DNA of 64,000 nucleotides from an uncultured bacterium (GTDB taxonomy: Bacteria; Nitrospirota; Thermodesulfovibrionia; Thermodesulfovibrionales; Dissulfurispiraceae). The position numbers and the translations under genes are program-made. This document shows, in pieces, positions 1-64,000 of the stretch; the stretch's first letter is position 1, and each line of letters starts with the position of its first letter. The DNA lies in NCBI GenBank assembly GCA_937949555.1, contig CALEDV010000010.1:1-64000 (forward strand), given 5' to 3'. The notes under the pieces are model-generated. The model searched no databases and was not told where the DNA came from. It was given only the letters and a program-made list of their open reading frames with translations.

Positions 1-117
1 AAGGGGGCAAAGGCCTTTCAAAAGTATCAACAAAAAACCAAGACTAATGCTGACAAATGCCTGAAGGCTGAGGTAATATCAAAATTAGGACAGGCCTTTG
101 ACATGTCCTACTGTTGA
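1..117 (+). CDS. C-terminal end of an unidentified gene (cut by window edge)
   Basis: Frame 1 is open from the first base to a TGA at 115-117 and gives 38 residues rich in Lys and Gln, ending in a Cys. It lies on the same strand as the response regulator that starts about 60 bases later, so the two could share a transcript. I recognise no domain. It could be chance read-through, but the absence of stops and the position just upstream of a same-strand gene make a real gene end plausible. Confidence 0.4.
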   Translation, partial: KGAKAFQKYQQKTKTNADKCLKAEVISKLGQAFDMSYC

Positions 118-177
118 AACGAAATGTAGGAATATACACAGGAGGTAGAGCTTTTAGCAAAAAAGGGGGATTTGTAT

Positions 178-948
178 ATGAAAATCAACGAGGAATTATT
201 CAAAGAGGTCTCTGTGCTTTTTGTAGATGACGACCCTAACATCTTAGATAATGTCTCTAAGTTCCTTAACAGACGATTTGCCAAGGTATACATTGCAAGA
301 AACGGCAAAGAGGGCATTGAGGCCTTTGAACAATACAGACCAGACATAGTAATCACAGACATCCAGATGCCCTTTATGAATGGCCTTGGCTTAGCAAGAC
401 TCATCAAGGGTATTAATCCAGAGACACCGGTCATTATCACAACCGCCTATACAGAAATACCCTATCTAATGGAGGCTATAGAGATAGGGATTGATGGCTA
501 TATCTCAAAACCCATATTAAACGAGACACTATATGAGACCCTTCGCAAAAATACCTTGAGGTTTGTATACAGAAAGATGATGGAGGCAAAAAACAGATTA
601 GTTCAGACTGTGATGGATTGGAATCCTAATTTTTCCATTTTGATAAGCGGAGAGAATCTGAATTATATCAACAAGTATCTATTGAATTTTTTTGGTTACA
701 AGACCATGGAGGAATTTTTTGAACATCATGAATGCCTTCAGGAATTCATCGTAGCCCTCGGTAAGGAAGAAGAGCGATACAAGACCTCAGACAAATGGTT
801 CAAACAAATTATAGATAATCCAGAGATACAACATAAAGTATATCTAAAGTCCATAGAGGGCAATGATGCTGTCCCCTATCTTGTAAAATTCCAATACTTC
901 AAAGAGATAGACCAATACCTCTTTGCCTTTATAGAAATAGCGCAGTAG
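178..948 (+). CDS. Response regulator with PAS-like C-terminal half
   Basis: 256 residues. Residues 11-125 are a receiver domain: an acidic DDD cluster near 17-19, phospho-acceptor Asp61 in TDIQMP, a TT pair near 88-89 and Lys111 before Pro. The second half (about 140-256) looks like a PAS-type sensor fold (NYINKYLLNFFGYKTMEEF), with no DNA-binding or kinase motif. It is therefore probably a signalling relay rather than a transcription factor. I start it at the ATG at 178, which follows a purine-rich AAAAGGGGGA; an in-frame TTG at 172 is possible. The receiver resembles that of the hybrid kinase at 3385-5352. Downstream on the same strand was a PhnD-like periplasmic protein gene, now broken. 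Confidence 0.8.
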   Translation: MKINEELFKEVSVLFVDDDPNILDNVSKFLNRRFAKVYIARNGKEGIEAFEQYRPDIVITDIQMPFMNGLGLARLIKGINPETPVIITTAYTEIPYLMEAIEIGIDGYISKPILNETLYETLRKNTLRFVYRKMMEAKNRLVQTVMDWNPNFSILISGENLNYINKYLLNFFGYKTMEEFFEHHECLQEFIVALGKEEERYKTSDKWFKQIIDNPEIQHKVYLKSIEGNDAVPYLVKFQYFKEIDQYLFAFIEIAQ

Positions 949-999
949 ATAGGCAATGAGCAAGGGCATACAAAGATACACATAGGAGGTTAACACATC

Positions 1000-1119
1000 A
1001 TGAGATTGCTATTGATTGTCCTTACCCTATCAGTCGCTCTGTTGATACCCATCAATGCCATTGCCGAGGTCTCAGGAGAATATACCATTGCAGTCGTGCC
1101 ACAATTTACAGCCCTTTAG
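1000..1119 (+). pseudogene. Truncated PhnD-like substrate-binding protein (5' end only)
   Basis: A good Shine-Dalgarno (AGGAGG at 984-989) precedes an ATG at 1000. The 39-residue product has a clear signal peptide (MRLLLIVLTLSVALL...AIAE) followed by YTIAVVPQFTAL, the start typical of phosphate/phosphonate (PhnD-family) periplasmic binding proteins, which are about 300 residues. It hits TAG at 1117-1119 exactly where the sequence becomes an unrelated GC-rich cysC remnant. I infer that an insertion or recombination removed the rest. It follows the response regulator closely, and PhnD-like sensors often sit beside two-component genes. Confidence 0.6.
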
Positions 1120-1303
1120 CCTCAGGATGTACAAAAAGGCCCGGGCCGGTCTGATTAAAAACTACACCGGTATCTCCGCCCCCTACGAGCCTTAGGAGCC
1201 TCCTACCAACCCGGACCTGCACCTGAACACCAGCACTGTCACGGTGGAAGAATGCCTGGCGCAGGTGATGGAGTTGCTTCGGGAGCGTGGGGTGGTGAGG
1301 TGA
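1118..1303 (+). pseudogene. cysC: Adenylylsulfate kinase (CysC) C-terminal fragment
   Basis: Reading the frame of the ATG at 1127 gives MYKKARAGLIKNYTGISAPY, then NPDLHLNT and VEECLAQVMELLRERGV, ending at TGA 1301-1303. This is the C-terminal third of APS kinase (which phosphorylates adenylylsulfate to PAPS). An in-frame TAG at 1193-1195 sits between two copies of GAGCCT, which looks like a small duplication. The N-terminal ATP-binding part is missing, so it is non-functional. The base composition is visibly richer in G+C than the flanking genome, which marks it as foreign. Confidence 0.7.
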
Positions 1304-1396
1304 TTTTGAGTCCTCTCGCCTGTGCCGACCTTTGCGTATCGTGAATAAATAAGGTCTAACTTTACAATTTCACAGCATAACAAGTATTATGGCTTC

Positions 1397-2563
1397 ATGA
1401 TCAAACGTGAAATTGCCGATGAATTGAAACGCTCTGCCACCGAATATCCAGTGGTGACCCTTCTGGGCCCTCGTCAGTCGGGTAAGACGACGCTGGCGCG
1501 CATGACCTTTCCAGATAAGCCTTGGGTATCTCTGGAAGACCCTGATGTGCGCATGGTGGCCGAGGCCGATCCACGGGGTTTTTTGGCTCAGTACTCCGAT
1601 GGAGCAATCCTTGACGAGGTGCAGCGCTTGCCTGTTTTGCTTTCTTACCTGCAAGGGGTGGTAGATAGGGAAGGCGGCAAGGGGCGCTTCATCCTCACCG
1701 GAAGCCACCAGCCACGTTTGCACGAGGCAATCAGTCAATCGCTGGCGGGCCGCACCGCCGTGCTAACGCTCTGGCCCTTTTCGCTTGGCGAACTGCGCCA
1801 GTATGCTGCGCTTTCGAACCCTTTTGATATTATCGTGCGCGGTTGTTATCCGCGCGTGCACGAAGACAGGCTCGATCCGCGCCGTTTTTACAACGGCTAT
1901 CTGCAAACTTATGTTGAGCGCGATGTGCGCGCCTTAATCCAGTTGCGCGACCTGTCGACCTTCCAGAAGTTTCTCCTCTTGCTGGCGGGGCGGGTCGGAC
2001 AGTTGGTGAACATGGCCTCGCTCGCGAACGATGTCGGGGTGGCGGCGCCGACGATTCGTCAATGGCTGTCGGCGCTGGCGGCATCTTATCTGGTGTTCGA
2101 ACTGCCGCCATGGTTCGAGAACATTGGAAAACGGCTCATCAAGTCGCACAAGCTCTATTTCACCGATGTGGGCCTGGCTGCCTTTTTGCTGGGCATCCAT
2201 ACCCCAGAGCAGGCCAGCCGAGATCCTTTGCGCGGAAACCTGTACGAAAATCTGATCATCCTTGATGTGCTGAAGCGGCTGTGCAACGCTGGACAACGTC
2301 CAGAACTGTATTTTTATCGCGACACCCACGGCAACGAGGTAGATCTGCTGATAGGGCAGGGCAGGCAATTGATGCCGGTAGAAATCAAGTCAGCCAGTAC
2401 GTTTTCCGTCGCTTTCCTCAAGGGGATCCAAAGATTCACCGATGCTGTTGGAAAAGAGCGAGTGGGTAAGGGCTTAGTGCTTTTCAATGGCGAGCAAAGC
2501 TATCAGATACAAGGTGTGCGGGTGATCAATCCCTTGCGGGAGAAGGACTGGCTGACGCTTTAA
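1397..2563 (+). CDS. AAA-family ATPase with DUF4143 domain
   Basis: 388 residues, full length for the AAA_14/DUF4143 family. Walker A is GPRQSGKT (24-31), Walker B AILDEVQ (70-76), with the sensor-like FILTGSHQ following. The C-terminal part has GNEVDLL and PVEIKSAS, a degenerate PD-(D/E)xK nuclease-like signature common in this family. The cellular role is unknown; such genes are scattered, often mobile, and sometimes proposed to act in defence or toxin-antitoxin-like functions. The strong G+C bias and GCG/CGC-rich codons differ from every neighbour, so it was very probably acquired horizontally. No clear ribosome-binding site precedes the ATG. Confidence 0.85.
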   Translation: MIKREIADELKRSATEYPVVTLLGPRQSGKTTLARMTFPDKPWVSLEDPDVRMVAEADPRGFLAQYSDGAILDEVQRLPVLLSYLQGVVDREGGKGRFILTGSHQPRLHEAISQSLAGRTAVLTLWPFSLGELRQYAALSNPFDIIVRGCYPRVHEDRLDPRRFYNGYLQTYVERDVRALIQLRDLSTFQKFLLLLAGRVGQLVNMASLANDVGVAAPTIRQWLSALAASYLVFELPPWFENIGKRLIKSHKLYFTDVGLAAFLLGIHTPEQASRDPLRGNLYENLIILDVLKRLCNAGQRPELYFYRDTHGNEVDLLIGQGRQLMPVEIKSASTFSVAFLKGIQRFTDAVGKERVGKGLVLFNGEQSYQIQGVRVINPLREKDWLTL

Positions 2564-2715
2564 TGCAAAAAATAATTTTTTTGGGGGGGTCAGGTCTTGA
2601 AATATAAGAAAAATGCGAAAGGGTCACCTCTGAGGGCACAAGGAGGTAGAGGGAATTCTGCCCGCTGAGCCCGTTAATGGAATTGGTTCAGATTTTTTCA
2701 AGAAATACACAGCGG
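2564..2715. other. Intergenic tail of the foreign patch
   Basis: No gene seen. It begins with an A/T run and a G run followed by GGGGTCAGGTCTTG, a sequence I associate with the flanks of REP-associated tyrosine transposase genes. No transposase is visible. It probably includes the right-hand junction of the foreign segment, but I cannot place the exact base. Confidence 0.3.
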
Positions 2716-2762
2716 CAGTTGGTAAATGCAGAGGGCGAGCCAGACTCAAAATTTACCAACTG
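2716..2762. repeat. 12-bp perfect inverted repeat at the 3' side of tRNA-Ser
   Basis: CAGTTGGTAAAT at 2716-2727 is the exact reverse complement of ATTTACCAACTG at 2751-2762, with a 23-base spacer. The right arm enters the encoded CCA end of the tRNA. There is no T-run, so it is not a classical terminator. It could be a processing hairpin or the trace of an integration event at the tRNA end. Confidence 0.6.
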
Positions 2763-2850
2763 GCGGAGAGGCAGGGATTCGAACCCTGGGTGAGTTTAAC
2801 CCCACACACGATTTCCAGTCGTGCACCTTCAACCGCTCGGTCACCTCTCC
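2761..2850 (-). tRNA. tRNA-Ser (anticodon GGA)
   Basis: Read on the minus strand it starts GGAGAGGTGACCGAGCGGTT. The anticodon stem is CACGA/TCGTG around loop CTGGAAA, giving anticodon GGA. The variable arm is long, as serine tRNAs require. The T-loop is GGTTCGAATCC, and the acceptor strand closes with CCTCTCC followed by G and an encoded CCA. It decodes UCC and UCU. It lies 85 bases downstream of the FmdB-type gene on the same strand and borders a foreign patch, which fits tRNA ends as integration targets. Confidence 0.95.
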
Positions 2851-2935
2851 AGGCGAGACACTCATCAATTGTTAATTAGAACAACCCGCTTTCAGAGCAA
2901 TGATTTTTTAGGCAGACCGCCTAACAAGCAGGTCC

Positions 2936-3136
2936 TCAGCCACCGCTAACCCTGCCACCCACAGACAAGGCTTGGCTGTCACTGCCCAAGGAACAACAAC
3001 TAAAGGAAGATATTTTTTTCTGGACCTCCTCAGAGCCGCACTTGGGACACTTAGTGCCCTCAGTTTTTGCATTGATGCCCTGAAGGGTTGCGAAACTCTC
3101 CTTGCATTTGGTACAAAGGTATTCATATATGGGCAT
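2936..3136 (-). CDS. FmdB-family zinc ribbon protein
   Basis: 66 residues. MPIYEYLCTKC followed by CPKCG gives the CxxC...CxxC zinc ribbon that starts nearly all FmdB/CxxC_CxxC_SSSS proteins, and the Ser/Gly-rich tail is also typical. The family is widespread and often annotated as a putative regulatory protein; its exact role is not established. The start is secured by GGAGGTGAT (complement at 3141-3149), a near-perfect match to the 16S anti-Shine-Dalgarno, and a good sigma-70-type promoter lies just upstream. Confidence 0.9.
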   Translation of the reverse strand: MPIYEYLCTKCKESFATLQGINAKTEGTKCPKCGSEEVQKKISSFSCCSLGSDSQALSVGGRVSGG

Positions 3137-3159
3137 TTATATCACCTCCGCAATGTTTT

Positions 3160-3189
3160 ATTATTTCACTGTGTGCCCATTGAAGTCAA
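3160..3189 (-). promoter_or_regulatory. Predicted sigma-70 promoter of the FmdB gene
   Basis: On the minus strand, TTGACT (3184-3189) and AATAAT (3160-3165) are separated by 18 bases, and the ribosome-binding site of the zinc ribbon gene follows. One mismatch in each hexamer. Confidence 0.5.
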
Positions 3190-3384
3190 TTGCCCTTTTA
3201 TCGTAATGCTTATTTTGGTTGGCTGACTCTATTTAATTATTTAATAATCAAGGGCCATAAATTCAAAACTGTTATCGCCTATTAATCAGGCTGGAGAAGG
3301 GATATTAGCGGGTCTCATCAAAGTCTTAGGACAACTAAAAAATAACCAAACAGTGATAGGCTCTCAAAGGGGCCAATGATAACC
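3190..3384. other. Gene-free stretch between the FmdB gene and the hybrid kinase
   Basis: About 195 bases, AT-rich. I see no convincing terminator for the hybrid kinase that ends at 3385, no ORF and no RNA gene. Confidence 0.4.
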
Positions 3385-5352
3385 CTATTTATCCCTGTCA
3401 AGCACCTCCCTTATCTTCCTTAACAATATATTTGGGCTTACAGGTTTTGGGAGAAAATTTATTCCCTCCTCAAGCATATTTCTTTTGCTTAATATCTCTG
3501 TTGCATAACCGCTTGTAAAGATTGCCTTAATGTCCGGTTTTAGCTTGCGGATCTGTTCGTATGCATCTTTACCATTTTTCTTGGGCATAATAACATCAAA
3601 CAACAATAGGTCAATATCCTCCTTGTTAGCCTTGAATTTTATTATCGCCTCCTCCCCATCAATTGCCTCTATTACTTTGTATCCATGATTTAATAGTATT
3701 TCCTTTGTAATTGCCCTTACATCTTCACTATCTTCAGCAAGCAGAACCGTTTCTGTACCATAAGGTATATCGTTTTCATCTCTCTCATTATCCTTTGCCT
3801 CTGTAAATGTCTTAGAAACCAGCGGGATGTATATCCTAAAGTCTGTCCCTTTGGTACGATAACTGGAGACAAATATATAGCCGTTATGCTGTTTTATTAT
3901 TCCATACACCATCGCAAGACCAAGCCCCGTACCTTTACCCTTTTCTTTTGTGGTAAAAAAGGGCTCAAAGATCCTATTAAGGGTCATCTCATCCATGCCT
4001 ACTCCTGTATCGGTAATCCTCAAAAGGGCATATATCTTATCCGGTTTTACGCCCTCAAATCCCCTTTCTTTTATGGGAGAAAGGCTTGTGGCAACAGTCA
4101 ATGTCCCTCCCTCAGGCATTGCATCCCTTGCGTTAGTGGCAAGGTTCATGATTACTTGCTCAATCTGTCCAGGGTCTACAAATACCATAATATCTTCATT
4201 GTGTAAATCCATCCTTAGTTGGATATCCTCACCAATAAGCCTTGATAGCAGCCTTTCCGTGCCTAAGATTATATCATTGAGATTGACCTGTTTTGGTGAT
4301 AGGATCTGTTTTCTGCTAAAGGCAAGCAGGCTCTTTGTCAGGACAGAGGCCTTTTCTGCAGCATTAAGAATCTGGTCAAGATACAATCTGTTTTGATCAT
4401 CGGGAGATAGGTTGTTTTTCGTCAAACTGCCATATCCGATTATGGCTGTCAGAATATTATTGAAATCATGGGCTATCCCTCCTGTTAATTGCCCAACGGC
4501 TTCCATCTTTTGTGCCTGATGGAGTTGATCAGCAAGACTTCTCCGTTCGGTAATGTCCTGAAGGATAAGGATGCTTGCAACGATGTTGTTCTTAGAATCC
4601 ATTACAGGCGCAGCGCTTGCAATAACCCATCTAATTTCACCGGAATCCCGTTTTATTATCATCTCCACATCCTTTACTGTGGAGCCGTTCATAATGGCAA
4701 GGGACTGGGGTAACTCGTAGTATTTATACCTTCTTCCATCGGCATGGAAAAAGTTCCATTTCTCAGGCTGCTCAATCATGGAGATATTTGTGAGTTTGGC
4801 ATTGGTCTCTCCTCTGATAGAGAGGGCTGCCGCATTGGCAATTCTTATATTGCCAGTAGGGGCATCAAAAACAAGTATTCCAGAGGGTGACTGCTCTATG
4901 GCAGCCCTTAGCAACGCCTGGATAGTAACCGTAGCATTTTCCTGCTCTTGTAGCCTCTTTGTAAGCTCTATCTCATCGGCGTATCTTTTAAAGGACCTTA
5001 GCAGCTTGTTCTTGTCAATAGGTTTGAGGACATAGCTGTCTATACCAATATCTATTGCCCGCAAGAGATTCTCTGTGTCTCCATAGGCAGTGGTAACGAT
5101 GATAGGGGCATCTTTCTTGAGAGCCTTGATCTTTGCAGCCATCTCAAGGCCATCCATAATAGGCATTCTTATATCCGTCAGGACGATGTCAGGCCTGAGT
5201 TTTTCATACATCATAAAACCCTCAAGTCCATTCTCTGCAGTGTGTATCTCTCTGACATTCTTTGAGAGAATATTCACAAGCATATTCCTTATGAAAAGGT
5301 CGTCTTCTACATAAAGAAGAGATACGTCAAGCATGTGGGATTTATTTTGCAT
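3385..5352 (-). CDS. Hybrid sensor histidine kinase (receiver-PAS-kinase-receiver)
   Basis: 655 residues, soluble. Domain order: receiver (about 8-125; phospho-acceptor Asp60 in TDIRMP, Lys110), short coiled coil, PAS (about 148-270, ending QDITERR), HisKA with His295 in GGIAHDFNN, HATPase (N box NLATNARDAMP; G boxes DTGVGMDE and GKGTGLGLAM), and a C-terminal receiver with Asp586 in FDVIMP. The C-terminal receiver followed by SGY and LPKP is typical of cytoplasmic NtrB-like hybrid kinases. The gene stands alone: no neighbour is an obvious target. The N-terminal receiver is similar to that of the regulator at 178-948, so the two may belong to one phosphorelay. Methionine 7 is an alternative start. 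Confidence 0.9.
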   Translation of the reverse strand: MQNKSHMLDVSLLYVEDDLFIRNMLVNILSKNVREIHTAENGLEGFMMYEKLRPDIVLTDIRMPIMDGLEMAAKIKALKKDAPIIVTTAYGDTENLLRAIDIGIDSYVLKPIDKNKLLRSFKRYADEIELTKRLQEQENATVTIQALLRAAIEQSPSGILVFDAPTGNIRIANAAALSIRGETNAKLTNISMIEQPEKWNFFHADGRRYKYYELPQSLAIMNGSTVKDVEMIIKRDSGEIRWVIASAAPVMDSKNNIVASILILQDITERRSLADQLHQAQKMEAVGQLTGGIAHDFNNILTAIIGYGSLTKNNLSPDDQNRLYLDQILNAAEKASVLTKSLLAFSRKQILSPKQVNLNDIILGTERLLSRLIGEDIQLRMDLHNEDIMVFVDPGQIEQVIMNLATNARDAMPEGGTLTVATSLSPIKERGFEGVKPDKIYALLRITDTGVGMDEMTLNRIFEPFFTTKEKGKGTGLGLAMVYGIIKQHNGYIFVSSYRTKGTDFRIYIPLVSKTFTEAKDNERDENDIPYGTETVLLAEDSEDVRAITKEILLNHGYKVIEAIDGEEAIIKFKANKEDIDLLLFDVIMPKKNGKDAYEQIRKLKPDIKAIFTSGYATEILSKRNMLEEGINFLPKPVSPNILLRKIREVLDRDK

Positions 5353-5499
5353 AGCTTTTCAATAATATAGCATCTTCCTAAAAATAACAACAAAGCTTCC
5401 CTCAAGGGTAAATAAGAATAGCTTTTCGCCCTTTTTGTTAATCTCCAAAGGGCAGTTTTATACTTTCTTTCACGGTTATTCTCTCATTTATAATCACAG
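5353..5499. other. Intergenic region before the signalling operon end
   Basis: Contains a 7-bp inverted repeat, GCCCTTT/AAAGGGC around position 5440, with only a short T-run on the plus side. It could be a weak terminator of the leftward operon, but the call is poor. It also holds the promoter region of the hybrid kinase. Confidence 0.25.
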
Positions 5500-5694
5500 T
5501 TAAGCCCGGCCTGAGGACTTGTTTTCTGAGGGGCTTACCTTTTTCAACTTAAATCCCCGGCACTGTTCCCCAGAGGCAAGATAGACCTCCTTAGAAGGGA
5601 TAACCCTTGACTTAAAGGACATCAGTTTACAGCCATAGGGGAACTCCTTAATCCAGGTGATAAAAAAGTGGGCACACTTAAAACAATCAATCAT
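5500..5694 (-). CDS. Small Cys-containing protein (FKC..FxITW..FPYGC family)
   Basis: 64 residues beginning MIDCFKCAHFFITWIKEFPYG and continuing CKLMSFKSR, then ASGEQCRGF. Four cysteines lie in a CxxC...C...C pattern, suggesting a small metal- or Fe-S-binding protein. I recall short proteins of this pattern in anaerobic bacteria, sometimes mislabelled uracil-DNA glycosylase; no function is established. The ATG at 5692-5694 overlaps the stop of the response regulator (ATGATTGA), so it is translationally coupled as the last gene of the operon. A longer frame that runs back over the regulator is not the real start. Confidence 0.75.
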   Translation of the reverse strand: MIDCFKCAHFFITWIKEFPYGCKLMSFKSRVIPSKEVYLASGEQCRGFKLKKVSPSENKSSGRA

Positions 5695-6061
5695 TAGCCT
5701 CAACAATACTACGAACAACCTCAAGCAGCTCATCGGGAGTAAAGGGCTTTTCAAGATAAAAAAGGGCGCCCCTGTCAATGGCTTTTTGACTTTGTTCAAT
5801 AGTGTGGTATCCTGACATAAGTATTACCTTTTGCAGGGGATCCTTGTCTTTGATCCTCCTTAGAACCTCAAACCCATCAATCCCTGGCATCTTATTATCC
5901 ACAATTACAAGGGCAAATCTACCCCTATCGAAGATCTCTAATCCCTCTAATCCAGACAGAGCGGTCTCCACTTCATAACCCTCGCTCTTCAGAGCCCTTT
6001 GACAACTAAGGGTTATTATCACCTCATCATCTATAACAAGTATCTTTTTTGCCCTTAGCAA
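5687..6061 (-). CDS. Single-domain response regulator
   Basis: 124 residues, receiver only. Acidic pair DD near 11-12, phospho-acceptor Asp55 in VDNKMPG, and a Lys followed by PF near the end. There is no output domain, so it must act through protein contact. It starts with TTG and overlaps the preceding ATPase gene by 7 bases, and it overlaps the following small Cys gene by 8. It is the natural partner of the membrane histidine kinase that begins the same operon (8497-9675). Confidence 0.85.
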   Translation of the reverse strand: MLRAKKILVIDDEVIITLSCQRALKSEGYEVETALSGLEGLEIFDRGRFALVIVDNKMPGIDGFEVLRRIKDKDPLQKVILMSGYHTIEQSQKAIDRGALFYLEKPFTPDELLEVVRSIVEAND

Positions 6062-6591
6062 TGGCTTATACCACTGTTTACATGATTCTTGATAAAGTCC
6101 AAGATAGGCGGAGAGGTTATATCCTGATCCTCAAGCCCCCTTTTTAACTCTGCCGTATTAATCTCATAGGTGTAGTCGGCTTTCTTGTATATAAGTTCGT
6201 AATCAATCTCAGGATGTCCCGCAATAAGGGTAACGATTGTAGCGCCCAGATCTCCAAGGGGTTTCATATCCATATGACTCCTCTGAAAGGTTGCCTGTAT
6301 CTTTGTTCCTCCACCGGGGGTAGAGATTATACTCAACCTCCCATTACACTCCTCTGCCGACTGCGCCAATAGAGGAATCCCCAAGCCAAAGTTTCTGACC
6401 CTCTTTGTGGTGAAAAAGGGATCCAATACCCTTTTTAGTGTCTCCTCGTCCATTCCAACCCCGTTATCGGTTATCCTTATTGTCAGGGTGTCAGCCCTTT
6501 CATCTTCAACTATCTCTATATTAATCAGGTCAGCCTTTGCAGCGATAGAGTTTTCTGCTATATCGAGTATATGTAAAGACAGATCCTCCAT
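6055..6591 (-). CDS. HATPase_c protein of the hydrogenase-associated type
   Basis: 178 residues. Starts MEDLSLHILDIAENSI; the Bergerat-fold boxes are visible: N box ENSI, G1 DNGVGMDE, G2 NFGLGIPLL, with DPFFTTK between them. There is no dimerisation His, so it is an ATP-binding module rather than a complete kinase. The C-terminal extension (HPEIDYELIYKK) is typical of the ATPase found next to PHP and DRTGG genes in [FeFe]-hydrogenase loci of clostridia and deltaproteobacteria. Here it ends 2 bases before the PHP gene's 3' end, and all genes are tightly packed. Confidence 0.8.
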   Translation of the reverse strand: MEDLSLHILDIAENSIAAKADLINIEIVEDERADTLTIRITDNGVGMDEETLKRVLDPFFTTKRVRNFGLGIPLLAQSAEECNGRLSIISTPGGGTKIQATFQRSHMDMKPLGDLGATIVTLIAGHPEIDYELIYKKADYTYEINTAELKRGLEDQDITSPPILDFIKNHVNSGISHC

Positions 6592-6592
6592 A

Positions 6593-7333
6593 CTATTCCC
6601 TCCTTACCCTAAGTCTGTCTTTTTCTTTAAAAGCCGCAGCAATCCCCTTGAAAGACAATTCATCAAGTTTAAACATTGTGTATGCTATCCCAATGTCATT
6701 TAGTGTGTGGGCATCGGAGTTCCTAAGCCAGGGGAGATGACGGTAACTTGCAAAACGCTCTAAGGCTGCTTTCATGCTTATACTATAGGAAATCTCCAGG
6801 GCATCTATTGCAACCTCTGGGGGTATAAATCCAAGTTGAGATATTAAACTGAAGCATTCCCTATCCACATGACTCGCCACAGCCAATCCTCCACATCGGT
6901 GTATCTTAGTTACAATATCTGCTGCACTTAATGAGGTTGCTCCAAAAAGTGTTTTTCCATTAAAGTCCAGTATCTCTTCATCTTCGTTGACCACCAGCTG
7001 GTATACAGGGTCTTGATTTGCGAGGCCATCTTCAGGTAAAGACCTATAAACAAGGCTCTGCATCTCCATAGCACAGTCCAATGTCTCAAAAAGGGCAAGT
7101 ATATGCACCTCCTCTTTGGAGGTTATCTCCATAGCAGGAATCAACAGGATCCCTTCCCTGTCCGCTATAAGAGAGGCTGTCAGGAGATTTTCGGCTGAAT
7201 TATGGTCTGCTATAGCAATTACCTGAAGCCCTATCTCCTTTGCCCTTTTTATTATTCTAAGGGGAGTAATATCAATATCTGCACAAGCAGAAAGACAGGA
7301 ATGTATATGAAGGTCTGCCTTGAAGTATCTCAA
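6593..7333 (-). CDS. PHP-domain phosphoesterase
   Basis: 246 residues. Metal-binding motifs of the PHP family are in order: DLHIHSCLS at 7-15, ADHNS near 42, a Glu in AMEIT, ASHVDRE in the middle and NSDAH near the end. These proteins hydrolyse phosphate esters using two or three divalent metals. The version with the CLSxCA insertion belongs to the set found beside DRTGG and RsbW-like genes in hydrogenase operons. The substrate is unknown. The ORF opens with TTG without a strong ribosome-binding site, so the start is slightly uncertain; the HIH motif fixes it to within a few residues. Confidence 0.85.
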   Translation of the reverse strand: MRYFKADLHIHSCLSACADIDITPLRIIKRAKEIGLQVIAIADHNSAENLLTASLIADREGILLIPAMEITSKEEVHILALFETLDCAMEMQSLVYRSLPEDGLANQDPVYQLVVNEDEEILDFNGKTLFGATSLSAADIVTKIHRCGGLAVASHVDRECFSLISQLGFIPPEVAIDALEISYSISMKAALERFASYRHLPWLRNSDAHTLNDIGIAYTMFKLDELSFKGIAAAFKEKDRLRVRRE

Positions 7334-7357
7334 AATTCAGTTATGTAAGGCCTGCTT

Positions 7358-7693
7358 TTATTGAGAAAGCAAGGTGTATATCTTTCCGGCTGCCTCAAAG
7401 GTGCTCCCGGAAAAAACAAGTATCGTCATTTTTTCCTTCTCTGCCCTCTTTGCAGTCTCCTCTTCTGGCCTTCTGTTGTTAGTAAGAATTATCGCTGATA
7501 ATCCTTTTATAACCGATACAGCCACTATGTTTGGATGTATCTGCAAGGTTATCCATATTTCTCCCTCTTTGCTCTTTGCCATTACATCAGACAACAGGTC
7601 GCTTATATAGCACCCTTTGACCATCCTTTCCATGTCACCCTTAACTGCCACCTGTGCCCCTAAACTTTCAACTACCTGAGCGACTGTTATCAT
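7358..7693 (-). CDS. DRTGG-domain protein (second copy)
   Basis: 111 residues, starting MITVAQVVESLGAQVAVKG, with YISDLLSDVMA and IVAVSVIKGLSAIILTN. This is the short stand-alone DRTGG fold, related to the middle domain of some phosphotransacetylases and likely to bind a small ligand. Its ATG overlaps the stop of the RsbW-like gene (ATGA). With the copy at 8129-8494 it brackets the RsbW-like ATPase, the usual arrangement in hydrogenase loci. Confidence 0.75.
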   Translation of the reverse strand: MITVAQVVESLGAQVAVKGDMERMVKGCYISDLLSDVMAKSKEGEIWITLQIHPNIVAVSVIKGLSAIILTNNRRPEEETAKRAEKEKMTILVFSGSTFEAAGKIYTLLSQ

Positions 7694-8154
7694 CTTCTCT
7701 CACCCCTATCATTCAATAATATTTTTATCTCCAATGTTGTTCCCTCTCCAATAACCGTGTCAATATTGAATTCATCAGAGTTTTTCTTTATATTAGGCAA
7801 TCCCATCCCTGCGCCCCAGCCCATCTCACGCACCCAATCCGGAGCTGTGGAATAGCCTTCCTGCATGGCAAGCTCTATGTTAGGTATGCCTGGTCCCATA
7901 TCTGTAACCGTAATAAGTATGTGGTCTCGGGTAATGATATAATGCAGGCTCCCTGCGACTCCATGGATAATAACATTCATTTCTGCCTCAAAGGCGGCTA
8001 TGGCCGCTCGTCTGATAATATCCTCATCAACACCTAAATCCATCAAGACCCTCTTCATCGCACTGGAGGCAGCGCCTGCATTGGCAAAATCACCCTCAAG
8101 GAGTTGGAAAGAGGCCTCTATGGGCTCGTTAATCCTCTCTATTTTGTTGTTCAT
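7690..8154 (-). CDS. Anti-sigma-factor-type (RsbW-like) ATP-binding protein
   Basis: 154 residues. HATPase_c fold of the anti-sigma/serine-kinase kind: AFEAEMNVIIHG (N box), DMGPGIPN (G1) and GMGLPNI (G2). Proteins of this type either phosphorylate an anti-sigma antagonist or bind a sigma factor, but no sigma factor or antagonist is encoded here. The partners are more likely the DRTGG proteins on either side, with which it overlaps by 4 and 26 bases. Confidence 0.8.
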   Translation of the reverse strand: MNNKIERINEPIEASFQLLEGDFANAGAASSAMKRVLMDLGVDEDIIRRAAIAAFEAEMNVIIHGVAGSLHYIITRDHILITVTDMGPGIPNIELAMQEGYSTAPDWVREMGWGAGMGLPNIKKNSDEFNIDTVIGEGTTLEIKILLNDRGERR

Positions 8155-8494
8155 GACAGCTCCTTAGACCATGTTCATAGAGTTTGCCGCAGGCAGTAAA
8201 AAGGGACATAGGCGAGCTTATGAGGGCTATGTTTTTTTCCTCTGCCATGGACATCATATCCTGCGAGATAGGTTTTCCAAGCACCACAAGCACCGCAGGA
8301 ATATCTGCAAGCTCAGCAGTCCTGATAACCTGCGTCTGGTTCAGAGAGGTTATAAGCAGCGCGCCCTTTAGGGCATACATCAGGGCATCACTCATCATGT
8401 CTGAGCCACAGACCGATTGTATCTCTAAAGAATCGCTCATGCCCTTTGCAATCAATCTGCCTTCAACAACGCGTAATATATCGGCTATTTTCAA
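8129..8494 (-). CDS. DRTGG-domain protein (first copy)
   Basis: 121 residues. MKIADILRVVEGRLIAKG, then VCGSDMMSDALMY, the diagnostic signature region, and IPAVLVVLGKPIS. The start codon is TTG at 8492-8494, preceded by GAGGAT at a good distance. The Cys-containing C-terminus (CGKLYEHGLRSCHEQ) overlaps the next gene. Ligand unknown; such domains are assumed to sense a nucleotide or another small molecule and report to the partner ATPase. Confidence 0.78.
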   Translation of the reverse strand: MKIADILRVVEGRLIAKGMSDSLEIQSVCGSDMMSDALMYALKGALLITSLNQTQVIRTAELADIPAVLVVLGKPISQDMMSMAEEKNIALISSPMSLFTACGKLYEHGLRSCHEQQNRED

Positions 8495-8496
8495 TG

Positions 8497-9675
8497 CTAT
8501 CCTCTCGCTTTTTCAGTATTTATCTCGGGGGCTTCCTTTGTCCTCAAAGGAAGCCTTATGTAGAAACTTGCCCCCTGTCCAGGCTGACTTGAGACATTAA
8601 TTTGTCCCTCATGTTTTTTTATTATGCCGTAGCTTACCGACAATCCCAAGCCCGTGCCTTTCCCGGTAGGTTTTGTGGTGAAGAAAGGCTCAAATATACG
8701 GCCTTTTATCTCTGGAGGCAGACCAGGACCTGTATCATGAAAGGCTATCTCCACATAATCACCATCCTCTTCCTTTGCTATGGATGTTGCAATGGTGACC
8801 TTGCCCCTGCCTTCCATGGCATCAGAGGCGTTTATGAGCAGATTAATAAAGACCTGTTGCATCTGATTGGGGTCAACGATTATATCAGGTATACCCTTGT
8901 CTAATTGTAGGTCGAAGGTGACATTATGAAACTTCATCTGATTCTTGACGATCATCAGGGTGTTTTCAATAAGGTCATTTATATCGGTCTTCTTCTTCTC
9001 AGAGGCTGCCTTTCGTGAAAAACCCAGTAGCCCGCTTACGATCCTTGAACACCTCTCTGCCTGTCCTATTATGACCTTTAGGTCTTCTATGTCCTCTGTC
9101 CGATCCTCTGGTGTCCTCTTAAGCATCATGTGTGCAAAGGTTATGATACCTGTAAGGGGACTATTCATCTCATGCACTACGCCTGCTACCATCCTACCTA
9201 ATGAGGCCAGTTTCTCAGCATTAATCAACTGCTCCTGGGCCCTCATGATCTCTGCCGTCTTCTTCTCCACCTCCTGCTCTAATTCCTTGGTCCAGTTTTC
9301 CATCTTTTCCTTGTATATCTTGAGTTCCCCAGACATAGAATTAAAGGAGCCTGCAAGTATCCCAATCTCATCTTTGTTTTTTAACTCTATGCGATGCTCC
9401 ATATCACCAGCAGCAAGCTTGCCCATTGCATCTACAAGTTTGCCTATCGGCTTAGTAACAAAGCTATAAAGGATTATCCCAAGGGCCGTGGAGATTACAA
9501 TAACAAAAGAAACGCCATATAAGAGCACTTCTACGGTCTTTACCTGGGGGTTGTTGGCTATGAATAGATAAGTAAAAAGCACACCCCATATCACCATCAT
9601 ACTTCCAATGGTGAAGATGAGTTTCCATGTTAGCGAATGGAAGATATAAAATATCATGTTTTTTTGCACAAGCAT
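8497..9675 (-). CDS. Membrane sensor histidine kinase (TM-HAMP-HisKA-HATPase)
   Basis: 392 residues. Two membrane segments (about 18-40 and 48-72) are separated by a very short loop, so the sensor has almost no periplasmic domain. HAMP runs at about 73-125, then a coiled coil and HisKA with His168 in VVHEMNSPLTG. HATPase has N box NLLINASDAM, DTGPGLPP, and GKGTGLGLSV. It is the first gene of the leftward operon, two bases upstream of the first DRTGG gene. This family often senses redox or membrane state, but the signal here is unknown. Its phospho-partner is probably the receiver at 5687-6061. Confidence 0.88.
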   Translation of the reverse strand: MLVQKNMIFYIFHSLTWKLIFTIGSMMVIWGVLFTYLFIANNPQVKTVEVLLYGVSFVIVISTALGIILYSFVTKPIGKLVDAMGKLAAGDMEHRIELKNKDEIGILAGSFNSMSGELKIYKEKMENWTKELEQEVEKKTAEIMRAQEQLINAEKLASLGRMVAGVVHEMNSPLTGIITFAHMMLKRTPEDRTEDIEDLKVIIGQAERCSRIVSGLLGFSRKAASEKKKTDINDLIENTLMIVKNQMKFHNVTFDLQLDKGIPDIIVDPNQMQQVFINLLINASDAMEGRGKVTIATSIAKEEDGDYVEIAFHDTGPGLPPEIKGRIFEPFFTTKPTGKGTGLGLSVSYGIIKKHEGQINVSSQPGQGASFYIRLPLRTKEAPEINTEKARG

Positions 9676-9774
9676 ATAACCTTCAAACCTCTACTTACCC
9701 CTCTTCCAAACTAAAGACTGGTATTTGTCCTTTACATGCTTACAGGTTAAAAGGGAAGGGTTTCTTTGTTTATC

Positions 9775-10881
9775 TCATTTATCAGTTCTACAATACCATT
9801 GATACACGCTCTTTATCCCATCCCTTAGGCTTGTGCAAGGGCGCCAGCCAAGGGCATTTATCCTTGTATTATCCAGGAGCTTTAGTATCGTGCCATCGGG
9901 CATAGAGGTATTGTAAACTATTTTGCCTCTAAATCCAACTATATCCTTTATCACCTCTGCCAAGTCTTCAATCGCCACATCCTCTCCTGAGCCTATATTG
10001 ATATGGGTGTTCCTGATATCTCTACTATACCCTCTTAGATCATCAAAATCTACCTTTTCCATTACAAAGAGGCAGGCATCAGCAAGGTCATCGACATACA
10101 GGAAGTCTCTCTTAGGCCTGCCGCTGCCCCATATCTCCACTGCCTCAGTAGTTATACCAATGGCCCTGAGGGTGTCTTCTATAGAGCCATTGATATCATA
10201 ACCCAGCTCGTGCTTTTGTAGGTCTGCAATTATGGCATCTATGTTGCCCGCTTGAAGAAGCCTTGCAAGGTGAAACTTCCTCATTATTGCTGGCAGCACA
10301 TGGGATGTCCTTAGGTTGAAGTTGTCATTCTTCCCAAATAGATTTGTTGGCATCAGAGAGATAAAGTTTGTCCCATACTGCAGGTTATAACTCTCACACA
10401 TCCTCAGTCCTGCAATCTTCGCAAGGGCGTAGGGTTCATTGGTATATTCCAGTGCCCCTGTGAGTAGATATTCTTCCTTTATAGGTTGAGGACAGTCCCG
10501 AGGATATATGCAGCTACTGCCAAGAAAGAGGAGCTTTTTTACACCTGTTAGGTAGCTGTAGTGTATCACATTGCATATCATCTGGAGGTTTTCATAGATA
10601 AACTGTGCCCGCTGGGTGTTGTTTGCCTCAATGCCTCCTACCCTTGCCGCAGCCATAAAGACATACTCAGGCCTCTCAAGGGCAAGGAATTGGGCAGTCT
10701 GTAGTTGATTTGTTAGGTCAACCTTATAATACCGAACCTCTGGGTATGTAAAGGGGGGTTTATGATTAAAAAAAGAGGCTGTAAGGTTAATATAGCCTCT
10801 TTTTATAAGGGCGCTTATGATTGCGGTGCCGACCATACCGGTACCGCCCGCAATAAGTATCTTTGAGTCCTTGCTGATCAC
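9775..10881 (-). CDS. fcl: GDP-L-fucose synthase
   Basis: 368 residues, an extended short-chain dehydrogenase/reductase. The NADP-binding motif is GGTGMVG near residue 12. The active-site Ser lies in FLGSSCIYPR and the Tyr/Lys pair in PYALAKIAG; PTNLFGKNDNFN is characteristic of the family. It converts GDP-4-keto-6-deoxymannose to GDP-fucose. It is about 50 residues longer than E. coli Fcl because of an insertion (around DAIIADLQKHELGYD) also known in other bacteria. GTG start. It follows flgL by 13 bases on the same strand, so it may be co-transcribed with hook genes and serve flagellar or surface glycosylation. Confidence 0.85.
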   Translation of the reverse strand: MISKDSKILIAGGTGMVGTAIISALIKRGYINLTASFFNHKPPFTYPEVRYYKVDLTNQLQTAQFLALERPEYVFMAAARVGGIEANNTQRAQFIYENLQMICNVIHYSYLTGVKKLLFLGSSCIYPRDCPQPIKEEYLLTGALEYTNEPYALAKIAGLRMCESYNLQYGTNFISLMPTNLFGKNDNFNLRTSHVLPAIMRKFHLARLLQAGNIDAIIADLQKHELGYDINGSIEDTLRAIGITTEAVEIWGSGRPKRDFLYVDDLADACLFVMEKVDFDDLRGYSRDIRNTHINIGSGEDVAIEDLAEVIKDIVGFRGKIVYNTSMPDGTILKLLDNTRINALGWRPCTSLRDGIKSVYQWYCRTDK

Positions 10882-10894
10882 ATCTTAGTATAGC

Positions 10895-11980
10895 CTAAAC
10901 AAAATCAAAAAGACTTGTCTTCATGAACTCTGAGGATACCTTCCTTAGGCTCTGGAGGCTCTGCTCCTTCATCTGGATGAGCAGATTGACCCTTGCATAA
11001 TCGTCTGGGGTCATTGCCATTTCATCGGATAGATAATTAGTATTGTCATTGCTAACCTTATTCAAAAATTCATTCTGGTCCTGAAGTTTTAAAAGGCGCA
11101 GACTAACATCTGCCTCCTTTTGAGAGACCTTTTCTATAAGCTTCCCAAAATATTGATATGCCTTATCAATCCTGTTGTCAATCTCTGTCTTTTGTGCAGG
11201 AGTAAGACTTGTCGGGTCAACCTCAAGGGACTTCTGCAGGAAATTAATTGCCCTTAAGACATAGTTCTCATTGAGGTAACTGTTGTTAAACTCATAGTAG
11301 TTTGGAGGTCCTACTGTATTAGGATTTGATATATTGGTCGTGTTGGGGTCGTAGTTCGTATTATACTCATTAGGGTTTGTAATAGCGTTGTAAGGCAGGC
11401 CGTTTGAAAAAACGGCATCGTTTGGGGTGCCTGCCACGAAATTAAAGCTGAATATGTCATTACCAGGTAGATTTGAGGCTATGCTGATGCCCTTGCCTAT
11501 GTCCACAATTATCGAATCTCCTGTACCCTTGTATTCCCCTGTGAGAGGGTCTATTGGGGCAGTATCGCCACTGAATCCCCCAAAGAGATATCTATCTCCC
11601 ACCTTTGAGTTTGCTATAGAAATAACACTCTGTTTGATACCATCGACCTGTTTTGCGTAGATATTTCTGTCTTCCTGGCTCATGGGGCCAACCTTTATTA
11701 TCAAGTCCTTTGCTGTCTGTAAAAGGTCCTTTAGGCTTCTCAATGCTGTATTTGTGGCATTTAGATTTACTGTAGTTGTGGCAATCGTGCGTTTATACTG
11801 GTCTATCTCACTTAGCTTCGATTTATAGCCTGTTATCCTCGACATGGCTGAGGAATCGTCTGAGGGTCTGTTTATCTTTTGCCCCGTAGATAGCTGCTCA
11901 TGCCACTGCCATATCTGTTTGATATTACTCTGCATATCAAAAAGGGTCTTATCATATATCATCTTTGTTGTGATCCTCAT
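10895..11980 (-). CDS. flgL: Flagellar hook-associated protein FlgL (HAP3)
   Basis: 361 residues. The N-terminus MRITTKMIYDKTLFDMQSNI and the following QLSTGQKINRPSDDSS are the flagellin-like signature of FlgL; the C-terminus ends in the matching helical segment. It forms the junction between hook and filament and is exported by the flagellar type III system. The middle carries an Asn/Tyr/Pro-rich, low-complexity stretch (about 195-235). A strong GGGAGGTG site precedes the ATG. It is the last flagellar gene of the flgJ-M-N-K-L run. Confidence 0.95.
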   Translation of the reverse strand: MRITTKMIYDKTLFDMQSNIKQIWQWHEQLSTGQKINRPSDDSSAMSRITGYKSKLSEIDQYKRTIATTTVNLNATNTALRSLKDLLQTAKDLIIKVGPMSQEDRNIYAKQVDGIKQSVISIANSKVGDRYLFGGFSGDTAPIDPLTGEYKGTGDSIIVDIGKGISIASNLPGNDIFSFNFVAGTPNDAVFSNGLPYNAITNPNEYNTNYDPNTTNISNPNTVGPPNYYEFNNSYLNENYVLRAINFLQKSLEVDPTSLTPAQKTEIDNRIDKAYQYFGKLIEKVSQKEADVSLRLLKLQDQNEFLNKVSNDNTNYLSDEMAMTPDDYARVNLLIQMKEQSLQSLRKVSSEFMKTSLFDFV

Positions 11981-12006
11981 AAATATTCACCTCCCTATAA
12001 ATAACT

Positions 12007-12041
12007 CCCTCCTCCCCTTAATTAAAGGGGTTTTAGGAGGG
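12007..12041. repeat. Interrupted palindrome between flgK and flgL
   Basis: Outer arms CCCTCCT (12007-12013) and AGGAGGG (12035-12041) enclose inner arms CCCCTT/AAGGGG around a TTAATTAA-like centre. The nested hairpin looks like a small mobile palindrome (MITE or REP-like relic) rather than a terminator, although the inner arm is followed by TTTT on the plus strand. No second copy was noticed in the window. Confidence 0.45.
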
Positions 12042-12070
12042 CCTTGTGTGTAAGCTACTATTTTTACTCC

Positions 12071-14089
12071 CTACCGCCCTGTCATATTGACCAGAGTTGC
12101 AAATAGCTCATCGGCAACAGTTATTATCTTAGCTGCAGCCTGAAAGGACTTCTGAAGTTTAACAAGGTTAATCGCCTCTTCATCGAGGCTTACACCAGAG
12201 GTCTCTTGTCTCTTGCGCTCTAACTGCTCTACTGTAACATCGTAAAAGTCCTTGTTTATCTTTGATGCCTCTGCCTCTACCCCTACATAATCAACGATCC
12301 CCTGATAGTATGAAAGGGGTTTACTGCCAACAACAATATTCGTATCCTTTAGGTTGCTTATCATCCTTGCATTTAGGTTATCTCCAGGTCTTGGTCTCTC
12401 GCCAGGATTGACAGGATAGACATTGTAGTCGCTCACATCGGTGCCACCGCCAGCGTTAATGAACGAATTGGTATTGAAGCCAAAGAGGCCTGCGGCGGTA
12501 CTATTGGAGCCCTGCCAGTCAATCACCAGCATGTTTGCACCCATGTTGTTTGTAATGGTAAATCTGCGTGTTGCCCCATTGTATGTAACCCCTGCTACAG
12601 CTACACCTCCTAATGCTGTTTGTAGGGCCGCAGCAAGTTGATTGCGTGTGTATTCTCCTGTTGGCAATTGGGCAATCTGGAAGGATGTGCCTCCGTCGAT
12701 GCTATAGCGCACCTGATTATTGAGATTGTTTAGGGAGACCGTATTGCCTGCGGCAACTGCCAGGTGATTTGGATCAGAGATAGCCACCGAGAGATTAATG
12801 GCAGCGTTTTTGTTTTGCCCAACGATAAAATTAGCGCCTGCTAAAAGGCCTGTATCTTCTAAAAGCATGGTTTTTCCATCAAATTGCAAGGTGCGGCGAG
12901 GTGGCACTGTGGTGTTGTCCAAGGTATCGTTGAAATTGATAGTGCCTGCGCTTGGAGGCACCGTGGTGTTGTCAACCCATGCTGCAGTCCAACTGTTGCC
13001 ACCATTGAAGGTGAGTGTGTATGCCCTGTTTATGGTAGTGCTAAAGTTAGTCTCATCATTTATATAGTATCTACGCACTGTACCCCCTGTAGGATTCGTA
13101 AAGGTTACAAGGGAGTTGTTTTGATAAAAGAAGTCCTTATCCGTTGAGCCATCAAGCCCATAGCCCTGACGGTGATAGAAATTGACGGAATCGGCCAGAT
13201 TGATTGCCAAGACATTCAGTTTGTTCTGTATCCCCACAATGGATGTATCTCTTAGGTCAAGGATCGCCTTCATCTCCCCACCCTGTATGTCTGCAGTGAT
13301 GTCCTTTGAGGGTGTTACCATATTTGAATATATTTTAAGCATATTGGCGTTATCGGTATTTGCAGATAGTTGGTAATATTTACCACCATCTACCAGAGCA
13401 ACCCCTCCAATCAGCACGCTGTATCTGCCGTTATTATCCTCAAAGGTATTGACCTTAACAATCTCATTGAGCCTTTCCACAAGACTGTCCCTTTTGTCCT
13501 TCAAATCATGTCCGCCTGGTGCCATGCCAATCTTTTCATTGAGGTCACTTATCTCCTCAACTATCTTGTTTATCTCTGACACTAAGGCATTGGCAGTGTT
13601 GTTGAGGTCTATCCTCTGATTTGCAAGGTCTGAAAAGGCATTTGCAATCCTCTCAGACATATACTCTGCCTTGTTTATAAGAAAGGCCCTTTCAGCATAC
13701 CCTTCAGGATTTTTGACCACCTGTTGCCATTGATCAAAGAAGCCGTTTATGCTCTCGCCAATGCTCCTGTCCTGGGCCTCGTTGAATGTATTTTCAAGCT
13801 TAAGCATATTGGACTCATAGGCAGCCCAATAGGCAGCGTTTGATTTCTCTGTTCTTAGCTGATAGGTCGTGAAGGAGTCATACATCCTCCTTACCTCTTT
13901 AAGCTCCACCCCTCTGCCACTAGTTACAGCGCTTATAATATAACCCGCAGGTACAGTCTCAAATATTGGCTCTTGCCTTGTATACCCAGGGGTATTGGCA
14001 TTAGCCACATTGTGAGCCACTGTATCCATTGCCCTTTTATGGGCAAGAAGGGCCGTTTTGCCTATGTCAAAGAGGGAAAAGATAGCCAT
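12071..14089 (-). CDS. flgK: Flagellar hook-associated protein FlgK (HAP1)
   Basis: 672 residues. The N-terminus has GKTALLAHKRAMDTVAHN followed by VANANTPGYTRQ, the hallmark rod/hook/HAP motif. The C-terminus SGVSLDEEAINLVKLQKSFQ and AAAKIITVADELF is the FlgK/FlgE closing helix. It is longer than E. coli FlgK (about 550); the extra length is a Gly/Thr-rich middle domain (about 330-560), presumably surface-exposed. It is 1 base from flgN, its export chaperone gene. Confidence 0.95.
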   Translation of the reverse strand: MAIFSLFDIGKTALLAHKRAMDTVAHNVANANTPGYTRQEPIFETVPAGYIISAVTSGRGVELKEVRRMYDSFTTYQLRTEKSNAAYWAAYESNMLKLENTFNEAQDRSIGESINGFFDQWQQVVKNPEGYAERAFLINKAEYMSERIANAFSDLANQRIDLNNTANALVSEINKIVEEISDLNEKIGMAPGGHDLKDKRDSLVERLNEIVKVNTFEDNNGRYSVLIGGVALVDGGKYYQLSANTDNANMLKIYSNMVTPSKDITADIQGGEMKAILDLRDTSIVGIQNKLNVLAINLADSVNFYHRQGYGLDGSTDKDFFYQNNSLVTFTNPTGGTVRRYYINDETNFSTTINRAYTLTFNGGNSWTAAWVDNTTVPPSAGTINFNDTLDNTTVPPRRTLQFDGKTMLLEDTGLLAGANFIVGQNKNAAINLSVAISDPNHLAVAAGNTVSLNNLNNQVRYSIDGGTSFQIAQLPTGEYTRNQLAAALQTALGGVAVAGVTYNGATRRFTITNNMGANMLVIDWQGSNSTAAGLFGFNTNSFINAGGGTDVSDYNVYPVNPGERPRPGDNLNARMISNLKDTNIVVGSKPLSYYQGIVDYVGVEAEASKINKDFYDVTVEQLERKRQETSGVSLDEEAINLVKLQKSFQAAAKIITVADELFATLVNMTGR

Positions 14090-14090
14090 C

Positions 14091-14528
14091 TTATGCCTCT
14101 ACCGAGAGCTTCTCTCTCGGATTTATATTGAAGGTGGATAGAAAATTGTAAGAAGTCTTTATGTAATGTAACGACTTTGCTATAAGCATACTGTTGATCT
14201 TATTTAAATCCCTAATATTTTGAATCACCAGTGTAAATTCTTCGGCAAGACAAAGCAGTCTGTCTTTGCGTTCTCCTTCCGTTGATAGGGCAACCTCCTT
14301 AAGGGTCCTATTGCTCAGTCCCAGTTCGCCAAGCACCTTATCCCTTATTTCATCACAGTTTTTAATCCTGAAGGTGATCATCTCCTTTTCCCTTAACAAC
14401 TCCTCAAGTTCGCCTGCATTAAGTCTTGTTATTACATCCTTTTCACGCTTTAGCAACTCAATTAACTCCACACACAGGTCATATTCCTTTGTTAGAATCC
14501 TTTCAAGTTCGTCATATAAATGAATCAA
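14091..14528 (-). CDS. flgN: FlgN-type flagellar export chaperone
   Basis: 145 residues, almost entirely helical and charged, with heptad-like spacing (RLNAGELEELLREKEMITFR), as in FlgN/FlgK-FlgL chaperones. The position directly between flgM and flgK supports the call. The start is TTG at 14526-14528, chosen because AAAGGAGGTG sits five bases upstream and no in-frame ATG is available. It overlaps flgM by 17 bases. Confidence 0.8.
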   Translation of the reverse strand: MIHLYDELERILTKEYDLCVELIELLKREKDVITRLNAGELEELLREKEMITFRIKNCDEIRDKVLGELGLSNRTLKEVALSTEGERKDRLLCLAEEFTLVIQNIRDLNKINSMLIAKSLHYIKTSYNFLSTFNINPREKLSVEA

Positions 14529-14820
14529 TGAGCACCTCCTTTAGCAGTTTTCCTGCCACCGCCTCACCCTTCACATTGTATGTGTTACTGTTGATAGAGT
14601 GCTGTAAACGGTTAACAACATCTGTTCTTATCTCAGGTATCTTACTTACATCTACCTGAAGCCTCGCAATCTCCTTCGCCCCACTTGAAACCGTTATTTG
14701 GTCTCCCTTTGGAGGGCCGTCAATGGACTCTACGCTATCCCTTTCCTTAGGCTTATCACTTCTCTGCAGATTTATTCCTGCCCCAATACCGCCAATCTCA
14801 TACCTGTCTGGAATCTTCAT
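14512..14820 (-). CDS. flgM: Anti-sigma-28 factor FlgM
   Basis: 102 residues. The N-terminal half is disordered and polar, and the C-terminal half has the helical sigma-28-binding segment (VDVSKIPEIRTDVVNRLQ, then INSNTYNVKGEAVAGKLL), typical of FlgM. It holds FliA inactive until the hook is complete and is then exported. It has AAGGAGG before the ATG and sits immediately behind a near-consensus sigma-28 promoter, giving the expected feedback loop. Confidence 0.92.
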   Translation of the reverse strand: MKIPDRYEIGGIGAGINLQRSDKPKERDSVESIDGPPKGDQITVSSGAKEIARLQVDVSKIPEIRTDVVNRLQHSINSNTYNVKGEAVAGKLLKEVLIDSFI

Positions 14821-14853
14821 CTTCCCTTCCTCCTTATAAATTACTATTAATAA

Positions 14854-14880
14854 TTATCGGAGTTAGGATTAAAAACTTAG
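14854..14880 (-). promoter_or_regulatory. Predicted sigma-28 (FliA) promoter of flgM-flgN-flgK-flgL
   Basis: On the minus strand CTAAGTTT (14873-14880), 11 bases, then TCCGATAA (14854-14861). The enterobacterial sigma-28 consensus is TAAAGTTT-N11-GCCGATAA: 6 of 8 and 7 of 8 match with exact spacing. The -35 element overlaps the stop codon of the upstream flgJ-like gene, and the -10 lies 33 bases before the flgM ATG. Confidence 0.75.
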
Positions 14881-15713
14881 CCAAATAAATAAGAAGGATC
14901 CACTGCTTCACCATCCTTCCTGACCTCAAAGTGCAGGTGGGGCCCCGTTGCCCTGCCAGTGGACCCAGAAAAGGCTATCAATTGTCCTTCTTTGACAAGG
15001 TCTCCTTTCTTTACAATATTTGAAGAGTTGTGCCCATAAAGGGTGGAAAATCCCCCTTCATGTTCTATTATCACGACCTTGCCATAACCCCTTGCCTCAC
15101 CACTGAAGATCACCCTTCCAGGTGCTGAAGCCTTAATCTCTGTGCCCTCCTTTAATGCAATGTCTATGCCATTGTGTTGCCTGATCCTTCCCTCAAAGGG
15201 GTCTATTCTAAGGCCGAATTGGGAGCTTATCCTGCCCTCTGCAGGCAATTGGAGGGTTATTGGCAATCCCTTATCAAGAGAAGGGGAAATATTTTCAAGT
15301 TTTAGGGTATTTTTTTCCTGCTCTGGTATGAATTGTCTTTCTTGCTGCCTCTGCTTTAAAGGGACCTTTAGCTCTGTGGGTTCTGAAAGAATATTCCGAT
15401 TTGATAAAGGGACGGTTGTACGCCCCGATAGGGGCCCTGCAATTTGACCTTGTTTTATCCTTTCATTGCGCGTAAGAAAATCTCCCACACCAATACCCCT
15501 TTCTGCAAAGGACTTTGACATCTCAGCGGTAAAAAAGGGTATATAGGGGGAGATAGTCTTATTCTTGCCAAATTCGGTCTGCTCAAAGATATTCTTCAAT
15601 AGCTCATTAAGGAATACCGTCTCTATCTGTTTTTCTATGTCCTCCCCTTGAGGAGTACGAGGGCTATTAGCGATATTAAGTTGGGGAGTTTTATTAACCA
15701 AGGGCTCTATCAT
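14877..15713 (-). CDS. flgJ: FlgJ-like rod-binding domain fused to M23 peptidase
   Basis: 278 residues. Residues about 18-90 (KQIETVFLNELLKNIFE ... FTAEMSKSFAERGIGVGDFL) match the FlgJ rod-binding domain. After a Pro/Gln-rich linker, residues about 150-278 are an M23 (lysostaphin/LytM-type) zinc endopeptidase: HNGIDIA gives the first His and Asp ligands, and HLHFEV the last His. Classical FlgJ instead carries a glycosyl hydrolase (muramidase), so this protein would open the wall by cutting peptide cross-links. I start at the ATG at 15713 behind TGAGGA; an in-frame TTG lies at 15728. Directly upstream of flgM. Confidence 0.85.
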   Translation of the reverse strand: MIEPLVNKTPQLNIANSPRTPQGEDIEKQIETVFLNELLKNIFEQTEFGKNKTISPYIPFFTAEMSKSFAERGIGVGDFLTRNERIKQGQIAGPLSGRTTVPLSNRNILSEPTELKVPLKQRQQERQFIPEQEKNTLKLENISPSLDKGLPITLQLPAEGRISSQFGLRIDPFEGRIRQHNGIDIALKEGTEIKASAPGRVIFSGEARGYGKVVIIEHEGGFSTLYGHNSSNIVKKGDLVKEGQLIAFSGSTGRATGPHLHFEVRKDGEAVDPSYLFG

Positions 15714-15739
15714 CTTATCCTCAGTCAATAACTTACAAT

Positions 15740-16348
15740 TTACGTGCCAATTGAATTAAGCCATCTTTTTATATCCTCTTGTCGGTCAATATCAAACCAC
15801 TCTGGCAGTAATGTGTATGAAACAGCCGCAGTCTCTACCCTATCTAAAGTCTGCCTTAGGACCTCTGGGGTGCCCCAAGCAATACCAGAAAACAAAGCCC
15901 TAAACATTGCCCTCATTCCAATAAGATAATAACCGCCATCCTCAGCAGGGCCAACTACAACCTCTTTATACTTGAGCTGCTCGTAAGCATCGTATATATA
16001 GTATGATGGCAAGGTTGGAGAGTCAGAACCAATGATACATACCCTTTTATAGCCACTTTCAAAGAGATACTCAAAGGCGTTGAGCAGCTTCTCTCCCAGG
16101 CCTTTCCCCCTTTGGGGATGAAGTTTCAACCACTCTGGGTATCTGAACCCCGATAGGTCTCCTATATAAAACCCAAATTTCTTGATATCCCTGCATGCCC
16201 GAGCATTATTAAAAGTATCCTGAAGCATCTGCCTGTAGAGTCTTAGAGCAATGTCCTCTCCCAATTGCTCAGCAATGCGGCGCTTTACCTTGCCAGGCTC
16301 AGGGATCCTAAAGAATATACCAAGGGCACAATCAGTATAAATATTCAC
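15740..16348 (-). CDS. TIGR04282-type glycosyltransferase (transferase 1 of arsenosugar-type clusters)
   Basis: 202 residues. FFRIPEPGKVKRRIAEQLG at the N-terminus corresponds to the PGxxKTRL nucleotide-sugar site; IIGSDSPTLP and GPAEDGGYYLIGM are diagnostic of the DUF2064/TIGR04282 family. These GT-A-fold enzymes usually accompany TIGR04283 transferases, and both were named for association with a radical SAM/selenodomain protein, now ArsS. The TIGR04283 gene and ArsS lie upstream on the same strand. The donor and acceptor are not known. GTG start. Confidence 0.82.
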   Translation of the reverse strand: MNIYTDCALGIFFRIPEPGKVKRRIAEQLGEDIALRLYRQMLQDTFNNARACRDIKKFGFYIGDLSGFRYPEWLKLHPQRGKGLGEKLLNAFEYLFESGYKRVCIIGSDSPTLPSYYIYDAYEQLKYKEVVVGPAEDGGYYLIGMRAMFRALFSGIAWGTPEVLRQTLDRVETAAVSYTLLPEWFDIDRQEDIKRWLNSIGT

Positions 16349-16447
16349 AATGAAAACTGAATCAGCCTTCTAACTCCCTTTTTTTCCTCCTTAAAAAATA
16401 CCCACCTTATAGGTAGGTGCTGGCTCATAGCCCTTTTAACCTCAACC

Positions 16448-18145
16448 TTACCCTGAGCCTAATGTATCCTTATTCATAAAATAACGTTTTACCAAAAAGG
16501 GTATGCCCATTGCTATAGAGGCAATGACAATACCAACTATAAGCCCTGTTATTTTGCCCTTGAGAATCAACTCTCCCATAGAGCTACCAAAGGCAGTATA
16601 TGCTATGCAGGAAGGAAGCATAAATACAAAGGTTGCCCATACATAGTGAAATAGGGGTATTGGAGTTAACCCAAACACATAGTTCAGCACTGGAAAGGGT
16701 AGTATAGGCATCAGGCGGGCAAAGGCAACTGCCTTCCAGCCATGCTTGTTGACCCTTTCATTAAGACTATGCCATCGCTCCTTTGAAAATCGCCTCTTTA
16801 CCCAATCTCCCATAATATATCGTGACAGCAAGAAAGGCACCGTTGCGCCTATGGTCGCACCTGTGATTGCAAAGACTGAACCCCATATGGGTCCCCAAAT
16901 AAAACCCGCGCCTAATGTGAGTGCAAGGCTCGGGATAAATACTGATGGGGCTGCTGAATAAAAGGCAATAAAAAGTGCCGGGGCCAAGACCTTGTTTGTC
17001 TCTATGAATTTCAAGATATTATCCACTGATATGTAGCCTTCGGCCCTCAATTTGGTTGTCAATATTATGATCGCAAGCAGTGTAAAGAGTAACGACATCT
17101 TCTGGAGGTTTATCTTTGATGATAAGGAGAGGCTCATCCTGTTTAGGTATTTTTTTAAAGCGCTTGGCACAGTTTCAAGTTTACTCACGCCCTTTAGTCC
17201 CTCTAACACATGGTACGCCTTAGCCCCTGAGTTTATAAACCTCGATTTACAGCCCATACAATAGGTAATAACCGTTGCGTTAGTGGAAAGGCTGTTTTTT
17301 TCTTTGTCCTCATTCACTCTTATAGCCTTCTTTGTGAAGGATGAGGATAGTTCAGAATTTAGGTGATGTAACCCACCACCTAAGCCACAACAATTTGGAA
17401 TCTTGTTTGCGCCTGTTGCCTCTGAAGAATTAGCAATAAAGTCTTTAGCTTTTTCTTGAACCTCCTTAAATCTAAAAGACGGACAGGGATGGTGAAGGGT
17501 AGCATCCTCTGGCAATTTATTTAAATCCCCTTTTTGTAGGATTTCAAATATGTGCCTGACCTCGATACCTTGCAAAAATTTGCTTAAGACCTTTGTGCAG
17601 TTGCCACAGCCTGTTATAACCTCTTTGATACCATAATCCTCTAAGCTTTTTTGAATCTCAGAGATAGCAGTGTTGACACGATTGACATCGCCCATTTGAT
17701 AGCAAGGGTCAAAACAGCAGTCAAGAACGAGACCAACCGATTTGTTGAACCTTATGGAGAGTAATTTTATAGAGGAATTTACAATATCAGGGCTAACACC
17801 AGCAAGCCCACAGCCAGGCCAAAAGGCTATTTCACAGTAGCTATAGTGCCTAAAGGGGAACTTATGTCCACGATTAGCAAAGGATTCAGAGGCACCGAGG
17901 GCATTTCTGACCCTGTTAGATACATTGCCCGATTGTAAAAGCAAGGTCTTTTTTGTATGTATCGCCTCTGAGGGCGCGAGTTTAAAGGGGCAAACCATAC
18001 TGCAGGCGCCACAGTTTGTGCATTCAAATACCTTGTCGTCCGCTCGCCTTAGTATCTCCTCAGGCTTGCCATAGGCGCTTAAGAAAGGACAGACCCTTTG
18101 GCACTTGCCACAGGAGTTACATTTATTGAGAAATTCCTTTATCAT
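16448..18145 (-). CDS. Fusion of Fe-S/CCG-domain oxidoreductase with TVP38/DedA-type membrane protein
   Basis: 565 residues. Two [4Fe-4S] ferredoxin motifs (C9-C12-C15-C19 and C42-C45-C48-C52) are followed by CCG-type cysteine-rich sequences as in HdrB/HdrD or GlpC: HPCPSF, CCGLGGG and CMGCKSR. After about residue 345 the protein becomes a TVP38/TMEM64 (VTT) membrane domain with several hydrophobic helices, including FARLMPILPFPVLNYVFGL. The fusion ties a cytoplasmic thiol/disulfide-type redox module to a membrane protein. TVP38 proteins recur in arsenosugar-type gene sets, which fits the neighbours. It overlaps the TIGR04283 gene by ATGA. The electron partner and substrate are unknown. Confidence 0.8.
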   Translation of the reverse strand: MIKEFLNKCNSCGKCQRVCPFLSAYGKPEEILRRADDKVFECTNCGACSMVCPFKLAPSEAIHTKKTLLLQSGNVSNRVRNALGASESFANRGHKFPFRHYSYCEIAFWPGCGLAGVSPDIVNSSIKLLSIRFNKSVGLVLDCCFDPCYQMGDVNRVNTAISEIQKSLEDYGIKEVITGCGNCTKVLSKFLQGIEVRHIFEILQKGDLNKLPEDATLHHPCPSFRFKEVQEKAKDFIANSSEATGANKIPNCCGLGGGLHHLNSELSSSFTKKAIRVNEDKEKNSLSTNATVITYCMGCKSRFINSGAKAYHVLEGLKGVSKLETVPSALKKYLNRMSLSLSSKINLQKMSLLFTLLAIIILTTKLRAEGYISVDNILKFIETNKVLAPALFIAFYSAAPSVFIPSLALTLGAGFIWGPIWGSVFAITGATIGATVPFLLSRYIMGDWVKRRFSKERWHSLNERVNKHGWKAVAFARLMPILPFPVLNYVFGLTPIPLFHYVWATFVFMLPSCIAYTAFGSSMGELILKGKITGLIVGIVIASIAMGIPFLVKRYFMNKDTLGSG

Positions 18146-18819
18146 TTGTATAATCTCACGAGTTTTTCTGGTTTAACTCCAAACATAAACAACAATGCAA
18201 TAACCACATTCCTTAAGCTCACAATTATAGCAGCCAGTGGATAACCCTTTAAAAGACGCCTTGATGAGACTGTGACAGGTTTATCAATCCTCTTTAACTT
18301 GCCTTTTTTCCTTAGCCGAAGGACAAGGTCAAGGTCTTCAAGGAATGGGAAGTCTCTAAAGCCTCCAATTTCTTTATAGACCCTTTTGCTCAGAAAAATC
18401 CCTTGGTCACCATAGGGCAAAGAGAAGAGCCGTGAACGGAGATTTGCAAAGGCCTCAACTAACCTGATCGAGAGGCTATCGCTATCAAACCGTAATCTAA
18501 AAAAACCCCCCACAAAACCACCCTTGATTACTTCTGCTAAGTCTTCGCCTGTAATATCCTCAGGCAAGGTTGCATCTGCGTGAACAAAAAGCAGTATGTC
18601 CCCTTGTGCTTCAGCAGCAGCCCTTTTAATCTGCACCCCCCTACCTTTTTGAGATTGTATAACTACTGCATCATGCTTTTTAGCTAAGGTAACGGTGTCA
18701 TCGGTGCTACCAGCGTCAACAACTATGATCTCAAAGGGACGAAGTTTTTTAGCACTGGCAATGCAATTAGAAATCCTTGCTTGTTCATTTAAAGTGGGGA
18801 TAATGATAGTTACTTGCAT
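18142..18819 (-). CDS. TIGR04283-type glycosyltransferase (transferase 2 of arsenosugar-type clusters)
   Basis: 225 residues, GT2 fold. MQVTIIIPTLNEQARI opens the nucleotide-sugar domain, VVDAGSTDDT follows, and LLFVHADATLP carries the DxD-like metal site. LPYGDQGIFLSKRVYKEIGG and FPFLEDLDL are diagnostic of TIGR04283. A hydrophobic C-terminal helix suggests membrane association. It lies between the Tat-exported YdjY-like protein and the Fe-S/TVP38 fusion, in the usual company of ArsS. Confidence 0.85.
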   Translation of the reverse strand: MQVTIIIPTLNEQARISNCIASAKKLRPFEIIVVDAGSTDDTVTLAKKHDAVVIQSQKGRGVQIKRAAAEAQGDILLFVHADATLPEDITGEDLAEVIKGGFVGGFFRLRFDSDSLSIRLVEAFANLRSRLFSLPYGDQGIFLSKRVYKEIGGFRDFPFLEDLDLVLRLRKKGKLKRIDKPVTVSSRRLLKGYPLAAIIVSLRNVVIALLFMFGVKPEKLVRLYK

Positions 18820-18888
18820 TATGAAGGATTCTTGCTGTGCAATACACTCTTTATTTTGGTTTCCCGCTATTTACAAAGATTCAAGTCT

Positions 18889-19548
18889 TTAACTTTGATT
18901 CGCAACTACATACCTCACCACCACAGGATGGCCGTCAACCTTTGGTAGTATTGCATCGTTACCCTTAAATTTAGAATTTGGCGATAGAGTCCTTTTAAAG
19001 TTGCTGATATTTGGATACCTTGCATTGCTTGTAATCGCTACCCAACAGCTCTCAAGACAGGTGATACAGCCTGTCTTTTCCTTTAATGCTGCCTCCTTGT
19101 TACCACCGAATCTAATTTCAAAACCCTTGCCAGCGCTGTCTAAAAGGATATCTTTGATTGGGTATTCTCTTAGTCCTTCCTTCCAAAACATGCTCACCTT
19201 AAGTATATCGCCTGCTACGGAAATACCTGTGTTATCTTCTGTGAGATTGTTTCCTGCCTTTGCCCCAATGCTCAAAAGCGCATCGTGAAAGTCAAGGGCG
19301 TCAACAAAGGATTTGAGTATTGCCTTGTCCTGAAGCTTGCCGCTTCTCGCCACAATTCCCCAATGGGGATTATCCTTAAAGGCCGATTTGAGGTTCAATT
19401 CTGTATAAATCAGCGCTGACATTGTGGCTCTGTCAATTATCAGTGGTGTTTGCCTTGAGGGTAATTCCCTTGCCTGGAGGAGCGTAATATCTTTAAACAA
19501 CATTGTAAAAACCGATAGCGCTAAAAATGTCCGTCTATTAAGTGTCAT
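18889..19548 (-). CDS. Tat-exported YdjY-like protein
   Basis: 219 residues. The N-terminus LNRRTFLALS is a twin-arginine signal followed by a hydrophobic stretch, so it is probably exported folded, perhaps with a cofactor. The body (FHDALLSIGAKAGNNLTEDN; GFEIRFGGNKEAA; GCITCLESCWVAITSNARYP) resembles YdjY-domain proteins, with a CxxCxxxC site that could hold metal or a cluster. The function is not established. I start at the ATG at 19548 (after AGGGG); an in-frame TTG lies three codons upstream. Its placement between ArsS-ArsM and the transferase suggests it belongs to the arsenic cluster. Confidence 0.65.
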   Translation of the reverse strand: MTLNRRTFLALSVFTMLFKDITLLQARELPSRQTPLIIDRATMSALIYTELNLKSAFKDNPHWGIVARSGKLQDKAILKSFVDALDFHDALLSIGAKAGNNLTEDNTGISVAGDILKVSMFWKEGLREYPIKDILLDSAGKGFEIRFGGNKEAALKEKTGCITCLESCWVAITSNARYPNISNFKRTLSPNSKFKGNDAILPKVDGHPVVVRYVVANQS

Positions 19549-19613
19549 AGCACACAACCCCTAATTACCTTTAATAATCGTCTTTTTGTCATGCCTTTGA
19601 CATGCCTCGTTTT

Positions 19614-21587
19614 TTAACAGCAACTGTCTTTTTGCGCCCGTGATTTGGCTATTGAAGTCGATGCACCACCTCTAAAAAGCCCATAATGCCTGCTAAAATC
19701 CCCTATTAATTCAAAGTAGTCTTTAAACCTCGTTTTACTTAGCATCAGTGCAGTATTACCGCACACAGGCTCCGGTTTGCCTTTTTCAAACAGGTGTCCC
19801 TCATCAAGGACAAATTTGTGCTCTGCCCCCTCAATACCACCTCTATAGATTGCCACATGACCATAATCCTCACAGGTATCTTCAAGACCAGCAATTTTAA
19901 ATAGCCTGTAGGTGATTGAGTAAAAGAGGGCATTTCCAATTTTTTTCTTGATCTCAGGGTTACTAATATCTACAATCCCCTTTGACATTACCCTAAGGTC
20001 AGTAAACCCAACTCCTTTTGCTATGCCCTCAAAGTCCCTGTAATAAAGTGCACCGCCAAGACATTCCCCATAAAGCACAGGGTCTTTCTTTATCTCCTCA
20101 GGTAGCCTTCTATCTGCATAGATATCTGAAAAGTACATCTCCCCGCCTTCTTTTAATATCCCATAGACCTGTCTTAAAAGTGACTCTTTGTCTTCTAAGA
20201 GATTTACCACACAGTTTGAGACCACTAGGTCAAGGCTACAGGGCTCAAACATATTGGGAAGATTTTCTATATAATAATGGATAAAGGCAATGTTTGGCTT
20301 TGAATAACCAAAGGCTTTGGTATGATAATCGACATATCGATTAGCTACCGCAACCTGCGACTCTGTCATATCTATGCCCCATACAAATCCGTCCTCACCG
20401 ACTAATTTAGAGATCACAAAACAGTCTCTCCCTGTGCCTGAGCCAAGGTCAAGGACCTTCAAGCCCTTTAACAGGAGCGGTATTGGTGAGCCACAGCCAT
20501 AGTATTTCTGCATCACCTCATCGGCTATTAGTTTGAGTGCCTCCTTAACATATGCAGGATAACTATCAGGACCGCAGCAGGCATTGGTCTTTAAGTCAGC
20601 GGTGCCTTTAAGGACATTGCCGTAGTAGTCTTTGACCGTTTCCTTTACATCCTTGATGAGCGAACCATGACAGCTACTACCACAAGATGCCACACAGGCA
20701 TAGCAGTGGGTATCACAGCTAACAGGCGCTTCAAAATTCCTAAAATCAATCTCCCAAAACCGCTTGTCCTCATAACCTGCAACCTTAATGCCCAAAGCCA
20801 AATTAAAGTCGCAATCATATATATTGCCTCTATAATCTACACTTATGAGGCTTCTACACATAAGATTGTTTAAGGTCTCATGATTAAAGTTGTTAACGAG
20901 GAGTTTCAAATAGTCGTCAAAGGCCTTTTGACTTTCAAGTCTCTTTTTAAACCTGCCGAGAGGGGCATTGGCAAGGCATAGCAGGTTGTTAAACTCAATT
21001 CCATAATTGGCTTTCAAAAGCTCCTTAAACTGCCTCTGATTTTGAAATTGCTCTGTGGGCAAATAGTCAGAGGCAGGATTGCTTACAAGGTCTATTACAA
21101 GGCCTTTTTCATGACCATAACCGATGTCATTTAGCCTTTTTAAAACCCTTATGCACCTATCAAACACGCCGTTACCCCTTTGCATGTTTGTAATCTCCCT
21201 ATGCGGGCTTGGTAGAGAGGCAATAAGCTTGACATTATGAGTTTGATAAAGTTTGAGCAGATGTCTGTAAGGGGCTTCATCTAATATCACAAGGTTTGTC
21301 CTAACAATTGGTGTGATGTCCTTCGCAGATAATTGTTCAATAAACAATGGAAGGTTTTCGTTCATCTCCGGCGAGCCACCAGTAAATTCAACGGTAGCAG
21401 AGGGCATCATGAGGATCTTTTTAAGCACTAACTCTGCAGTCTGTCTATCCATGATCCTTTTGCCCTTAGGTGATGCCTCGATGTGACAGTGACTGCAGGA
21501 GAGGTTACATTTATTGCCAAGGTTAATTTGAATAGTTTTTATAGTGTCTTTGATTAGTGGATTTTCATTCCAAAAGCCCTCATACAT
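19614..21587 (-). CDS. Fused ArsS radical SAM protein and ArsM arsenite methyltransferase
   Basis: 657 residues. Residues 1 to about 312 are ArsS (TIGR04167): radical SAM CNLSCSHC at 27-34 and a C-terminal Cys cluster CDTHCYACVASCGSSC at 291-306. The rest is ArsM: NVLKGTADLKTNACC, SAM motif LDLGSGTG around 380-386, and the arsenic-binding cysteines in SNCVVNL (Cys459) and GECLGGAL (Cys509). ArsM methylates As(III); ArsS is known to attach 5'-deoxyadenosine to dimethylarsenical on the way to arsenosugars. Many ArsS proteins carry selenocysteine in the GSSU motif; here the codon is Cys. The start at 21587 is set by GAGGAG seven bases upstream; a 28-residue basic extension is unlikely. Confidence 0.9.
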   Translation of the reverse strand: MYEGFWNENPLIKDTIKTIQINLGNKCNLSCSHCHIEASPKGKRIMDRQTAELVLKKILMMPSATVEFTGGSPEMNENLPLFIEQLSAKDITPIVRTNLVILDEAPYRHLLKLYQTHNVKLIASLPSPHREITNMQRGNGVFDRCIRVLKRLNDIGYGHEKGLVIDLVSNPASDYLPTEQFQNQRQFKELLKANYGIEFNNLLCLANAPLGRFKKRLESQKAFDDYLKLLVNNFNHETLNNLMCRSLISVDYRGNIYDCDFNLALGIKVAGYEDKRFWEIDFRNFEAPVSCDTHCYACVASCGSSCHGSLIKDVKETVKDYYGNVLKGTADLKTNACCGPDSYPAYVKEALKLIADEVMQKYYGCGSPIPLLLKGLKVLDLGSGTGRDCFVISKLVGEDGFVWGIDMTESQVAVANRYVDYHTKAFGYSKPNIAFIHYYIENLPNMFEPCSLDLVVSNCVVNLLEDKESLLRQVYGILKEGGEMYFSDIYADRRLPEEIKKDPVLYGECLGGALYYRDFEGIAKGVGFTDLRVMSKGIVDISNPEIKKKIGNALFYSITYRLFKIAGLEDTCEDYGHVAIYRGGIEGAEHKFVLDEGHLFEKGKPEPVCGNTALMLSKTRFKDYFELIGDFSRHYGLFRGGASTSIAKSRAQKDSCC

Positions 21588-21671
21588 GATAAAACTCCTC
21601 TTCTTTAGAATAGCTTCAGAATAACTTCCTGACAATCTTCGTTTTTTTAATTTTAATTTATAAAAGGGCAT

Positions 21672-21703
21672 AAAAAAGGGGGGCGCTTACACCCTCCCTT
21701 TTG
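21672..21703 (-). terminator. Rho-independent terminator after the mop-like gene
   Basis: On the minus strand AAAAGGGAGGG and GCCCCCCTTTT form a stem around a short loop, followed by a T-run. It lies 23 bases beyond the stop of the TOBE-domain gene and upstream of the ArsS-ArsM start, separating the two units. Confidence 0.75.
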
Positions 21704-21725
21704 TAGATTCTTTGAAGTAGTTCTT

Positions 21726-21935
21726 TTACTCCTTCACAGGCAATACATGGATTGCCTTGATGACAAGTTTTACCTTATCCCCTGGCTTTAAGTCAAGGTC
21801 TTCACATGATTCAGTAGTAAGCACTGATGCCATCTCTGCTGGAGTTGTAATGTCATATTTGACCAAAGACATTACATCACCCTTTTTAACAGACTTAACC
21901 TTTGCCGTAATGGCATTTCTTGCCCCGTATTTCAT
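21726..21935 (-). CDS. Mop/TOBE-domain molybdopterin-binding-like protein
   Basis: 69 residues. The pattern SARNxI.. V..VKKGDVMSLVKYDI followed by TTESCEDLDLKPGDKVKLVIKA is the single Mop (molbindin/TOBE) domain, which binds molybdate or tungstate as a multimer. Use: cytoplasmic storage or sensing of the oxyanion, relevant to molybdo- or tungsto-enzymes in anaerobes. A good ribosome-binding site (GGGAGGATT) lies within the end of a small upstream frame that stops one base before this ATG. Confidence 0.88.
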   Translation of the reverse strand: MKYGARNAITAKVKSVKKGDVMSLVKYDITTPAEMASVLTTESCEDLDLKPGDKVKLVIKAIHVLPVKE

Positions 21936-21936
21936 C

Positions 21937-22098
21937 TTAAATCCTCCCTTTATTTATCAATCTTTCCAAGGTATTGACTATCTTATAGCCTCCTCTTTCA
22001 ACTTCCCGTGCAAAGTTGACAGCAATCTTTTCAATGAATTATTGGCTAAATTTGCCACTACTTGCCCCTTTGAAACCTTTCCTTAACAAAGGCAACAT
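21937..22098 (-). pseudogene. Small ORF upstream of mop with one in-frame stop
   Basis: From an ATG at 22098 the frame reads MLPLLRKGFKGASSGKFSQ, then a TAA at residue 20, then FIEKIAVNFAREVERGGY and VNTLERLINKGRI, ending in TAA one base before the mop start. The stop-to-start spacing and the embedded mop ribosome-binding site look like a translationally coupled two-gene unit. The TAA could derive from CAA. I recognise no family. It is either a decayed small gene or coincidence. Confidence 0.35.
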
Positions 22099-22266
22099 GC
22101 CTGAACATAGATAATGACCCCCTTGTTATGGAATTAAAGATTTACAGGAGATAGCTTATCATTGACCATATCTTCTAATCCAATAGATTGCATCAATATT
22201 AACCATACCGTTCATAGAAATTGCCTATACTGAGTGGAATAATTCGTCTTGTCGTTGATTTTAGGT

Positions 22267-22272
22267 TATAAT
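22267..22272 (+). promoter_or_regulatory. Candidate -10 element before the small membrane protein
   Basis: TATAAT at 22267-22272, ten bases before an ATG at 22282 that lacks a ribosome-binding site. If used, the transcript would be nearly leaderless. No convincing -35 element is seen. This is where gene direction switches from leftward to rightward. Confidence 0.35.
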
Positions 22273-22281
22273 GACAGTCAC

Positions 22282-22512
22282 ATGTATGAGTTGCTTGGAA
22301 TATTTCTTGGAACCTGTCTGCTTAACATCCCCTTTGGTATTTTAAGAAGCAGACATAAGCCCTATTCTACCCTTTGGTTTTTTTACATTCACGTGCCGGT
22401 ACCGATTATATTCTTAATTAGACACTTAGCTAATGTAAGTTACTTTTACATACCCCTTTTTATGTGTGCGGCTATGCTTGGCCAGTATTTGGGCGGTAGA
22501 AAAGGATGTTAG
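22282..22512 (+). CDS. Small conserved-looking membrane protein
   Basis: 76 residues: MYELLGIFLGTCLLNIPFGI, then RSRHKPYSTLWFFYIHVPVP and two further hydrophobic stretches, ending YLGGRKGC. Three membrane helices are likely. Small proteins of this sequence type occur in anaerobic Gram-negative genomes as hypotheticals; no function is established. An upstream TTG at 22249 in frame is less likely than the ATG. It is followed 17 bases later by lnt and may be co-transcribed with it. Confidence 0.65.
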   Translation: MYELLGIFLGTCLLNIPFGILRSRHKPYSTLWFFYIHVPVPIIFLIRHLANVSYFYIPLFMCAAMLGQYLGGRKGC

Positions 22513-22529
22513 AATAGGGCAATAAATCT

Positions 22530-24080
22530 ATGAAAGTTTTTTTATTTAATATAAAACATTATTTGCCTGCTGTTATTTCCGGGGTCTTGATTGCCTTGTC
22601 CTTTCCAAAGCCTGATCTGTCCTTTCTTGCATGGTTTGCCCTTGTGCCTTTATTAGTATTTCTGCATGACAAGAATCTCAAAAAATCCTTTATTGCTGGA
22701 TTTATTACAGGACTTGTTTATTTTTTTTCGACCCTTTATTGGATCTATCATTCTTTAAACCACTACGGTTCCATCCCCCTTATACCAAGCTTGCTATCAG
22801 TGCTGCTTCTTTGCCTCTACTTAGCCCTGTATCCCGGGCTCTTCGCCTTTTTTTATTCCTACATAACGAAATCCTCTCCTCTACCCTCTATGGTAACTGC
22901 CCCTCTTTTGTGGACATCCCTTGAGTATGTTAGATCCTATTTCCTTTCGGGATTCCCTTGGTCAAGCCTCGGATATAGCCAGTATACATTCTTGCATTTT
23001 ATTCAGATTGCCGACATTACAGGCATATACGGCATATCCTTTTTCCTAGTCGCCTTTAACGGGGCTATTGCAGATGGAATATTGATTAAAAAAAGAAGAC
23101 TACAAAGGCCGCTGATGCCCCTTTATCCAACGGTCCTCAGCCTTTCAATCTACATATTACTATTTGTAGGGATATTTGTTTATGGCAATCTTCGCTTAAA
23201 CCATGATTTTGACTCTAAAAAAGTCAAGATAGTCCTTGTACAGGGAAACATAGAGCAGGATAAAAAGTGGGATCCCCTCTTTCAGAAATATGTAATGGAC
23301 TCTTACAAAAACCTGACCCTAGAGGCTTTAAGATACGATCCTGAGATAATAATATGGCCTGAGACTGCCCTGCCCTTTTATTTTGGCAAAGACAAGGCCC
23401 TGACAGAGGAGCTTTTAGATTTCCAAAGACAAACAGGGTCCTATCTCCTTACAGGTTCAATGCTCATTAAAAACAATAGGGACCCCAAATCAACACCCTC
23501 TCAAATATATACAAACAGCGCAATACTATTCGATAAGGACTCAAAGGTTTCATACATATACGACAAGATACACCTCGTGCCCTTTGGAGAATATGTACCT
23601 TTGAGGTCCGTACTGTTCTTTATAAACAAGTTGACCTATGGGATTGGTGATTACACACCAGGTAGTAGTCATTTAAAGGCAATTACACCCTATGGTTCCT
23701 TTGCTACGGTTATATGTTATGAGATAATATTCCCGGGATTAGTAAGAAAATTTTTTCTAAAGGGTGGGGATTTTCTCGTTAATATTACTAATGATGCATG
23801 GTTTGGCACCACAAGCGGTCCCTATCAACACTTCAATATGGCAGTCTTTAGGGCAATAGAAAACAGAAAACCAGTAATAAGGGCTGCTAATGCTGGTATT
23901 TCTGGATTTATAGACAGTAAAGGAATAATTGGTCATACATCCTCTTTATTTCACAGGACCTCTTTATATTCAGAGATAAAAACCAACCCTACTATAACCT
24001 TTTATACAAAATACGGGGATATTTTTCCTTATTTTGCAATTGTCCTTTCAATAATTTTATTATTTAAAAAAGACAAATAA
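22530..24080 (+). CDS. lnt: Apolipoprotein N-acyltransferase
   Basis: 516 residues. Several N-terminal membrane helices (about 10-215) precede a nitrilase-like periplasmic domain. The catalytic triad is visible: Glu in WPETALP, Lys in YDKIHLVPFGEYVP and Cys in TVICYE; VNITNDAWFG and AIENRKPVIRAANAGISG are family hallmarks. It adds the third acyl chain to outer-membrane lipoproteins, showing a diderm cell. The efflux adaptor lipoprotein at 51880 would be among its substrates. prfB follows after 13 bases. Confidence 0.95.
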   Translation: MKVFLFNIKHYLPAVISGVLIALSFPKPDLSFLAWFALVPLLVFLHDKNLKKSFIAGFITGLVYFFSTLYWIYHSLNHYGSIPLIPSLLSVLLLCLYLALYPGLFAFFYSYITKSSPLPSMVTAPLLWTSLEYVRSYFLSGFPWSSLGYSQYTFLHFIQIADITGIYGISFFLVAFNGAIADGILIKKRRLQRPLMPLYPTVLSLSIYILLFVGIFVYGNLRLNHDFDSKKVKIVLVQGNIEQDKKWDPLFQKYVMDSYKNLTLEALRYDPEIIIWPETALPFYFGKDKALTEELLDFQRQTGSYLLTGSMLIKNNRDPKSTPSQIYTNSAILFDKDSKVSYIYDKIHLVPFGEYVPLRSVLFFINKLTYGIGDYTPGSSHLKAITPYGSFATVICYEIIFPGLVRKFFLKGGDFLVNITNDAWFGTTSGPYQHFNMAVFRAIENRKPVIRAANAGISGFIDSKGIIGHTSSLFHRTSLYSEIKTNPTITFYTKYGDIFPYFAIVLSIILLFKKDK

Positions 24081-24093
24081 GGAGGAATAAGAC

Positions 24094-25207
24094 ATGCCCT
24101 TTCCCACGCAGGACGAAATAAAAGACTATGTGAATCAATTAAAGGATCAACTCAATTCCCTAAGAGGTTATCTTTGATATAGAGGCGCTAAAAGAAAGAC
24201 AGAAACAGATAGAAATCAGTCTTACCCTTGAGGAAAACTGGTCTGATCCGCAAAAACTTATTGACATACAAAAAAAGAAGACCGAGATAGAAGAATACCT
24301 CTTACCGGTAGAGAAAATAACCGATAGGTTATTGTATCTTGAAGACTATTTTGCAATTATTCAAGAGGAAGAGGAATCCTTTATAGGGGAGATAAAAGAA
24401 GAGGCAGATCTTATAAGGTCTGAGATTGAATCCCTTGAGATTAAAACCCTATTGTCCTCAGAAACAGATAAGAATAATGCTATCGTGACAATACACCCTG
24501 GGGCAGGAGGCACAGAGAGCCAGGACTGGGCACAGATGTTAATGAGGATGTATCTAAGATGGGCAGAGAGTAAGGGATTTACATCAGAAATAATAGACCA
24601 TCAGATAGGTGAAGAGGCGGGCATTAAAGGTGTAACCTTTCTCGTAGAGGGAAGGTTTGCCTATGGATACTTAAAGGCAGAGGCAGGCATTCACCGTCTT
24701 GTAAGGATATCCCCCTTTGATGCAAACAAAAGGAGACACACCTCCTTTTCAGCAGTCTTTGTATTTCCTGAGATTCAAGAGGACATAAAGATTGACATAA
24801 AAGAAGAGGACATAAAAATAGATACCTTCAGGGCCTCAGGGGCTGGCGGACAACATGTAAATAAGGTATCCTCAGCAGTGAGAATCACCCATCTACCCTC
24901 AGGTATTGTGGTTGCATGTCAAAGCGAACGTTCTCAGTATAGGAATAGAGAAATGGCAATGAAGATACTCAAATCAAGGCTCTTTGACCAGTTTCAAAGG
25001 GAACAGGAAAAAAAGATGGAGAAACTCACAGGTGATAAGAAGGATATCTCTTGGGGGAATCAAATAAGGTCCTATACCCTTCAACCCTATAGACTGGTAA
25101 AGGACCATAGGACGAATGTCGAGGTTGGTAATGTAGATTCAGTTTTAGATGGCGCTATAGATATATTCATCAAGTCCTATCTCAAATTGAACTTCAAGGG
25201 TGTTTAA
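24094..25207 (+). CDS. prfB: Peptide chain release factor 2 (programmed +1 frameshift)
   Basis: Encoded as 24094-24174 joined to 24176-25207, giving 370 residues. Codon 27 is CTT followed by an in-frame TGA (24175-24177), so RF2 must slip +1 on CTTTGA to be made. RF2 hallmarks: the SPF codon-recognition tripeptide in RLVRISPFDANKRRH and the GGQ peptidyl-hydrolysis loop in SGAGGQHVNKV. It reads UGA and UAA. An AAGGAGGAATAAG site precedes the ATG, and lnt is just upstream. Annotation pipelines without frameshift handling would start it late, near 24332. Confidence 0.95.
24163..24177 (+). promoter_or_regulatory. prfB recoding site
   Basis: AGAGGT, then TAT CTT TGA: an internal Shine-Dalgarno-like AGAGGT three bases before the slippery CTT and the UGA stop. 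The geometry is that of the E. coli AGGGGGTATCTTTGA site. Low RF2 would favour the shift, giving autoregulation. Confidence 0.9.
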
Positions 25208-25361
25208 TATCCTTTAAGTATGTATAAATGAAATAATAATAGTAAGGCATGAATGTTTGTTGTAAAGGCAGATTTTACAATCCAATCATATAGTTTTTGA
25301 TGTTAATTTTTTATAAAAAAGTGTCCTGTTGTTTTGTTAGCAATAGAGATGAATAAATAAG

Positions 25362-25390
25362 TTGCCCTTTTTGAATATTTTTTTTATAAT
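25362..25390 (+). promoter_or_regulatory. Predicted sigma-70 promoter of dnaA
   Basis: TTGCCC (25362-25367), a 17-base spacer, and a perfect TATAAT (25385-25390), about 75 bases before the dnaA ATG. The DnaA-box-like CTTTCCACA begins at the next base, so bound DnaA could repress its own gene. Confidence 0.55.
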
Positions 25391-25416
25391 CTTTCCACAG
25401 TTATATAGGGTATTTA

Positions 25417-25430
25417 TTAACAATTGTTAA
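25417..25430. repeat. 14-bp perfect palindrome upstream of dnaA
   Basis: TTAACAATTGTTAA is a perfect palindrome 35 bases before the dnaA start. It may be a regulator site or part of the origin; AT-richness means chance is possible. Confidence 0.45.
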
Positions 25431-25465
25431 TATTTTGTTGAAAACCATTACTATATCTTCACTAA

Positions 25466-26812
25466 ATGTCAAATCTAAATCCTAAAAATGAAGAGTTGTG
25501 GGACAAGCTTGTTTCTGAAATCAAAGAAACTGTTGGGGATGGTATTTTTGAATTATGGTTTAGGCCTATGAAATTGTTGAGCATAAAAGACAATGGTGTA
25601 TATATTGAGGTTCCTAATAGGTTTTACAGGGAATGGATTGAAGATAATTATCCTGAGTTGATAGAGGGTAAGGTATACGAAATAACTGGTCAGAAATATT
25701 CAGTAAAGTACAGGATGCAGGAGAAGACAGACACAGAGATAAAGAAGATAGATAATAAAAAGGAATTAAGGAAGCAGCGGTTGGCAAACAGGGGTATATT
25801 TCTTAACCCTAAGTATACCTTTAGTAACTTTATAGTAGGCGCTTCTAATGATTTTGCCCATGCAGCCGCAAAAAAGGTAGTAGAGGACCCTGGAAGAACC
25901 TACAATCCCTTGTTTATTTATGGTGACAGCGGACTTGGTAAAACCCATCTCTTAAATGCGATAGGAAATTCAATATTTGATAACAAACCTTCCACAAATA
26001 TCTATTACAAATCTATTGATGTGCTTACAAATGAGATTGTAACAGCCCTCAGACAGGGAAAGGTAAGTGAACTTCTTGAGTTATTTAGACCTGTTGATGT
26101 CTTTCTTGTAGATGATATACATTTGATTGCCGGTAAGGAGGGCACTCAAATGCAGTTTTTTCACATCTTCAATGCCCTATATGAAAATCAAAAACAGATT
26201 GTACTAACAAGTGATAGACCGCCTATAGAGATTAAAGACATAAGTGATAGACTGAGATCTAGGTTCAATATGGGATTGATAGCCGATATACAACCTCCTG
26301 ATATAGAGACAAAGATAGCAATATTGTACAAGAAGGCAGAAAATGAGGGCTTACAGATACCAGAGGATGTGGCATACTTTATTGCATCTCGTATAAAATC
26401 TAACATTAGGGACCTTGAAGGTTGTCTTATTAAGTTGGGAGCTCAGGCATCTCTTACAGGAAAAAAAATAGACATAGATGTTACAAGAGAGGTATTGAGA
26501 GAGCTTGTTTCTGAGGAAGTGAAACCACTGACGGCAGATTTTATAATGAAGGTAGTAAGTGAGGTCTTGAATATAAAAATGACGGACATGAAGGCAAAGA
26601 AAAGAACTAAGGAAATAGCAACGGCAAGACAGATAGCTATGTATTTGTGTAAGAAGTCAACCTCTATGTCTCTGTCTGAGATTGGCAGGAGCTTTGGAGG
26701 TAAGGATCACGCAACGGTCATTTATGCGTGCAAACAGATTCAGGAGAAGGCAGAACAGGACGAACAGATGCAAAGGATGTTAGATAATCTACTAAAAAAA
26801 ATAAAAAGTTGA
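25466..26812 (+). CDS. dnaA: Chromosomal replication initiator DnaA
   Basis: 448 residues, usual length. Domain I at 1-85, linker, AAA+ domain with Walker A GDSGLGKTH near 153 and Walker B FLVDDIHLI; sensor motif LTSDRPP. C-terminal DNA-binding domain with the family signature GGKDHATVIYACKQI. It binds DnaA boxes and melts oriC. There is no clear ribosome-binding site before the ATG at 25466, which may keep translation low. dnaN follows after 19 bases. Confidence 0.98.
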   Translation: MSNLNPKNEELWDKLVSEIKETVGDGIFELWFRPMKLLSIKDNGVYIEVPNRFYREWIEDNYPELIEGKVYEITGQKYSVKYRMQEKTDTEIKKIDNKKELRKQRLANRGIFLNPKYTFSNFIVGASNDFAHAAAKKVVEDPGRTYNPLFIYGDSGLGKTHLLNAIGNSIFDNKPSTNIYYKSIDVLTNEIVTALRQGKVSELLELFRPVDVFLVDDIHLIAGKEGTQMQFFHIFNALYENQKQIVLTSDRPPIEIKDISDRLRSRFNMGLIADIQPPDIETKIAILYKKAENEGLQIPEDVAYFIASRIKSNIRDLEGCLIKLGAQASLTGKKIDIDVTREVLRELVSEEVKPLTADFIMKVVSEVLNIKMTDMKAKKRTKEIATARQIAMYLCKKSTSMSLSEIGRSFGGKDHATVIYACKQIQEKAEQDEQMQRMLDNLLKKIKS

Positions 26813-26831
26813 TATCCGAAGGAGGGGTACT

Positions 26832-27929
26832 ATGAAAATTAACATAAAGAGGGAAGAGTTCTTAAAGAGTCTCACAGACATACAGTATGTTGTGGATAAA
26901 AAGAGCAGTATAGCAGTGTTGAATCATTTTTTGCTTAGGGCATATAAAGATAGGTCTCTTATAATAGCAACAGACCTTGAAACAGCTATAAAGGAACCCA
27001 TAAATTTAGAGATATTGGAGGAGGGGCAATACTGCATACCAGGGAAAAAACTACTTGAAATAGCAAAGGAATTAGAAAATGATATATCTATAGAGATAAT
27101 AGAGGAGGGCTGGGTAAGGATCAGATCAGGGAAGACCAATTTCAGGCTCACCTGTCTGAGTGCAGATGATTTTCCTAAGTGGCCCGAGATAGAGGCAAGA
27201 AATAGCTTTAATCTGTCTCAAAAGGATTTATTGGATATGATCAGCAAGACCATATATGCTGCTGGGGAAGCAGATACGAGGTATGTCTTAAATAGCCTGT
27301 TATTTAATATCAAACAGGGTGGCATTATGAATGTGGTAGGCACTGATGGACATAGGCTTGCGATGTATACAAAAAAGATAGAATTTGATAATAGCGAAGA
27401 GATAAAACTCATTGTCTCAAGGAAGTCTGTTGCAGAGGTTCGCAGGGCGCTTACTGGTGAGGGAGATATCCAGATGTGCATAGAGAAAAATCATTTGCTC
27501 TTCAAGATAGGAGACAAAGAGGTGTTAGGTCGTCTGGTTGATGGTAGTTTTCCAAACTATGAAAATGTCATTCCTGTAGCAAATGACAGGTTATTGACGG
27601 TCCAAAGGGAAGGCATAGCTAAATGTCTCAGGATGGCATCAATAATCGGCAAGGAGAAGACAAACATAGTGGTTTTTGATATAGGGCCTTCAAGTATGAC
27701 CGTCTCAGCCTCTAATCCAGAGATTGGTGAATTTAAAGACGAGCTGCCCGTAAAATTCACAGGGGAGCCAATAAGGATTGCCTTCAGTGCGAGATTGTTA
27801 TTAGAGTCTATTAATGTAATAGAGTCAGAGAATGTGCTAATCAAGATGAAAGAACCCTTAACACCTGTTCTCATTGTATCGGATAGGGAGGATGAATACC
27901 GGAGTGTTGTGATGCCTGTAAGATTATAA
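26832..27929 (+). CDS. dnaN: DNA polymerase III beta sliding clamp
   Basis: 365 residues, full length, with three similar domains. MKINIKREEFLKSLTDIQYV starts domain 1; VGTDGHRLAMY is typical of domain 2; the protein ends VMPVRL, the conserved clamp terminus. It encircles DNA and tethers polymerase III. GGAGGGG lies just before the ATG. It forms the dnaA-dnaN unit. Confidence 0.97.
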   Translation: MKINIKREEFLKSLTDIQYVVDKKSSIAVLNHFLLRAYKDRSLIIATDLETAIKEPINLEILEEGQYCIPGKKLLEIAKELENDISIEIIEEGWVRIRSGKTNFRLTCLSADDFPKWPEIEARNSFNLSQKDLLDMISKTIYAAGEADTRYVLNSLLFNIKQGGIMNVVGTDGHRLAMYTKKIEFDNSEEIKLIVSRKSVAEVRRALTGEGDIQMCIEKNHLLFKIGDKEVLGRLVDGSFPNYENVIPVANDRLLTVQREGIAKCLRMASIIGKEKTNIVVFDIGPSSMTVSASNPEIGEFKDELPVKFTGEPIRIAFSARLLLESINVIESENVLIKMKEPLTPVLIVSDREDEYRSVVMPVRL

Positions 27930-30562
<2,633 letters not shown>

Positions 30563-30665
30563 AAATCGATCTGCCTTTTCATCTCTTTGAAAATGACTTA
30601 ACAGAACTAATAAGGAGGAAGGCAATCATCAGATGTAGGCAGCGGAATAAGGAAAACAGTGACCT

Positions 30666-31985
30666 ATGGCAAATGGTAAGGGAATATCATTGACTTCATT
30701 AAATGTATTCAAAGGGATACCAGAGAAAGAACTGGTAACTTTATATAACTCATTCCTTCAGAAAAAGCTCAAGGCTAACGAGATAGTTGTCAAAGAAGGG
30801 GCATCTTTAAATGCCCTTATTTTAATTGTAGCAGGGGCGTTTGAGGTAACAAAGAAGACTGAACAGGGAGAGATAGCTATCGGGCTCTTGAAAAGCAACC
30901 ATGTATATGGGGCTTTGACAGCCGAATTTGCAACCCTATCAGAGGTAACTTTAGTGGCAAAGGAGACCTCTACAGTAATAATGATAAACGAGAAATCTCT
31001 GGCGCTATTAAAACCAGATCTTAAAACTAAGTTGCTTGTTAACATATCTGCCGCCTTGTCAGTGACAGATCAGTATCTGTACAGCCTTTTAACCCCTCTG
31101 AGCCTGAAGGTTTATTCCTTAGCCTCTGCCTTAAAAGACCTTTATGAGCAAAAAAGAAGCTTTACCTCCTCCTCAAAGATACTTCTGGAAAGGTTAAAAA
31201 AGATACCCTCGCTTCCCCCTTACACTTATGAATTGTCCTCTATGCTTCTTAGGGAAAACATATCTTCCGACAAGATAGTGGAACATATAAAATCAGACCC
31301 CTCTTTGATGGCATTAGTTTTAAAGACTGTAAATTCATCCTATTATAATCTCTCCCAAAGGGTATCAGACTTTCATCATGCGGTGATGCTTTTAGGCTTC
31401 GGGCAGATATATCAAATAGTGATGGACAACAGTCTAAACAATATTATGCCCCAGAGGCCAGACTTTATAGAGCTTAGAGACTCTGCGGTTGCTGTCTCAA
31501 ACATTGCCTTTGAGATCGCCATGCTCAGCGGCTATCAAAGACCCCTGCTTCTTAATACCATTGGCACCATGTATGTAATAGGCAAGGCAATTATAATCAT
31601 TCTTAAAAAAGAACAGGACTTTGCCGAGATCGCTAACCTCTTTGATGATGCATGGATTACTTCAATGATGCTAAAGGGATGGAAGATGCCAGAGATTATT
31701 TATAAAAGCATCGATTATTACAAATACGCAGAGTATGCAGACACCGGTTTCATTCCTGCTGATGTTGCCGTATCCGTAGCAATCCTTCATGTCTCCATTG
31801 CCTGTGTAGAAACCCTCAAGGGGGGACAACCCTCAGATAAGCCCTTTTTGGATAATTATATGGGGCTTCTGGGTTTGTCTGACTCCATTTATGACCTTAC
31901 CTTTAAAAAGATTCTGCCATCGTTGAGGAAGAGATCTGATATGCTCCCCAGGGCACTGCAAAATTTGATCGCTGAGGGCGTATAA
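30666..31985 (+). CDS. Cyclic-nucleotide-binding-fold plus HDOD domain signalling protein
   Basis: 439 residues. Residues about 10-125 look like a CRP-type cNMP-binding barrel (LKANEIVVKEGASLNALILI). Residues about 170-390 are an HDOD domain (IPSLPPYTYELSSMLLRE, DPSLMALVLKTVNSSYYNL, AVMLLGFGQI), a catalytically inactive HD relative used in two-component and c-di-GMP signalling. There is no DNA-binding domain. It lies between gyrB and tilS, and its own role is unknown. The reading frame starts at an ATG preceded by a weak site. Confidence 0.78.
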   Translation: MANGKGISLTSLNVFKGIPEKELVTLYNSFLQKKLKANEIVVKEGASLNALILIVAGAFEVTKKTEQGEIAIGLLKSNHVYGALTAEFATLSEVTLVAKETSTVIMINEKSLALLKPDLKTKLLVNISAALSVTDQYLYSLLTPLSLKVYSLASALKDLYEQKRSFTSSSKILLERLKKIPSLPPYTYELSSMLLRENISSDKIVEHIKSDPSLMALVLKTVNSSYYNLSQRVSDFHHAVMLLGFGQIYQIVMDNSLNNIMPQRPDFIELRDSAVAVSNIAFEIAMLSGYQRPLLLNTIGTMYVIGKAIIIILKKEQDFAEIANLFDDAWITSMMLKGWKMPEIIYKSIDYYKYAEYADTGFIPADVAVSVAILHVSIACVETLKGGQPSDKPFLDNYMGLLGLSDSIYDLTFKKILPSLRKRSDMLPRALQNLIAEGV

Positions 31986-32009
31986 AAACTTGTTCTGTTT
32001 TTTGTTGCC

Positions 32010-33413
32010 ATGATAGAGACTGTACGAGGCACTATCCATAAATACGGAATGCTGTCTGCAAAGGACAGGATACTAATTGCCCTGTCTGGAGGGGCAGATT
32101 CCACTGCCCTGCTGCTTGCCCTAAGGGAGCTAAGTGGCGAATTAGACTTTACTCTATCAGCTATATATATTGACCACGGTATACGCCCTGAGGAAACACC
32201 CCAGGAGATAGAACACTGTAGAAGGCTCTGTGATTCTATAGGGGTAGGCTTTAATGTAGCATCAATTGATGTAAAAGGATACTGTAACGCTCAAGGGTTG
32301 AATCTCCAAGAGGGTGCACGAGAACTTAGATATGATTGCCTTGAGCGCAGGGCAAAAGAGTTGGGATACACGAAGATAGCCCTTGGACATACGGCAGAGG
32401 ATCAGGCTGAGACGGTGCTGATGCGTCTGATCCGCGGAACAGGGGTTTCAGGTCTTTCGGGGATTCCTCCGATAAGGGGTATTATCATCAGGCCCCTTAT
32501 AGAGATTGACAGGAAGACCCTTGAGGATTTTGTGATTGATAGGGTCAAAACCCTCTCCTCGGATCTTCAAGTCCCCTTTTTAATTGAATCCTCAAACCTC
32601 AAGACAGACTATCTAAGAAATAGACTCAGACTCCAGGTGATCCCTCAACTAAAGGCAATAAACAATTCCCTGCTTACTGTGATCTCAAGGTTTACAGAGA
32701 TAGTACGGGACGAAGAACATTATTTTAATTTGCTTGTAACAAAGACCCTGATGAGGCTTGTTTCAAGAAAAGGTGACGGCTTTATTGAACTGTTTTGGCA
32801 GCCTATGGAGGGTATTGACAGGGCAGTTCTAAGACGGGTCATAAGGAGGGCTGTTGATGACACCACTGGACTTAGGGGGGTTAGTTTTACCCATATTGAA
32901 CAGATAGTTGAGTTGGCAAAGAAGGGCAAAAGCGGTTCAAGGTTCTATATCAATAGGGATACAAGGGCAGTGAAAGGATACTCAACCTTGCTTATTACTT
33001 CCCTCAAGCCTACCCCCTTAAAGGAGCAGGTAGTCAATGAAGAGGGGGATGTAATACTCCATGAGGCAGGTTTAGTACTAACTGTATCGGAGACAGATAT
33101 TGCGTCCCTACAAAGGGGTCCCCTTGATAATAACACAGCCCTTGTTGATGCAGATAAGGCATCTTTCCCCTTCACAATAAGAAAAAGGCAACCTGGCGAT
33201 CACTTTTATCCCTTGGGATTTGGAAAAAGGAAAAAACTTCAGGACTTTTTTGTGGACCAAAAGATACCGAGGGAGGAACGGGACAGTATAGCCATTGTAA
33301 CCAAAGAGGATAAAGTAGTATGGATTGTAGGACATAGAATGGATGAGCGGTTTAAGGTTGATAAAGACACTAAGGGCGTTATAAAATTTCGAATAAAATC
33401 CTTAAGGACATGA
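32010..33413 (+). CDS. tilS: tRNA(Ile)-lysidine synthetase
   Basis: 467 residues. N-type PP-loop motif ALSGGADSTALL near residue 25, with HTAEDQAETVLMRLIRGTG and LIESSNLKTDYLRNRLR characteristic of TilS; the C-terminal domain has KRQPGDHFYPLGFGKRKKL. It converts the wobble C of tRNA-Ile(CAU) to lysidine so it reads AUA, a codon this genome uses heavily. It begins 24 bases after the HDOD gene and ends just before the HtrA protease. Confidence 0.96.
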   Translation: MIETVRGTIHKYGMLSAKDRILIALSGGADSTALLLALRELSGELDFTLSAIYIDHGIRPEETPQEIEHCRRLCDSIGVGFNVASIDVKGYCNAQGLNLQEGARELRYDCLERRAKELGYTKIALGHTAEDQAETVLMRLIRGTGVSGLSGIPPIRGIIIRPLIEIDRKTLEDFVIDRVKTLSSDLQVPFLIESSNLKTDYLRNRLRLQVIPQLKAINNSLLTVISRFTEIVRDEEHYFNLLVTKTLMRLVSRKGDGFIELFWQPMEGIDRAVLRRVIRRAVDDTTGLRGVSFTHIEQIVELAKKGKSGSRFYINRDTRAVKGYSTLLITSLKPTPLKEQVVNEEGDVILHEAGLVLTVSETDIASLQRGPLDNNTALVDADKASFPFTIRKRQPGDHFYPLGFGKRKKLQDFFVDQKIPREERDSIAIVTKEDKVVWIVGHRMDERFKVDKDTKGVIKFRIKSLRT

Positions 33414-33430
33414 AATGGAGGTATCAATTA

Positions 33431-34852
33431 ATGTTGAGTAAAAAGCGGTTGTTTTCCCTGTTCTCTACCTTTGCCCTTGTACTGATTTTTTCTTTACCCA
33501 CAGCATCATCCTATGCTGAGGAGGTCTCTACAGATCCCCTTGCAGCCATAGGAGACGCAATGGCAAATGTGGCTGAAAAGGCAAAGCAGGTAGTAGTGAA
33601 TATTTCAACAACAAAAACGGTCAAACAACAGACAAACCCCTTCTTTGACGATCCCTTTTTTAAACGTTTTTTTGGCGAAGGCGGGCAGCAACAAAAGAGA
33701 AAGGTTACAAACTTAGGTTCTGGTGTAATAGTATCCAAAGAGGGATACATACTAACTAACAATCATGTTATTGAAGGGGCTGAGGATATAATTGTCAAGC
33801 TCTCTGGTGGCAGAGAGCTCAAAGGCAAGATAGTTGGAATGGATTCAAGGACCGATATAGCGGTTATAAAGGTAAACGATACAAATCTGCCTGTGATATC
33901 CTGGGGTGATTCAGATAGATTACGGGTTGGTGAGTTTGTCTTTGCAATAGGAAATCCCTTCGGTCTGAGCAGCACTATAACTATGGGTATTGTAAGCGCC
34001 CTTGGAAGATCAGGCATGGGAATTACAGACTATGAGGACTTTATACAGACCGATGCGGCTATAAATCCTGGCAATTCAGGCGGGGCATTGATCAACACAA
34101 GAGGGGAGCTGATAGGCATCAATACCGCAATACTTAGCAGGAGCGGAGGCTATCAGGGAATAGGTTTTGCGATCCCTTCAAATATGGTCAAAAATATTAT
34201 GGACAGCATAATCAATGTGGGTAAGGTCACAAGGGGTTGGCTTGGGGTGCAGATACAGCCTCTAAATGCTGAACTGGCAAAGCAATTCAACCTGCCCGAT
34301 GAAAAGGGCGCCTTGATTGTGGAGATCGTTGAGGGAGGTCCATCTGAAAAGGCAGGACTTCAGAGGGGAGATGTCATTGTCGAGTTTGAGGGCAGGAAGA
34401 TAGAAAACCCAGCGCAACTGAAAAATATAGTGGCTATTACAAAGCCAGGACAAGAATCTTCCGTTAGTATTATTAGAGATGGTAAGGCTATGACCTTAAA
34501 AGTGACTGCAGGAGAACTGCCCGCTGAGGAGGGCAAGAAGGCGCCTACCCCAGCATCAACCTTTGACAATTCAATGCGAGGGGTCTCTGTGCAGGAGGTG
34601 ACCGATGAGTTGCTTCAGAAAATGGGTATTACCAAAAAGGTCAGAGGCGTAGTTATCACCAGCATAGAAGAAAACAGCCCTGCCTTAGGCATACTCAACA
34701 GAGGGGATATAATAATGGAGATAAACAGGAAGACCCTCTCAGGCTTGAAAGATTACAACGAAATAGTATCTACAATAGACAAGTCCCAGAGCATCCTGCT
34801 GTTAGTGCTAAGAGGAAAGAGTTCCATATTTATCACAGTGCCTGCAAAGTAA
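33431..34852 (+). CDS. HtrA/DegQ-family periplasmic serine protease
   Basis: 473 residues. Signal peptide at 1-29 (LFSLFSTFALVLIFSLPTASS). Trypsin-like catalytic triad: His in NNHVIEGAE, Asp in SRTDIAVIKV, Ser in GNSGGAL. Two PDZ domains follow (GWLGVQIQ and GVSVQEV regions). It degrades or refolds damaged envelope proteins. I start at the ATG at 33431 because GGAGG lies upstream; an ATG at 33410 overlaps the tilS stop. A paralogue of the same build is at 39671-41119. Confidence 0.93.
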   Translation: MLSKKRLFSLFSTFALVLIFSLPTASSYAEEVSTDPLAAIGDAMANVAEKAKQVVVNISTTKTVKQQTNPFFDDPFFKRFFGEGGQQQKRKVTNLGSGVIVSKEGYILTNNHVIEGAEDIIVKLSGGRELKGKIVGMDSRTDIAVIKVNDTNLPVISWGDSDRLRVGEFVFAIGNPFGLSSTITMGIVSALGRSGMGITDYEDFIQTDAAINPGNSGGALINTRGELIGINTAILSRSGGYQGIGFAIPSNMVKNIMDSIINVGKVTRGWLGVQIQPLNAELAKQFNLPDEKGALIVEIVEGGPSEKAGLQRGDVIVEFEGRKIENPAQLKNIVAITKPGQESSVSIIRDGKAMTLKVTAGELPAEEGKKAPTPASTFDNSMRGVSVQEVTDELLQKMGITKKVRGVVITSIEENSPALGILNRGDIIMEINRKTLSGLKDYNEIVSTIDKSQSILLLVLRGKSSIFITVPAK

Positions 34853-34864
34853 TTCCTGCTATTG

Positions 34865-36136
34865 TCAAGGTGACCATGAGGGCGAATATGCCCTCATGCC
34901 CCTTGGGGTTATCCTTGTCTGCTCTTCGCCGTTTGCCCTCATTATGTATATACTTGAGGAGCCTTCCCTGTCGGAACTAAATACGATAAACCTTCCATCG
35001 GGTGAAAAGGTTGGGTCTTCGTTGTTGCCCTTTTCAGTAAGTCTTTGCAAGGAAGAACCATCAGGCCTCATTGTGTAAATCTGCTGCCTGCCGTCAACCA
35101 TGCCTGTAAACACTATCCTGTCGCCTCGAGGGGACCAGGAAGGTGAGGTGTTATAGCTGCCTTCGAAGGTCAGTCTTTTAATGTTGTCTCCATTGCTGTC
35201 CGATAGGTATATCTGCGGTGAACCAGAACGATTTGAGACAAAAAGCATGAGTTTTCCATCCTGCGACAGATTTGGGGAGACATCAATCCAAGGGGAAGAG
35301 ATAAGTTTATACCCCTTCATGGTTATCCTATCTGCGCGATGTATGTCCGTCCGTCCGTCCTTTGAAGAGGCAAACACGAAGCTCTGCCCATCGGGAAAGA
35401 AATTGCCTGCCATATTTAACCCCCTTAGGGACACAAGATTTCTTTCCTTCATATCTTCAATATTGAGCATATAAATATCCCAACTCCTATTTCTCTCGGC
35501 AGAGTATAAGAGGGTTTTTCCATCCTGTGACCATCTCGGAGCAAGTATAATGCCGCCAGTAATGCCTGTATTATATGCCCTGTATCCATCATAGTCTGAT
35601 ATATGCAGTTCCTTTACATTGCTACTTCTTTCAACTACAAAGGCAATCCTGCTCCTAAATACACCCTGTTGTCCTGTGAGCAATCTGTATATATCGTTGG
35701 ATATAGTGTGGGCAAGGGGCCTGAGCAGATTGTTGGAAGCAGTGTATTCCTTTTTCAGAATCTCCCTGTTTTCATGCACATCGTAAGCGGTAATAATAAC
35801 ATTAAAAATCCCAGGGCCCGAGGAGGACACATGTCCCTTTACCACAAGGGCTACATTGAGGGGCTGCCAGCTTCTTGCATTGAAGGGTTGATTGTTTCTT
35901 TCGACCTGAGCATCCTCAGGAAGACAGTGAAAAAGACCGGTAAAATTAAGGTCTCGCACTACTATATCTGTAATTTCCTTGCCGTTGGTGAAACCCTGAA
36001 TTGCTATAGGCAGGGGTTTTATGTTTGGGGCGTTGACATCAATATACAGTCTTGAGGAGTATGCCTCTTTGGGTATCCCAGAAGAAGAGGCAACCAAAAG
36101 GCATAGTAGCATAACGATTGTATTTAGTCTTGTCAC
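34865..36136 (-). CDS. tolB: Tol-Pal system protein TolB
   Basis: 423 residues. Signal peptide, then an N-terminal domain and a C-terminal beta-propeller with repeated W/P-D-G motifs (PRWSQDGKTLLYSAERN, PSWSPRGDRIVFTG, PTFSPDGRFIVFSSDREG). Periplasmic partner of Pal. GTG start overlapping the upstream TonB/TolA-like gene by four bases. No pal gene follows; the next gene is convergent. A GTCC tetranucleotide occurs four times in tandem at 35345-35360 inside the gene. Confidence 0.94.
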   Translation of the reverse strand: MTRLNTIVMLLCLLVASSSGIPKEAYSSRLYIDVNAPNIKPLPIAIQGFTNGKEITDIVVRDLNFTGLFHCLPEDAQVERNNQPFNARSWQPLNVALVVKGHVSSSGPGIFNVIITAYDVHENREILKKEYTASNNLLRPLAHTISNDIYRLLTGQQGVFRSRIAFVVERSSNVKELHISDYDGYRAYNTGITGGIILAPRWSQDGKTLLYSAERNRSWDIYMLNIEDMKERNLVSLRGLNMAGNFFPDGQSFVFASSKDGRTDIHRADRITMKGYKLISSPWIDVSPNLSQDGKLMLFVSNRSGSPQIYLSDSNGDNIKRLTFEGSYNTSPSWSPRGDRIVFTGMVDGRQQIYTMRPDGSSLQRLTEKGNNEDPTFSPDGRFIVFSSDREGSSSIYIMRANGEEQTRITPRGMRAYSPSWSP

Positions 36137-36834
36137 GGTTTGAACCTTATGCCTATCTCGTCAATGCCCTCTGGTGGAGAGGGGAGAGATGCAATGCTGT
36201 TAATTGCTGACAGCGCCGACCTGTCAAAGAGCTTATTACCTGAGCTTTTCTCTAAGCCTACTAACTGCACAGTGCCATCTTTCCTAATCCTTATGGACAC
36301 TATAGCCTCTAAGTCCTTGTCTATGGACTCAGGATAGATCCACCTCTCCATTATCTTAGCCCTTACCATTGAAAGGTAGTCTCCCTTTCCCTGTCCTGTC
36401 TTTGAGGTCATGCCCTGTGTTGTTGTCTTCCCTTTGGTGTTGCTTGCAGAGCTGAGGTCAATGCTGTTTCGCATCGCCACCAGTTTCTCGATCCTCTTTT
36501 TTGCGCTTAATTCACTTATCCTGTCCTGCACTGCCTTATCATTGGCGGCTGTATCTTTGTTGGTAGGGGATAGTTGTCTTTTTGCGGTGGTTTCTTTCGG
36601 AGGGGGTTTAGGCATAGGCACAGCCGTTGCCTTTTCTTGAGGTTGGACCTCTGACTGTGAGGCCTCTTCCACAGAGGGAGAGGATCTTGACAGGTCGCTG
36701 ACAATAGAAACAATATAGTCTTGCTGCTTATCTATTTTTACAGAGGGATTGACTATCAGGGCTGCTATGAACAAAAGTAAAAAGTGGAAAAACAGGGAGC
36801 AGGATGCGGACAGGTATATCCGTGGCTCTCTCAT
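36133..36834 (-). CDS. TonB/TolA-like energy-transducing protein
   Basis: 233 residues. One N-terminal membrane helix (LFFHFLLLFIAALIV), a Pro/Lys/Glu-rich periplasm-spanning middle, and a C-terminal TonB/TolA-type fold (VSIRIRKDGTVQLVGLEKSS, FDRSALSAINS). It would carry proton-motive energy from TolQ/TolR to TolB and Pal. The position between tolR and tolB favours a TolA role; sequence alone cannot separate TolA from TonB. Overlaps tolR by four bases. Confidence 0.82.
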   Translation of the reverse strand: MREPRIYLSASCSLFFHFLLLFIAALIVNPSVKIDKQQDYIVSIVSDLSRSSPSVEEASQSEVQPQEKATAVPMPKPPPKETTAKRQLSPTNKDTAANDKAVQDRISELSAKKRIEKLVAMRNSIDLSSASNTKGKTTTQGMTSKTGQGKGDYLSMVRAKIMERWIYPESIDKDLEAIVSIRIRKDGTVQLVGLEKSSGNKLFDRSALSAINSIASLPSPPEGIDEIGIRFKP

Positions 36835-37232
36835 GGTCTGTCTATCTTGGGCTCTGTTACCATTCCAATCTTGTCGATTCCTGCATCTTTGATCTCACCC
36901 ATCATCTCTACCACAAGCCCGTAGGGTACATCCTTGTCAGCCTTGAGAAAGACATCGGGATTGAGTTTTTTCATGGCGCTGAGCCTTTGGGTCAGTTCCT
37001 TCATGGTTATTGGATTGTCATTGAGGTATATGGCGCCTCCCCTTTTTATTGTAATGTTTATGCGATTCTCTGGGGGCATATCCTTGCCCTTAGCCTTAGG
37101 AAGGTTTACATCTATGCCCTGTTGCAGAAGGGGCGCGGTAACCATAAATATGATCAGCAGCACAAGCATGACATCCACAAAGGGGGTTACATTTATCTCA
37201 GACATTACCTTTCTGCGGGGAGAGATATTCAT
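36831..37232 (-). CDS. tolR: TolR/ExbD-family protein
   Basis: 133 residues. One membrane helix with the key Asp in INVTPFVDVMLVLLIIFMV, then a periplasmic ExbD-type domain (INITIKRGGAIYLND). With TolQ it forms the proton channel. Overlaps tolQ and the TonB/TolA-like gene by four bases each, so it is tightly coupled. Confidence 0.93.
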   Translation of the reverse strand: MNISPRRKVMSEINVTPFVDVMLVLLIIFMVTAPLLQQGIDVNLPKAKGKDMPPENRINITIKRGGAIYLNDNPITMKELTQRLSAMKKLNPDVFLKADKDVPYGLVVEMMGEIKDAGIDKIGMVTEPKIDRP

Positions 37233-37849
37233 TTGATTATATAATCGACCAGTTCCTCTGAGAAGTCCTCTAGCTCAATAATCATCCTGTTGACCCTGCT
37301 GAGGTAATAATTGTAGGCAATAACCGCAGGTATGGCTGCTGCAAGACCCACAGCGGTAGCTATCAGTGCCTCAGCAATGCCTGGTGCTACCACAGCGAGG
37401 GATGCCGAACCGGCGGCACCTATTCCAGTAAAGGAGTGCATAATGCCCCATACAGTACCAAAGAGTCCTATAAAAGGAGTGGTAGAGCCGGTGGTGGCAA
37501 GGAAACTGAGGTATCTCTCTAAACGGGCTGATTCAAGGGCTGTATATCTGCGAAGCATCCTTTTTAATTCATCCTTGTCTGTATAGGTCTTCTCTGCATA
37601 AACGGACCTAAACAGATTAGACATAGGACTCATAGTAAACTTCTTAGAGGAGTTGAATAGGTCCTTGGGATTAGCAAGGGTGTCAAAGATGCGGCTAAAG
37701 CTGTAGTTTTCTTTGTCAGCCCTTGAGAAATGTAGCCACTTGTGGATTATTATTGTCCAAGAGACAAGAGAAAACAACAGCAGTATTAGCAGAACGGCCT
37801 TGACTACATATCCAGCCTGTAAGATTAATTGTATTGCGCTGTGTTCCAT
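37229..37849 (-). CDS. tolQ: TolQ/ExbB-family proton channel
   Basis: 206 residues with three membrane segments; GLFGTVWGIMHSFTGIG and APGIAEALIATAVGLAAAIP are the conserved MotA/TolQ/ExbB motifs. First gene of the leftward tolQ-tolR-tolA/tonB-tolB run, which keeps the outer membrane attached during division. The 69 bases upstream contain no obvious terminator. Confidence 0.94.
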   Translation of the reverse strand: MEHSAIQLILQAGYVVKAVLLILLLFSLVSWTIIIHKWLHFSRADKENYSFSRIFDTLANPKDLFNSSKKFTMSPMSNLFRSVYAEKTYTDKDELKRMLRRYTALESARLERYLSFLATTGSTTPFIGLFGTVWGIMHSFTGIGAAGSASLAVVAPGIAEALIATAVGLAAAIPAVIAYNYYLSRVNRMIIELEDFSEELVDYIIK

Positions 37850-37918
37850 AAACTTGATATTTAAATATTATATTGCAGAAAAGTCAAACTCTATCCCTCT
37901 GCCTCCTTGTCTGTAGGG

Positions 37919-38644
37919 CTAAACTGAAGGGTTTGAAAAAATACAGGACCCAATTAAAAGGTCTTCTTTTGTTGTGATTTTTATGTTGTCGTAACTGCCC
38001 AGATACATCCTCACCACACCGCCATAACGTTCCACGAGGGCAGAATCATCGGTGGCATAAAAACCTTCCTCTGAAGCCCTCTGAAGAGCCTCTATCAGGA
38101 TAGAGTAATAAAATATTTGAGGGGTCTGGGCTATCCACAGGAGACTCCTCTCCAGGGTGCTCTTAACGGTTAAGTCCACATTATTATGCAGCACCTTGAT
38201 TGTATCCTTCACTGGCACCCCTATAACTATCCCGTGGATGCCGCCCTTATCCTTGAGCAATGCGAGTATAGGTCCTTCTATCATGGCGCTTCTGAAAAGC
38301 GGACGGGCTCCGTCATGTATAACTACAATGTCGGGGGTTTCAGAGAGGGCCTTTACGCCGTTATACACAGAATCCTGTCTCTGCAACCCGCCCCTTGCTA
38401 TCCTTTTCACCTTTGTTATCTCGTATTCTTTGACAAGCCTCCAGAGCCAATCTTCTTTTTCTTTTCTTGTGACAGGCACTATTTCCGAGATTAATGAGGA
38501 GTGCTCAAGCGCTTTAAGTGTATGGGCGAGAACAGGCATTTCTTCTAAAGGGGCAAATAGTTTGTCTCCACCAAACCTTGTACCCGAGCCTGCTGCAGGC
38601 ACTATAGCAGCAACAGATGGTAGAGATTGTACCTTAGCCCTCAT
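37919..38644 (-). CDS. ispD: 2-C-methyl-D-erythritol 4-phosphate cytidylyltransferase
   Basis: 241 residues. VPAAGSGTRFGGDKLFAPL is the CTP-binding loop, VIHDGARPLF the catalytic Asp region, and QTPQIFYYSIL plus DDSALVERYGG complete the family pattern. Third step of non-mevalonate isoprenoid synthesis. It overlaps the PIN-TRAM gene by 11 bases; this pairing is common in bacteria. No ispF follows. Confidence 0.95.
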   Translation of the reverse strand: MRAKVQSLPSVAAIVPAAGSGTRFGGDKLFAPLEEMPVLAHTLKALEHSSLISEIVPVTRKEKEDWLWRLVKEYEITKVKRIARGGLQRQDSVYNGVKALSETPDIVVIHDGARPLFRSAMIEGPILALLKDKGGIHGIVIGVPVKDTIKVLHNNVDLTVKSTLERSLLWIAQTPQIFYYSILIEALQRASEEGFYATDDSALVERYGGVVRMYLGSYDNIKITTKEDLLIGSCIFSNPSV

Positions 38645-39617
38645 CGGCTATCCTCGCAAAGATCATCCTGCCGCCTGTGGTTTGCAGGACGCTTGTTACC
38701 TCTGCCCTGATGGACTTTCCCAAAGATCCCCTGCCATTTTCAACAACCACCATTGTGCCGTCTTCAAGATAAGCCACTCCTTGATTGGGTTCTTTCCCCT
38801 CTTTAATGACAAAGAGACTCAAATTTTCTCCAGGCAACACAAGGGTTTTTAGGGCATTTGCAAGTTCGTTTAGATTTAAAGCCCTAATCCCTTGAAGCTG
38901 TGCAACCTTCTGAAGATTGTAGTCGTTTGTTATAATCTTTAGCCCCTTTTTTCTTGCAAGGGCTATGATCTTAGAGTCCACCTCCTTTAGGGCTGGGAGG
39001 TCCTCTTCTGAGATTATGACCCTGAGGTTTGTAATCTTCTGCAATCTCTTTACTATCTCCATACCCCTTCTTCCCCTCATTCTTCTAAGGGCATCAGGGG
39101 AATCAGCTATGTATTGTATCTCCTGAAGAACAAACTGCGGCAGTATGATATCTCCGCTTATAAAACCTGATTCAGCTATATCCGCTATCCTTCCGTCAAT
39201 AAGTACATTTGTGTCAAGCAGCGATGCCTCCTGTTTTGGCTCCGATGGATATAATATATCCCTTATCCGCATAAGGTTGATGGGGCTTCCCTTCAGGACG
39301 CCTGCAACTAAAAAACTATACCCGCTTAGGGTAATTACAAAAAAAGAAAAGGCCCCAAAGGCTTCTGAAGAAAGTATATATCGAAAAGGGAAGACTAAAA
39401 GCAGACCAACACCTGTGCCCACCAGAAGGCCTGTTATGCCCCAGAATATTGATGAAAGGGCAGCCCTGAGCAGAAGCTTCTCTAAGATAAAGAACAGGAT
39501 AAGGGCAGGAATAGATAAGAGAACAGAGAAAAGTCCAAGCCCTGTGTTCAGACCAACCAGATAGCATGAGGGCAGCAGGATTAAAAATACTATAGTTCTG
39601 TAGATAGTTGCGCTCAT
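38634..39617 (-). CDS. Membrane PIN-TRAM domain protein (YacL-type)
   Basis: 327 residues. Four membrane helices (about 5-110), a PIN nuclease domain beginning LLDTNVLIDGRIAD with acidic residues typical of the active site (DSKIIALA, ITNDYNL), and a C-terminal TRAM RNA-binding domain (GVAYLEDGTMVVVENGR). Probably a membrane-tied ribonuclease; targets unknown. Co-transcribed with ispD. Confidence 0.9.
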   Translation of the reverse strand: MSATIYRTIVFLILLPSCYLVGLNTGLGLFSVLLSIPALILFFILEKLLLRAALSSIFWGITGLLVGTGVGLLLVFPFRYILSSEAFGAFSFFVITLSGYSFLVAGVLKGSPINLMRIRDILYPSEPKQEASLLDTNVLIDGRIADIAESGFISGDIILPQFVLQEIQYIADSPDALRRMRGRRGMEIVKRLQKITNLRVIISEEDLPALKEVDSKIIALARKKGLKIITNDYNLQKVAQLQGIRALNLNELANALKTLVLPGENLSLFVIKEGKEPNQGVAYLEDGTMVVVENGRGSLGKSIRAEVTSVLQTTGGRMIFARIADEG

Positions 39618-39670
39618 TGGCTCATCAAGGTTGGCAAAGGATCTTGCAACCCTATAAGGAGGCCTCTGGT

Positions 39671-41119
39671 TTAGGAAGGCAGGGCAAGATAAAACCTCTT
39701 GCCTCCGCGGTTAATAAAAAGCAGTATCTGCTCATTACCCTTTAACTTAGAGGCGATACGATTGAAATCATTCAGGTTATAAATCCTCTGACGGTCTATC
39801 TCCTGTATAAGGTCACCCTCTTTAAGTCCTGATATCTCTGCTATTGACCCCTGCTCTATCTTCATAACTACTACCCCCTTTTCATCTAAGGGTAACCCAA
39901 GCTGCTTAGATACTGACTGGGTTATATCTATCACTGCAACGCCAGAAAGGGCTGTTTCTGCGCTCTCTGCACCCCTGCCAGCGCTGGGTGTATAATCAGA
40001 CGAATCAGCGGGCATCTCTACTATTTTTACCCTAACGCTGTATTCCTTTCCCTTTCTGAGTATTATGAGCTCTACCTCGGAGCCTATCTTTGTCTGCGCC
40101 ACAAGATTTCTGAGGGAGGCTACGTCCTTAAGTTTTTTCCCATTAAATCTGGTTATTATATCGCCCCTTGTAATCCCAGCCCTGGAAGCAGGACTACCTT
40201 TCATGACATCGCTGATTAGTGCTCCATCTGCCGAGGCAAGTCCAAATTTTTGCGCCAATTCAGGCGTTAGTTCCTGAATGGTTACCCCAAGCCAGCCCCT
40301 TGTAACCTTGCCTTCTTTTAAAAGCTGCTCCATGACCATGCGCACCATATTGCTTGGCACAGCAAATCCAATACCCTGATAACCGCCAGTCCTTGAGAAG
40401 ATCGCCGTATTTATTCCTATCAGTTCGCCTCTGGTATTTACCAGAGGACCGCCTGAATTTCCTGGGTTTATCGCTGCGTCTGTCTGAATGAAGTCTTCAT
40501 AGTCTGATATGCCCACATCAGCCCTGCCGACTGCACTTATAATGCCCATAGTAACGGTATGGCTAAGCCCAAAGGGATTGCCTATGGCAAGTACAAACTC
40601 ACCTACCTGGAGCTTATCAGAATCGCTCCAGGGTATTGTCTGTAGTCCCTTAACATCAATCTTTATTATTGCTATGTCTGTCTTCGGGTCAGATCCGATT
40701 ACCTTGGCTTTGAAGCTCCTCTTATCGTAAAGGATCACCCTTATCTCCTCTGATTGCTCTACCACGTGGTTGTTGGTTATTATCAATCCTTCAGAGGCAA
40801 CTACCACCCCTGAGCCAAGGCTCTGCTCCTTCCACTTTCTGCCCTTTGAATCAGGCGCTGGGGCGAAGTAGTCAAAGAAATCCTCAAAGGGCGCCTGCTG
40901 TTTTTTAACTGTTTTTGTGCTTGATATATTCACAACGGAGGGGGATACGGCCTTTACTATCTCCGAAAAGGCTCGGGCCGTTTCTTCTATCTGTTTCGGG
41001 GTGCGAGGCATCAAAGTGCCTTGACTGCCCTTTGATTTTGTAAGCAAAAAGTAGGTAAGCCCGCCCAGCAGAAAGCCTATCAAAAGCAGGATAGGTACCC
41101 ATAAAAATCTCTTTTTCAC
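39671..41119 (-). CDS. HtrA/DegP-family serine protease (second paralogue)
   Basis: 482 residues. An N-terminal hydrophobic helix (FLWVPILLLIGFLLGGLTY) acts as signal or anchor. Triad: His in NNHVVEQSE, Asp in DPKTDIAIIKI, Ser in GNSGGPL; two PDZ domains. GTG start. It is strongly similar to the protein at 33431-34852, including SDYEDFIQTDAAINPGNSGG in both, so the two arose by duplication. 53 bases upstream of the PIN-TRAM gene on the same strand. Confidence 0.92.
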   Translation of the reverse strand: MKKRFLWVPILLLIGFLLGGLTYFLLTKSKGSQGTLMPRTPKQIEETARAFSEIVKAVSPSVVNISSTKTVKKQQAPFEDFFDYFAPAPDSKGRKWKEQSLGSGVVVASEGLIITNNHVVEQSEEIRVILYDKRSFKAKVIGSDPKTDIAIIKIDVKGLQTIPWSDSDKLQVGEFVLAIGNPFGLSHTVTMGIISAVGRADVGISDYEDFIQTDAAINPGNSGGPLVNTRGELIGINTAIFSRTGGYQGIGFAVPSNMVRMVMEQLLKEGKVTRGWLGVTIQELTPELAQKFGLASADGALISDVMKGSPASRAGITRGDIITRFNGKKLKDVASLRNLVAQTKIGSEVELIILRKGKEYSVRVKIVEMPADSSDYTPSAGRGAESAETALSGVAVIDITQSVSKQLGLPLDEKGVVVMKIEQGSIAEISGLKEGDLIQEIDRQRIYNLNDFNRIASKLKGNEQILLFINRGGKRFYLALPS

Positions 41120-41219
41120 CTAAAACACCTCTTTATAGCCCTATAAACTCCCAGACAATGACACCGCCCTTGTGGATAATTGCTTTTCCCTTTGGGAGTA
41201 AAACCCATGAATGCTTTAT

Positions 41220-43115
41220 TTATTTTAACATGAATTTTCTGACATCTCCGACACGAAGGGTGATCTTCTGGCTGTCAAGGTATTCCATATAGGGCAGGGC
41301 ATATTTCCTTGAGGTATTGAGGATATCCCTAAGTTCAGCGACTGTTAGCCCTGTTTTTTTGGAGAAATGATCTTTTAGTATGGAAATTAGTTCATCGAGT
41401 CGCATTTTGGTTATATAAATAGAGTCGTTTATTTTAACTAAAAGCCCTTCCTTCACCATTAGCTTCAGAATGTCATTAAATTCCCTTTCCTGAATACCTA
41501 TTTTATTCTGTAAATCCTGTCTTAGGGGCGGTTGAAATCCCTCGCTATTTAAGGCGTGCAGTATCTTATCGCGGACATCCCCACTCAACCCGCTCAAGAC
41601 CGCCCTAAAGGATGTAATCCTTACGAGGTCCTTTTCTGTTGTAAATGTCTTGTCATGTAAAAGCAATTCAAAGGCGCTTTCGCTTATGTGCCTTTTAAGA
41701 GTTAGGGCAGCCTTTGCCTTTAGTTCCTCTTTAGATATACCCGGTTTGAAGGGATTGTCGCTGTGGAACTGGTTTAATAGTCCTCGCATCTCCTCCCTCG
41801 CCAAGGTTATCAGAGAGGCGTGAAAATAGAGTTCGTTAAATAGATACACCCTGGATTCTTTGAGGAGCAGATCCAGACTTTCCTTTATGTCTCTTAAATC
41901 ACCATAGAGCCATCCTTCTAAGTAGCTTAGCGGTATGCCTTCAAGGGCAGATTTCTTGATCTTTACCTCTATCTTGTCCCTTAAGCTGCCCCTGTGGATA
42001 GTTACTAGATCCTCAATACCCTCCCTTTTTTTGCGCCTATCGGGCAAAGGATCCAATACACTACCGCCCCCAATGGTCTCAAGGGGTGAGAACCTGCGGA
42101 TTATGTATCTGTCGCCTGAAAGGGTTACCACTTCATCCTCAAGTCTATATTGACAGTAACAACTCTCTGAGGCCTTTATTTCCTGTCTGTCGTATAGTAT
42201 TACCCGTGCAGTGGTCTCCGCTGTGCCAGTATAGAAATGGACCAAGCTTCTATTTTTCAGAGCAGGGGCATCCTTAAGCATTTCCAGAGAGGCATCTATA
42301 GTCTTAGTAGCCTTGAAACGGTTAGGAGACACAACAGAATCACCCCTTTTTAACTGGGTCTTCTCTATGCCCTGGAGGTTAATTCCGATCCTCTGCCCTG
42401 CGCTAGCCCTATTGGCAGCCCTGCCGTGACTCTGGAGACCCCTTATTTTGCTTGTGATGCCGCTGGGTAGTATTTCCACAGGCATATCGATCATGGCCTC
42501 GCCAGAAAAGGCAGTGCCTGTAACTACTGTGCCGAATCCCTTTAGGGTAAAAACCCTGTCTATGGGGAGTCTGAATATACTGTTTGTCAGCTTTGGGGCA
42601 ATTTTAAGCGCCTTAAGCCTGATCATCTCCTTGAGTTGTTCAATGCCCTCGCCAGTTTTAGCTGATACAGGCATGATCTCTGCCCCCTCTAAAAAGGACC
42701 CCCTTACAAAATCCATCAACTCATCCTTCACTAATGCGATCCAGTCAGGCTCAACAAGATCAATCTTTGTTAGGGCAATGATGCCTGTCTTTATCCGCAA
42801 CATATTACATATAGCGAGGTGCTCACGGCTCTGAGGCATTATCCCCTCGTCAGCAGCAATAACCATAAGGAGTATGTCGATGCCCCCTGCGCCAGCCAGC
42901 ATATTTTTTATAAGCTTCTCATGGCCTGGCACATCTACAATGCCTACCACAAGACCTTCTGGGTATATGAGATTAGCAAAACCGAGGTCAATGGTTATGC
43001 CTCGTTCTTTCTCCTCTTTAAGCCTGTCGGGGTCAATGCCCGTAAGCGCCTTGACAAGGGAGCTCTTACCATGGTCAATATGTCCTGCTGTTCCAAGTAT
43101 TACATTCTTTGACAT
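41220..43115 (-). CDS. selB: Selenocysteine-specific elongation factor SelB
   Basis: 631 residues. GTPase domain with GHIDHGKS, DVPGHEKLIKN and TKID; the start ILGTAGHIDHGKSSLVKALT is SelB-specific. EF-Tu-like domains 2 and 3 follow, then C-terminal winged helices (about 420-631) that bind the SECIS hairpin in mRNA. It delivers Sec-tRNA to UGA, so the organism makes selenoproteins. hisH ends three bases upstream. No selA, selC or selD is seen in the window. Confidence 0.95.
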   Translation of the reverse strand: MSKNVILGTAGHIDHGKSSLVKALTGIDPDRLKEEKERGITIDLGFANLIYPEGLVVGIVDVPGHEKLIKNMLAGAGGIDILLMVIAADEGIMPQSREHLAICNMLRIKTGIIALTKIDLVEPDWIALVKDELMDFVRGSFLEGAEIMPVSAKTGEGIEQLKEMIRLKALKIAPKLTNSIFRLPIDRVFTLKGFGTVVTGTAFSGEAMIDMPVEILPSGITSKIRGLQSHGRAANRASAGQRIGINLQGIEKTQLKRGDSVVSPNRFKATKTIDASLEMLKDAPALKNRSLVHFYTGTAETTARVILYDRQEIKASESCYCQYRLEDEVVTLSGDRYIIRRFSPLETIGGGSVLDPLPDRRKKREGIEDLVTIHRGSLRDKIEVKIKKSALEGIPLSYLEGWLYGDLRDIKESLDLLLKESRVYLFNELYFHASLITLAREEMRGLLNQFHSDNPFKPGISKEELKAKAALTLKRHISESAFELLLHDKTFTTEKDLVRITSFRAVLSGLSGDVRDKILHALNSEGFQPPLRQDLQNKIGIQEREFNDILKLMVKEGLLVKINDSIYITKMRLDELISILKDHFSKKTGLTVAELRDILNTSRKYALPYMEYLDSQKITLRVGDVRKFMLK

Positions 43116-43118
43116 AAC

Positions 43119-43733
43119 CTAAGCTCTCTTTACAAAGTCCATGAATGCCCTGAGTATGCCCAACCCAGCATCCTGACTCTTTTCAGGGTGAAACTGGGTA
43201 GCCACAATATTGTCCTTATATACCATAGAGGTGAAATCAATCCCATAATTAGTAACCCCTCCGACTACATCCTCAGAGGCAGGAACGACATAGTAAGAGT
43301 GGACGAAATAAAAATAGGCGCCGTTTAAATCCTCTGGGATAAAGGGTGGCCTGTGCACAAAGCTCACCCTATTCCATCCCATATGGGGTATCTTTAGGTT
43401 TGGGGAATTAAATCTTATAACCCTGCCCTTCAATAGGCCAAGTCCCTTGGATAGACCAAACTCTTCGGATTCTTCAAATAGGCACTGCAGACCCAGACAT
43501 ATCCCCAGAAAGGGCTTGCCCTTTTCTACGGCCCTTATTATGCTTTCATCGGCACCGATAGACTGTAGATTTGATATGCAGTCTTTAAATGCCCCTACCC
43601 CAGGGAGCGCTATTGCCTCAGCATCTTCGATATCAGCAAGGCTGGATGTGATTTTCACGGCGGCCCCCACCTTTTCAAAGGCCTTGCTTACGCTTCTTAT
43701 ATTGCCCATTCCGTAGTCAACTATAGCAATCAT
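43119..43733 (-). CDS. hisH: Imidazole glycerol phosphate synthase glutaminase subunit HisH
   Basis: 204 residues, class I glutamine amidotransferase. MIAIVDYGMGNIRSV start, catalytic Cys in GICLGLQCLF, and the His/Glu pair in TQFHPEKSQ. It supplies ammonia to HisF in histidine synthesis. hisB is 5 kb away on the other strand, so the his genes are scattered. Directly upstream of selB. Confidence 0.96.
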   Translation of the reverse strand: MIAIVDYGMGNIRSVSKAFEKVGAAVKITSSLADIEDAEAIALPGVGAFKDCISNLQSIGADESIIRAVEKGKPFLGICLGLQCLFEESEEFGLSKGLGLLKGRVIRFNSPNLKIPHMGWNRVSFVHRPPFIPEDLNGAYFYFVHSYYVVPASEDVVGGVTNYGIDFTSMVYKDNIVATQFHPEKSQDAGLGILRAFMDFVKRA

Positions 43734-44125
43734 GGATTGATTCTAACACATACATTTTCTTATTTGCGATTGTCTCTGCGATTAACTTATTGTCGGGTGC
43801 TGTAAGGGGTTAACTTCGAACATAGGGGTCCTTAAATTGCCGATAGGGGTAAGAGGGTGTGCTGAAAGGGCTTTATTGCCACACCTTTTTACAAGGCCTT
43901 TGGACTTTTACAAATAATGCTATTTTAATCACCTCTTGGTGACTGAATGATCTATGGCCCTTTTTAATAAACCCTGTGGCAGTATAAAGGCCTTGAGGCA
44001 TGCCCTCTTACTCCTTACAGGTTTCTATCGGCAATTTGGGGGGGACAATACTAATTGTAATTACTCTTTTTTTCAGGATAATATAGTGTCTCAATTTACT
44101 ATGGTTTTCAAGGGAGGTTTCAATA
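43734..44125. promoter_or_regulatory. Divergent hisH/leuC regulatory region
   Basis: 392 bases without a convincing gene. ATAGGGGT occurs at 43822-43829 and 43843-43850, exactly 21 bases apart (two helical turns), as expected for a regulator binding one DNA face. A hairpin with T-run follows at 43856-43890. The leuC ribosome-binding site GGGAGG lies at its right end. I looked for a T-box and saw none. Confidence 0.4.
43856..43890 (+). terminator. Candidate leader terminator before leuC
   Basis: GGTGTG (43856-43861) pairs with CACACC (43880-43885), enclosing an AAAG/CTTT inner stem, followed by TTTTT. No plus-strand gene ends upstream, so if real it would act as an attenuator of leuC or end a short RNA. 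Confidence 0.4.
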
Positions 44126-45385
44126 ATGACTATAACCGAAAAAATACTGGCAGCCCATGCGGGGAAAGAGGTTGTAAGGGCAGGAGAGTTAATCAATGCA
44201 AAGGTTGACCTTATTCTTGCCAATGATATAACCGCCCCTATATCAATCAAGGAATTTCAAAAAATTGGGGCTAAAAAGGTCTTTGACAGGGAACGGATTG
44301 CGCTGATACCAGATCATTTTGCCCCGCAAAAGGACATAAAGGCTGCAGAACAGTGTAAGATGCTAAGGGAATTTTCTAAAAGCCATGACCTTAGCCTCTA
44401 TTTTGAGGTAGGCAGGATGGGCATTGAGCATGCCCTTTTACCAGAACAGGGACTGGTTGTGCCAGGTGATCTGGTCATTGGCGCAGACAGTCACACATGC
44501 ACATATGGCGCCCTTGGCGCCTTTGCGACGGGTGTGGGCTCTACTGATGTGGCTGCTGCAATGGCAACAGGGGAGTGCTGGTTTAGGGTCCCTGAATCGA
44601 TGAAGTTCATTTACTATGGGAAATTAAACAGATGGGTAGGAGGTAAAGACCTAATCCTCCATACCATTGGAGACATAGGGGTTGACGGCGCCCTTTACAG
44701 GGCAATGGAATTTACAGGAGAGGCAATAAAGGCGTTGCCTATGCACGGAAGGCTGACCATGTGTAATATGGCAATAGAGGCAGGCGGCAAGAACGGTATC
44801 ATTGAACCCGATGACATCACGGAGGCTTATGTTAAAGGCAGGGCAAAAAGGCAGTATGCATTTTACAACTCTGATAAAGAGGAAGAGTATGTCAAGATAA
44901 CAGAATACGACTGTTCTAAGATACTGCCTACTGTGGCTTGCCCTCACCTCCCCTCGAATACAAAGCCAGCAAGGGATTTGAGCGCCATAAGCATCGATCA
45001 GGTAGTCATCGGTTCCTGTACAAATGGGAGGCTTGAGGACCTAAGAGAAGCTGCAATGATTATGAAGGGCAGGAAGGTAAATCCAAATGTGAGGATGATC
45101 CTTTTCCCTGCCACTCAGCAGATATATAAAGATGCGATGAGAGAAGGGTTGTTAGAGATATTCATTGACGCAGAGGCTGTTGTGTCAACACCTACCTGTG
45201 GTCCCTGTCTTGGCGGGCACATGGGGATCCTTGCAAAAGGTGAGCGTGCCATTGCCACGACCAATAGGAACTTTGTGGGCAGGATGGGTCATCCAGAGAG
45301 CGAGGTTTATCTATCAAGCCCTGCTGTAGCTGCTGCCTCAGCAGTGCTTGGAAGAATAGGCTCTCCAGAAGAGTTGGGGTTATAA
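44126..45385 (+). CDS. leuC: 3-isopropylmalate dehydratase large subunit
   Basis: 419 residues, the shorter (archaeal/anaerobe type) LeuC. Aconitase-fold motifs: [20 protein letters not shown]; [4Fe-4S] cysteines in SCTNGR and TCGPCLGGH. Isomerises isopropylmalate in leucine synthesis. Homoaconitase-like relatives share this architecture, so substrate is inferred. GGGAGG precedes the ATG. leuD does not follow; the next gene overlaps the stop by one base. Confidence 0.9.
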
Positions 45386-45840
45386 TGCTCTCTGAGAGAC
45401 TAATAGAGTTGGGCATAGAACTGCCTGAAAACATCACTCCATTGGGTGCCTATCAGCCCTGCAAGCAAGCAGGCAATCTACTCTATACCAGCGCCCTGCT
45501 GCCAGTAAGAGGGGGCGAGATAATGGCAAGGGGCGCTGTAGATGCGGAGGTATCTATTGAAGACGCTGGGTTGTGTGCTCAACAGATTGTAATGAATGCC
45601 CTTTCTGCTGCAAGGGCACAACTTGCAGATATCAATAAAATAAAGGGTTGCATCAAGGTAGCTGGATATATTGCCTGTTCGGAGGGGTTCTTTGAACACC
45701 CAAAGGTCATGAACTACGCATCCAATTTGTTAATAGACCTCCTTGGCGACTCGGGCAGGCATGTGAGGTCTGTAATTGGGGTCTGTAATCTCCCCTTAAA
45801 CAGCCCTGTAGCAATAGAATTTGTCTTTGAGCTCTACTGA
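45385..45840 (+). CDS. RidA/YjgF-family protein
   Basis: 151 residues, matching the longer YjgF/RidA subgroup: LIELGIELPENITPLGAYQP, then LLYTSALLPV and the closing GVCNLPLNSPVAIEF. RidA proteins hydrolyse reactive enamine/imine intermediates of amino-acid metabolism; the exact substrate of this subgroup is less clear. ATG overlaps the leuC stop by one base, so the two are translationally coupled. Confidence 0.85.
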   Translation: MLSERLIELGIELPENITPLGAYQPCKQAGNLLYTSALLPVRGGEIMARGAVDAEVSIEDAGLCAQQIVMNALSAARAQLADINKIKGCIKVAGYIACSEGFFEHPKVMNYASNLLIDLLGDSGRHVRSVIGVCNLPLNSPVAIEFVFELY

Positions 45841-46480
45841 AAACTTGGAATTAATACCTATAAAAATTGATCAAGGAGAAGAGAAGGCATGGCAGCGCCT
45901 GTGTGGATTACCAAGCCAAGAGATATGTAAGGGTACAGGCGCATACTTTGACCAAAAAAGGGGCGCTTATATCATAAGATGTTTTGGGATGGACTTTATG
46001 GTAAACCCCTGTGAGTTGTTAATCAAGGCTGTGGAGGACTCTGAAAATTCCAGGCTCTTTACTGAGAAGTTAAGGGACCTTTTTAGGATTGCAATTCTGT
46101 GGTATATGAGCAATGCAAAGGATATACCCTGCTCGGGCAGGCTGTTAAGGCCTGTGGATCTAAAGGGAGGACATCGATTTTCCACAGGCACTCACCTCTT
46201 GCCCCTTGAGGCAATAGCATTAAAGTATGGCGCAGACAAAGAGGGTTTTGTTGAAAGGGCGATGCTCTTTGGCGCCCAGGAGATTGTTGGATACGGGGAT
46301 GCCTATGTCAGGCTGTACCCATTGCCACGGGTGCCTGTAGATATGATCCTCTGGCTGAAGGATGAAGAGTTTCCGGCAAAGATAGATCTGCTCTTTGATT
46401 CTACCTGCGAACTGCAGCTTGCTCTCTCCGATGTCCTGTGGGCGGTATCCCTTATGTGTTGTGTAACGATGCTTCAATAG
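45821..46480 (+). CDS. DUF3786-type protein
   Basis: 219 residues. GAYIIRCFGMDFMVNP, LSGRxx-like CSGRLLRPVDLKGG and HRFSTGTHLLPLEAIALKYG fit DUF3786 proteins of anaerobes, which have no assigned function but occur near corrinoid and CO-metabolism genes in some genomes. There is no ATG near the start; TTG at 45821 (20-base overlap with the RidA gene), 45827 or 45845 are options. Several Cys residues are scattered, with a CC near the C-terminus. Confidence 0.7.
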   Translation: MSLSSTENLELIPIKIDQGEEKAWQRLCGLPSQEICKGTGAYFDQKRGAYIIRCFGMDFMVNPCELLIKAVEDSENSRLFTEKLRDLFRIAILWYMSNAKDIPCSGRLLRPVDLKGGHRFSTGTHLLPLEAIALKYGADKEGFVERAMLFGAQEIVGYGDAYVRLYPLPRVPVDMILWLKDEEFPAKIDLLFDSTCELQLALSDVLWAVSLMCCVTMLQ

Positions 46481-46487
46481 GGCGCAA

Positions 46488-47738
46488 ATGCAAACACTCT
46501 TTATATTGCTCCTGTTTTTATGCGTAGTTGTACTTCTTTACAGGCTCAACAGAACAGAGGGCTATATAAAGGAGATCGTCAGACTACTCAGGGAATACAG
46601 GAGTGGCAATTTGAGCGCCCTGCTCTTTCTCAAAGGTGAGGGGGTTACAGGTGAGTTAGCCTCCCAGCTGGCAAATGCCTTTGAACAAAACCAAAAGCAG
46701 ATTCTTCTTGCTCAAGAACAGACAAGGATGCTTGAGGCAACACTCAGAGGGATGTCTGACGGGGTATTAATGACCGATAAAAACGGAACTGTTATACTCG
46801 CAAACCAAACCCTAAGGAGGCTTTTCTCTATCCCTTCAAATCCTGAGGGAAAGAGGCTTCCTGAGATTATCAGAAATAACAGCCTCCTTGATCTTTTTCA
46901 GAGGGCTATGAATACCTGGGAGGTTTTAACGGAAGAGATAGAAATTACAGTGTACGAAAAGGATATCTATGTGCTAGTAACTGCCGTGCCTATGTATTCT
47001 GCCTCTTCAGTAACTGGCATAGTCTTCACGATACAGGACATCACAAGAATTAGAAAGTTAGAGGAGGTAAGAAAGGATTTTGTGGCAAATGTATCCCACG
47101 AGATAAAGACTCCCCTGACAGCAATAAGGGCTGGTGTTGAGACCATATTGGATTCGGCCTTTGAGGATAAAGAGACCGCAGCGAGGTTTCTCAATATAAT
47201 AAAAAGTCACAGCGAAAGGCTCAATGCCCTTGTGGATGACCTGCTAACACTTTCAAGGATAGAACTTGGGGATATGCCCCTTGAGAAGACAACCTTTGAC
47301 CTCAATGAGGCAATAGACATTGCTATTGAGACCCTTAGAGAAAAGGCAGAGGCAAAGGGGCTTTATATAAAGAGGACACACCAAGAGATGCAATGCCTTA
47401 TTAAGGGAGACAAAAACAAGGTGATACAGATTCTATTAAATCTTGTGGATAATGGCATCAAGTTTTCTGAGCGGGGGGGAATAACCATAGGCATTGTCAA
47501 CTCTGAGACCTCTCTTTCCTTTTATGTAGAAGACACAGGCATCGGGATACCCAAGCATCACATTGAACGGATTGGAGAGAGGTTTTATAGGGTTGACCGC
47601 AACCGTTCAAGAGAATTGGGGGGCACAGGATTGGGACTTGCAATTGTGAAGCATATTGTACAGCTACATGGCTGGAATATGCAGATTTCAAGCGATCTTG
47701 GTGTCGGAACAAGGATAACCATAGCAACAACCTTATAG
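46488..47738 (+). CDS. PhoR-like sensor histidine kinase
   Basis: 416 residues. One N-terminal membrane helix (TLFILLLFLCVVVLLY), PAS domain at about 80-190, HisKA with His204 in FVANVSHEIKTPLTAIR, and HATPase with NLVDNGIKFS, DTGIGIPK and GGTGLGLAIVK. The layout matches PhoR of the phosphate-starvation system. The next gene encodes a DUF47 (PhoU-like) protein, supporting a phosphate role, but no PhoB-type regulator or Pst transporter lies in the window. Confidence 0.88.
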   Translation: MQTLFILLLFLCVVVLLYRLNRTEGYIKEIVRLLREYRSGNLSALLFLKGEGVTGELASQLANAFEQNQKQILLAQEQTRMLEATLRGMSDGVLMTDKNGTVILANQTLRRLFSIPSNPEGKRLPEIIRNNSLLDLFQRAMNTWEVLTEEIEITVYEKDIYVLVTAVPMYSASSVTGIVFTIQDITRIRKLEEVRKDFVANVSHEIKTPLTAIRAGVETILDSAFEDKETAARFLNIIKSHSERLNALVDDLLTLSRIELGDMPLEKTTFDLNEAIDIAIETLREKAEAKGLYIKRTHQEMQCLIKGDKNKVIQILLNLVDNGIKFSERGGITIGIVNSETSLSFYVEDTGIGIPKHHIERIGERFYRVDRNRSRELGGTGLGLAIVKHIVQLHGWNMQISSDLGVGTRITIATTL

Positions 47739-47755
47739 TTGAAGGAAGGACATAG

Positions 47756-48370
47756 ATGAAACTATTCTCAAATAATACAGAATTTTTAAAGCTCTTTGAA
47801 GATATAGCCTTTAATCTCACCAAAGGGGCAGCCTTATTAGTACAATTGATGCAAGATATAGAGCACATGGAAATGATACTTGCAGAGATTCAGGAGGTTG
47901 AAAGGGAAGGCGATAGGATGACCCATGATCTAATTTACAAACTTAATCAAACCTCTGCAAAGATGGATAAGGCAGATCTCTATGCCCTCGCATCGAGTCT
48001 TGATGATGTGATTGACCTTATCTGGTCCTCTGCGGACAGATTCTCGCTTTTTAGCCTTAAGGAGACCACAAAGGATGCTATCACCATGGCACGGGATATT
48101 CTGACTACTACAGAGGTGATACACAGTGCAATAATAAAATTAAGACACAAGAAATATTCTATAGTGCGGGAGTACTGCGTAGAGATAAACAGGCTTGAAA
48201 ACAAAGGTGATATTAACTATAGAAATGCCATCGCTGGACTATTTGATGAGACAAAGGATGCCATATATATAATCAAGTGGAAGGATATCTATGAGCGGCT
48301 GGAAGATGCCCTTGACCGTTGTGAGGATGTAGCGAATATACTTGAGACTATAGTGCTAAAATATGCCTGA
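47756..48370 (+). CDS. DUF47 (PhoU-like) protein
   Basis: 204 residues, all helical, with EREGDRMTHDLIYKLN and NRLENKGDINYRNAIAGLFD, the paired metal-binding E-x3-D-type motifs of the PhoU/DUF47 family. These proteins usually accompany low-affinity phosphate transporters (PiT) and modulate them or the kinase. Here it is paired with the PhoR-like kinase 17 bases upstream. No PiT gene follows. Confidence 0.88.
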   Translation: MKLFSNNTEFLKLFEDIAFNLTKGAALLVQLMQDIEHMEMILAEIQEVEREGDRMTHDLIYKLNQTSAKMDKADLYALASSLDDVIDLIWSSADRFSLFSLKETTKDAITMARDILTTTEVIHSAIIKLRHKKYSIVREYCVEINRLENKGDINYRNAIAGLFDETKDAIYIIKWKDIYERLEDALDRCEDVANILETIVLKYA

Positions 48371-48389
48371 TAATTCTTTGTTGAACCAT

Positions 48390-48437
48390 AGAACTCCAAT
48401 GAACTCCAAGGGTTTTCTGCCGGAGGGGGTTCTTTTT
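48390..48437 (+). terminator. Rho-independent terminator after DUF47
   Basis: AGAACTCC (48390-48397; a second GAACTCC at 48401-48407) can pair with GGGGTTCT (48426-48433), with one G-U pair, followed by TTTTA. It separates the kinase/DUF47 unit from hisB. Confidence 0.55.
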
Positions 48438-48480
48438 ATAAACAAATCATCCTATTTATTTTAAATACAGGGGGACACCT

Positions 48481-49068
48481 ATGAGAGAATCTATTTTAAA
48501 GCGCAAGACAAAGGAAACAGACATTACAGTAGAGCTAAACCTTGATGGAAAGGGCGATGCCCACATCGCCACATCAATCCCCTTTTTTGATCACATGTTG
48601 GAACTGTTCTGTTTTCACGGGTCCTTTGACCTGAAGGTCATTGCCAGTGGGGACATTGAGATTGACTACCACCATCTAATGGAAGACATGGGAATAACCA
48701 TCGGTGAAGCTATAAAAAAAGCCTTAGGCGATAAAAAGGGCATTACAAGGTATGGCTCTTTTCTCTTGCCTATGGATGAGAGCTTAGCCCAAGTGGTCAT
48801 AGATTTAAGCGGAAGGCCCTATTTGGTTTATAGGGTTGAGCCTCCAAGGGGCTCTGTCAGGGGTATTGAGGTAACCCTTTTCGAGGAATTCTTCAGGGCT
48901 CTCAGTAATCATGCAATGATGAATCTGCACATCAATGTCTTGTATGGAAAGGACCTTCATCATATATTTGAGGCCCTTTTTAAGGCCCTTGGAAGAGCTC
49001 TAAAGCAGGCAGTTTCCTTGGATGCCAAAAGGAAGGATGTCCTTCCAACCACAAAGGGGACGCTCTAA
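48481..49068 (+). CDS. hisB: Imidazoleglycerol-phosphate dehydratase
   Basis: 195 residues, monofunctional type. Metal-binding signatures DYHHLMEDMGITIGEA and LHHIFEALFKALGRAL, plus SIPFFDHMLELFCFHG near the start. Sixth step of histidine synthesis. GGGGG lies before the ATG. It ends directly at the thyX start without a gap. Confidence 0.97.
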   Translation: MRESILKRKTKETDITVELNLDGKGDAHIATSIPFFDHMLELFCFHGSFDLKVIASGDIEIDYHHLMEDMGITIGEAIKKALGDKKGITRYGSFLLPMDESLAQVVIDLSGRPYLVYRVEPPRGSVRGIEVTLFEEFFRALSNHAMMNLHINVLYGKDLHHIFEALFKALGRALKQAVSLDAKRKDVLPTTKGTL

Positions 49069-49827
49069 ATGGGGAGGTGCAATCTAAAGGTCTTGCTTTT
49101 AAAACACACCCCGGCACCAGAGGAGACAGTAGCAATGGCTGCGAAACTCTGTTACAGTCCCTCTGATATTGAATCTCTAAAAGAGAAGATTGAAGACAAA
49201 GATCAGGCACTCTTTGTGCAACGTCTAATGAAGATGGGTCATCTAAGTCCTATAGAACATGCCTCTTTCACCTTTGCCATAGAGGGCATCTCCCGTGCCT
49301 GCTCTCATCAGTTAGTAAGGCACAGGCTCGCCTCTTATAGCCAGCAATCACAAAGATATGTCTCTGAAAGAAGCGCGGCAAAGGATGACAAAAACCCTTG
49401 TGTGTTTGATTATGTTATCCCGCCCTCAATAGAGGGAGACGGGGAGGCAAGGAAAGCCTTTGAGGAATTTATGAGGCAGTCACAGGGGGTATATGACCTG
49501 CTTCAAAAGAGGCTTAATGAGATAGGGATAAAAGGTGAGGCTGCTAATCAGGATGCCCGTTTTGTATTGCCAAATGCCGCTGAAACCAAGATAATTGTTA
49601 CTATGAATGCAAGAGAATTGCTCCACTTTTTTAGACAGCGATGCTGCAACCGTGCCCAATGGGAGATCAGGGCAATGGCTGAGGAGATGCTGAGGATTGC
49701 AAAGGAGATATCTCCGATAATATTTAAATATGCAGGACCTCCCTGTCTTAAACATCCCTGCCCTGAGGGCGAATACAGTTGCGGCAGGATTAACGAGGTC
49801 AGAAAGAGATACTTAGTCCAAGAATAG
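49069..49827 (+). CDS. thyX: Flavin-dependent thymidylate synthase ThyX
   Basis: 252 residues. The ThyX motif appears as RHRLASYSQQSQRYV, and the closing GPPCLKHPCPEGEYSCGR is typical. It makes dTMP from dUMP using FAD and NADPH, the alternative to ThyA common in anaerobes. The ATG at 49069 abuts the hisB stop, but GGGGAGG sits inside its first codons, so the true start could be a non-ATG codon slightly downstream, such as TTG at 49093. Confidence 0.93.
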   Translation: MGRCNLKVLLLKHTPAPEETVAMAAKLCYSPSDIESLKEKIEDKDQALFVQRLMKMGHLSPIEHASFTFAIEGISRACSHQLVRHRLASYSQQSQRYVSERSAAKDDKNPCVFDYVIPPSIEGDGEARKAFEEFMRQSQGVYDLLQKRLNEIGIKGEAANQDARFVLPNAAETKIIVTMNARELLHFFRQRCCNRAQWEIRAMAEEMLRIAKEISPIIFKYAGPPCLKHPCPEGEYSCGRINEVRKRYLVQE

Positions 49828-49882
49828 CAGCATGTATCTGATTAATAAGCCCTAAACCGCTATCACTCTACGCCTTTGCCCC

Positions 49883-49922
49883 TTGACAAATCCTTTTGAC
49901 ATAATGTAATGTAAGTGCTTAC
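49883..49922 (+). promoter_or_regulatory. Promoter with overlapping palindromic operator of the efflux operon
   Basis: TTGACA (49883-49888), 16 bases, TGTAAT (49905-49910). GTAAGTGCTTAC at 49911-49922 is a palindrome with 5-bp perfect arms that covers the expected transcription start. The TetR-family gene begins at 49928. The arrangement is what an autorepressing TetR regulator needs. Confidence 0.6.
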
Positions 49923-49927
49923 TTACT

Positions 49928-50515
49928 ATGTCAGTGCAAGAAACACGACAACAGATCCTTAGGGCTGCCTTAAAGCTCTTCTCTGAAAGGGGTTTTATGG
50001 GTGCTACTACGAGGGAGATTGCAGATGAGGCAGGGGTAGCTGAGGTTACGCTCTTTAGACACTTCTTGAGCAAGGATTATCTCTTTGAGGAGACCCTAAA
50101 GGGGTATTCCTTTCTTCCTGAACTACAAGAGGTTCTCGCCAAGATCCAAGGCATGGATTATGAGGAAGGCATGAATGTAATTGCCCTCAGTTTCTTTGAG
50201 GCATTGAAGAAGCGCAGGGATATCATAAGGATAATTCAATCAGAGGTGTATCGGTACCCTGAGAAAATTCATTTGGCATACCATGAGATGATAGATGGAT
50301 TAATCAAGGCCCTATCAGGACACCTAAGGGGGCTTCAAAAAAAGGGACTACTAAGGGACTTCGACCCCTATAACGGTGCAAGGGCATTTATGGGGATGAT
50401 ATTTTCTCTTTTTAATATGCAGGAGATACTTTTAAGGTCAAAATACCGCAAGGAGGATGAGAACACCCTCATTGCTGCTTTTGTAAATATCTTTATCAGG
50501 GGGACCATCGCATGA
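49928..50515 (+). CDS. TetR-family transcriptional regulator
   Basis: 195 residues. N-terminal helix-turn-helix: ILRAALKLFSERGFMGATTR, then EIADEAGVAEVTLFRHFLSKD, a textbook TetR motif. The C-terminal ligand-binding domain is family-variable. First gene of the RND operon, overlapping the outer-membrane channel gene by four bases, and preceded by a palindromic operator, so it probably represses the whole pump operon. The ATG has no ribosome-binding site and the leader would be about ten bases. Confidence 0.92.
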   Translation: MSVQETRQQILRAALKLFSERGFMGATTREIADEAGVAEVTLFRHFLSKDYLFEETLKGYSFLPELQEVLAKIQGMDYEEGMNVIALSFFEALKKRRDIIRIIQSEVYRYPEKIHLAYHEMIDGLIKALSGHLRGLQKKGLLRDFDPYNGARAFMGMIFSLFNMQEILLRSKYRKEDENTLIAAFVNIFIRGTIA

Positions 50516-51831
50516 AAGAAGGTTTATTAAGGGGCAGGATACTAAAAGGGTTCATATTTTCTATGTTCATGATACTTTTAATACCAGTACAGGCAGCAGC
50601 AAAGGACCTTTACACCCTTGAAGAGGTTCTATCCCTTGCCTCTCGTGGCGCTGAAAGACTCAAGATTGCAGAGGAGGATATTTTCATTGCCTCTATGGGC
50701 AAAGACAAGGCTCAGGCAGCCCTTATTCCAAAACTCACAGTTTATGGCGTATATAACAGATACAGCGAAGACAAGTACTCTATTGGCAATACCCTGATTC
50801 AAGCCCAACAGGCCTATTCCTATGGTCTTAGGATTGATCAGACCTATTCCCTCGGGGGTCGGGAATTTAAGCTTCATGATATAGCAAAGAATAATATTGA
50901 AAAGATTCGTCATGACACCAATACTGTCAAGGATGACTATCTTATAAGTGTAGCAAGCGCTTTTTACGACATCCTGCGGATGCAAAGTTATGTGGATATT
51001 GCAAGGTCAAATCTTCAGCGCCTTCAGAAACATAGAGATGCGGCAGAGAAAAGATTAAAGGTTGGGGAGGCGACAAAGACAGTCCTTCTAAGGGCAGAGG
51101 CAGAGCTCTCAGGCGCCAAGACAGAGCTGATAAGGGTTGAAAATAATCTCAAGCTCTCAAAGGCAGTGCTCGCAAGGCTTGTGGGCATTACAAAGGACTT
51201 TGATTTAAAGGAACAGGATGAATCCCAAAGGGGACTATTGCAGATGGTGTCTTTGGGGTTGACCGCACTCCAGTCAGAGGCACTTAACAATCGTTCGGAG
51301 ATACAATCCGCCTTGCTCCAACAAAGGCTGTCTGTGGAGCAGATAAAGGTAGCAGAGGCTGCCTATTATCCCTCTATATCCCTTGAGGCTGTTTATAATA
51401 GGGCTGACATGGAGCCTGCAACTATATCCCTTGTCAAGGAAAGCCTTTACGGCGGGATAAGGATAAACTTTCCCCTCTATGAGGGAGGACTCCGAAGGGC
51501 CGAGGTGAGGGAGGCAGAGGCAAGGGGCAGACAGGCATCTCTGCTTTTAGAGGACCTTAAAAGGTCAGTTGCTGTGGATGTCCAAAGGGCATATCTGGAG
51601 TATTTGACCTACCAGGATTCTCTGAGGTCCAACGAGGACCAGGTCGCCTTTGCTAAGGACAACTACAATGCCGTTTCAAGACAATTTGAATATGGCCTTG
51701 CAAACAGCCTTGATGTAATGGACGCCAATAATCTTCTCGTATCTTCTGAACAGAGATTATCGGAAACGGCTTACAATATTAGGTTATCCCTATTGAAAAT
51801 AAAGCGTGCCCTTGGAAGAAATTTGATTTAA
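50512..51831 (+). CDS. TolC-family outer-membrane efflux channel
   Basis: 439 residues. Signal peptide (ILKGFIFSMFMILLIPVQAAA), then two repeated OEP domains of long helices and beta strands (LRMQSYVDIARSNLQRLQKH; AEAAYYPSISLEAVYN; NNLLVSSEQRLSETAYN). It would form the trimeric exit duct for the RND pump encoded downstream. Overlaps the TetR gene by ATGA. Confidence 0.93.
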   Translation: MKEGLLRGRILKGFIFSMFMILLIPVQAAAKDLYTLEEVLSLASRGAERLKIAEEDIFIASMGKDKAQAALIPKLTVYGVYNRYSEDKYSIGNTLIQAQQAYSYGLRIDQTYSLGGREFKLHDIAKNNIEKIRHDTNTVKDDYLISVASAFYDILRMQSYVDIARSNLQRLQKHRDAAEKRLKVGEATKTVLLRAEAELSGAKTELIRVENNLKLSKAVLARLVGITKDFDLKEQDESQRGLLQMVSLGLTALQSEALNNRSEIQSALLQQRLSVEQIKVAEAAYYPSISLEAVYNRADMEPATISLVKESLYGGIRINFPLYEGGLRRAEVREAEARGRQASLLLEDLKRSVAVDVQRAYLEYLTYQDSLRSNEDQVAFAKDNYNAVSRQFEYGLANSLDVMDANNLLVSSEQRLSETAYNIRLSLLKIKRALGRNLI

Positions 51832-51879
51832 ACTCATCAAGACCGAGAGACTGTTATACCAAATTAAGGAGCATTTTCT

Positions 51880-52953
51880 ATGAAAAAGGTGTTGCCGTAT
51901 ATCATTGCAGGTTTTTTTATTGCTGCACTATTGGGGTGCCAAGAGAAAAAAGAATCTAAGCCTCAGACAGAGAGGGCAATTAATGTTACCCTTACGAGGG
52001 CAGAGAAACAACGGATAAAGCCCTTTATTGAAGCCACAGGCTCCCTAAATGCCTTTGAGGAGTCCCTTGTGAGCGCTGAGGTGGATGGAATTATAAAGAA
52101 ACTTTTTTTTGAAGAGGGTAATTTTGTTAGTAGGGGCATACCGATTGCCTTAATAGAGGACACGGACTATCTCCTGGAGGTAAAAAGGGCTGAGGCTGCC
52201 TTAAGGCAGGCTGAAGCATCGCTGGCAAACACAAGGGTTGAGCATGAGCGTAAAAAGGCGCTGTTTATGGATGAGTTAGTGACAAAACAACAGTTTGATG
52301 ATGTGCAGATGAGGCTTGACCTTGCCTTGGCTGAACTTGACAAGACGAAGGCAACCTTAAATCTTGCAAGACAGAGGCTTTCAAAGACCAAGATATTATC
52401 GCCCCTCTCAGGGTATGTGAAGACAAAGAGGGTTGCTGCAGGGGATTTCATAAAGACTGGTGCCATTATATATGGAATTATACAAAACGACCCGTTAAAA
52501 CTACTATTTACGGTCAATGAAAGGGACATACATCGTGTGAAGGTATCTCAGGAGGTAAAATTCACCGTTGACAGTATGCCTGCAAGGGAATTTAAGGCAA
52601 AGGTACACTCAATATATCCAAACCTTGATGAAAAGACACGGTCTCTCACAGTAGAGGCCCGCGTCTCTAATGAAAAGGGTGACCTTAAGCCCGGCTTGTT
52701 TGCTAAGGTGTCTGTATTCGTTGATAAGGAGAGAGAGGCTGTGCTTGTGCCAGATACGGCTATTCTCTATGAGGCTGATAAGAGGAAGGTATTTATAGTG
52801 GAAGGGGATAAAGCTGCAATGAGATATATAAAGACTGCGGGCAAGTACGGCGCCCTCGTTGAGGTAATTGAAGGGGTTAAAGAGGGAGAAGGGGTTGTCA
52901 TAGTAGGACAGCAGAACCTCTCTGAAGGGGTAAAAGTAAATGTGGCTCGCTGA
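51880..52953 (+). CDS. RND periplasmic adaptor (membrane fusion) lipoprotein
   Basis: 357 residues. Lipoprotein signal ending LLGC (Cys20), then the biotinyl-lipoyl-like domain (SAEVDGIIKKLFFEEGNFV), a helical hairpin, and beta domains (LSPLSGYVKTKRVAAGDFI). Bridges the inner-membrane pump and the TolC-like channel. Its 3' end overlaps the pump gene by 14 bases. An AAGGAG site precedes the ATG. Confidence 0.94.
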   Translation: MKKVLPYIIAGFFIAALLGCQEKKESKPQTERAINVTLTRAEKQRIKPFIEATGSLNAFEESLVSAEVDGIIKKLFFEEGNFVSRGIPIALIEDTDYLLEVKRAEAALRQAEASLANTRVEHERKKALFMDELVTKQQFDDVQMRLDLALAELDKTKATLNLARQRLSKTKILSPLSGYVKTKRVAAGDFIKTGAIIYGIIQNDPLKLLFTVNERDIHRVKVSQEVKFTVDSMPAREFKAKVHSIYPNLDEKTRSLTVEARVSNEKGDLKPGLFAKVSVFVDKEREAVLVPDTAILYEADKRKVFIVEGDKAAMRYIKTAGKYGALVEVIEGVKEGEGVVIVGQQNLSEGVKVNVAR

Positions 52954-55900
52954 TACATCCATCAAAAGACCTGTCTTTGCCACAATGGTCATAGCAGCCT
53001 TGGTGTTACTTGGGATAGTAAGTTACCCAAGCATAGGCGTTGATCTATTCCCGAAGATAGAGTTTCCAATAATCAATATAACTACAACCCTAAAGGGCGC
53101 AAGTCCTGAGATTATGGATGTTGATGTAACTGACAAGATTGAAGAGGCAGTGAACACTATTAATGGCGTCAAAACCATCCAGTCCTCAAGCATTGAAGGT
53201 AGGTCAGTGGTAACTGTAGAGTTTGTGCTTGAAAGGGATATTGATCTCGCTGTCCAGGATGTGCGAGAGAAGATATCTCTCATAAGGGGCAAACTGCCCA
53301 AGGACATTGATGAGCCAATTATTGAAAAGGTTGACCCCGATGCTACCCCTATCCTCTGGTTAGGGCTTACAGGCGCCAACAAGACTATCAGGGAGCTTTC
53401 AACCTATGCCGATGAGGTGGTCAAGGAACAGATTCAGAAGATAAACGGGGTTGGGGCAATTAGGGTAGCAGGAATGAGGCTCAGACAGGTAAGGATATGG
53501 CTTGATGCAGACAGGATGCGCGCCTATGGCATTACGGCACAGGATGTAACGAGGGCGCTTGCGAGGGAAAATGTTGAGGTTCCTGGGGGAAGGATAGAGG
53601 GCAAAACTAAGGAGTATTCAGTAAAGATCAAAGGTGAGTTTACCGACCCGCAGCAATTCAATGACCTCATTGTGGGATACAGCAAGGGCAGTGCAGTGAG
53701 GATTAGAGACATTGGAAAGGCAGAGGATGGCATGGAAGAAAAGCGCACAATTGCGAGATTCAATGGAAATCCAGCCATAGGAATGGGCATACAGAAACAA
53801 TCGGGTACAAATACCGTTGAGGTTATTGATCGGGTAAATAAGGAGCTTGTAAATATTAAAAAGACACTGCCGCCTGGCATGAGGCTTGATGTAAGCTTTG
53901 ATCAGTCCGTATTTATTAAACGTTCCATAAATGAGGTGCAGCACCACCTAGTCTATGGAGGCGTTTTTGCCTCTATTGCGGTGTTATTATTTCTAAAGAG
54001 CCTGAGGATTACATTAATAAGCGCCCTCGCGATACCCACATCAATAATTTCTACCTTTGCGATAATGTATTTTATGGGATTTACCTTCAATAATATGACC
54101 ATGCTTGCCCTATCCCTGAGCATAGGCATACTTATTGACGACGCTATCATAGTAATAGAAAATATACACAGACATATCCATGAGGGCATGAAACCTATGG
54201 AGGCAGCATCCTTTGCCACAAAGGAGATTGGCCTTGCTGTTATGGCCACTACCTTAGCTATTGTCGCCATATTCCTGCCTGTGGCATTTATGAAAGGACT
54301 TGTGGGCAGATTCTTTGTGCAGTTTGCCTTTACCGTTGTCTTTGCGGTTATGGTTTCCATGTTTGTCTCCTTTACCCTGACGCCGATGCTTGCATCAAGA
54401 TTTCTCAAGAGAGAGACCTCCCAAACTAAAAAAACCAGATTTAAGGGTGTTTCAGAGGTGTTGGATAAAGGGTATGATGCCCTCGAAAGGATATATCGGA
54501 TCGCCCTTGAATATGCCTTAAATCACAGGATAAAGATCCTTTGCGGGGCGATAGCGGTTTTTATATTGAGCATGTTTATAACAAATTTCCTCGGAAAGGA
54601 ATTTACCCCATCGGAGGATCAAAGCAGGGTGGCAGTGAGGCTACAGGCGCCAGTGGACTACTCTGTCGATGAGATAGACGCAATGTTTAAAAAGGCAGAG
54701 GACGAGATTAGAAAGCTGCCCGAGGTAGTATCAGTTTTTTATACCCAAGGATTTTTTGGTTCCGTAAATAAAGGCAATATGTTTGTAGGCTTCAAACCAA
54801 AGGCAGAGCGCAAAAAATCTCAGGAGCAGCTAAAGGCAGAGATGCGAAAGATAATAAGAGACAAGGTGCCGGGTCTAAAGGCGAGTGTAGAGGACATATC
54901 GTTTTTAGGGGGAGGCATTAGAAACGTGCCCATCCAGTATGTTATAAGAGGACGGGACCTCAATGCCCTTGAGAAATATATGAATCAAATTACCGCAGAC
55001 TTTGCAAAACTGCCTGGCATTGTAGACATTGACAGCTCTGTGGAGGCAGGCAAGCCTGAGGTCAAGGTATTTATTGATAGGGACAAGGCAGCAGACCTTG
55101 GTGTTGACATAGCGACAGTGGCAGAGACGGTAAATATACTGATAGGTGGAGAGGTGGACGTAACAAAATTCAAGGACAATGCAAAGGGCAGACGCTACGA
55201 TGTTAGGGCAAGGCTTCAAGCAGAGGACAGGGCTAAACCCGATGACTTAGGGAGGCTTATGATAAGGGCAAGGGATGGACGACTAATAGAGCTTGCAAAC
55301 ATTATCTCTGTCAATGAAGGTGGGGGTCCAAGCGTTATTAATCGTGTGGACCGCCAGCGGGCTGTAGCCCTTTTTGCAAACTTAGAGAAAAAACCTTTAG
55401 GACAGGCTAAGGCAGAGTTAGACGGCATTGCAGCGAGGATTTTGCCTGCTGATTACACCACAGCATACAAGGGGGCTGCAGACCTCATGGGCGAAACCTT
55501 TTACTATCTCATCTTTGCCTTAGTGCTTGGAGTGGTAATGGCTTACATGATATTAGCCTCCCAATTTGAAAGTTTTATCCATCCGATTACGGTGCTTCTG
55601 AGTATGCCCTTTTCCTTTATTGGTGCCTTTGGGGCATTGCTTGTTACGGGCAATACACTGAATATATTTAGCTTCATTGGACTGATACTATTAATGGGAC
55701 TGGTAAAGAAGAACGCCATACTGCTCGTTGACTATACAAACACCCTAAGGCAGAGGGGTATGGAAAGAAAAGAGGCAATATTACATGCAGGGCCTGTAAG
55801 GCTTAGACCCATTCTTATGACTACAGTGGCAATGGTTTTTGGGATGATGCCCATAGCCCTCGGCATTGGTGAGGGCGCAGAGACAAGGGCCCCTATGGCG

Positions 55901-56014
55901 ATAACCACTATAGGTGGGCTTATTACCTCTCTGTTTCTAACCCTTCTTGTAGTGCCTGTGGCCTATGACCTCTTTGACGATATTGGAGAAAGGCTTAAGA
56001 AAAGGTCAAAATAG
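52940..56014 (+). CDS. RND-family efflux pump (AcrB/MexB type)
   Basis: 1024 residues, full length for the HAE-1/HAE-2-like RND family. Twelve membrane helices with the duplicated layout; proton-relay acidic pair in IGILIDDAIIVIENIHRH (fourth helix); conserved GLVKKNAILLVDYTN in the second half. Large periplasmic porter domains lie between. Substrate cannot be told from sequence. A 78-base fragment of a related gene lies inverted at 56976-57053. The small PG0541-type gene follows after 13 bases. Confidence 0.95.
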   Translation: MWLADTSIKRPVFATMVIAALVLLGIVSYPSIGVDLFPKIEFPIINITTTLKGASPEIMDVDVTDKIEEAVNTINGVKTIQSSSIEGRSVVTVEFVLERDIDLAVQDVREKISLIRGKLPKDIDEPIIEKVDPDATPILWLGLTGANKTIRELSTYADEVVKEQIQKINGVGAIRVAGMRLRQVRIWLDADRMRAYGITAQDVTRALARENVEVPGGRIEGKTKEYSVKIKGEFTDPQQFNDLIVGYSKGSAVRIRDIGKAEDGMEEKRTIARFNGNPAIGMGIQKQSGTNTVEVIDRVNKELVNIKKTLPPGMRLDVSFDQSVFIKRSINEVQHHLVYGGVFASIAVLLFLKSLRITLISALAIPTSIISTFAIMYFMGFTFNNMTMLALSLSIGILIDDAIIVIENIHRHIHEGMKPMEAASFATKEIGLAVMATTLAIVAIFLPVAFMKGLVGRFFVQFAFTVVFAVMVSMFVSFTLTPMLASRFLKRETSQTKKTRFKGVSEVLDKGYDALERIYRIALEYALNHRIKILCGAIAVFILSMFITNFLGKEFTPSEDQSRVAVRLQAPVDYSVDEIDAMFKKAEDEIRKLPEVVSVFYTQGFFGSVNKGNMFVGFKPKAERKKSQEQLKAEMRKIIRDKVPGLKASVEDISFLGGGIRNVPIQYVIRGRDLNALEKYMNQITADFAKLPGIVDIDSSVEAGKPEVKVFIDRDKAADLGVDIATVAETVNILIGGEVDVTKFKDNAKGRRYDVRARLQAEDRAKPDDLGRLMIRARDGRLIELANIISVNEGGGPSVINRVDRQRAVALFANLEKKPLGQAKAELDGIAARILPADYTTAYKGAADLMGETFYYLIFALVLGVVMAYMILASQFESFIHPITVLLSMPFSFIGAFGALLVTGNTLNIFSFIGLILLMGLVKKNAILLVDYTNTLRQRGMERKEAILHAGPVRLRPILMTTVAMVFGMMPIALGIGEGAETRAPMAITTIGGLITSLFLTLLVVPVAYDLFDDIGERLKKRSK

Positions 56015-56027
56015 TGGAGGTTAATCT

Positions 56028-56318
56028 ATGAAAATGGTGCTTATTGCCTATTGCGAGGCTGCCGATTACGAAATTGTAAGGGCAATAAAGGAGACAGGCA
56101 TAAGGGGCTACACAAAATTTGAGGAGGCCCTTGGAGAAGGAACGGAGACACAGCCAAGGCTGGGCACCCATTGTTGGCCTGGCAAAAACAATGTGCTGGC
56201 GATTGCCGCCGAAGAAGGTGAGGTTACATCAATACTCCAAAGGGTAAGAGGGCTTAAGGAAGAATACCCGAGGGCGGGCATACGAGCCTTTGTTTTGCCC
56301 CTTGAGCAGATGGTGTAG
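56028..56318 (+). CDS. PG0541-type transporter-associated protein (PII-like fold)
   Basis: 96 residues: MKMVLIAYCEAADYEIVRAI, then GTHCWPGKNNVLAIAAEE. Short proteins like this, with a PII/DUF-like alpha-beta fold, regularly follow RND pump genes and are named after PG0541. The role is presumed regulatory. GTGGAGG lies just before the ATG. Confidence 0.8.
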   Translation: MKMVLIAYCEAADYEIVRAIKETGIRGYTKFEEALGEGTETQPRLGTHCWPGKNNVLAIAAEEGEVTSILQRVRGLKEEYPRAGIRAFVLPLEQMV

Positions 56319-56325
56319 GCCTATT

Positions 56326-56819
56326 TGGATATTAAATCACTTATTAAAGGACCTGCAGGATTTTTGTATCCTATCAATCAGAGGCATTCAAGGCATATTT
56401 GCTAAGCCCTTTTATAGGAGGGATCTGTTAGGACAGATGGATTATGCTGGTGCAGGTTCTTTCCTTATTATACTGCCTGTTTCTGCTTTTATTGGTATGG
56501 CGATGTCTCCGCAGTTATCGGCAGAACTTCCAATGCTCGGTTTGAAGATATATACAGGAAAGGTAATGGGCAGATCCATTATTAGGTAATGAGGGCCCTG
56601 TTGCATTGGCAATAGTATATACTGGAAGGGTTGGGGCAGGCATGGCATCAGAGATTGGCTCCATGACCCTGGGACGCCAAGTTGACACCCTAAGGGTGTT
56701 TGGCGTTGACCCAATTGTAACTCCCAGGTAACTCCCAGGTAACTCCCAGGATACTTGCATCGCTTACCATGCCTCTATCAATCAGGATATACAGCGCTTT
56801 CTGCATGAACTGTACATAA
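56326..56819 (+). pseudogene. Decayed MlaE-family ABC transporter permease
   Basis: Three frames in series give the MlaE/YrbE pattern: FAKPFYRRDLLGQMDYAGAG and the following SFLIILPVSAFIGMA (ending in TAA at 56587-56589). Then, in another frame, GPVALAIVYTGRVGAGMASE and IGSMTLGRQVDTLRVFGVDP (TAA at 56729), and finally PRILASLTMPLSIR to TAA at 56817-56819. At least two frameshifts, one caused by an 11-base tandem triplication, and the C-terminal half is missing. It was probably part of a lipid-transport operon next to the efflux genes. Confidence 0.75.
56717..56749 (+). repeat. 11-bp tandem triplication in the mlaE remnant
   Basis: GTAACTCCCAG occurs three times in a row. One copy restores VDPIVTPRILAS, the expected MlaE sequence, so the two extra copies (22 bases) are an expansion that broke the frame, probably by replication slippage. 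Confidence 0.9.
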
Positions 56820-56975
56820 AGATACGCTAAAGTGCCTGTAAAGAGCCCATGAGATATTGTTTGCGATAGCGGATCTCTTTAGGCGCCCCTGAAAGGATAA
56901 AAAACAGGATTTGTTCCTCGTGGAACAATCCTAAAAAAAACGCCTTGTAATGGCTTGACTCGCCTGAGCAGACAG

Positions 56976-57053
56976 GGAAACCATTGCTGCAGAGACAACG
57001 GTAAAGGTACGCTGCACAAAGAATCTGCCCACAAGTCCATTCATGAATGCCAC
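56976..57053 (-). pseudogene. Inverted fragment of an RND pump gene
   Basis: On the minus strand VAFMNGLVGRFFVQRTFTVV reads against VAFMKGLVGRFFVQFAFTVV of the intact pump at 54281-54358. I count 69 of 78 identical bases. Only this piece remains; it points opposite to the intact gene and lies between the mlaE remnant and dgt. Either an inverted partial duplication that has diverged or the last trace of a paralogue. Confidence 0.7.
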
Positions 57054-57056
57054 AGC

Positions 57057-58088
57057 TTAGAACATCTTCCACTGGTGGGGCATAAATAGCCTCTCGTAGG
57101 TTAAGATTGCAAACCTGTCTGTCATGCCTGCCACAAAGTCAGTGGTTATCAAAAATCTCTCCTGCAAGGTTTTTTCTTCTGTGCCCTTATGTATTAGTCC
57201 TATATTGTCAAGATAGAATGAAAATATCTCCCTTAGTAATCCCTTTGCCTTGTTGAACTCGCTAATTATGAGAGGATTTTCATATACCCTGTCATATAAA
57301 AAATCCCTAAGTCCATATATAACCTCAAGCATACCCTCGCTGGCAGTAATGTATCGGTAGTCCTCTTTAATTGTTGTAGAGATCACATCCTTAACCATAG
57401 CGTCAATACGGCCTGAATAGGTGCTGCCTATTACATTTCTAATCTTGATTGGTATTTCTTGTTCTGTAATCAGTCCTGCCCTGAGGGCATCGTCAAGGTC
57501 ATGATTTACATAGGCAATTATATCGGATATCCTGACAACCATTCCTTCTGGGGTAGCAGGCATATTCTTCTCGCTCAGGATGTTCCCTCTGCCCTTTGAA
57601 TGTTTTAATATGCCGTCCCTTACCTCAACGGTCAGATTTAGTCCTCGTCCGTCCTTTTCAAGGCACTCTACTACCCTGAGGCTCTGCTTAAAGTGGTGAA
57701 AACCCTTTGGGTTGACCTCCCTTAAGAGCGCCTCTCCTGCGTGTCCAAAGGGGGTGTGACCTAAATCATGTCCGAGGGATATTGCCTCTACTAGGTCCTC
57801 GTTTAGCCGGAGTGCCCTGGCTATGGTCCTCCCAATCTGAGCCACCTCAAGCACATGGGTAAGCCTTGTCCTGAAGTGGTCGCCTTGAGGCGCAAAAAAA
57901 ACCTGTGTTTTATGCTTTAATCTGCGAAAGGACTTTGAATGAATTATTCTGTCTCTATCCCTCTGAAAGCAGGTTCTTACATCGCACTCGGGCTCTTTAA
58001 CATCCCTACCTTTGCTCTTTGAAGAAAGGGTCGCCTTTGGATGAAGTATCTGCTCCTCTATCTTTTCTGTTCTTTCTCTTATATTCAC
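57057..58088 (-). CDS. dgt: Deoxyguanosinetriphosphate triphosphohydrolase-like protein
   Basis: 343 residues. HD-domain metal site: [17 protein letters not shown], then [13 protein letters not shown] and a later [11 protein letters not shown]. The N-terminal [20 protein letters not shown] is typical of the short dGTPase-like family, which hydrolyses dNTPs to nucleoside and triphosphate and so tunes dNTP pools. GTG start (58086-58088). The region downstream is gene wreckage. Confidence 0.92.
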
Positions 58089-58143
58089 CGTAATGGTTTA
58101 TCCCTTTGATTCTCTATAATGTAACCTTTGTCCCCAAGAAATC

Positions 58144-58178
58144 AACAAAAAAGAGCCAGCTATTTGTCTGGCTCTTTG
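58144..58178 (-). terminator. Rho-independent terminator of the Kai operon
   Basis: On the minus strand AAGAGCCAG, a short loop, CTGGCTCTT then a T-run. Perfect stem of at least 8 bp (58152-58159 with 58168-58175). It lies about 60 bases after the kaiC stop and before dgt. Confidence 0.9.
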
Positions 58179-58239
58179 AGGGCTTCCATTAAAGACGGAA
58201 GTGTCTTGTTCTGTTGCCTTAGATCTTAAGATTTCCCAA

Positions 58240-59748
58240 TCACTCTTCTTTAAACATATTTTTTAACCTCTCTAACTCATAGGGCTGTAAAAACACCGGA
58301 TTGCCTGTGAGTATGCCAGAGATGTTCCTAAAGGGTTTGCCAATGTGCATACCTAAACTATCTATCTTAAACTCCCTGATATCCTTATCATGCATTGAGC
58401 CCCTCATTTTTAGGACCGTAAGGCATCGCTTCATCTCTCCGTAAACCTCTACATACCTTAGCAGGATTATGGAGTCTGTAAGGGTTGATATATGGGTCTC
58501 TGTCACCGATGTGCCGCCCATAAGGGATGGGGTAGTAGAGGTAAACAAACCAACCAGTTCCTGGTGCTTGATAAAAGAGGTTATCCCGATTACAAACTCT
58601 CTAAAGCCCTTTGCTGTTGACACCCTCTCAAGGGCAGAAAGGCTGTCTATAGCTACCCGGGTAGGTTTGAATTCGCTTATAATCTCCTTTATTGAAATCA
58701 GGTGGTCCTCTAATCCCTTTACCTCAGGATACTCACATACCACCTTTATCCTTTCTGCCTTCTCAAGGGCCTCAAAGTCTACACCCCAGCCCCTTGCGTT
58801 TCTAAAGAGTTGCTCACGACTCTCTTCAAAGGCAAAGAGCAGACACCTCTCAGACTTATTAGCGCTTGCCATAAACTCTGTAACCATAAGGGTCTTGCCC
58901 GTGCCAGTGGCGCCAGACACAAGGATAACGGAATCCCTGAAGAAGCCTCCACCGCACATCTTGTCCAGCTCCTCGTTGCCAGAGGTCACTCGAAAATCAG
59001 TAGACCTTTGCTTGAGCTCTATTGCAGAAAGAGGGATTATAATAATGCCGTCATTTGGAATTATCGTGAAGGGAAACTCTCCCTTTTGGTGGTCTGTGCC
59101 CCTAAATTTTAGGATCTCTATGGTCCTGCGGCGCTTCTCCTCCTCAAGCACATTTCTCAGTATTACTACATTGTCAGCCACAAATTCCTCTACATCATAC
59201 CTGCCAATGTTGCCATACTCATGTATCCTCTCGGCGGTCATAAGCGCCGTAACACCCATCTTTTTTAAGGCTGAGGCAATGCGGTATAGCTCCCGTCTTA
59301 CTGTAGCCCGTTCACTTAACTGATTGAATATTGCCCCGAGGGAATCAATAGATATTCTGGTCGCATTAATCTTTTTTATGGCATATTCAATCCTTGCAAG
59401 CAGCGCCCCTAAGTCATAGGAGCCGCTCTCATAGGGGGCATCTACAGGCTGAGGAGAGGCATCAACAAATAACCACTTGCCTTCCTTCTCCCATGCCTCC
59501 ACATCAAAACCTAAAGAAAGGAAGTTCTTTCTGATATCCTGAGGGGACTCCTCAAAGGTAACAAATACGCCGTTTTCCTGAAACTTCTTGATCCCCGCTG
59601 CCAGAAACTGCACCGCCAAAACGGTCTTTGCGCTTCCAGAGGTGCCTGAAACAAGGGTAGTCCTATTTTTGGGGATACCGCCCTTAGATATATGGTCAAA
59701 CCCAGGGATCCCTGTGGGGATCTTTTCTACATAAGAATCATTTTTCAT
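58240..59748 (-). CDS. kaiC: Circadian clock ATPase KaiC
   Basis: 502 residues with two RecA-like domains. CI: Walker A GTSGSAKT (35-42), catalytic Glu pair 66-67. CII: Walker A GATGTGKT (279-286), Glu pair 308-309. The CII phosphorylation segment is [12 protein letters not shown], so the equivalents of cyanobacterial Ser431/Thr432 are Ser421/Thr422, with Thr416 for Thr426. [19 protein letters not shown] and [12 protein letters not shown] after it match true KaiC. The C-terminal tail that KaiA grips in cyanobacteria (about 484-502) is present but diverged. KaiB overlaps by ATGA upstream; a terminator follows. Confidence 0.95.
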
Positions 59749-60059
59749 CTTGTTGGATCTCCTGAGGATGGATTTTGGGTTATGCTAAAGGGCATAAGGT
59801 CTAAGCCAAGCAATACCTTTTCTTTGTCAGAGAGGTCTCCAATTATTCGTCTCAAAGGAGGGGGCAGTTGTTTTATCAGTGTAGGTGTGGCGAGGATCTT
59901 CTCTTCCTCGGCAAGTTGAGGCCTTTCAAGCACATCAATTATTAACATCTCATACTGATTATTTAATTCCTCCTCACAGATATGACGAAGATTGGATATT
60001 GCCCTTTCAGAACGAGGAGTCCTGCCTGTGATATAGAGCTTTAATAAATACTTGTTCAT
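59745..60059 (-). CDS. kaiB: Circadian clock protein KaiB
   Basis: 104 residues. [20 protein letters not shown], then [20 protein letters not shown] and [20 protein letters not shown] are near-textbook KaiB. It binds phosphorylated KaiC after a fold switch and in cyanobacteria sequesters KaiA. AAGGAG precedes the ATG. It lies 10 bases after the membrane sensor with the KaiA-like end and overlaps kaiC by four bases. Confidence 0.96.
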
Positions 60060-60069
60060 TTTATTCTCC

Positions 60070-62034
60070 TTATCCTCTTATTGTCTTTGAGGTCATTATA
60101 AAATAATTCCTGTAAAAATTCACCAAGTGGCCCATAATCTCAAGGAGCATCATCCTGCCTTCCTCAGTGTATGCCTGACTCTTTGTATGCTTTGAATTGG
60201 ATGTTCTCATTCTCAATGCAGCGGTATGTATCTCTATGAGGTCCCTGGCACCTATATGTAAAATGCCTAAGCGGTCTGTAAAGTCCCTTAGTAGCTCAGA
60301 GGTATTATATTCTACCTTAAATATCTGGCTATCAATGTACTTCTCCAGTATTTCTACATAGTCCTTCACAAAGGTATCAAATAGCTCGGACATTGCCTCT
60401 TTCATTGGCACAGAGCCATATGCCCTTGCTGTAATAGAAGGCTGATGAAGCTGTAAGAGATGATCCAAGGCTTGTAGTTCACTCTCAAGCTCTATTATGC
60501 GCCTCTCATTGTCCTTTGCCCTCTCCTCTGCTGCCTCTGCCCTAATCCTGTCTTGAATATCTTCCCTTACCCCAACAAAATGGGTTATCTCTCCCCTTTC
60601 ATTTTTTAAGGGGGAGATGGTAACGGTCTCCCAAAAGAGTTCTCCATTCTTCTTTTTGTTGCAGAGCTCACTTTTCCATGTCCTTCCTGACTTTATAGTC
60701 CTCCAGAGTTCTTCATAGAGCTCGGGGGGTGTTACCCCAGACTTAAATATTGAGGGTTTCTTGCCTATAACCTCCTCAGCCCTATAGCCTGTAACCTGTG
60801 TAAAGGTTGAGTTGACATATTCTATTACCCCTTGACAATCGGTGATCAAAATAGAATTGGAGCTCTGCTCTATGGCAAGGGATAGTTTAGTTATCAACTC
60901 CCGCTCCTGCTTTTTCTCGGTAATGTCAAAGCAGTACTCTATTATCTGCTCCACTTCGCCATGGCTGTCAAAGATGGGATAGGCGTGCACCTCTATATGG
61001 CGCCTTTTCCCTTCTTTATCTGTATGTGTGTGCTCTACAATAACAGGTTCCTTTGTCCTTTTGACCTCCTCCATTGGACAGGGATGCTCCGGTGAACTGC
61101 ATGGACTAGGACAATTATGGGTAGCCTTGTGACAGGTTGATAGGTTGTCTGCCCTTAAGGTTGTGGCAGAGTTTGCAAGCTTAATAGAGTAGTCCCTTGC
61201 ATTTATCACATAAAAGGGGTATGAAAGGGATTCTATTATGTTATTGAGGAATTTCTTGTTTTCATTTATGCTGCTAAATATGCTCTCCAGGGGCTTTTTG
61301 ACAGACATATAGACACAGGCCCTGTAAAAGAAGTAATAGGAGGCCATCTTCAAAAAATGGCCTGTGGCGTTGACCACAGAATACACATCAATGTAAAGAG
61401 AGAACAGGACCTCAGCAGCCGCAGCAAAGATCACCCCAACCTCCAACATCTTGAGGGTATAACCATCAAAGAGTTTTGTAAGCCTTTTGAGCAATAAATA
61501 GGAGGCAATATAAAATGTAATTACGATAAACTCACTAAGCACCTTAAAAACACTCTGACCCTGACCCTCAATATAGGCCACAGGAAAGTTGCCGGTGACG
61601 ATAAGGCCAACACCTCCAAGAGTTATGACCCCGTAGAGCAATCCCAGGGGGATCAGTCTGACATGCCTATTTATATAGAATATAGCCCCTAACATGGAGA
61701 GGGCATGTATGTATCTTGCAAAGATCCAAAGTTGAGAGGCAGTATTGGAAGAGGAGAGGCCTTTTATGTTCATGCCCTTGTAGGCAAGGGAGTGCACAAA
61801 GTCTATAGAGGCTACAGATAGGAAGGCTAAGGCTAAGATGGTGAAAAGGCTGTTAGTGAAGTACTGTCTGGCGTTTATGTTAATTACAAAAATAGTTACC
61901 CCTATGGCTATCGTATAGGCCTCGATAAGGATGTGAAAATAGAGGAAATCGAAGTACAACAATATTGCTAAGGGTATTGATAGCAGAAGGAGGACAAAGA
62001 GAGAATTTGTGTAGGTGTTGTCTTTTGTATCCAT
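60070..62034 (-). CDS. MASE3-PAS-PAS membrane sensor with KaiA C-terminal-like domain
   Basis: 654 residues. Residues 1-250 are a MASE3-type membrane sensor with seven or more helices. PAS 1 (about 265-385) carries an unusual Cys cluster, [22 protein letters not shown] 2 (about 395-505) is a standard fold ending VREDIQDR. A coiled coil (about 510-540) leads to residues 544-654. There is no HisKA or HATPase, so it is not a kinase. The final domain ([14 protein letters not shown] and [18 protein letters not shown]) resembles, from memory, the KaiC-binding helical bundle of KaiA (PQIKALEVHVALMDRF; YRLTLLDVLAHLCEMYRR) and the related RsbU N-domain. Between the receiver gene (3 bases) and kaiB (10 bases). 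Confidence 0.8.
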
Positions 62035-62037
62035 GAC

Positions 62038-62496
62038 TCAGTCTGGTATCTCCGGAATCTCAACGATCTCAAACCAGTATTTACCAAGGGTCCTTATTAC
62101 ATCAACAAAGTCGGCAAACTTCAAAGGCTTTCTGATATATGAGTTGACACCAAGGTCATAAGTCTTGATTACATCCTCTTCCATCCTCGATGTGGTTAGG
62201 ACTACTACTGGGATGTGTCTTAGTTTTGGATGTGCCTTTATCTCCTGTAATGCCTCTCTGCCGTCTTTTTTTGGCATATTTAGATCAAGCAAGATGAGGT
62301 AGGGCCTTGGGGAGCTGAGGGGGTCTTCATAGGCGCCCTGCCTCAGGAGATAGTCCATCAACTCCTGACCGTCCTTTACCCAATGAATTGTGTTTGCAAC
62401 CCTCGACTCTTTGAGGGCATCAGCTATAAGGACAAAGTCATCTTCGTCGTCTTCAGCCAGCAGTATTACTATGGGTTTGCCCTTTCTATAATACAT
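62038..62496 (-). CDS. Rcp1-like single-domain response regulator
   Basis: 152 residues. Acidic residues EDDEDD at 15-20, phospho-acceptor Asp71 in LLDLNMPKKDG, TT at 101-102 and Lys123 in IRKPLKF. The insertion before LLDLNMP and the C-terminal ending are typical of receivers paired with phytochrome-type kinases (Rcp1). Its start overlaps the upstream PAS kinase by 11 bases, so they form a pair. No output domain; it could act on the sensor, KaiC or a partner outside the window. Confidence 0.9.
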   Translation of the reverse strand: MYYRKGKPIVILLAEDDEDDFVLIADALKESRVANTIHWVKDGQELMDYLLRQGAYEDPLSSPRPYLILLDLNMPKKDGREALQEIKAHPKLRHIPVVVLTTSRMEEDVIKTYDLGVNSYIRKPLKFADFVDVIRTLGKYWFEIVEIPEIPD

Positions 62497-64000
62497 CTTG
62501 CCCTCCCTGTGCCTGTCTCTGAGGTAGTGTTATTGTAAAGGTAGTGCCCTTACCAACCTCACTGTTTACACTAATCATGCCGCCGTGCCTCTTTACTATC
62601 TTATCGCATATTGCTAACCCCATACCAGTGCCCGGGTAATCGCTCTTTCCATGAAGCCTTGAAAAGGGCTTAAATAGTTTGTCCTTGTATTGTTCATCAA
62701 AGCCTATGCCGTTGTCCACTACCTTTAACTCCACTGAGTTTTCATCGAGGGATTTATAGCTTATATTTATTAAAGGTGGAATGTCCTTTTTGCGAAACTT
62801 GATGGCATTTGACAGTAGATTGCTAAAAAGCTGACGCATCTGAAGGGGGTCAGCCTCGATGATAGGCAATTCATCCATTACTAACATAGCATTACTCTGC
62901 CTGAAGCATTCTTCAAGGTCTATCAACGCCTCTTGAATAACAACCCTCAAGTCCACCGGGGCAAAGGGCTGTGGCCTTGTGTGTATCCTTGAGTATTGTA
63001 GGAGGTCTTCAATGAAATGTTGCATCCTCAGGGCTGCCGCTTGCATCCGCCTGAGATAGTCCTTTGATTGTTCGTCCAGAGTTGCCGATGTCCTCTCGAC
63101 AAGCCTGTCGCCAAAGGCCACTATCTTTCTCAGGGGCTCCTGCAGGTCGTGGGATGCAATATAGGCAAAGTCCTGGAGTTCTTTGTTGCTCCTTTCGAGC
63201 TCTGCTGCATATCTGGCCACAGAGCCCTCTATCTGCAAAAGCTCTGTTATATCGGTAACAAAGGCAAAGGCCCCTGTTATATTCCCATTATTATCTTTAA
63301 TGGTTGTGGCATGGATCCTTGCGTGTAGGTCTGAGCCATCGGATTTTTTTAATATTATGTTGAACTTACGGTCTTTCGACAGCCCCATGAGGGCCTCTTG
63401 CTCCTTTAATATCTCAGCGTTCTGCCCATCTACAAAATCATAGCAAGACCTACCTATAATCTCCTGCCTGCTGTAACCCAACATCTTACATAGGGCATCA
63501 TTAACCTCGATGTTGATGTTGTTGTTGTCGATCTCCCAGTAGCCTTCTGCAGTGGTGTTAATAATGTTGCTGAGTTTCTGCCCCTTGGAGATTATTTCCT
63601 GATGTAGCTCCTTTGACCTCGTTGTATCTATGGCGACCTCAATCCTGACAAGCCTGCCATCGATCCAGTAGATAGCCTTGTCGTTAAGGGCAAGCCAACG
63701 ACCTGTGAGGGTATTTTGAAACTCCCAGGAATAGGACTCAGCCTTAGGTCTGCCCTCTTCATCTAAAAGATAGGGGTTTGTACAGAAGGGGCAGGGGCCA
63801 TTCTGGTCTTTCTGCAGGGTCTGCCAGCATATCTTGCCAACAAGGTCTTCGGTGCCTATAAATTCCTTGAGGTTCTTGTTTGCAAAGACTATCTCATAGG
63901 TCTGCATATCGGCTGCATAGACGATGGCATCAAGGCCATTGAGTACTGTGGTGAGCATTGATGTGTAGGCGTTTATGGCCCTCTGGTTTTTGAGTTGTTC
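62486..64000 (-). CDS. PAS sensor histidine kinase, phytochrome-like kinase core (5' end cut)
   Basis: The frame stays open beyond the ATG at 63958 to the window edge (504 codons visible), so the true start is probably outside. PAS 1 (LDAIVYAADMQTYEIVFANK) includes a CPFC motif; PAS 2 covers about WEIDNNNINIEVNDALCKML. HisKA is FAYIASHDLQEPLRKIVAF, and HATPase has NLLSNAIKFR, DNGIGFDE and PGTGMGLAICDK. The kinase core is of the bacteriophytochrome type that pairs with Rcp1-like receivers. First visible gene of the Kai operon. Confidence 0.88.
   Translation of the reverse strand, partial: EQLKNQRAINAYTSMLTTVLNGLDAIVYAADMQTYEIVFANKNLKEFIGTEDLVGKICWQTLQKDQNGPCPFCTNPYLLDEEGRPKAESYSWEFQNTLTGRWLALNDKAIYWIDGRLVRIEVAIDTTRSKELHQEIISKGQKLSNIINTTAEGYWEIDNNNINIEVNDALCKMLGYSRQEIIGRSCYDFVDGQNAEILKEQEALMGLSKDRKFNIILKKSDGSDLHARIHATTIKDNNGNITGAFAFVTDITELLQIEGSVARYAAELERSNKELQDFAYIASHDLQEPLRKIVAFGDRLVERTSATLDEQSKDYLRRMQAAALRMQHFIEDLLQYSRIHTRPQPFAPVDLRVVIQEALIDLEECFRQSNAMLVMDELPIIEADPLQMRQLFSNLLSNAIKFRKKDIPPLINISYKSLDENSVELKVVDNGIGFDEQYKDKLFKPFSRLHGKSDYPGTGMGLAICDKIVKRHGGMISVNSEVGKGTTFTITLPQRQAQGGQDVL

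Follow-up and report, generated by a model that had tools for sequence, protein, structure and literature searches.

What does a compact set of signalling genes control when no enzyme that it might serve lies beside it? To our knowledge, accessory kinases have been noted before beside bifurcating hydrogenases, and we know of no role demonstrated for them. The window (the whole stretch of DNA analysed here, 64 kb) carries eight genes head to tail on the minus strand, from 9675 to 5500, in the order histidine kinase (HK)-DRTGG1-RsbW-DRTGG2-PHP-GHKL ATPase-receiver-Cys protein. A first-pass annotation had described them as a hydrogenase-type cassette wired to a two-component pair, with all genes overlapping and no hydrogenase nearby, and had proposed a stand-alone signalling device with an unknown target. 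The genes are as follows:

8497-9675, minus strand: membrane histidine kinase, cassette gene 1 (392 aa; HAMP-HisKA-HATPase_c, Pfam)
8129-8494, minus strand: DRTGG1 protein (121 aa; PF07085, 33 bits, Pfam)
7690-8154, minus strand: RsbW/SpoIIAB-like GHKL ATPase, putative Ser/Thr protein kinase (154 aa; Pfam HATPase_c_2 and NCBIfam spIIAB similarity)
7358-7693, minus strand: DRTGG2 protein (111 aa; PF07085, Pfam)
6593-7333, minus strand: predicted PHP metallophosphoesterase (246 aa, TTG start; Pfam PHP and PHP_C)
6055-6591, minus strand: GHKL ATPase with an extra C-terminal alpha/beta domain (178 aa; HATPase_c, Pfam)
5687-6061, minus strand: single-domain response-regulator receiver (124 aa; Response_reg, Pfam)
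5500-5694, minus strand: small Cys protein (64 aa, ATG at 5694; read from the sequence, four invariant Cys)

The gene set was described correctly. Pfam matches the HK, both DRTGG proteins, the RsbW-like protein, PHP, the HATPase and the receiver, and the Cys protein is real, with no Pfam or NCBIfam model matching it. The core order DRTGG-RsbW-DRTGG-PHP-HATPase is present, and two-component genes do stand at both ends by Pfam and sequence, with the HK first and the receiver and Cys protein last; the pair comprises a HisKA/HATPase kinase and a receiver with a phospho-acceptor Asp. The claim that all genes overlap holds for four of the seven junctions (26, 4, 7 and 8 bp) but not for the other three, which are gapped (2, 24 and 1 bp). 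Scans of the window for promoters and terminators returned sites no more numerous than in shuffles. Flagellar genes lie upstream of the cassette on the same strand.

Are these proteins likely to be active? In PHP, residues H9, H11, D43, H44, E69, H77, H155, D207 and H209 are invariant among 27 sequences, with metal ligands among them. The RsbW-like ATPase has invariant E56 and N60 (75 relatives), the GHKL ATPase has invariant D10, N14, D42, G44, G46 and H106 and keeps its nucleotide-binding motifs (66 sequences), and the receiver has invariant D11/D12, K105 and phospho-acceptor D55 (29 relatives). Because the PHP metal ligands, RsbW E56/N60, the HATPase nucleotide motifs and the receiver Asp are invariant, the parts of the cassette look functional. 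Invariant positions have also been found in DRTGG1 (D32, S35, L38 and T49; 61 relatives), in DRTGG2 (W47, T49, Q51, H53 and N55; 102 relatives) and in the Cys protein (C4, C7, C22 and C45), which is kept in relatives. The AlphaFold2 model of the GHKL ATPase (pLDDT 90.7) has a histidine-kinase-like catalytic domain followed by the small C-terminal alpha/beta domain. For RsbW, a model was made of a related natural DRTGG-RsbW fusion (L136), which combines a SpoIIAB fold with the DRTGG domain of a clostridial pyrophosphatase regulator; its linker is disordered and no interface was read from it. On the fold of this relative and the catalytic E and N, the protein of the window belongs to the RsbW/SpoIIAB type. 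No STAS anti-anti-sigma partner was matched by Pfam among the cassette proteins.

Does the cassette serve a hydrogenase elsewhere in the genome? The assembly comprises 2.41 Mb in 85 contigs and is 88.9% complete. Profiles for HydA, NuoF and NuoG have no match within the 64 kb window, and the sole NuoE match there is a 22-bit artefact on RsbW, the first profile having been contaminated by one REC-RsbW fusion (REC, receiver); the profile was rebuilt without this fusion, and the rebuilt version was used for later NuoE counts. The statement that no hydrogenase is present was confirmed for [FeFe] enzymes, with no PF02906 protein in the 88.9% complete genome and HydG matched only below threshold, and [NiFe]-hydrogenases are present on other contigs. 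The sensor hydrogenase-like protein that can lie between RsbW and DRTGG2 is likewise absent from the window. Over 60 genomes of the order, the cassette and HydA occur together in one, the cassette alone in 35, HydA alone in five and neither in 19. The single genome with both (G011) carries the hydrogenase variant, and its NuoE is plain, without a receiver.

The cassette is a real set, far beyond chance: PHP orthologues, one each, occur in 36 of the 60 genomes, the window's own counted, and the gene order is retained. At the level of the phylum, 39 of 198 genomes have an RsbW orthologue. The first-pass annotation had called for a comparison of gene neighbourhoods, and in 35 neighbourhoods sampled from relatives, HK-(DRTGG)-RsbW-DRTGG-PHP-HATPase-REC is the recurrent order. 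A cassette-type HK lies beside the PHP gene in 26 of these 35 loci, an NtrC-type activator is found in 19 and the Cys protein in many. In 13 of the 35, the cassette adjoins or lies inside an operon for a NuoEFG complex, and in several the two are merged into one operon. This partner operon encodes REC-NuoE (the thioredoxin-like [2Fe-2S] subunit with a fused receiver), a ferredoxin-like protein of 127 aa (Fd), a NuoF of the HydB type and a NuoG/FdhA-like subunit of 820 aa. The receiver Asp on NuoE is 97% conserved; in the genome in which it is lost (G016), the retained cassette consists of PHP, HATPase and the Cys protein only.

The link of the cassette to NuoE and NuoF is found at the locus itself in relatives, and in the window's genome the complex sits on another contig. 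There, contig C17 (L074) encodes REC-NuoE, NuoF with an intact FMN loop and the NuoG/FdhA-like subunit; C63 (L075) carries an orphan REC-NuoE, and C27 (L169) a second Fd/NuoF/NuoG set whose NuoF is without the FMN/NADH loop. A hydrogenase operon elsewhere had been expected to make the cassette an ordinary split locus; literally this did not turn out, but an equivalent NuoEF-type operon is present on C17. Across the 60 genomes, the cassette and the NuoG-type complex occur together in 33, the cassette alone in three (G005, G006 and G011), the complex alone in eight and neither in 16 (p = 2.7e-6, not phylogenetically corrected and with several genomes fragmented). For the cassette and REC-NuoE, the corresponding numbers are 32, 4, 7 and 17. 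Within the genus, one genome (G002) has neither the cassette nor a C17-type operon, retaining only a degenerate set and an orphan REC-NuoE; another (G001, a fragmented assembly of 340 contigs) has the cassette, but only a NuoF without the FMN loop was seen. As a candidate function, NAD-dependent formate dehydrogenase was rejected for the C17 complex because its NuoG-like subunit, although it resembles formate dehydrogenases, is missing the catalytic Sec/Cys: four complexes have Gly-Tyr at the position occupied by Sec-His in a TGA-containing formate dehydrogenase from this genus.

Transcriptional control provides a further connection. The sigma-54 consensus at -24/-12 is TGGCACG-N4-TTGCW, and a site was called at 9 or more of 12 consensus matches within ~200 bp upstream of the REC-GcvH/REC-NuoE/Fd/NuoF/NuoG operon. 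By this rule, sites occur in 14 of 14 genomes with a cassette NtrC versus 3 of 12 without it (p = 7e-5, not phylogenetically corrected; 2.8% of random windows). In the three site-bearing genomes without a cassette NtrC, the cassette genes share an operon with the complex. NtrC and the site are both missing in G030 and both kept in its congeners, and both are missing in G034 and kept in G046 and G057 of its family. The window's genome has rpoN, with neither a cassette NtrC nor a sigma-54 site at the NuoEFG operon, and no promoter common to the cassette and the complex was found in it. The receiver protein heading the operon of relatives matches Pfam GCV_H and was considered as a lipoyl carrier; this was rejected, no lysine being seen by eye at the lipoyl position.

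How far does this association extend? A scan of 84,980 species genomes was performed and the best 80 loci by similarity to the Nitrospirota profile were examined. These 80 come from Nitrospirota, Desulfobacterota, Aminicenantes, Cloacimonadota, KSB1, Chloroflexota, Chlorobi and others, with Clostridia not among them. Of the best 80, 53 have NuoE or NuoF no more than 8 kb from PHP, 14 have an HdrA-like subunit and 27 a sensor-hydrogenase-like protein with a PF02906 domain; bona fide HydA occurs near one (L167). Across phyla, the NuoE and NuoF beside the cassette carry differing terminal subunits, which are NuoG/Fdh-like, HdrA-like or, rarely, HydA. The label "hydrogenase-type" thereby proved too narrow: the core gene order matches, but the cassette is without HydA and stands beside NuoE/NuoF with varied terminal subunits. 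The fusion partner of RsbW varies with the lineage (a CBS pair, a receiver or DRTGG), and the natural fusions include receiver-NuoE, receiver-RsbW, ATPase-receiver, CBS-RsbW and DRTGG-RsbW. These fusions join the pieces of the cassette and NuoE into one machine.

It is proposed, with a probability of roughly 0.7, that the cassette is the regulatory module of the NADH-linked NuoE-NuoF-NuoG complex encoded on C17, a bifurcating-type iron-sulphur flavoenzyme, in a split-locus variant wired to it via two-component phosphorylation. A control module is the most economical account of the cassette, and the complex that it would serve is related to the NuoEF half of the bifurcating hydrogenases. Comparative evidence gives good support to the identity of the partner; the phosphate flow is what we infer. 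The membrane kinase would be phosphorylated on an envelope signal and would pass its phosphate to a pool of receivers, made up of the single-domain receiver (5687-6061) and the receiver on NuoE. In many relatives this pool would also include the NtrC activator, which would turn on the NuoEFG operon from its sigma-54 promoter. The RsbW-like kinase may be gated by the DRTGG proteins and opposed by the PHP phosphoesterase, and the balance of this kinase and phosphatase may determine the state of the complex or of the DRTGG proteins themselves. The GHKL ATPase with its extra domain may couple this switch to the enzyme. With the transcriptional branch missing in the window's genome, the direct branch via the receiver on NuoE would be left. 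We tentatively put forward a more specific possibility, that the HK phosphorylates the NuoE-borne receiver and so switches electron flow post-translationally, while RsbW/DRTGG/PHP would provide a second switch on the complex, of the Ser/Thr kind and gated by nucleotides.

Could the partner be right and the mechanism different? Signalling might be transcriptional only (HK-NtrC-sigma-54), with DRTGG, RsbW, PHP and HATPase acting as assembly or maturation factors of NuoEF. PHP and the GHKL ATPases do accompany NuoEF enzymes even where no HK or NtrC is nearby. This division of labour is nevertheless rather unlikely: signalling fits better with the input domains fused to RsbW (CBS pair, receiver and DRTGG), and the window's genome retains the set without NtrC. 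The original proposal of a stand-alone device agrees with the absence of any redox enzyme gene of the NuoEF or HydA kind from the 64 kb and with the location of the complex on another contig. Adjacency, co-occurrence, fusions and the co-variation of sigma-54 promoters in relatives nonetheless tie the cassette to the receiver-tagged NuoEFG (C17), and an unrelated target is improbable.

A different function is suggested by the SpoIIAB/RsbW fold and by the upstream flagellar genes, namely an RsbW-type partner-switch on a sigma factor for general stress or flagellar control. Such a switch is very improbable here, as the cassette is without a STAS antagonist and its neighbours in relatives are not consistently flagellar, whereas NuoEFG recurs among them. 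The cassette might also be the relic of an [FeFe]-hydrogenase locus, drifting or decaying after the loss of hydA. In favour of such an origin, other phyla have comparable sets that include a sensor [FeFe]-hydrogenase-like protein, and His/Ser kinases have been described between sensory and bifurcating hydrogenases (PMC3561251). However, PHP, RsbW, HATPase and REC keep invariant catalytic residues in many genomes without HydA, and HydA is almost never found in genomes with the cassette, so that decay is the least probable of these readings by our estimate.

Regulation of the NuoEFG complex, the reading preferred here, can be set beside known systems. In Clostridia, sensory hydrogenases are found upstream of bifurcating ones, often with a histidine or serine kinase between them (PMC3561251), and a sensory [FeFe]-hydrogenase with a His/Ser kinase lies upstream of trimeric bifurcating hydrogenases in TM1420-TM1426, Csac_1857-1864 and TTE0887-0894 (PMC3561251, PMC10055695). 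As in TM1420-TM1426-type regions, a kinase-containing cassette stands beside a NuoE/NuoF-type NADH flavin module, and the loci of relatives include a small [2Fe-2S] ferredoxin-like protein (Fd12). Unlike those regions, the cassette has a membrane HK and receiver proteins instead of HydA or a sensor hydrogenase, its partner NuoE bears a receiver, and the NuoG/Fdh-like terminal subunit is without the catalytic Cys/Sec. In the literature covered by our searches, no paper described DRTGG/PHP/hydrogenase sets or a NuoE with a receiver domain. The comparison points to the NADH (NuoEF) module, and not the hydrogenase, as the element that the cassette accompanies; therefore, the property that is sensed or controlled should concern NADH/ferredoxin coupling, not hydrogen. 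Together, the receiver on NuoE and the co-variation of NtrC with sigma-54 sites would offer a concrete wiring diagram for the control of NuoEF-type complexes in anaerobes.

The individual parts also have known counterparts. The HK, the NtrC activator and the -24/-12 site in many relatives resemble NtrC-type two-component systems, from which the cassette differs in that NuoE, a subunit of an enzyme, also carries a receiver as a direct fusion, and in that the window's genome is without a cassette NtrC. RsbW resembles the SpoIIAB/RsbW anti-sigma kinases in fold (TMt 0.8 for the related DRTGG-RsbW fusion) and in its conserved catalytic E/N, but it has no STAS antagonist in the cassette, and in relatives it is found as a fusion with CBS, receiver or DRTGG domains. 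The DRTGG fold is shared with the CBS-DRTGG region of family II pyrophosphatase (PDB 3l31, 3l2b) and with AF1212 (2ioj); unlike these, the DRTGG proteins of the cassette are small, stand-alone and paired with a GHKL kinase.

A hybrid kinase gene lies directly downstream of the cassette. Among the 80 loci across phyla most similar to the Nitrospirota profile, RsbW and DRTGG2 flank, in many phyla, a 450-aa protein that is likely a sensor relative of [FeFe]-hydrogenase.
Window 3385-5352, same strand as cassette: hybrid kinase, REC-PAS-HisKA-HATPase-REC
L106:8308-9657 and 26 further loci of these 80: the 450-aa protein, whose domains are ferredoxin, PF02906 and FeS

The genus also carries a second NuoF paralogue that lacks the FMN/NADH-binding loop GDEGDPGAFMDR and adjoins a NuoG-like gene; together they possibly form a repurposed complex. 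An orphan REC-NuoE (receiver-NuoE fusion) gene neighbours a ubiE-like methyltransferase, with no NuoF/NuoG nearby, and has counterparts in the same-genus genomes G002 (L076) and G001 (L077). In relatives, the sigma-54-controlled NuoEFG operon begins with a receiver fusion whose glycine-cleavage-H-like domain apparently lacks the lipoyl lysine.
L169:7387-9231 (own genome, C27), L171:6410-8254, L175:1348-3213: loop-less NuoF paralogue
L075:9523-10452 (own genome, C63): orphan REC-NuoE
L053:4326-5090, L082:8390-9169 and orthologues: receiver/glycine-cleavage-H-like fusion

A [NiFe]-hydrogenase large subunit gene of the own genome contains two in-frame TGA codons, which may encode selenocysteine.
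C42:32137-33687: [NiFe]-hydrogenase large subunit
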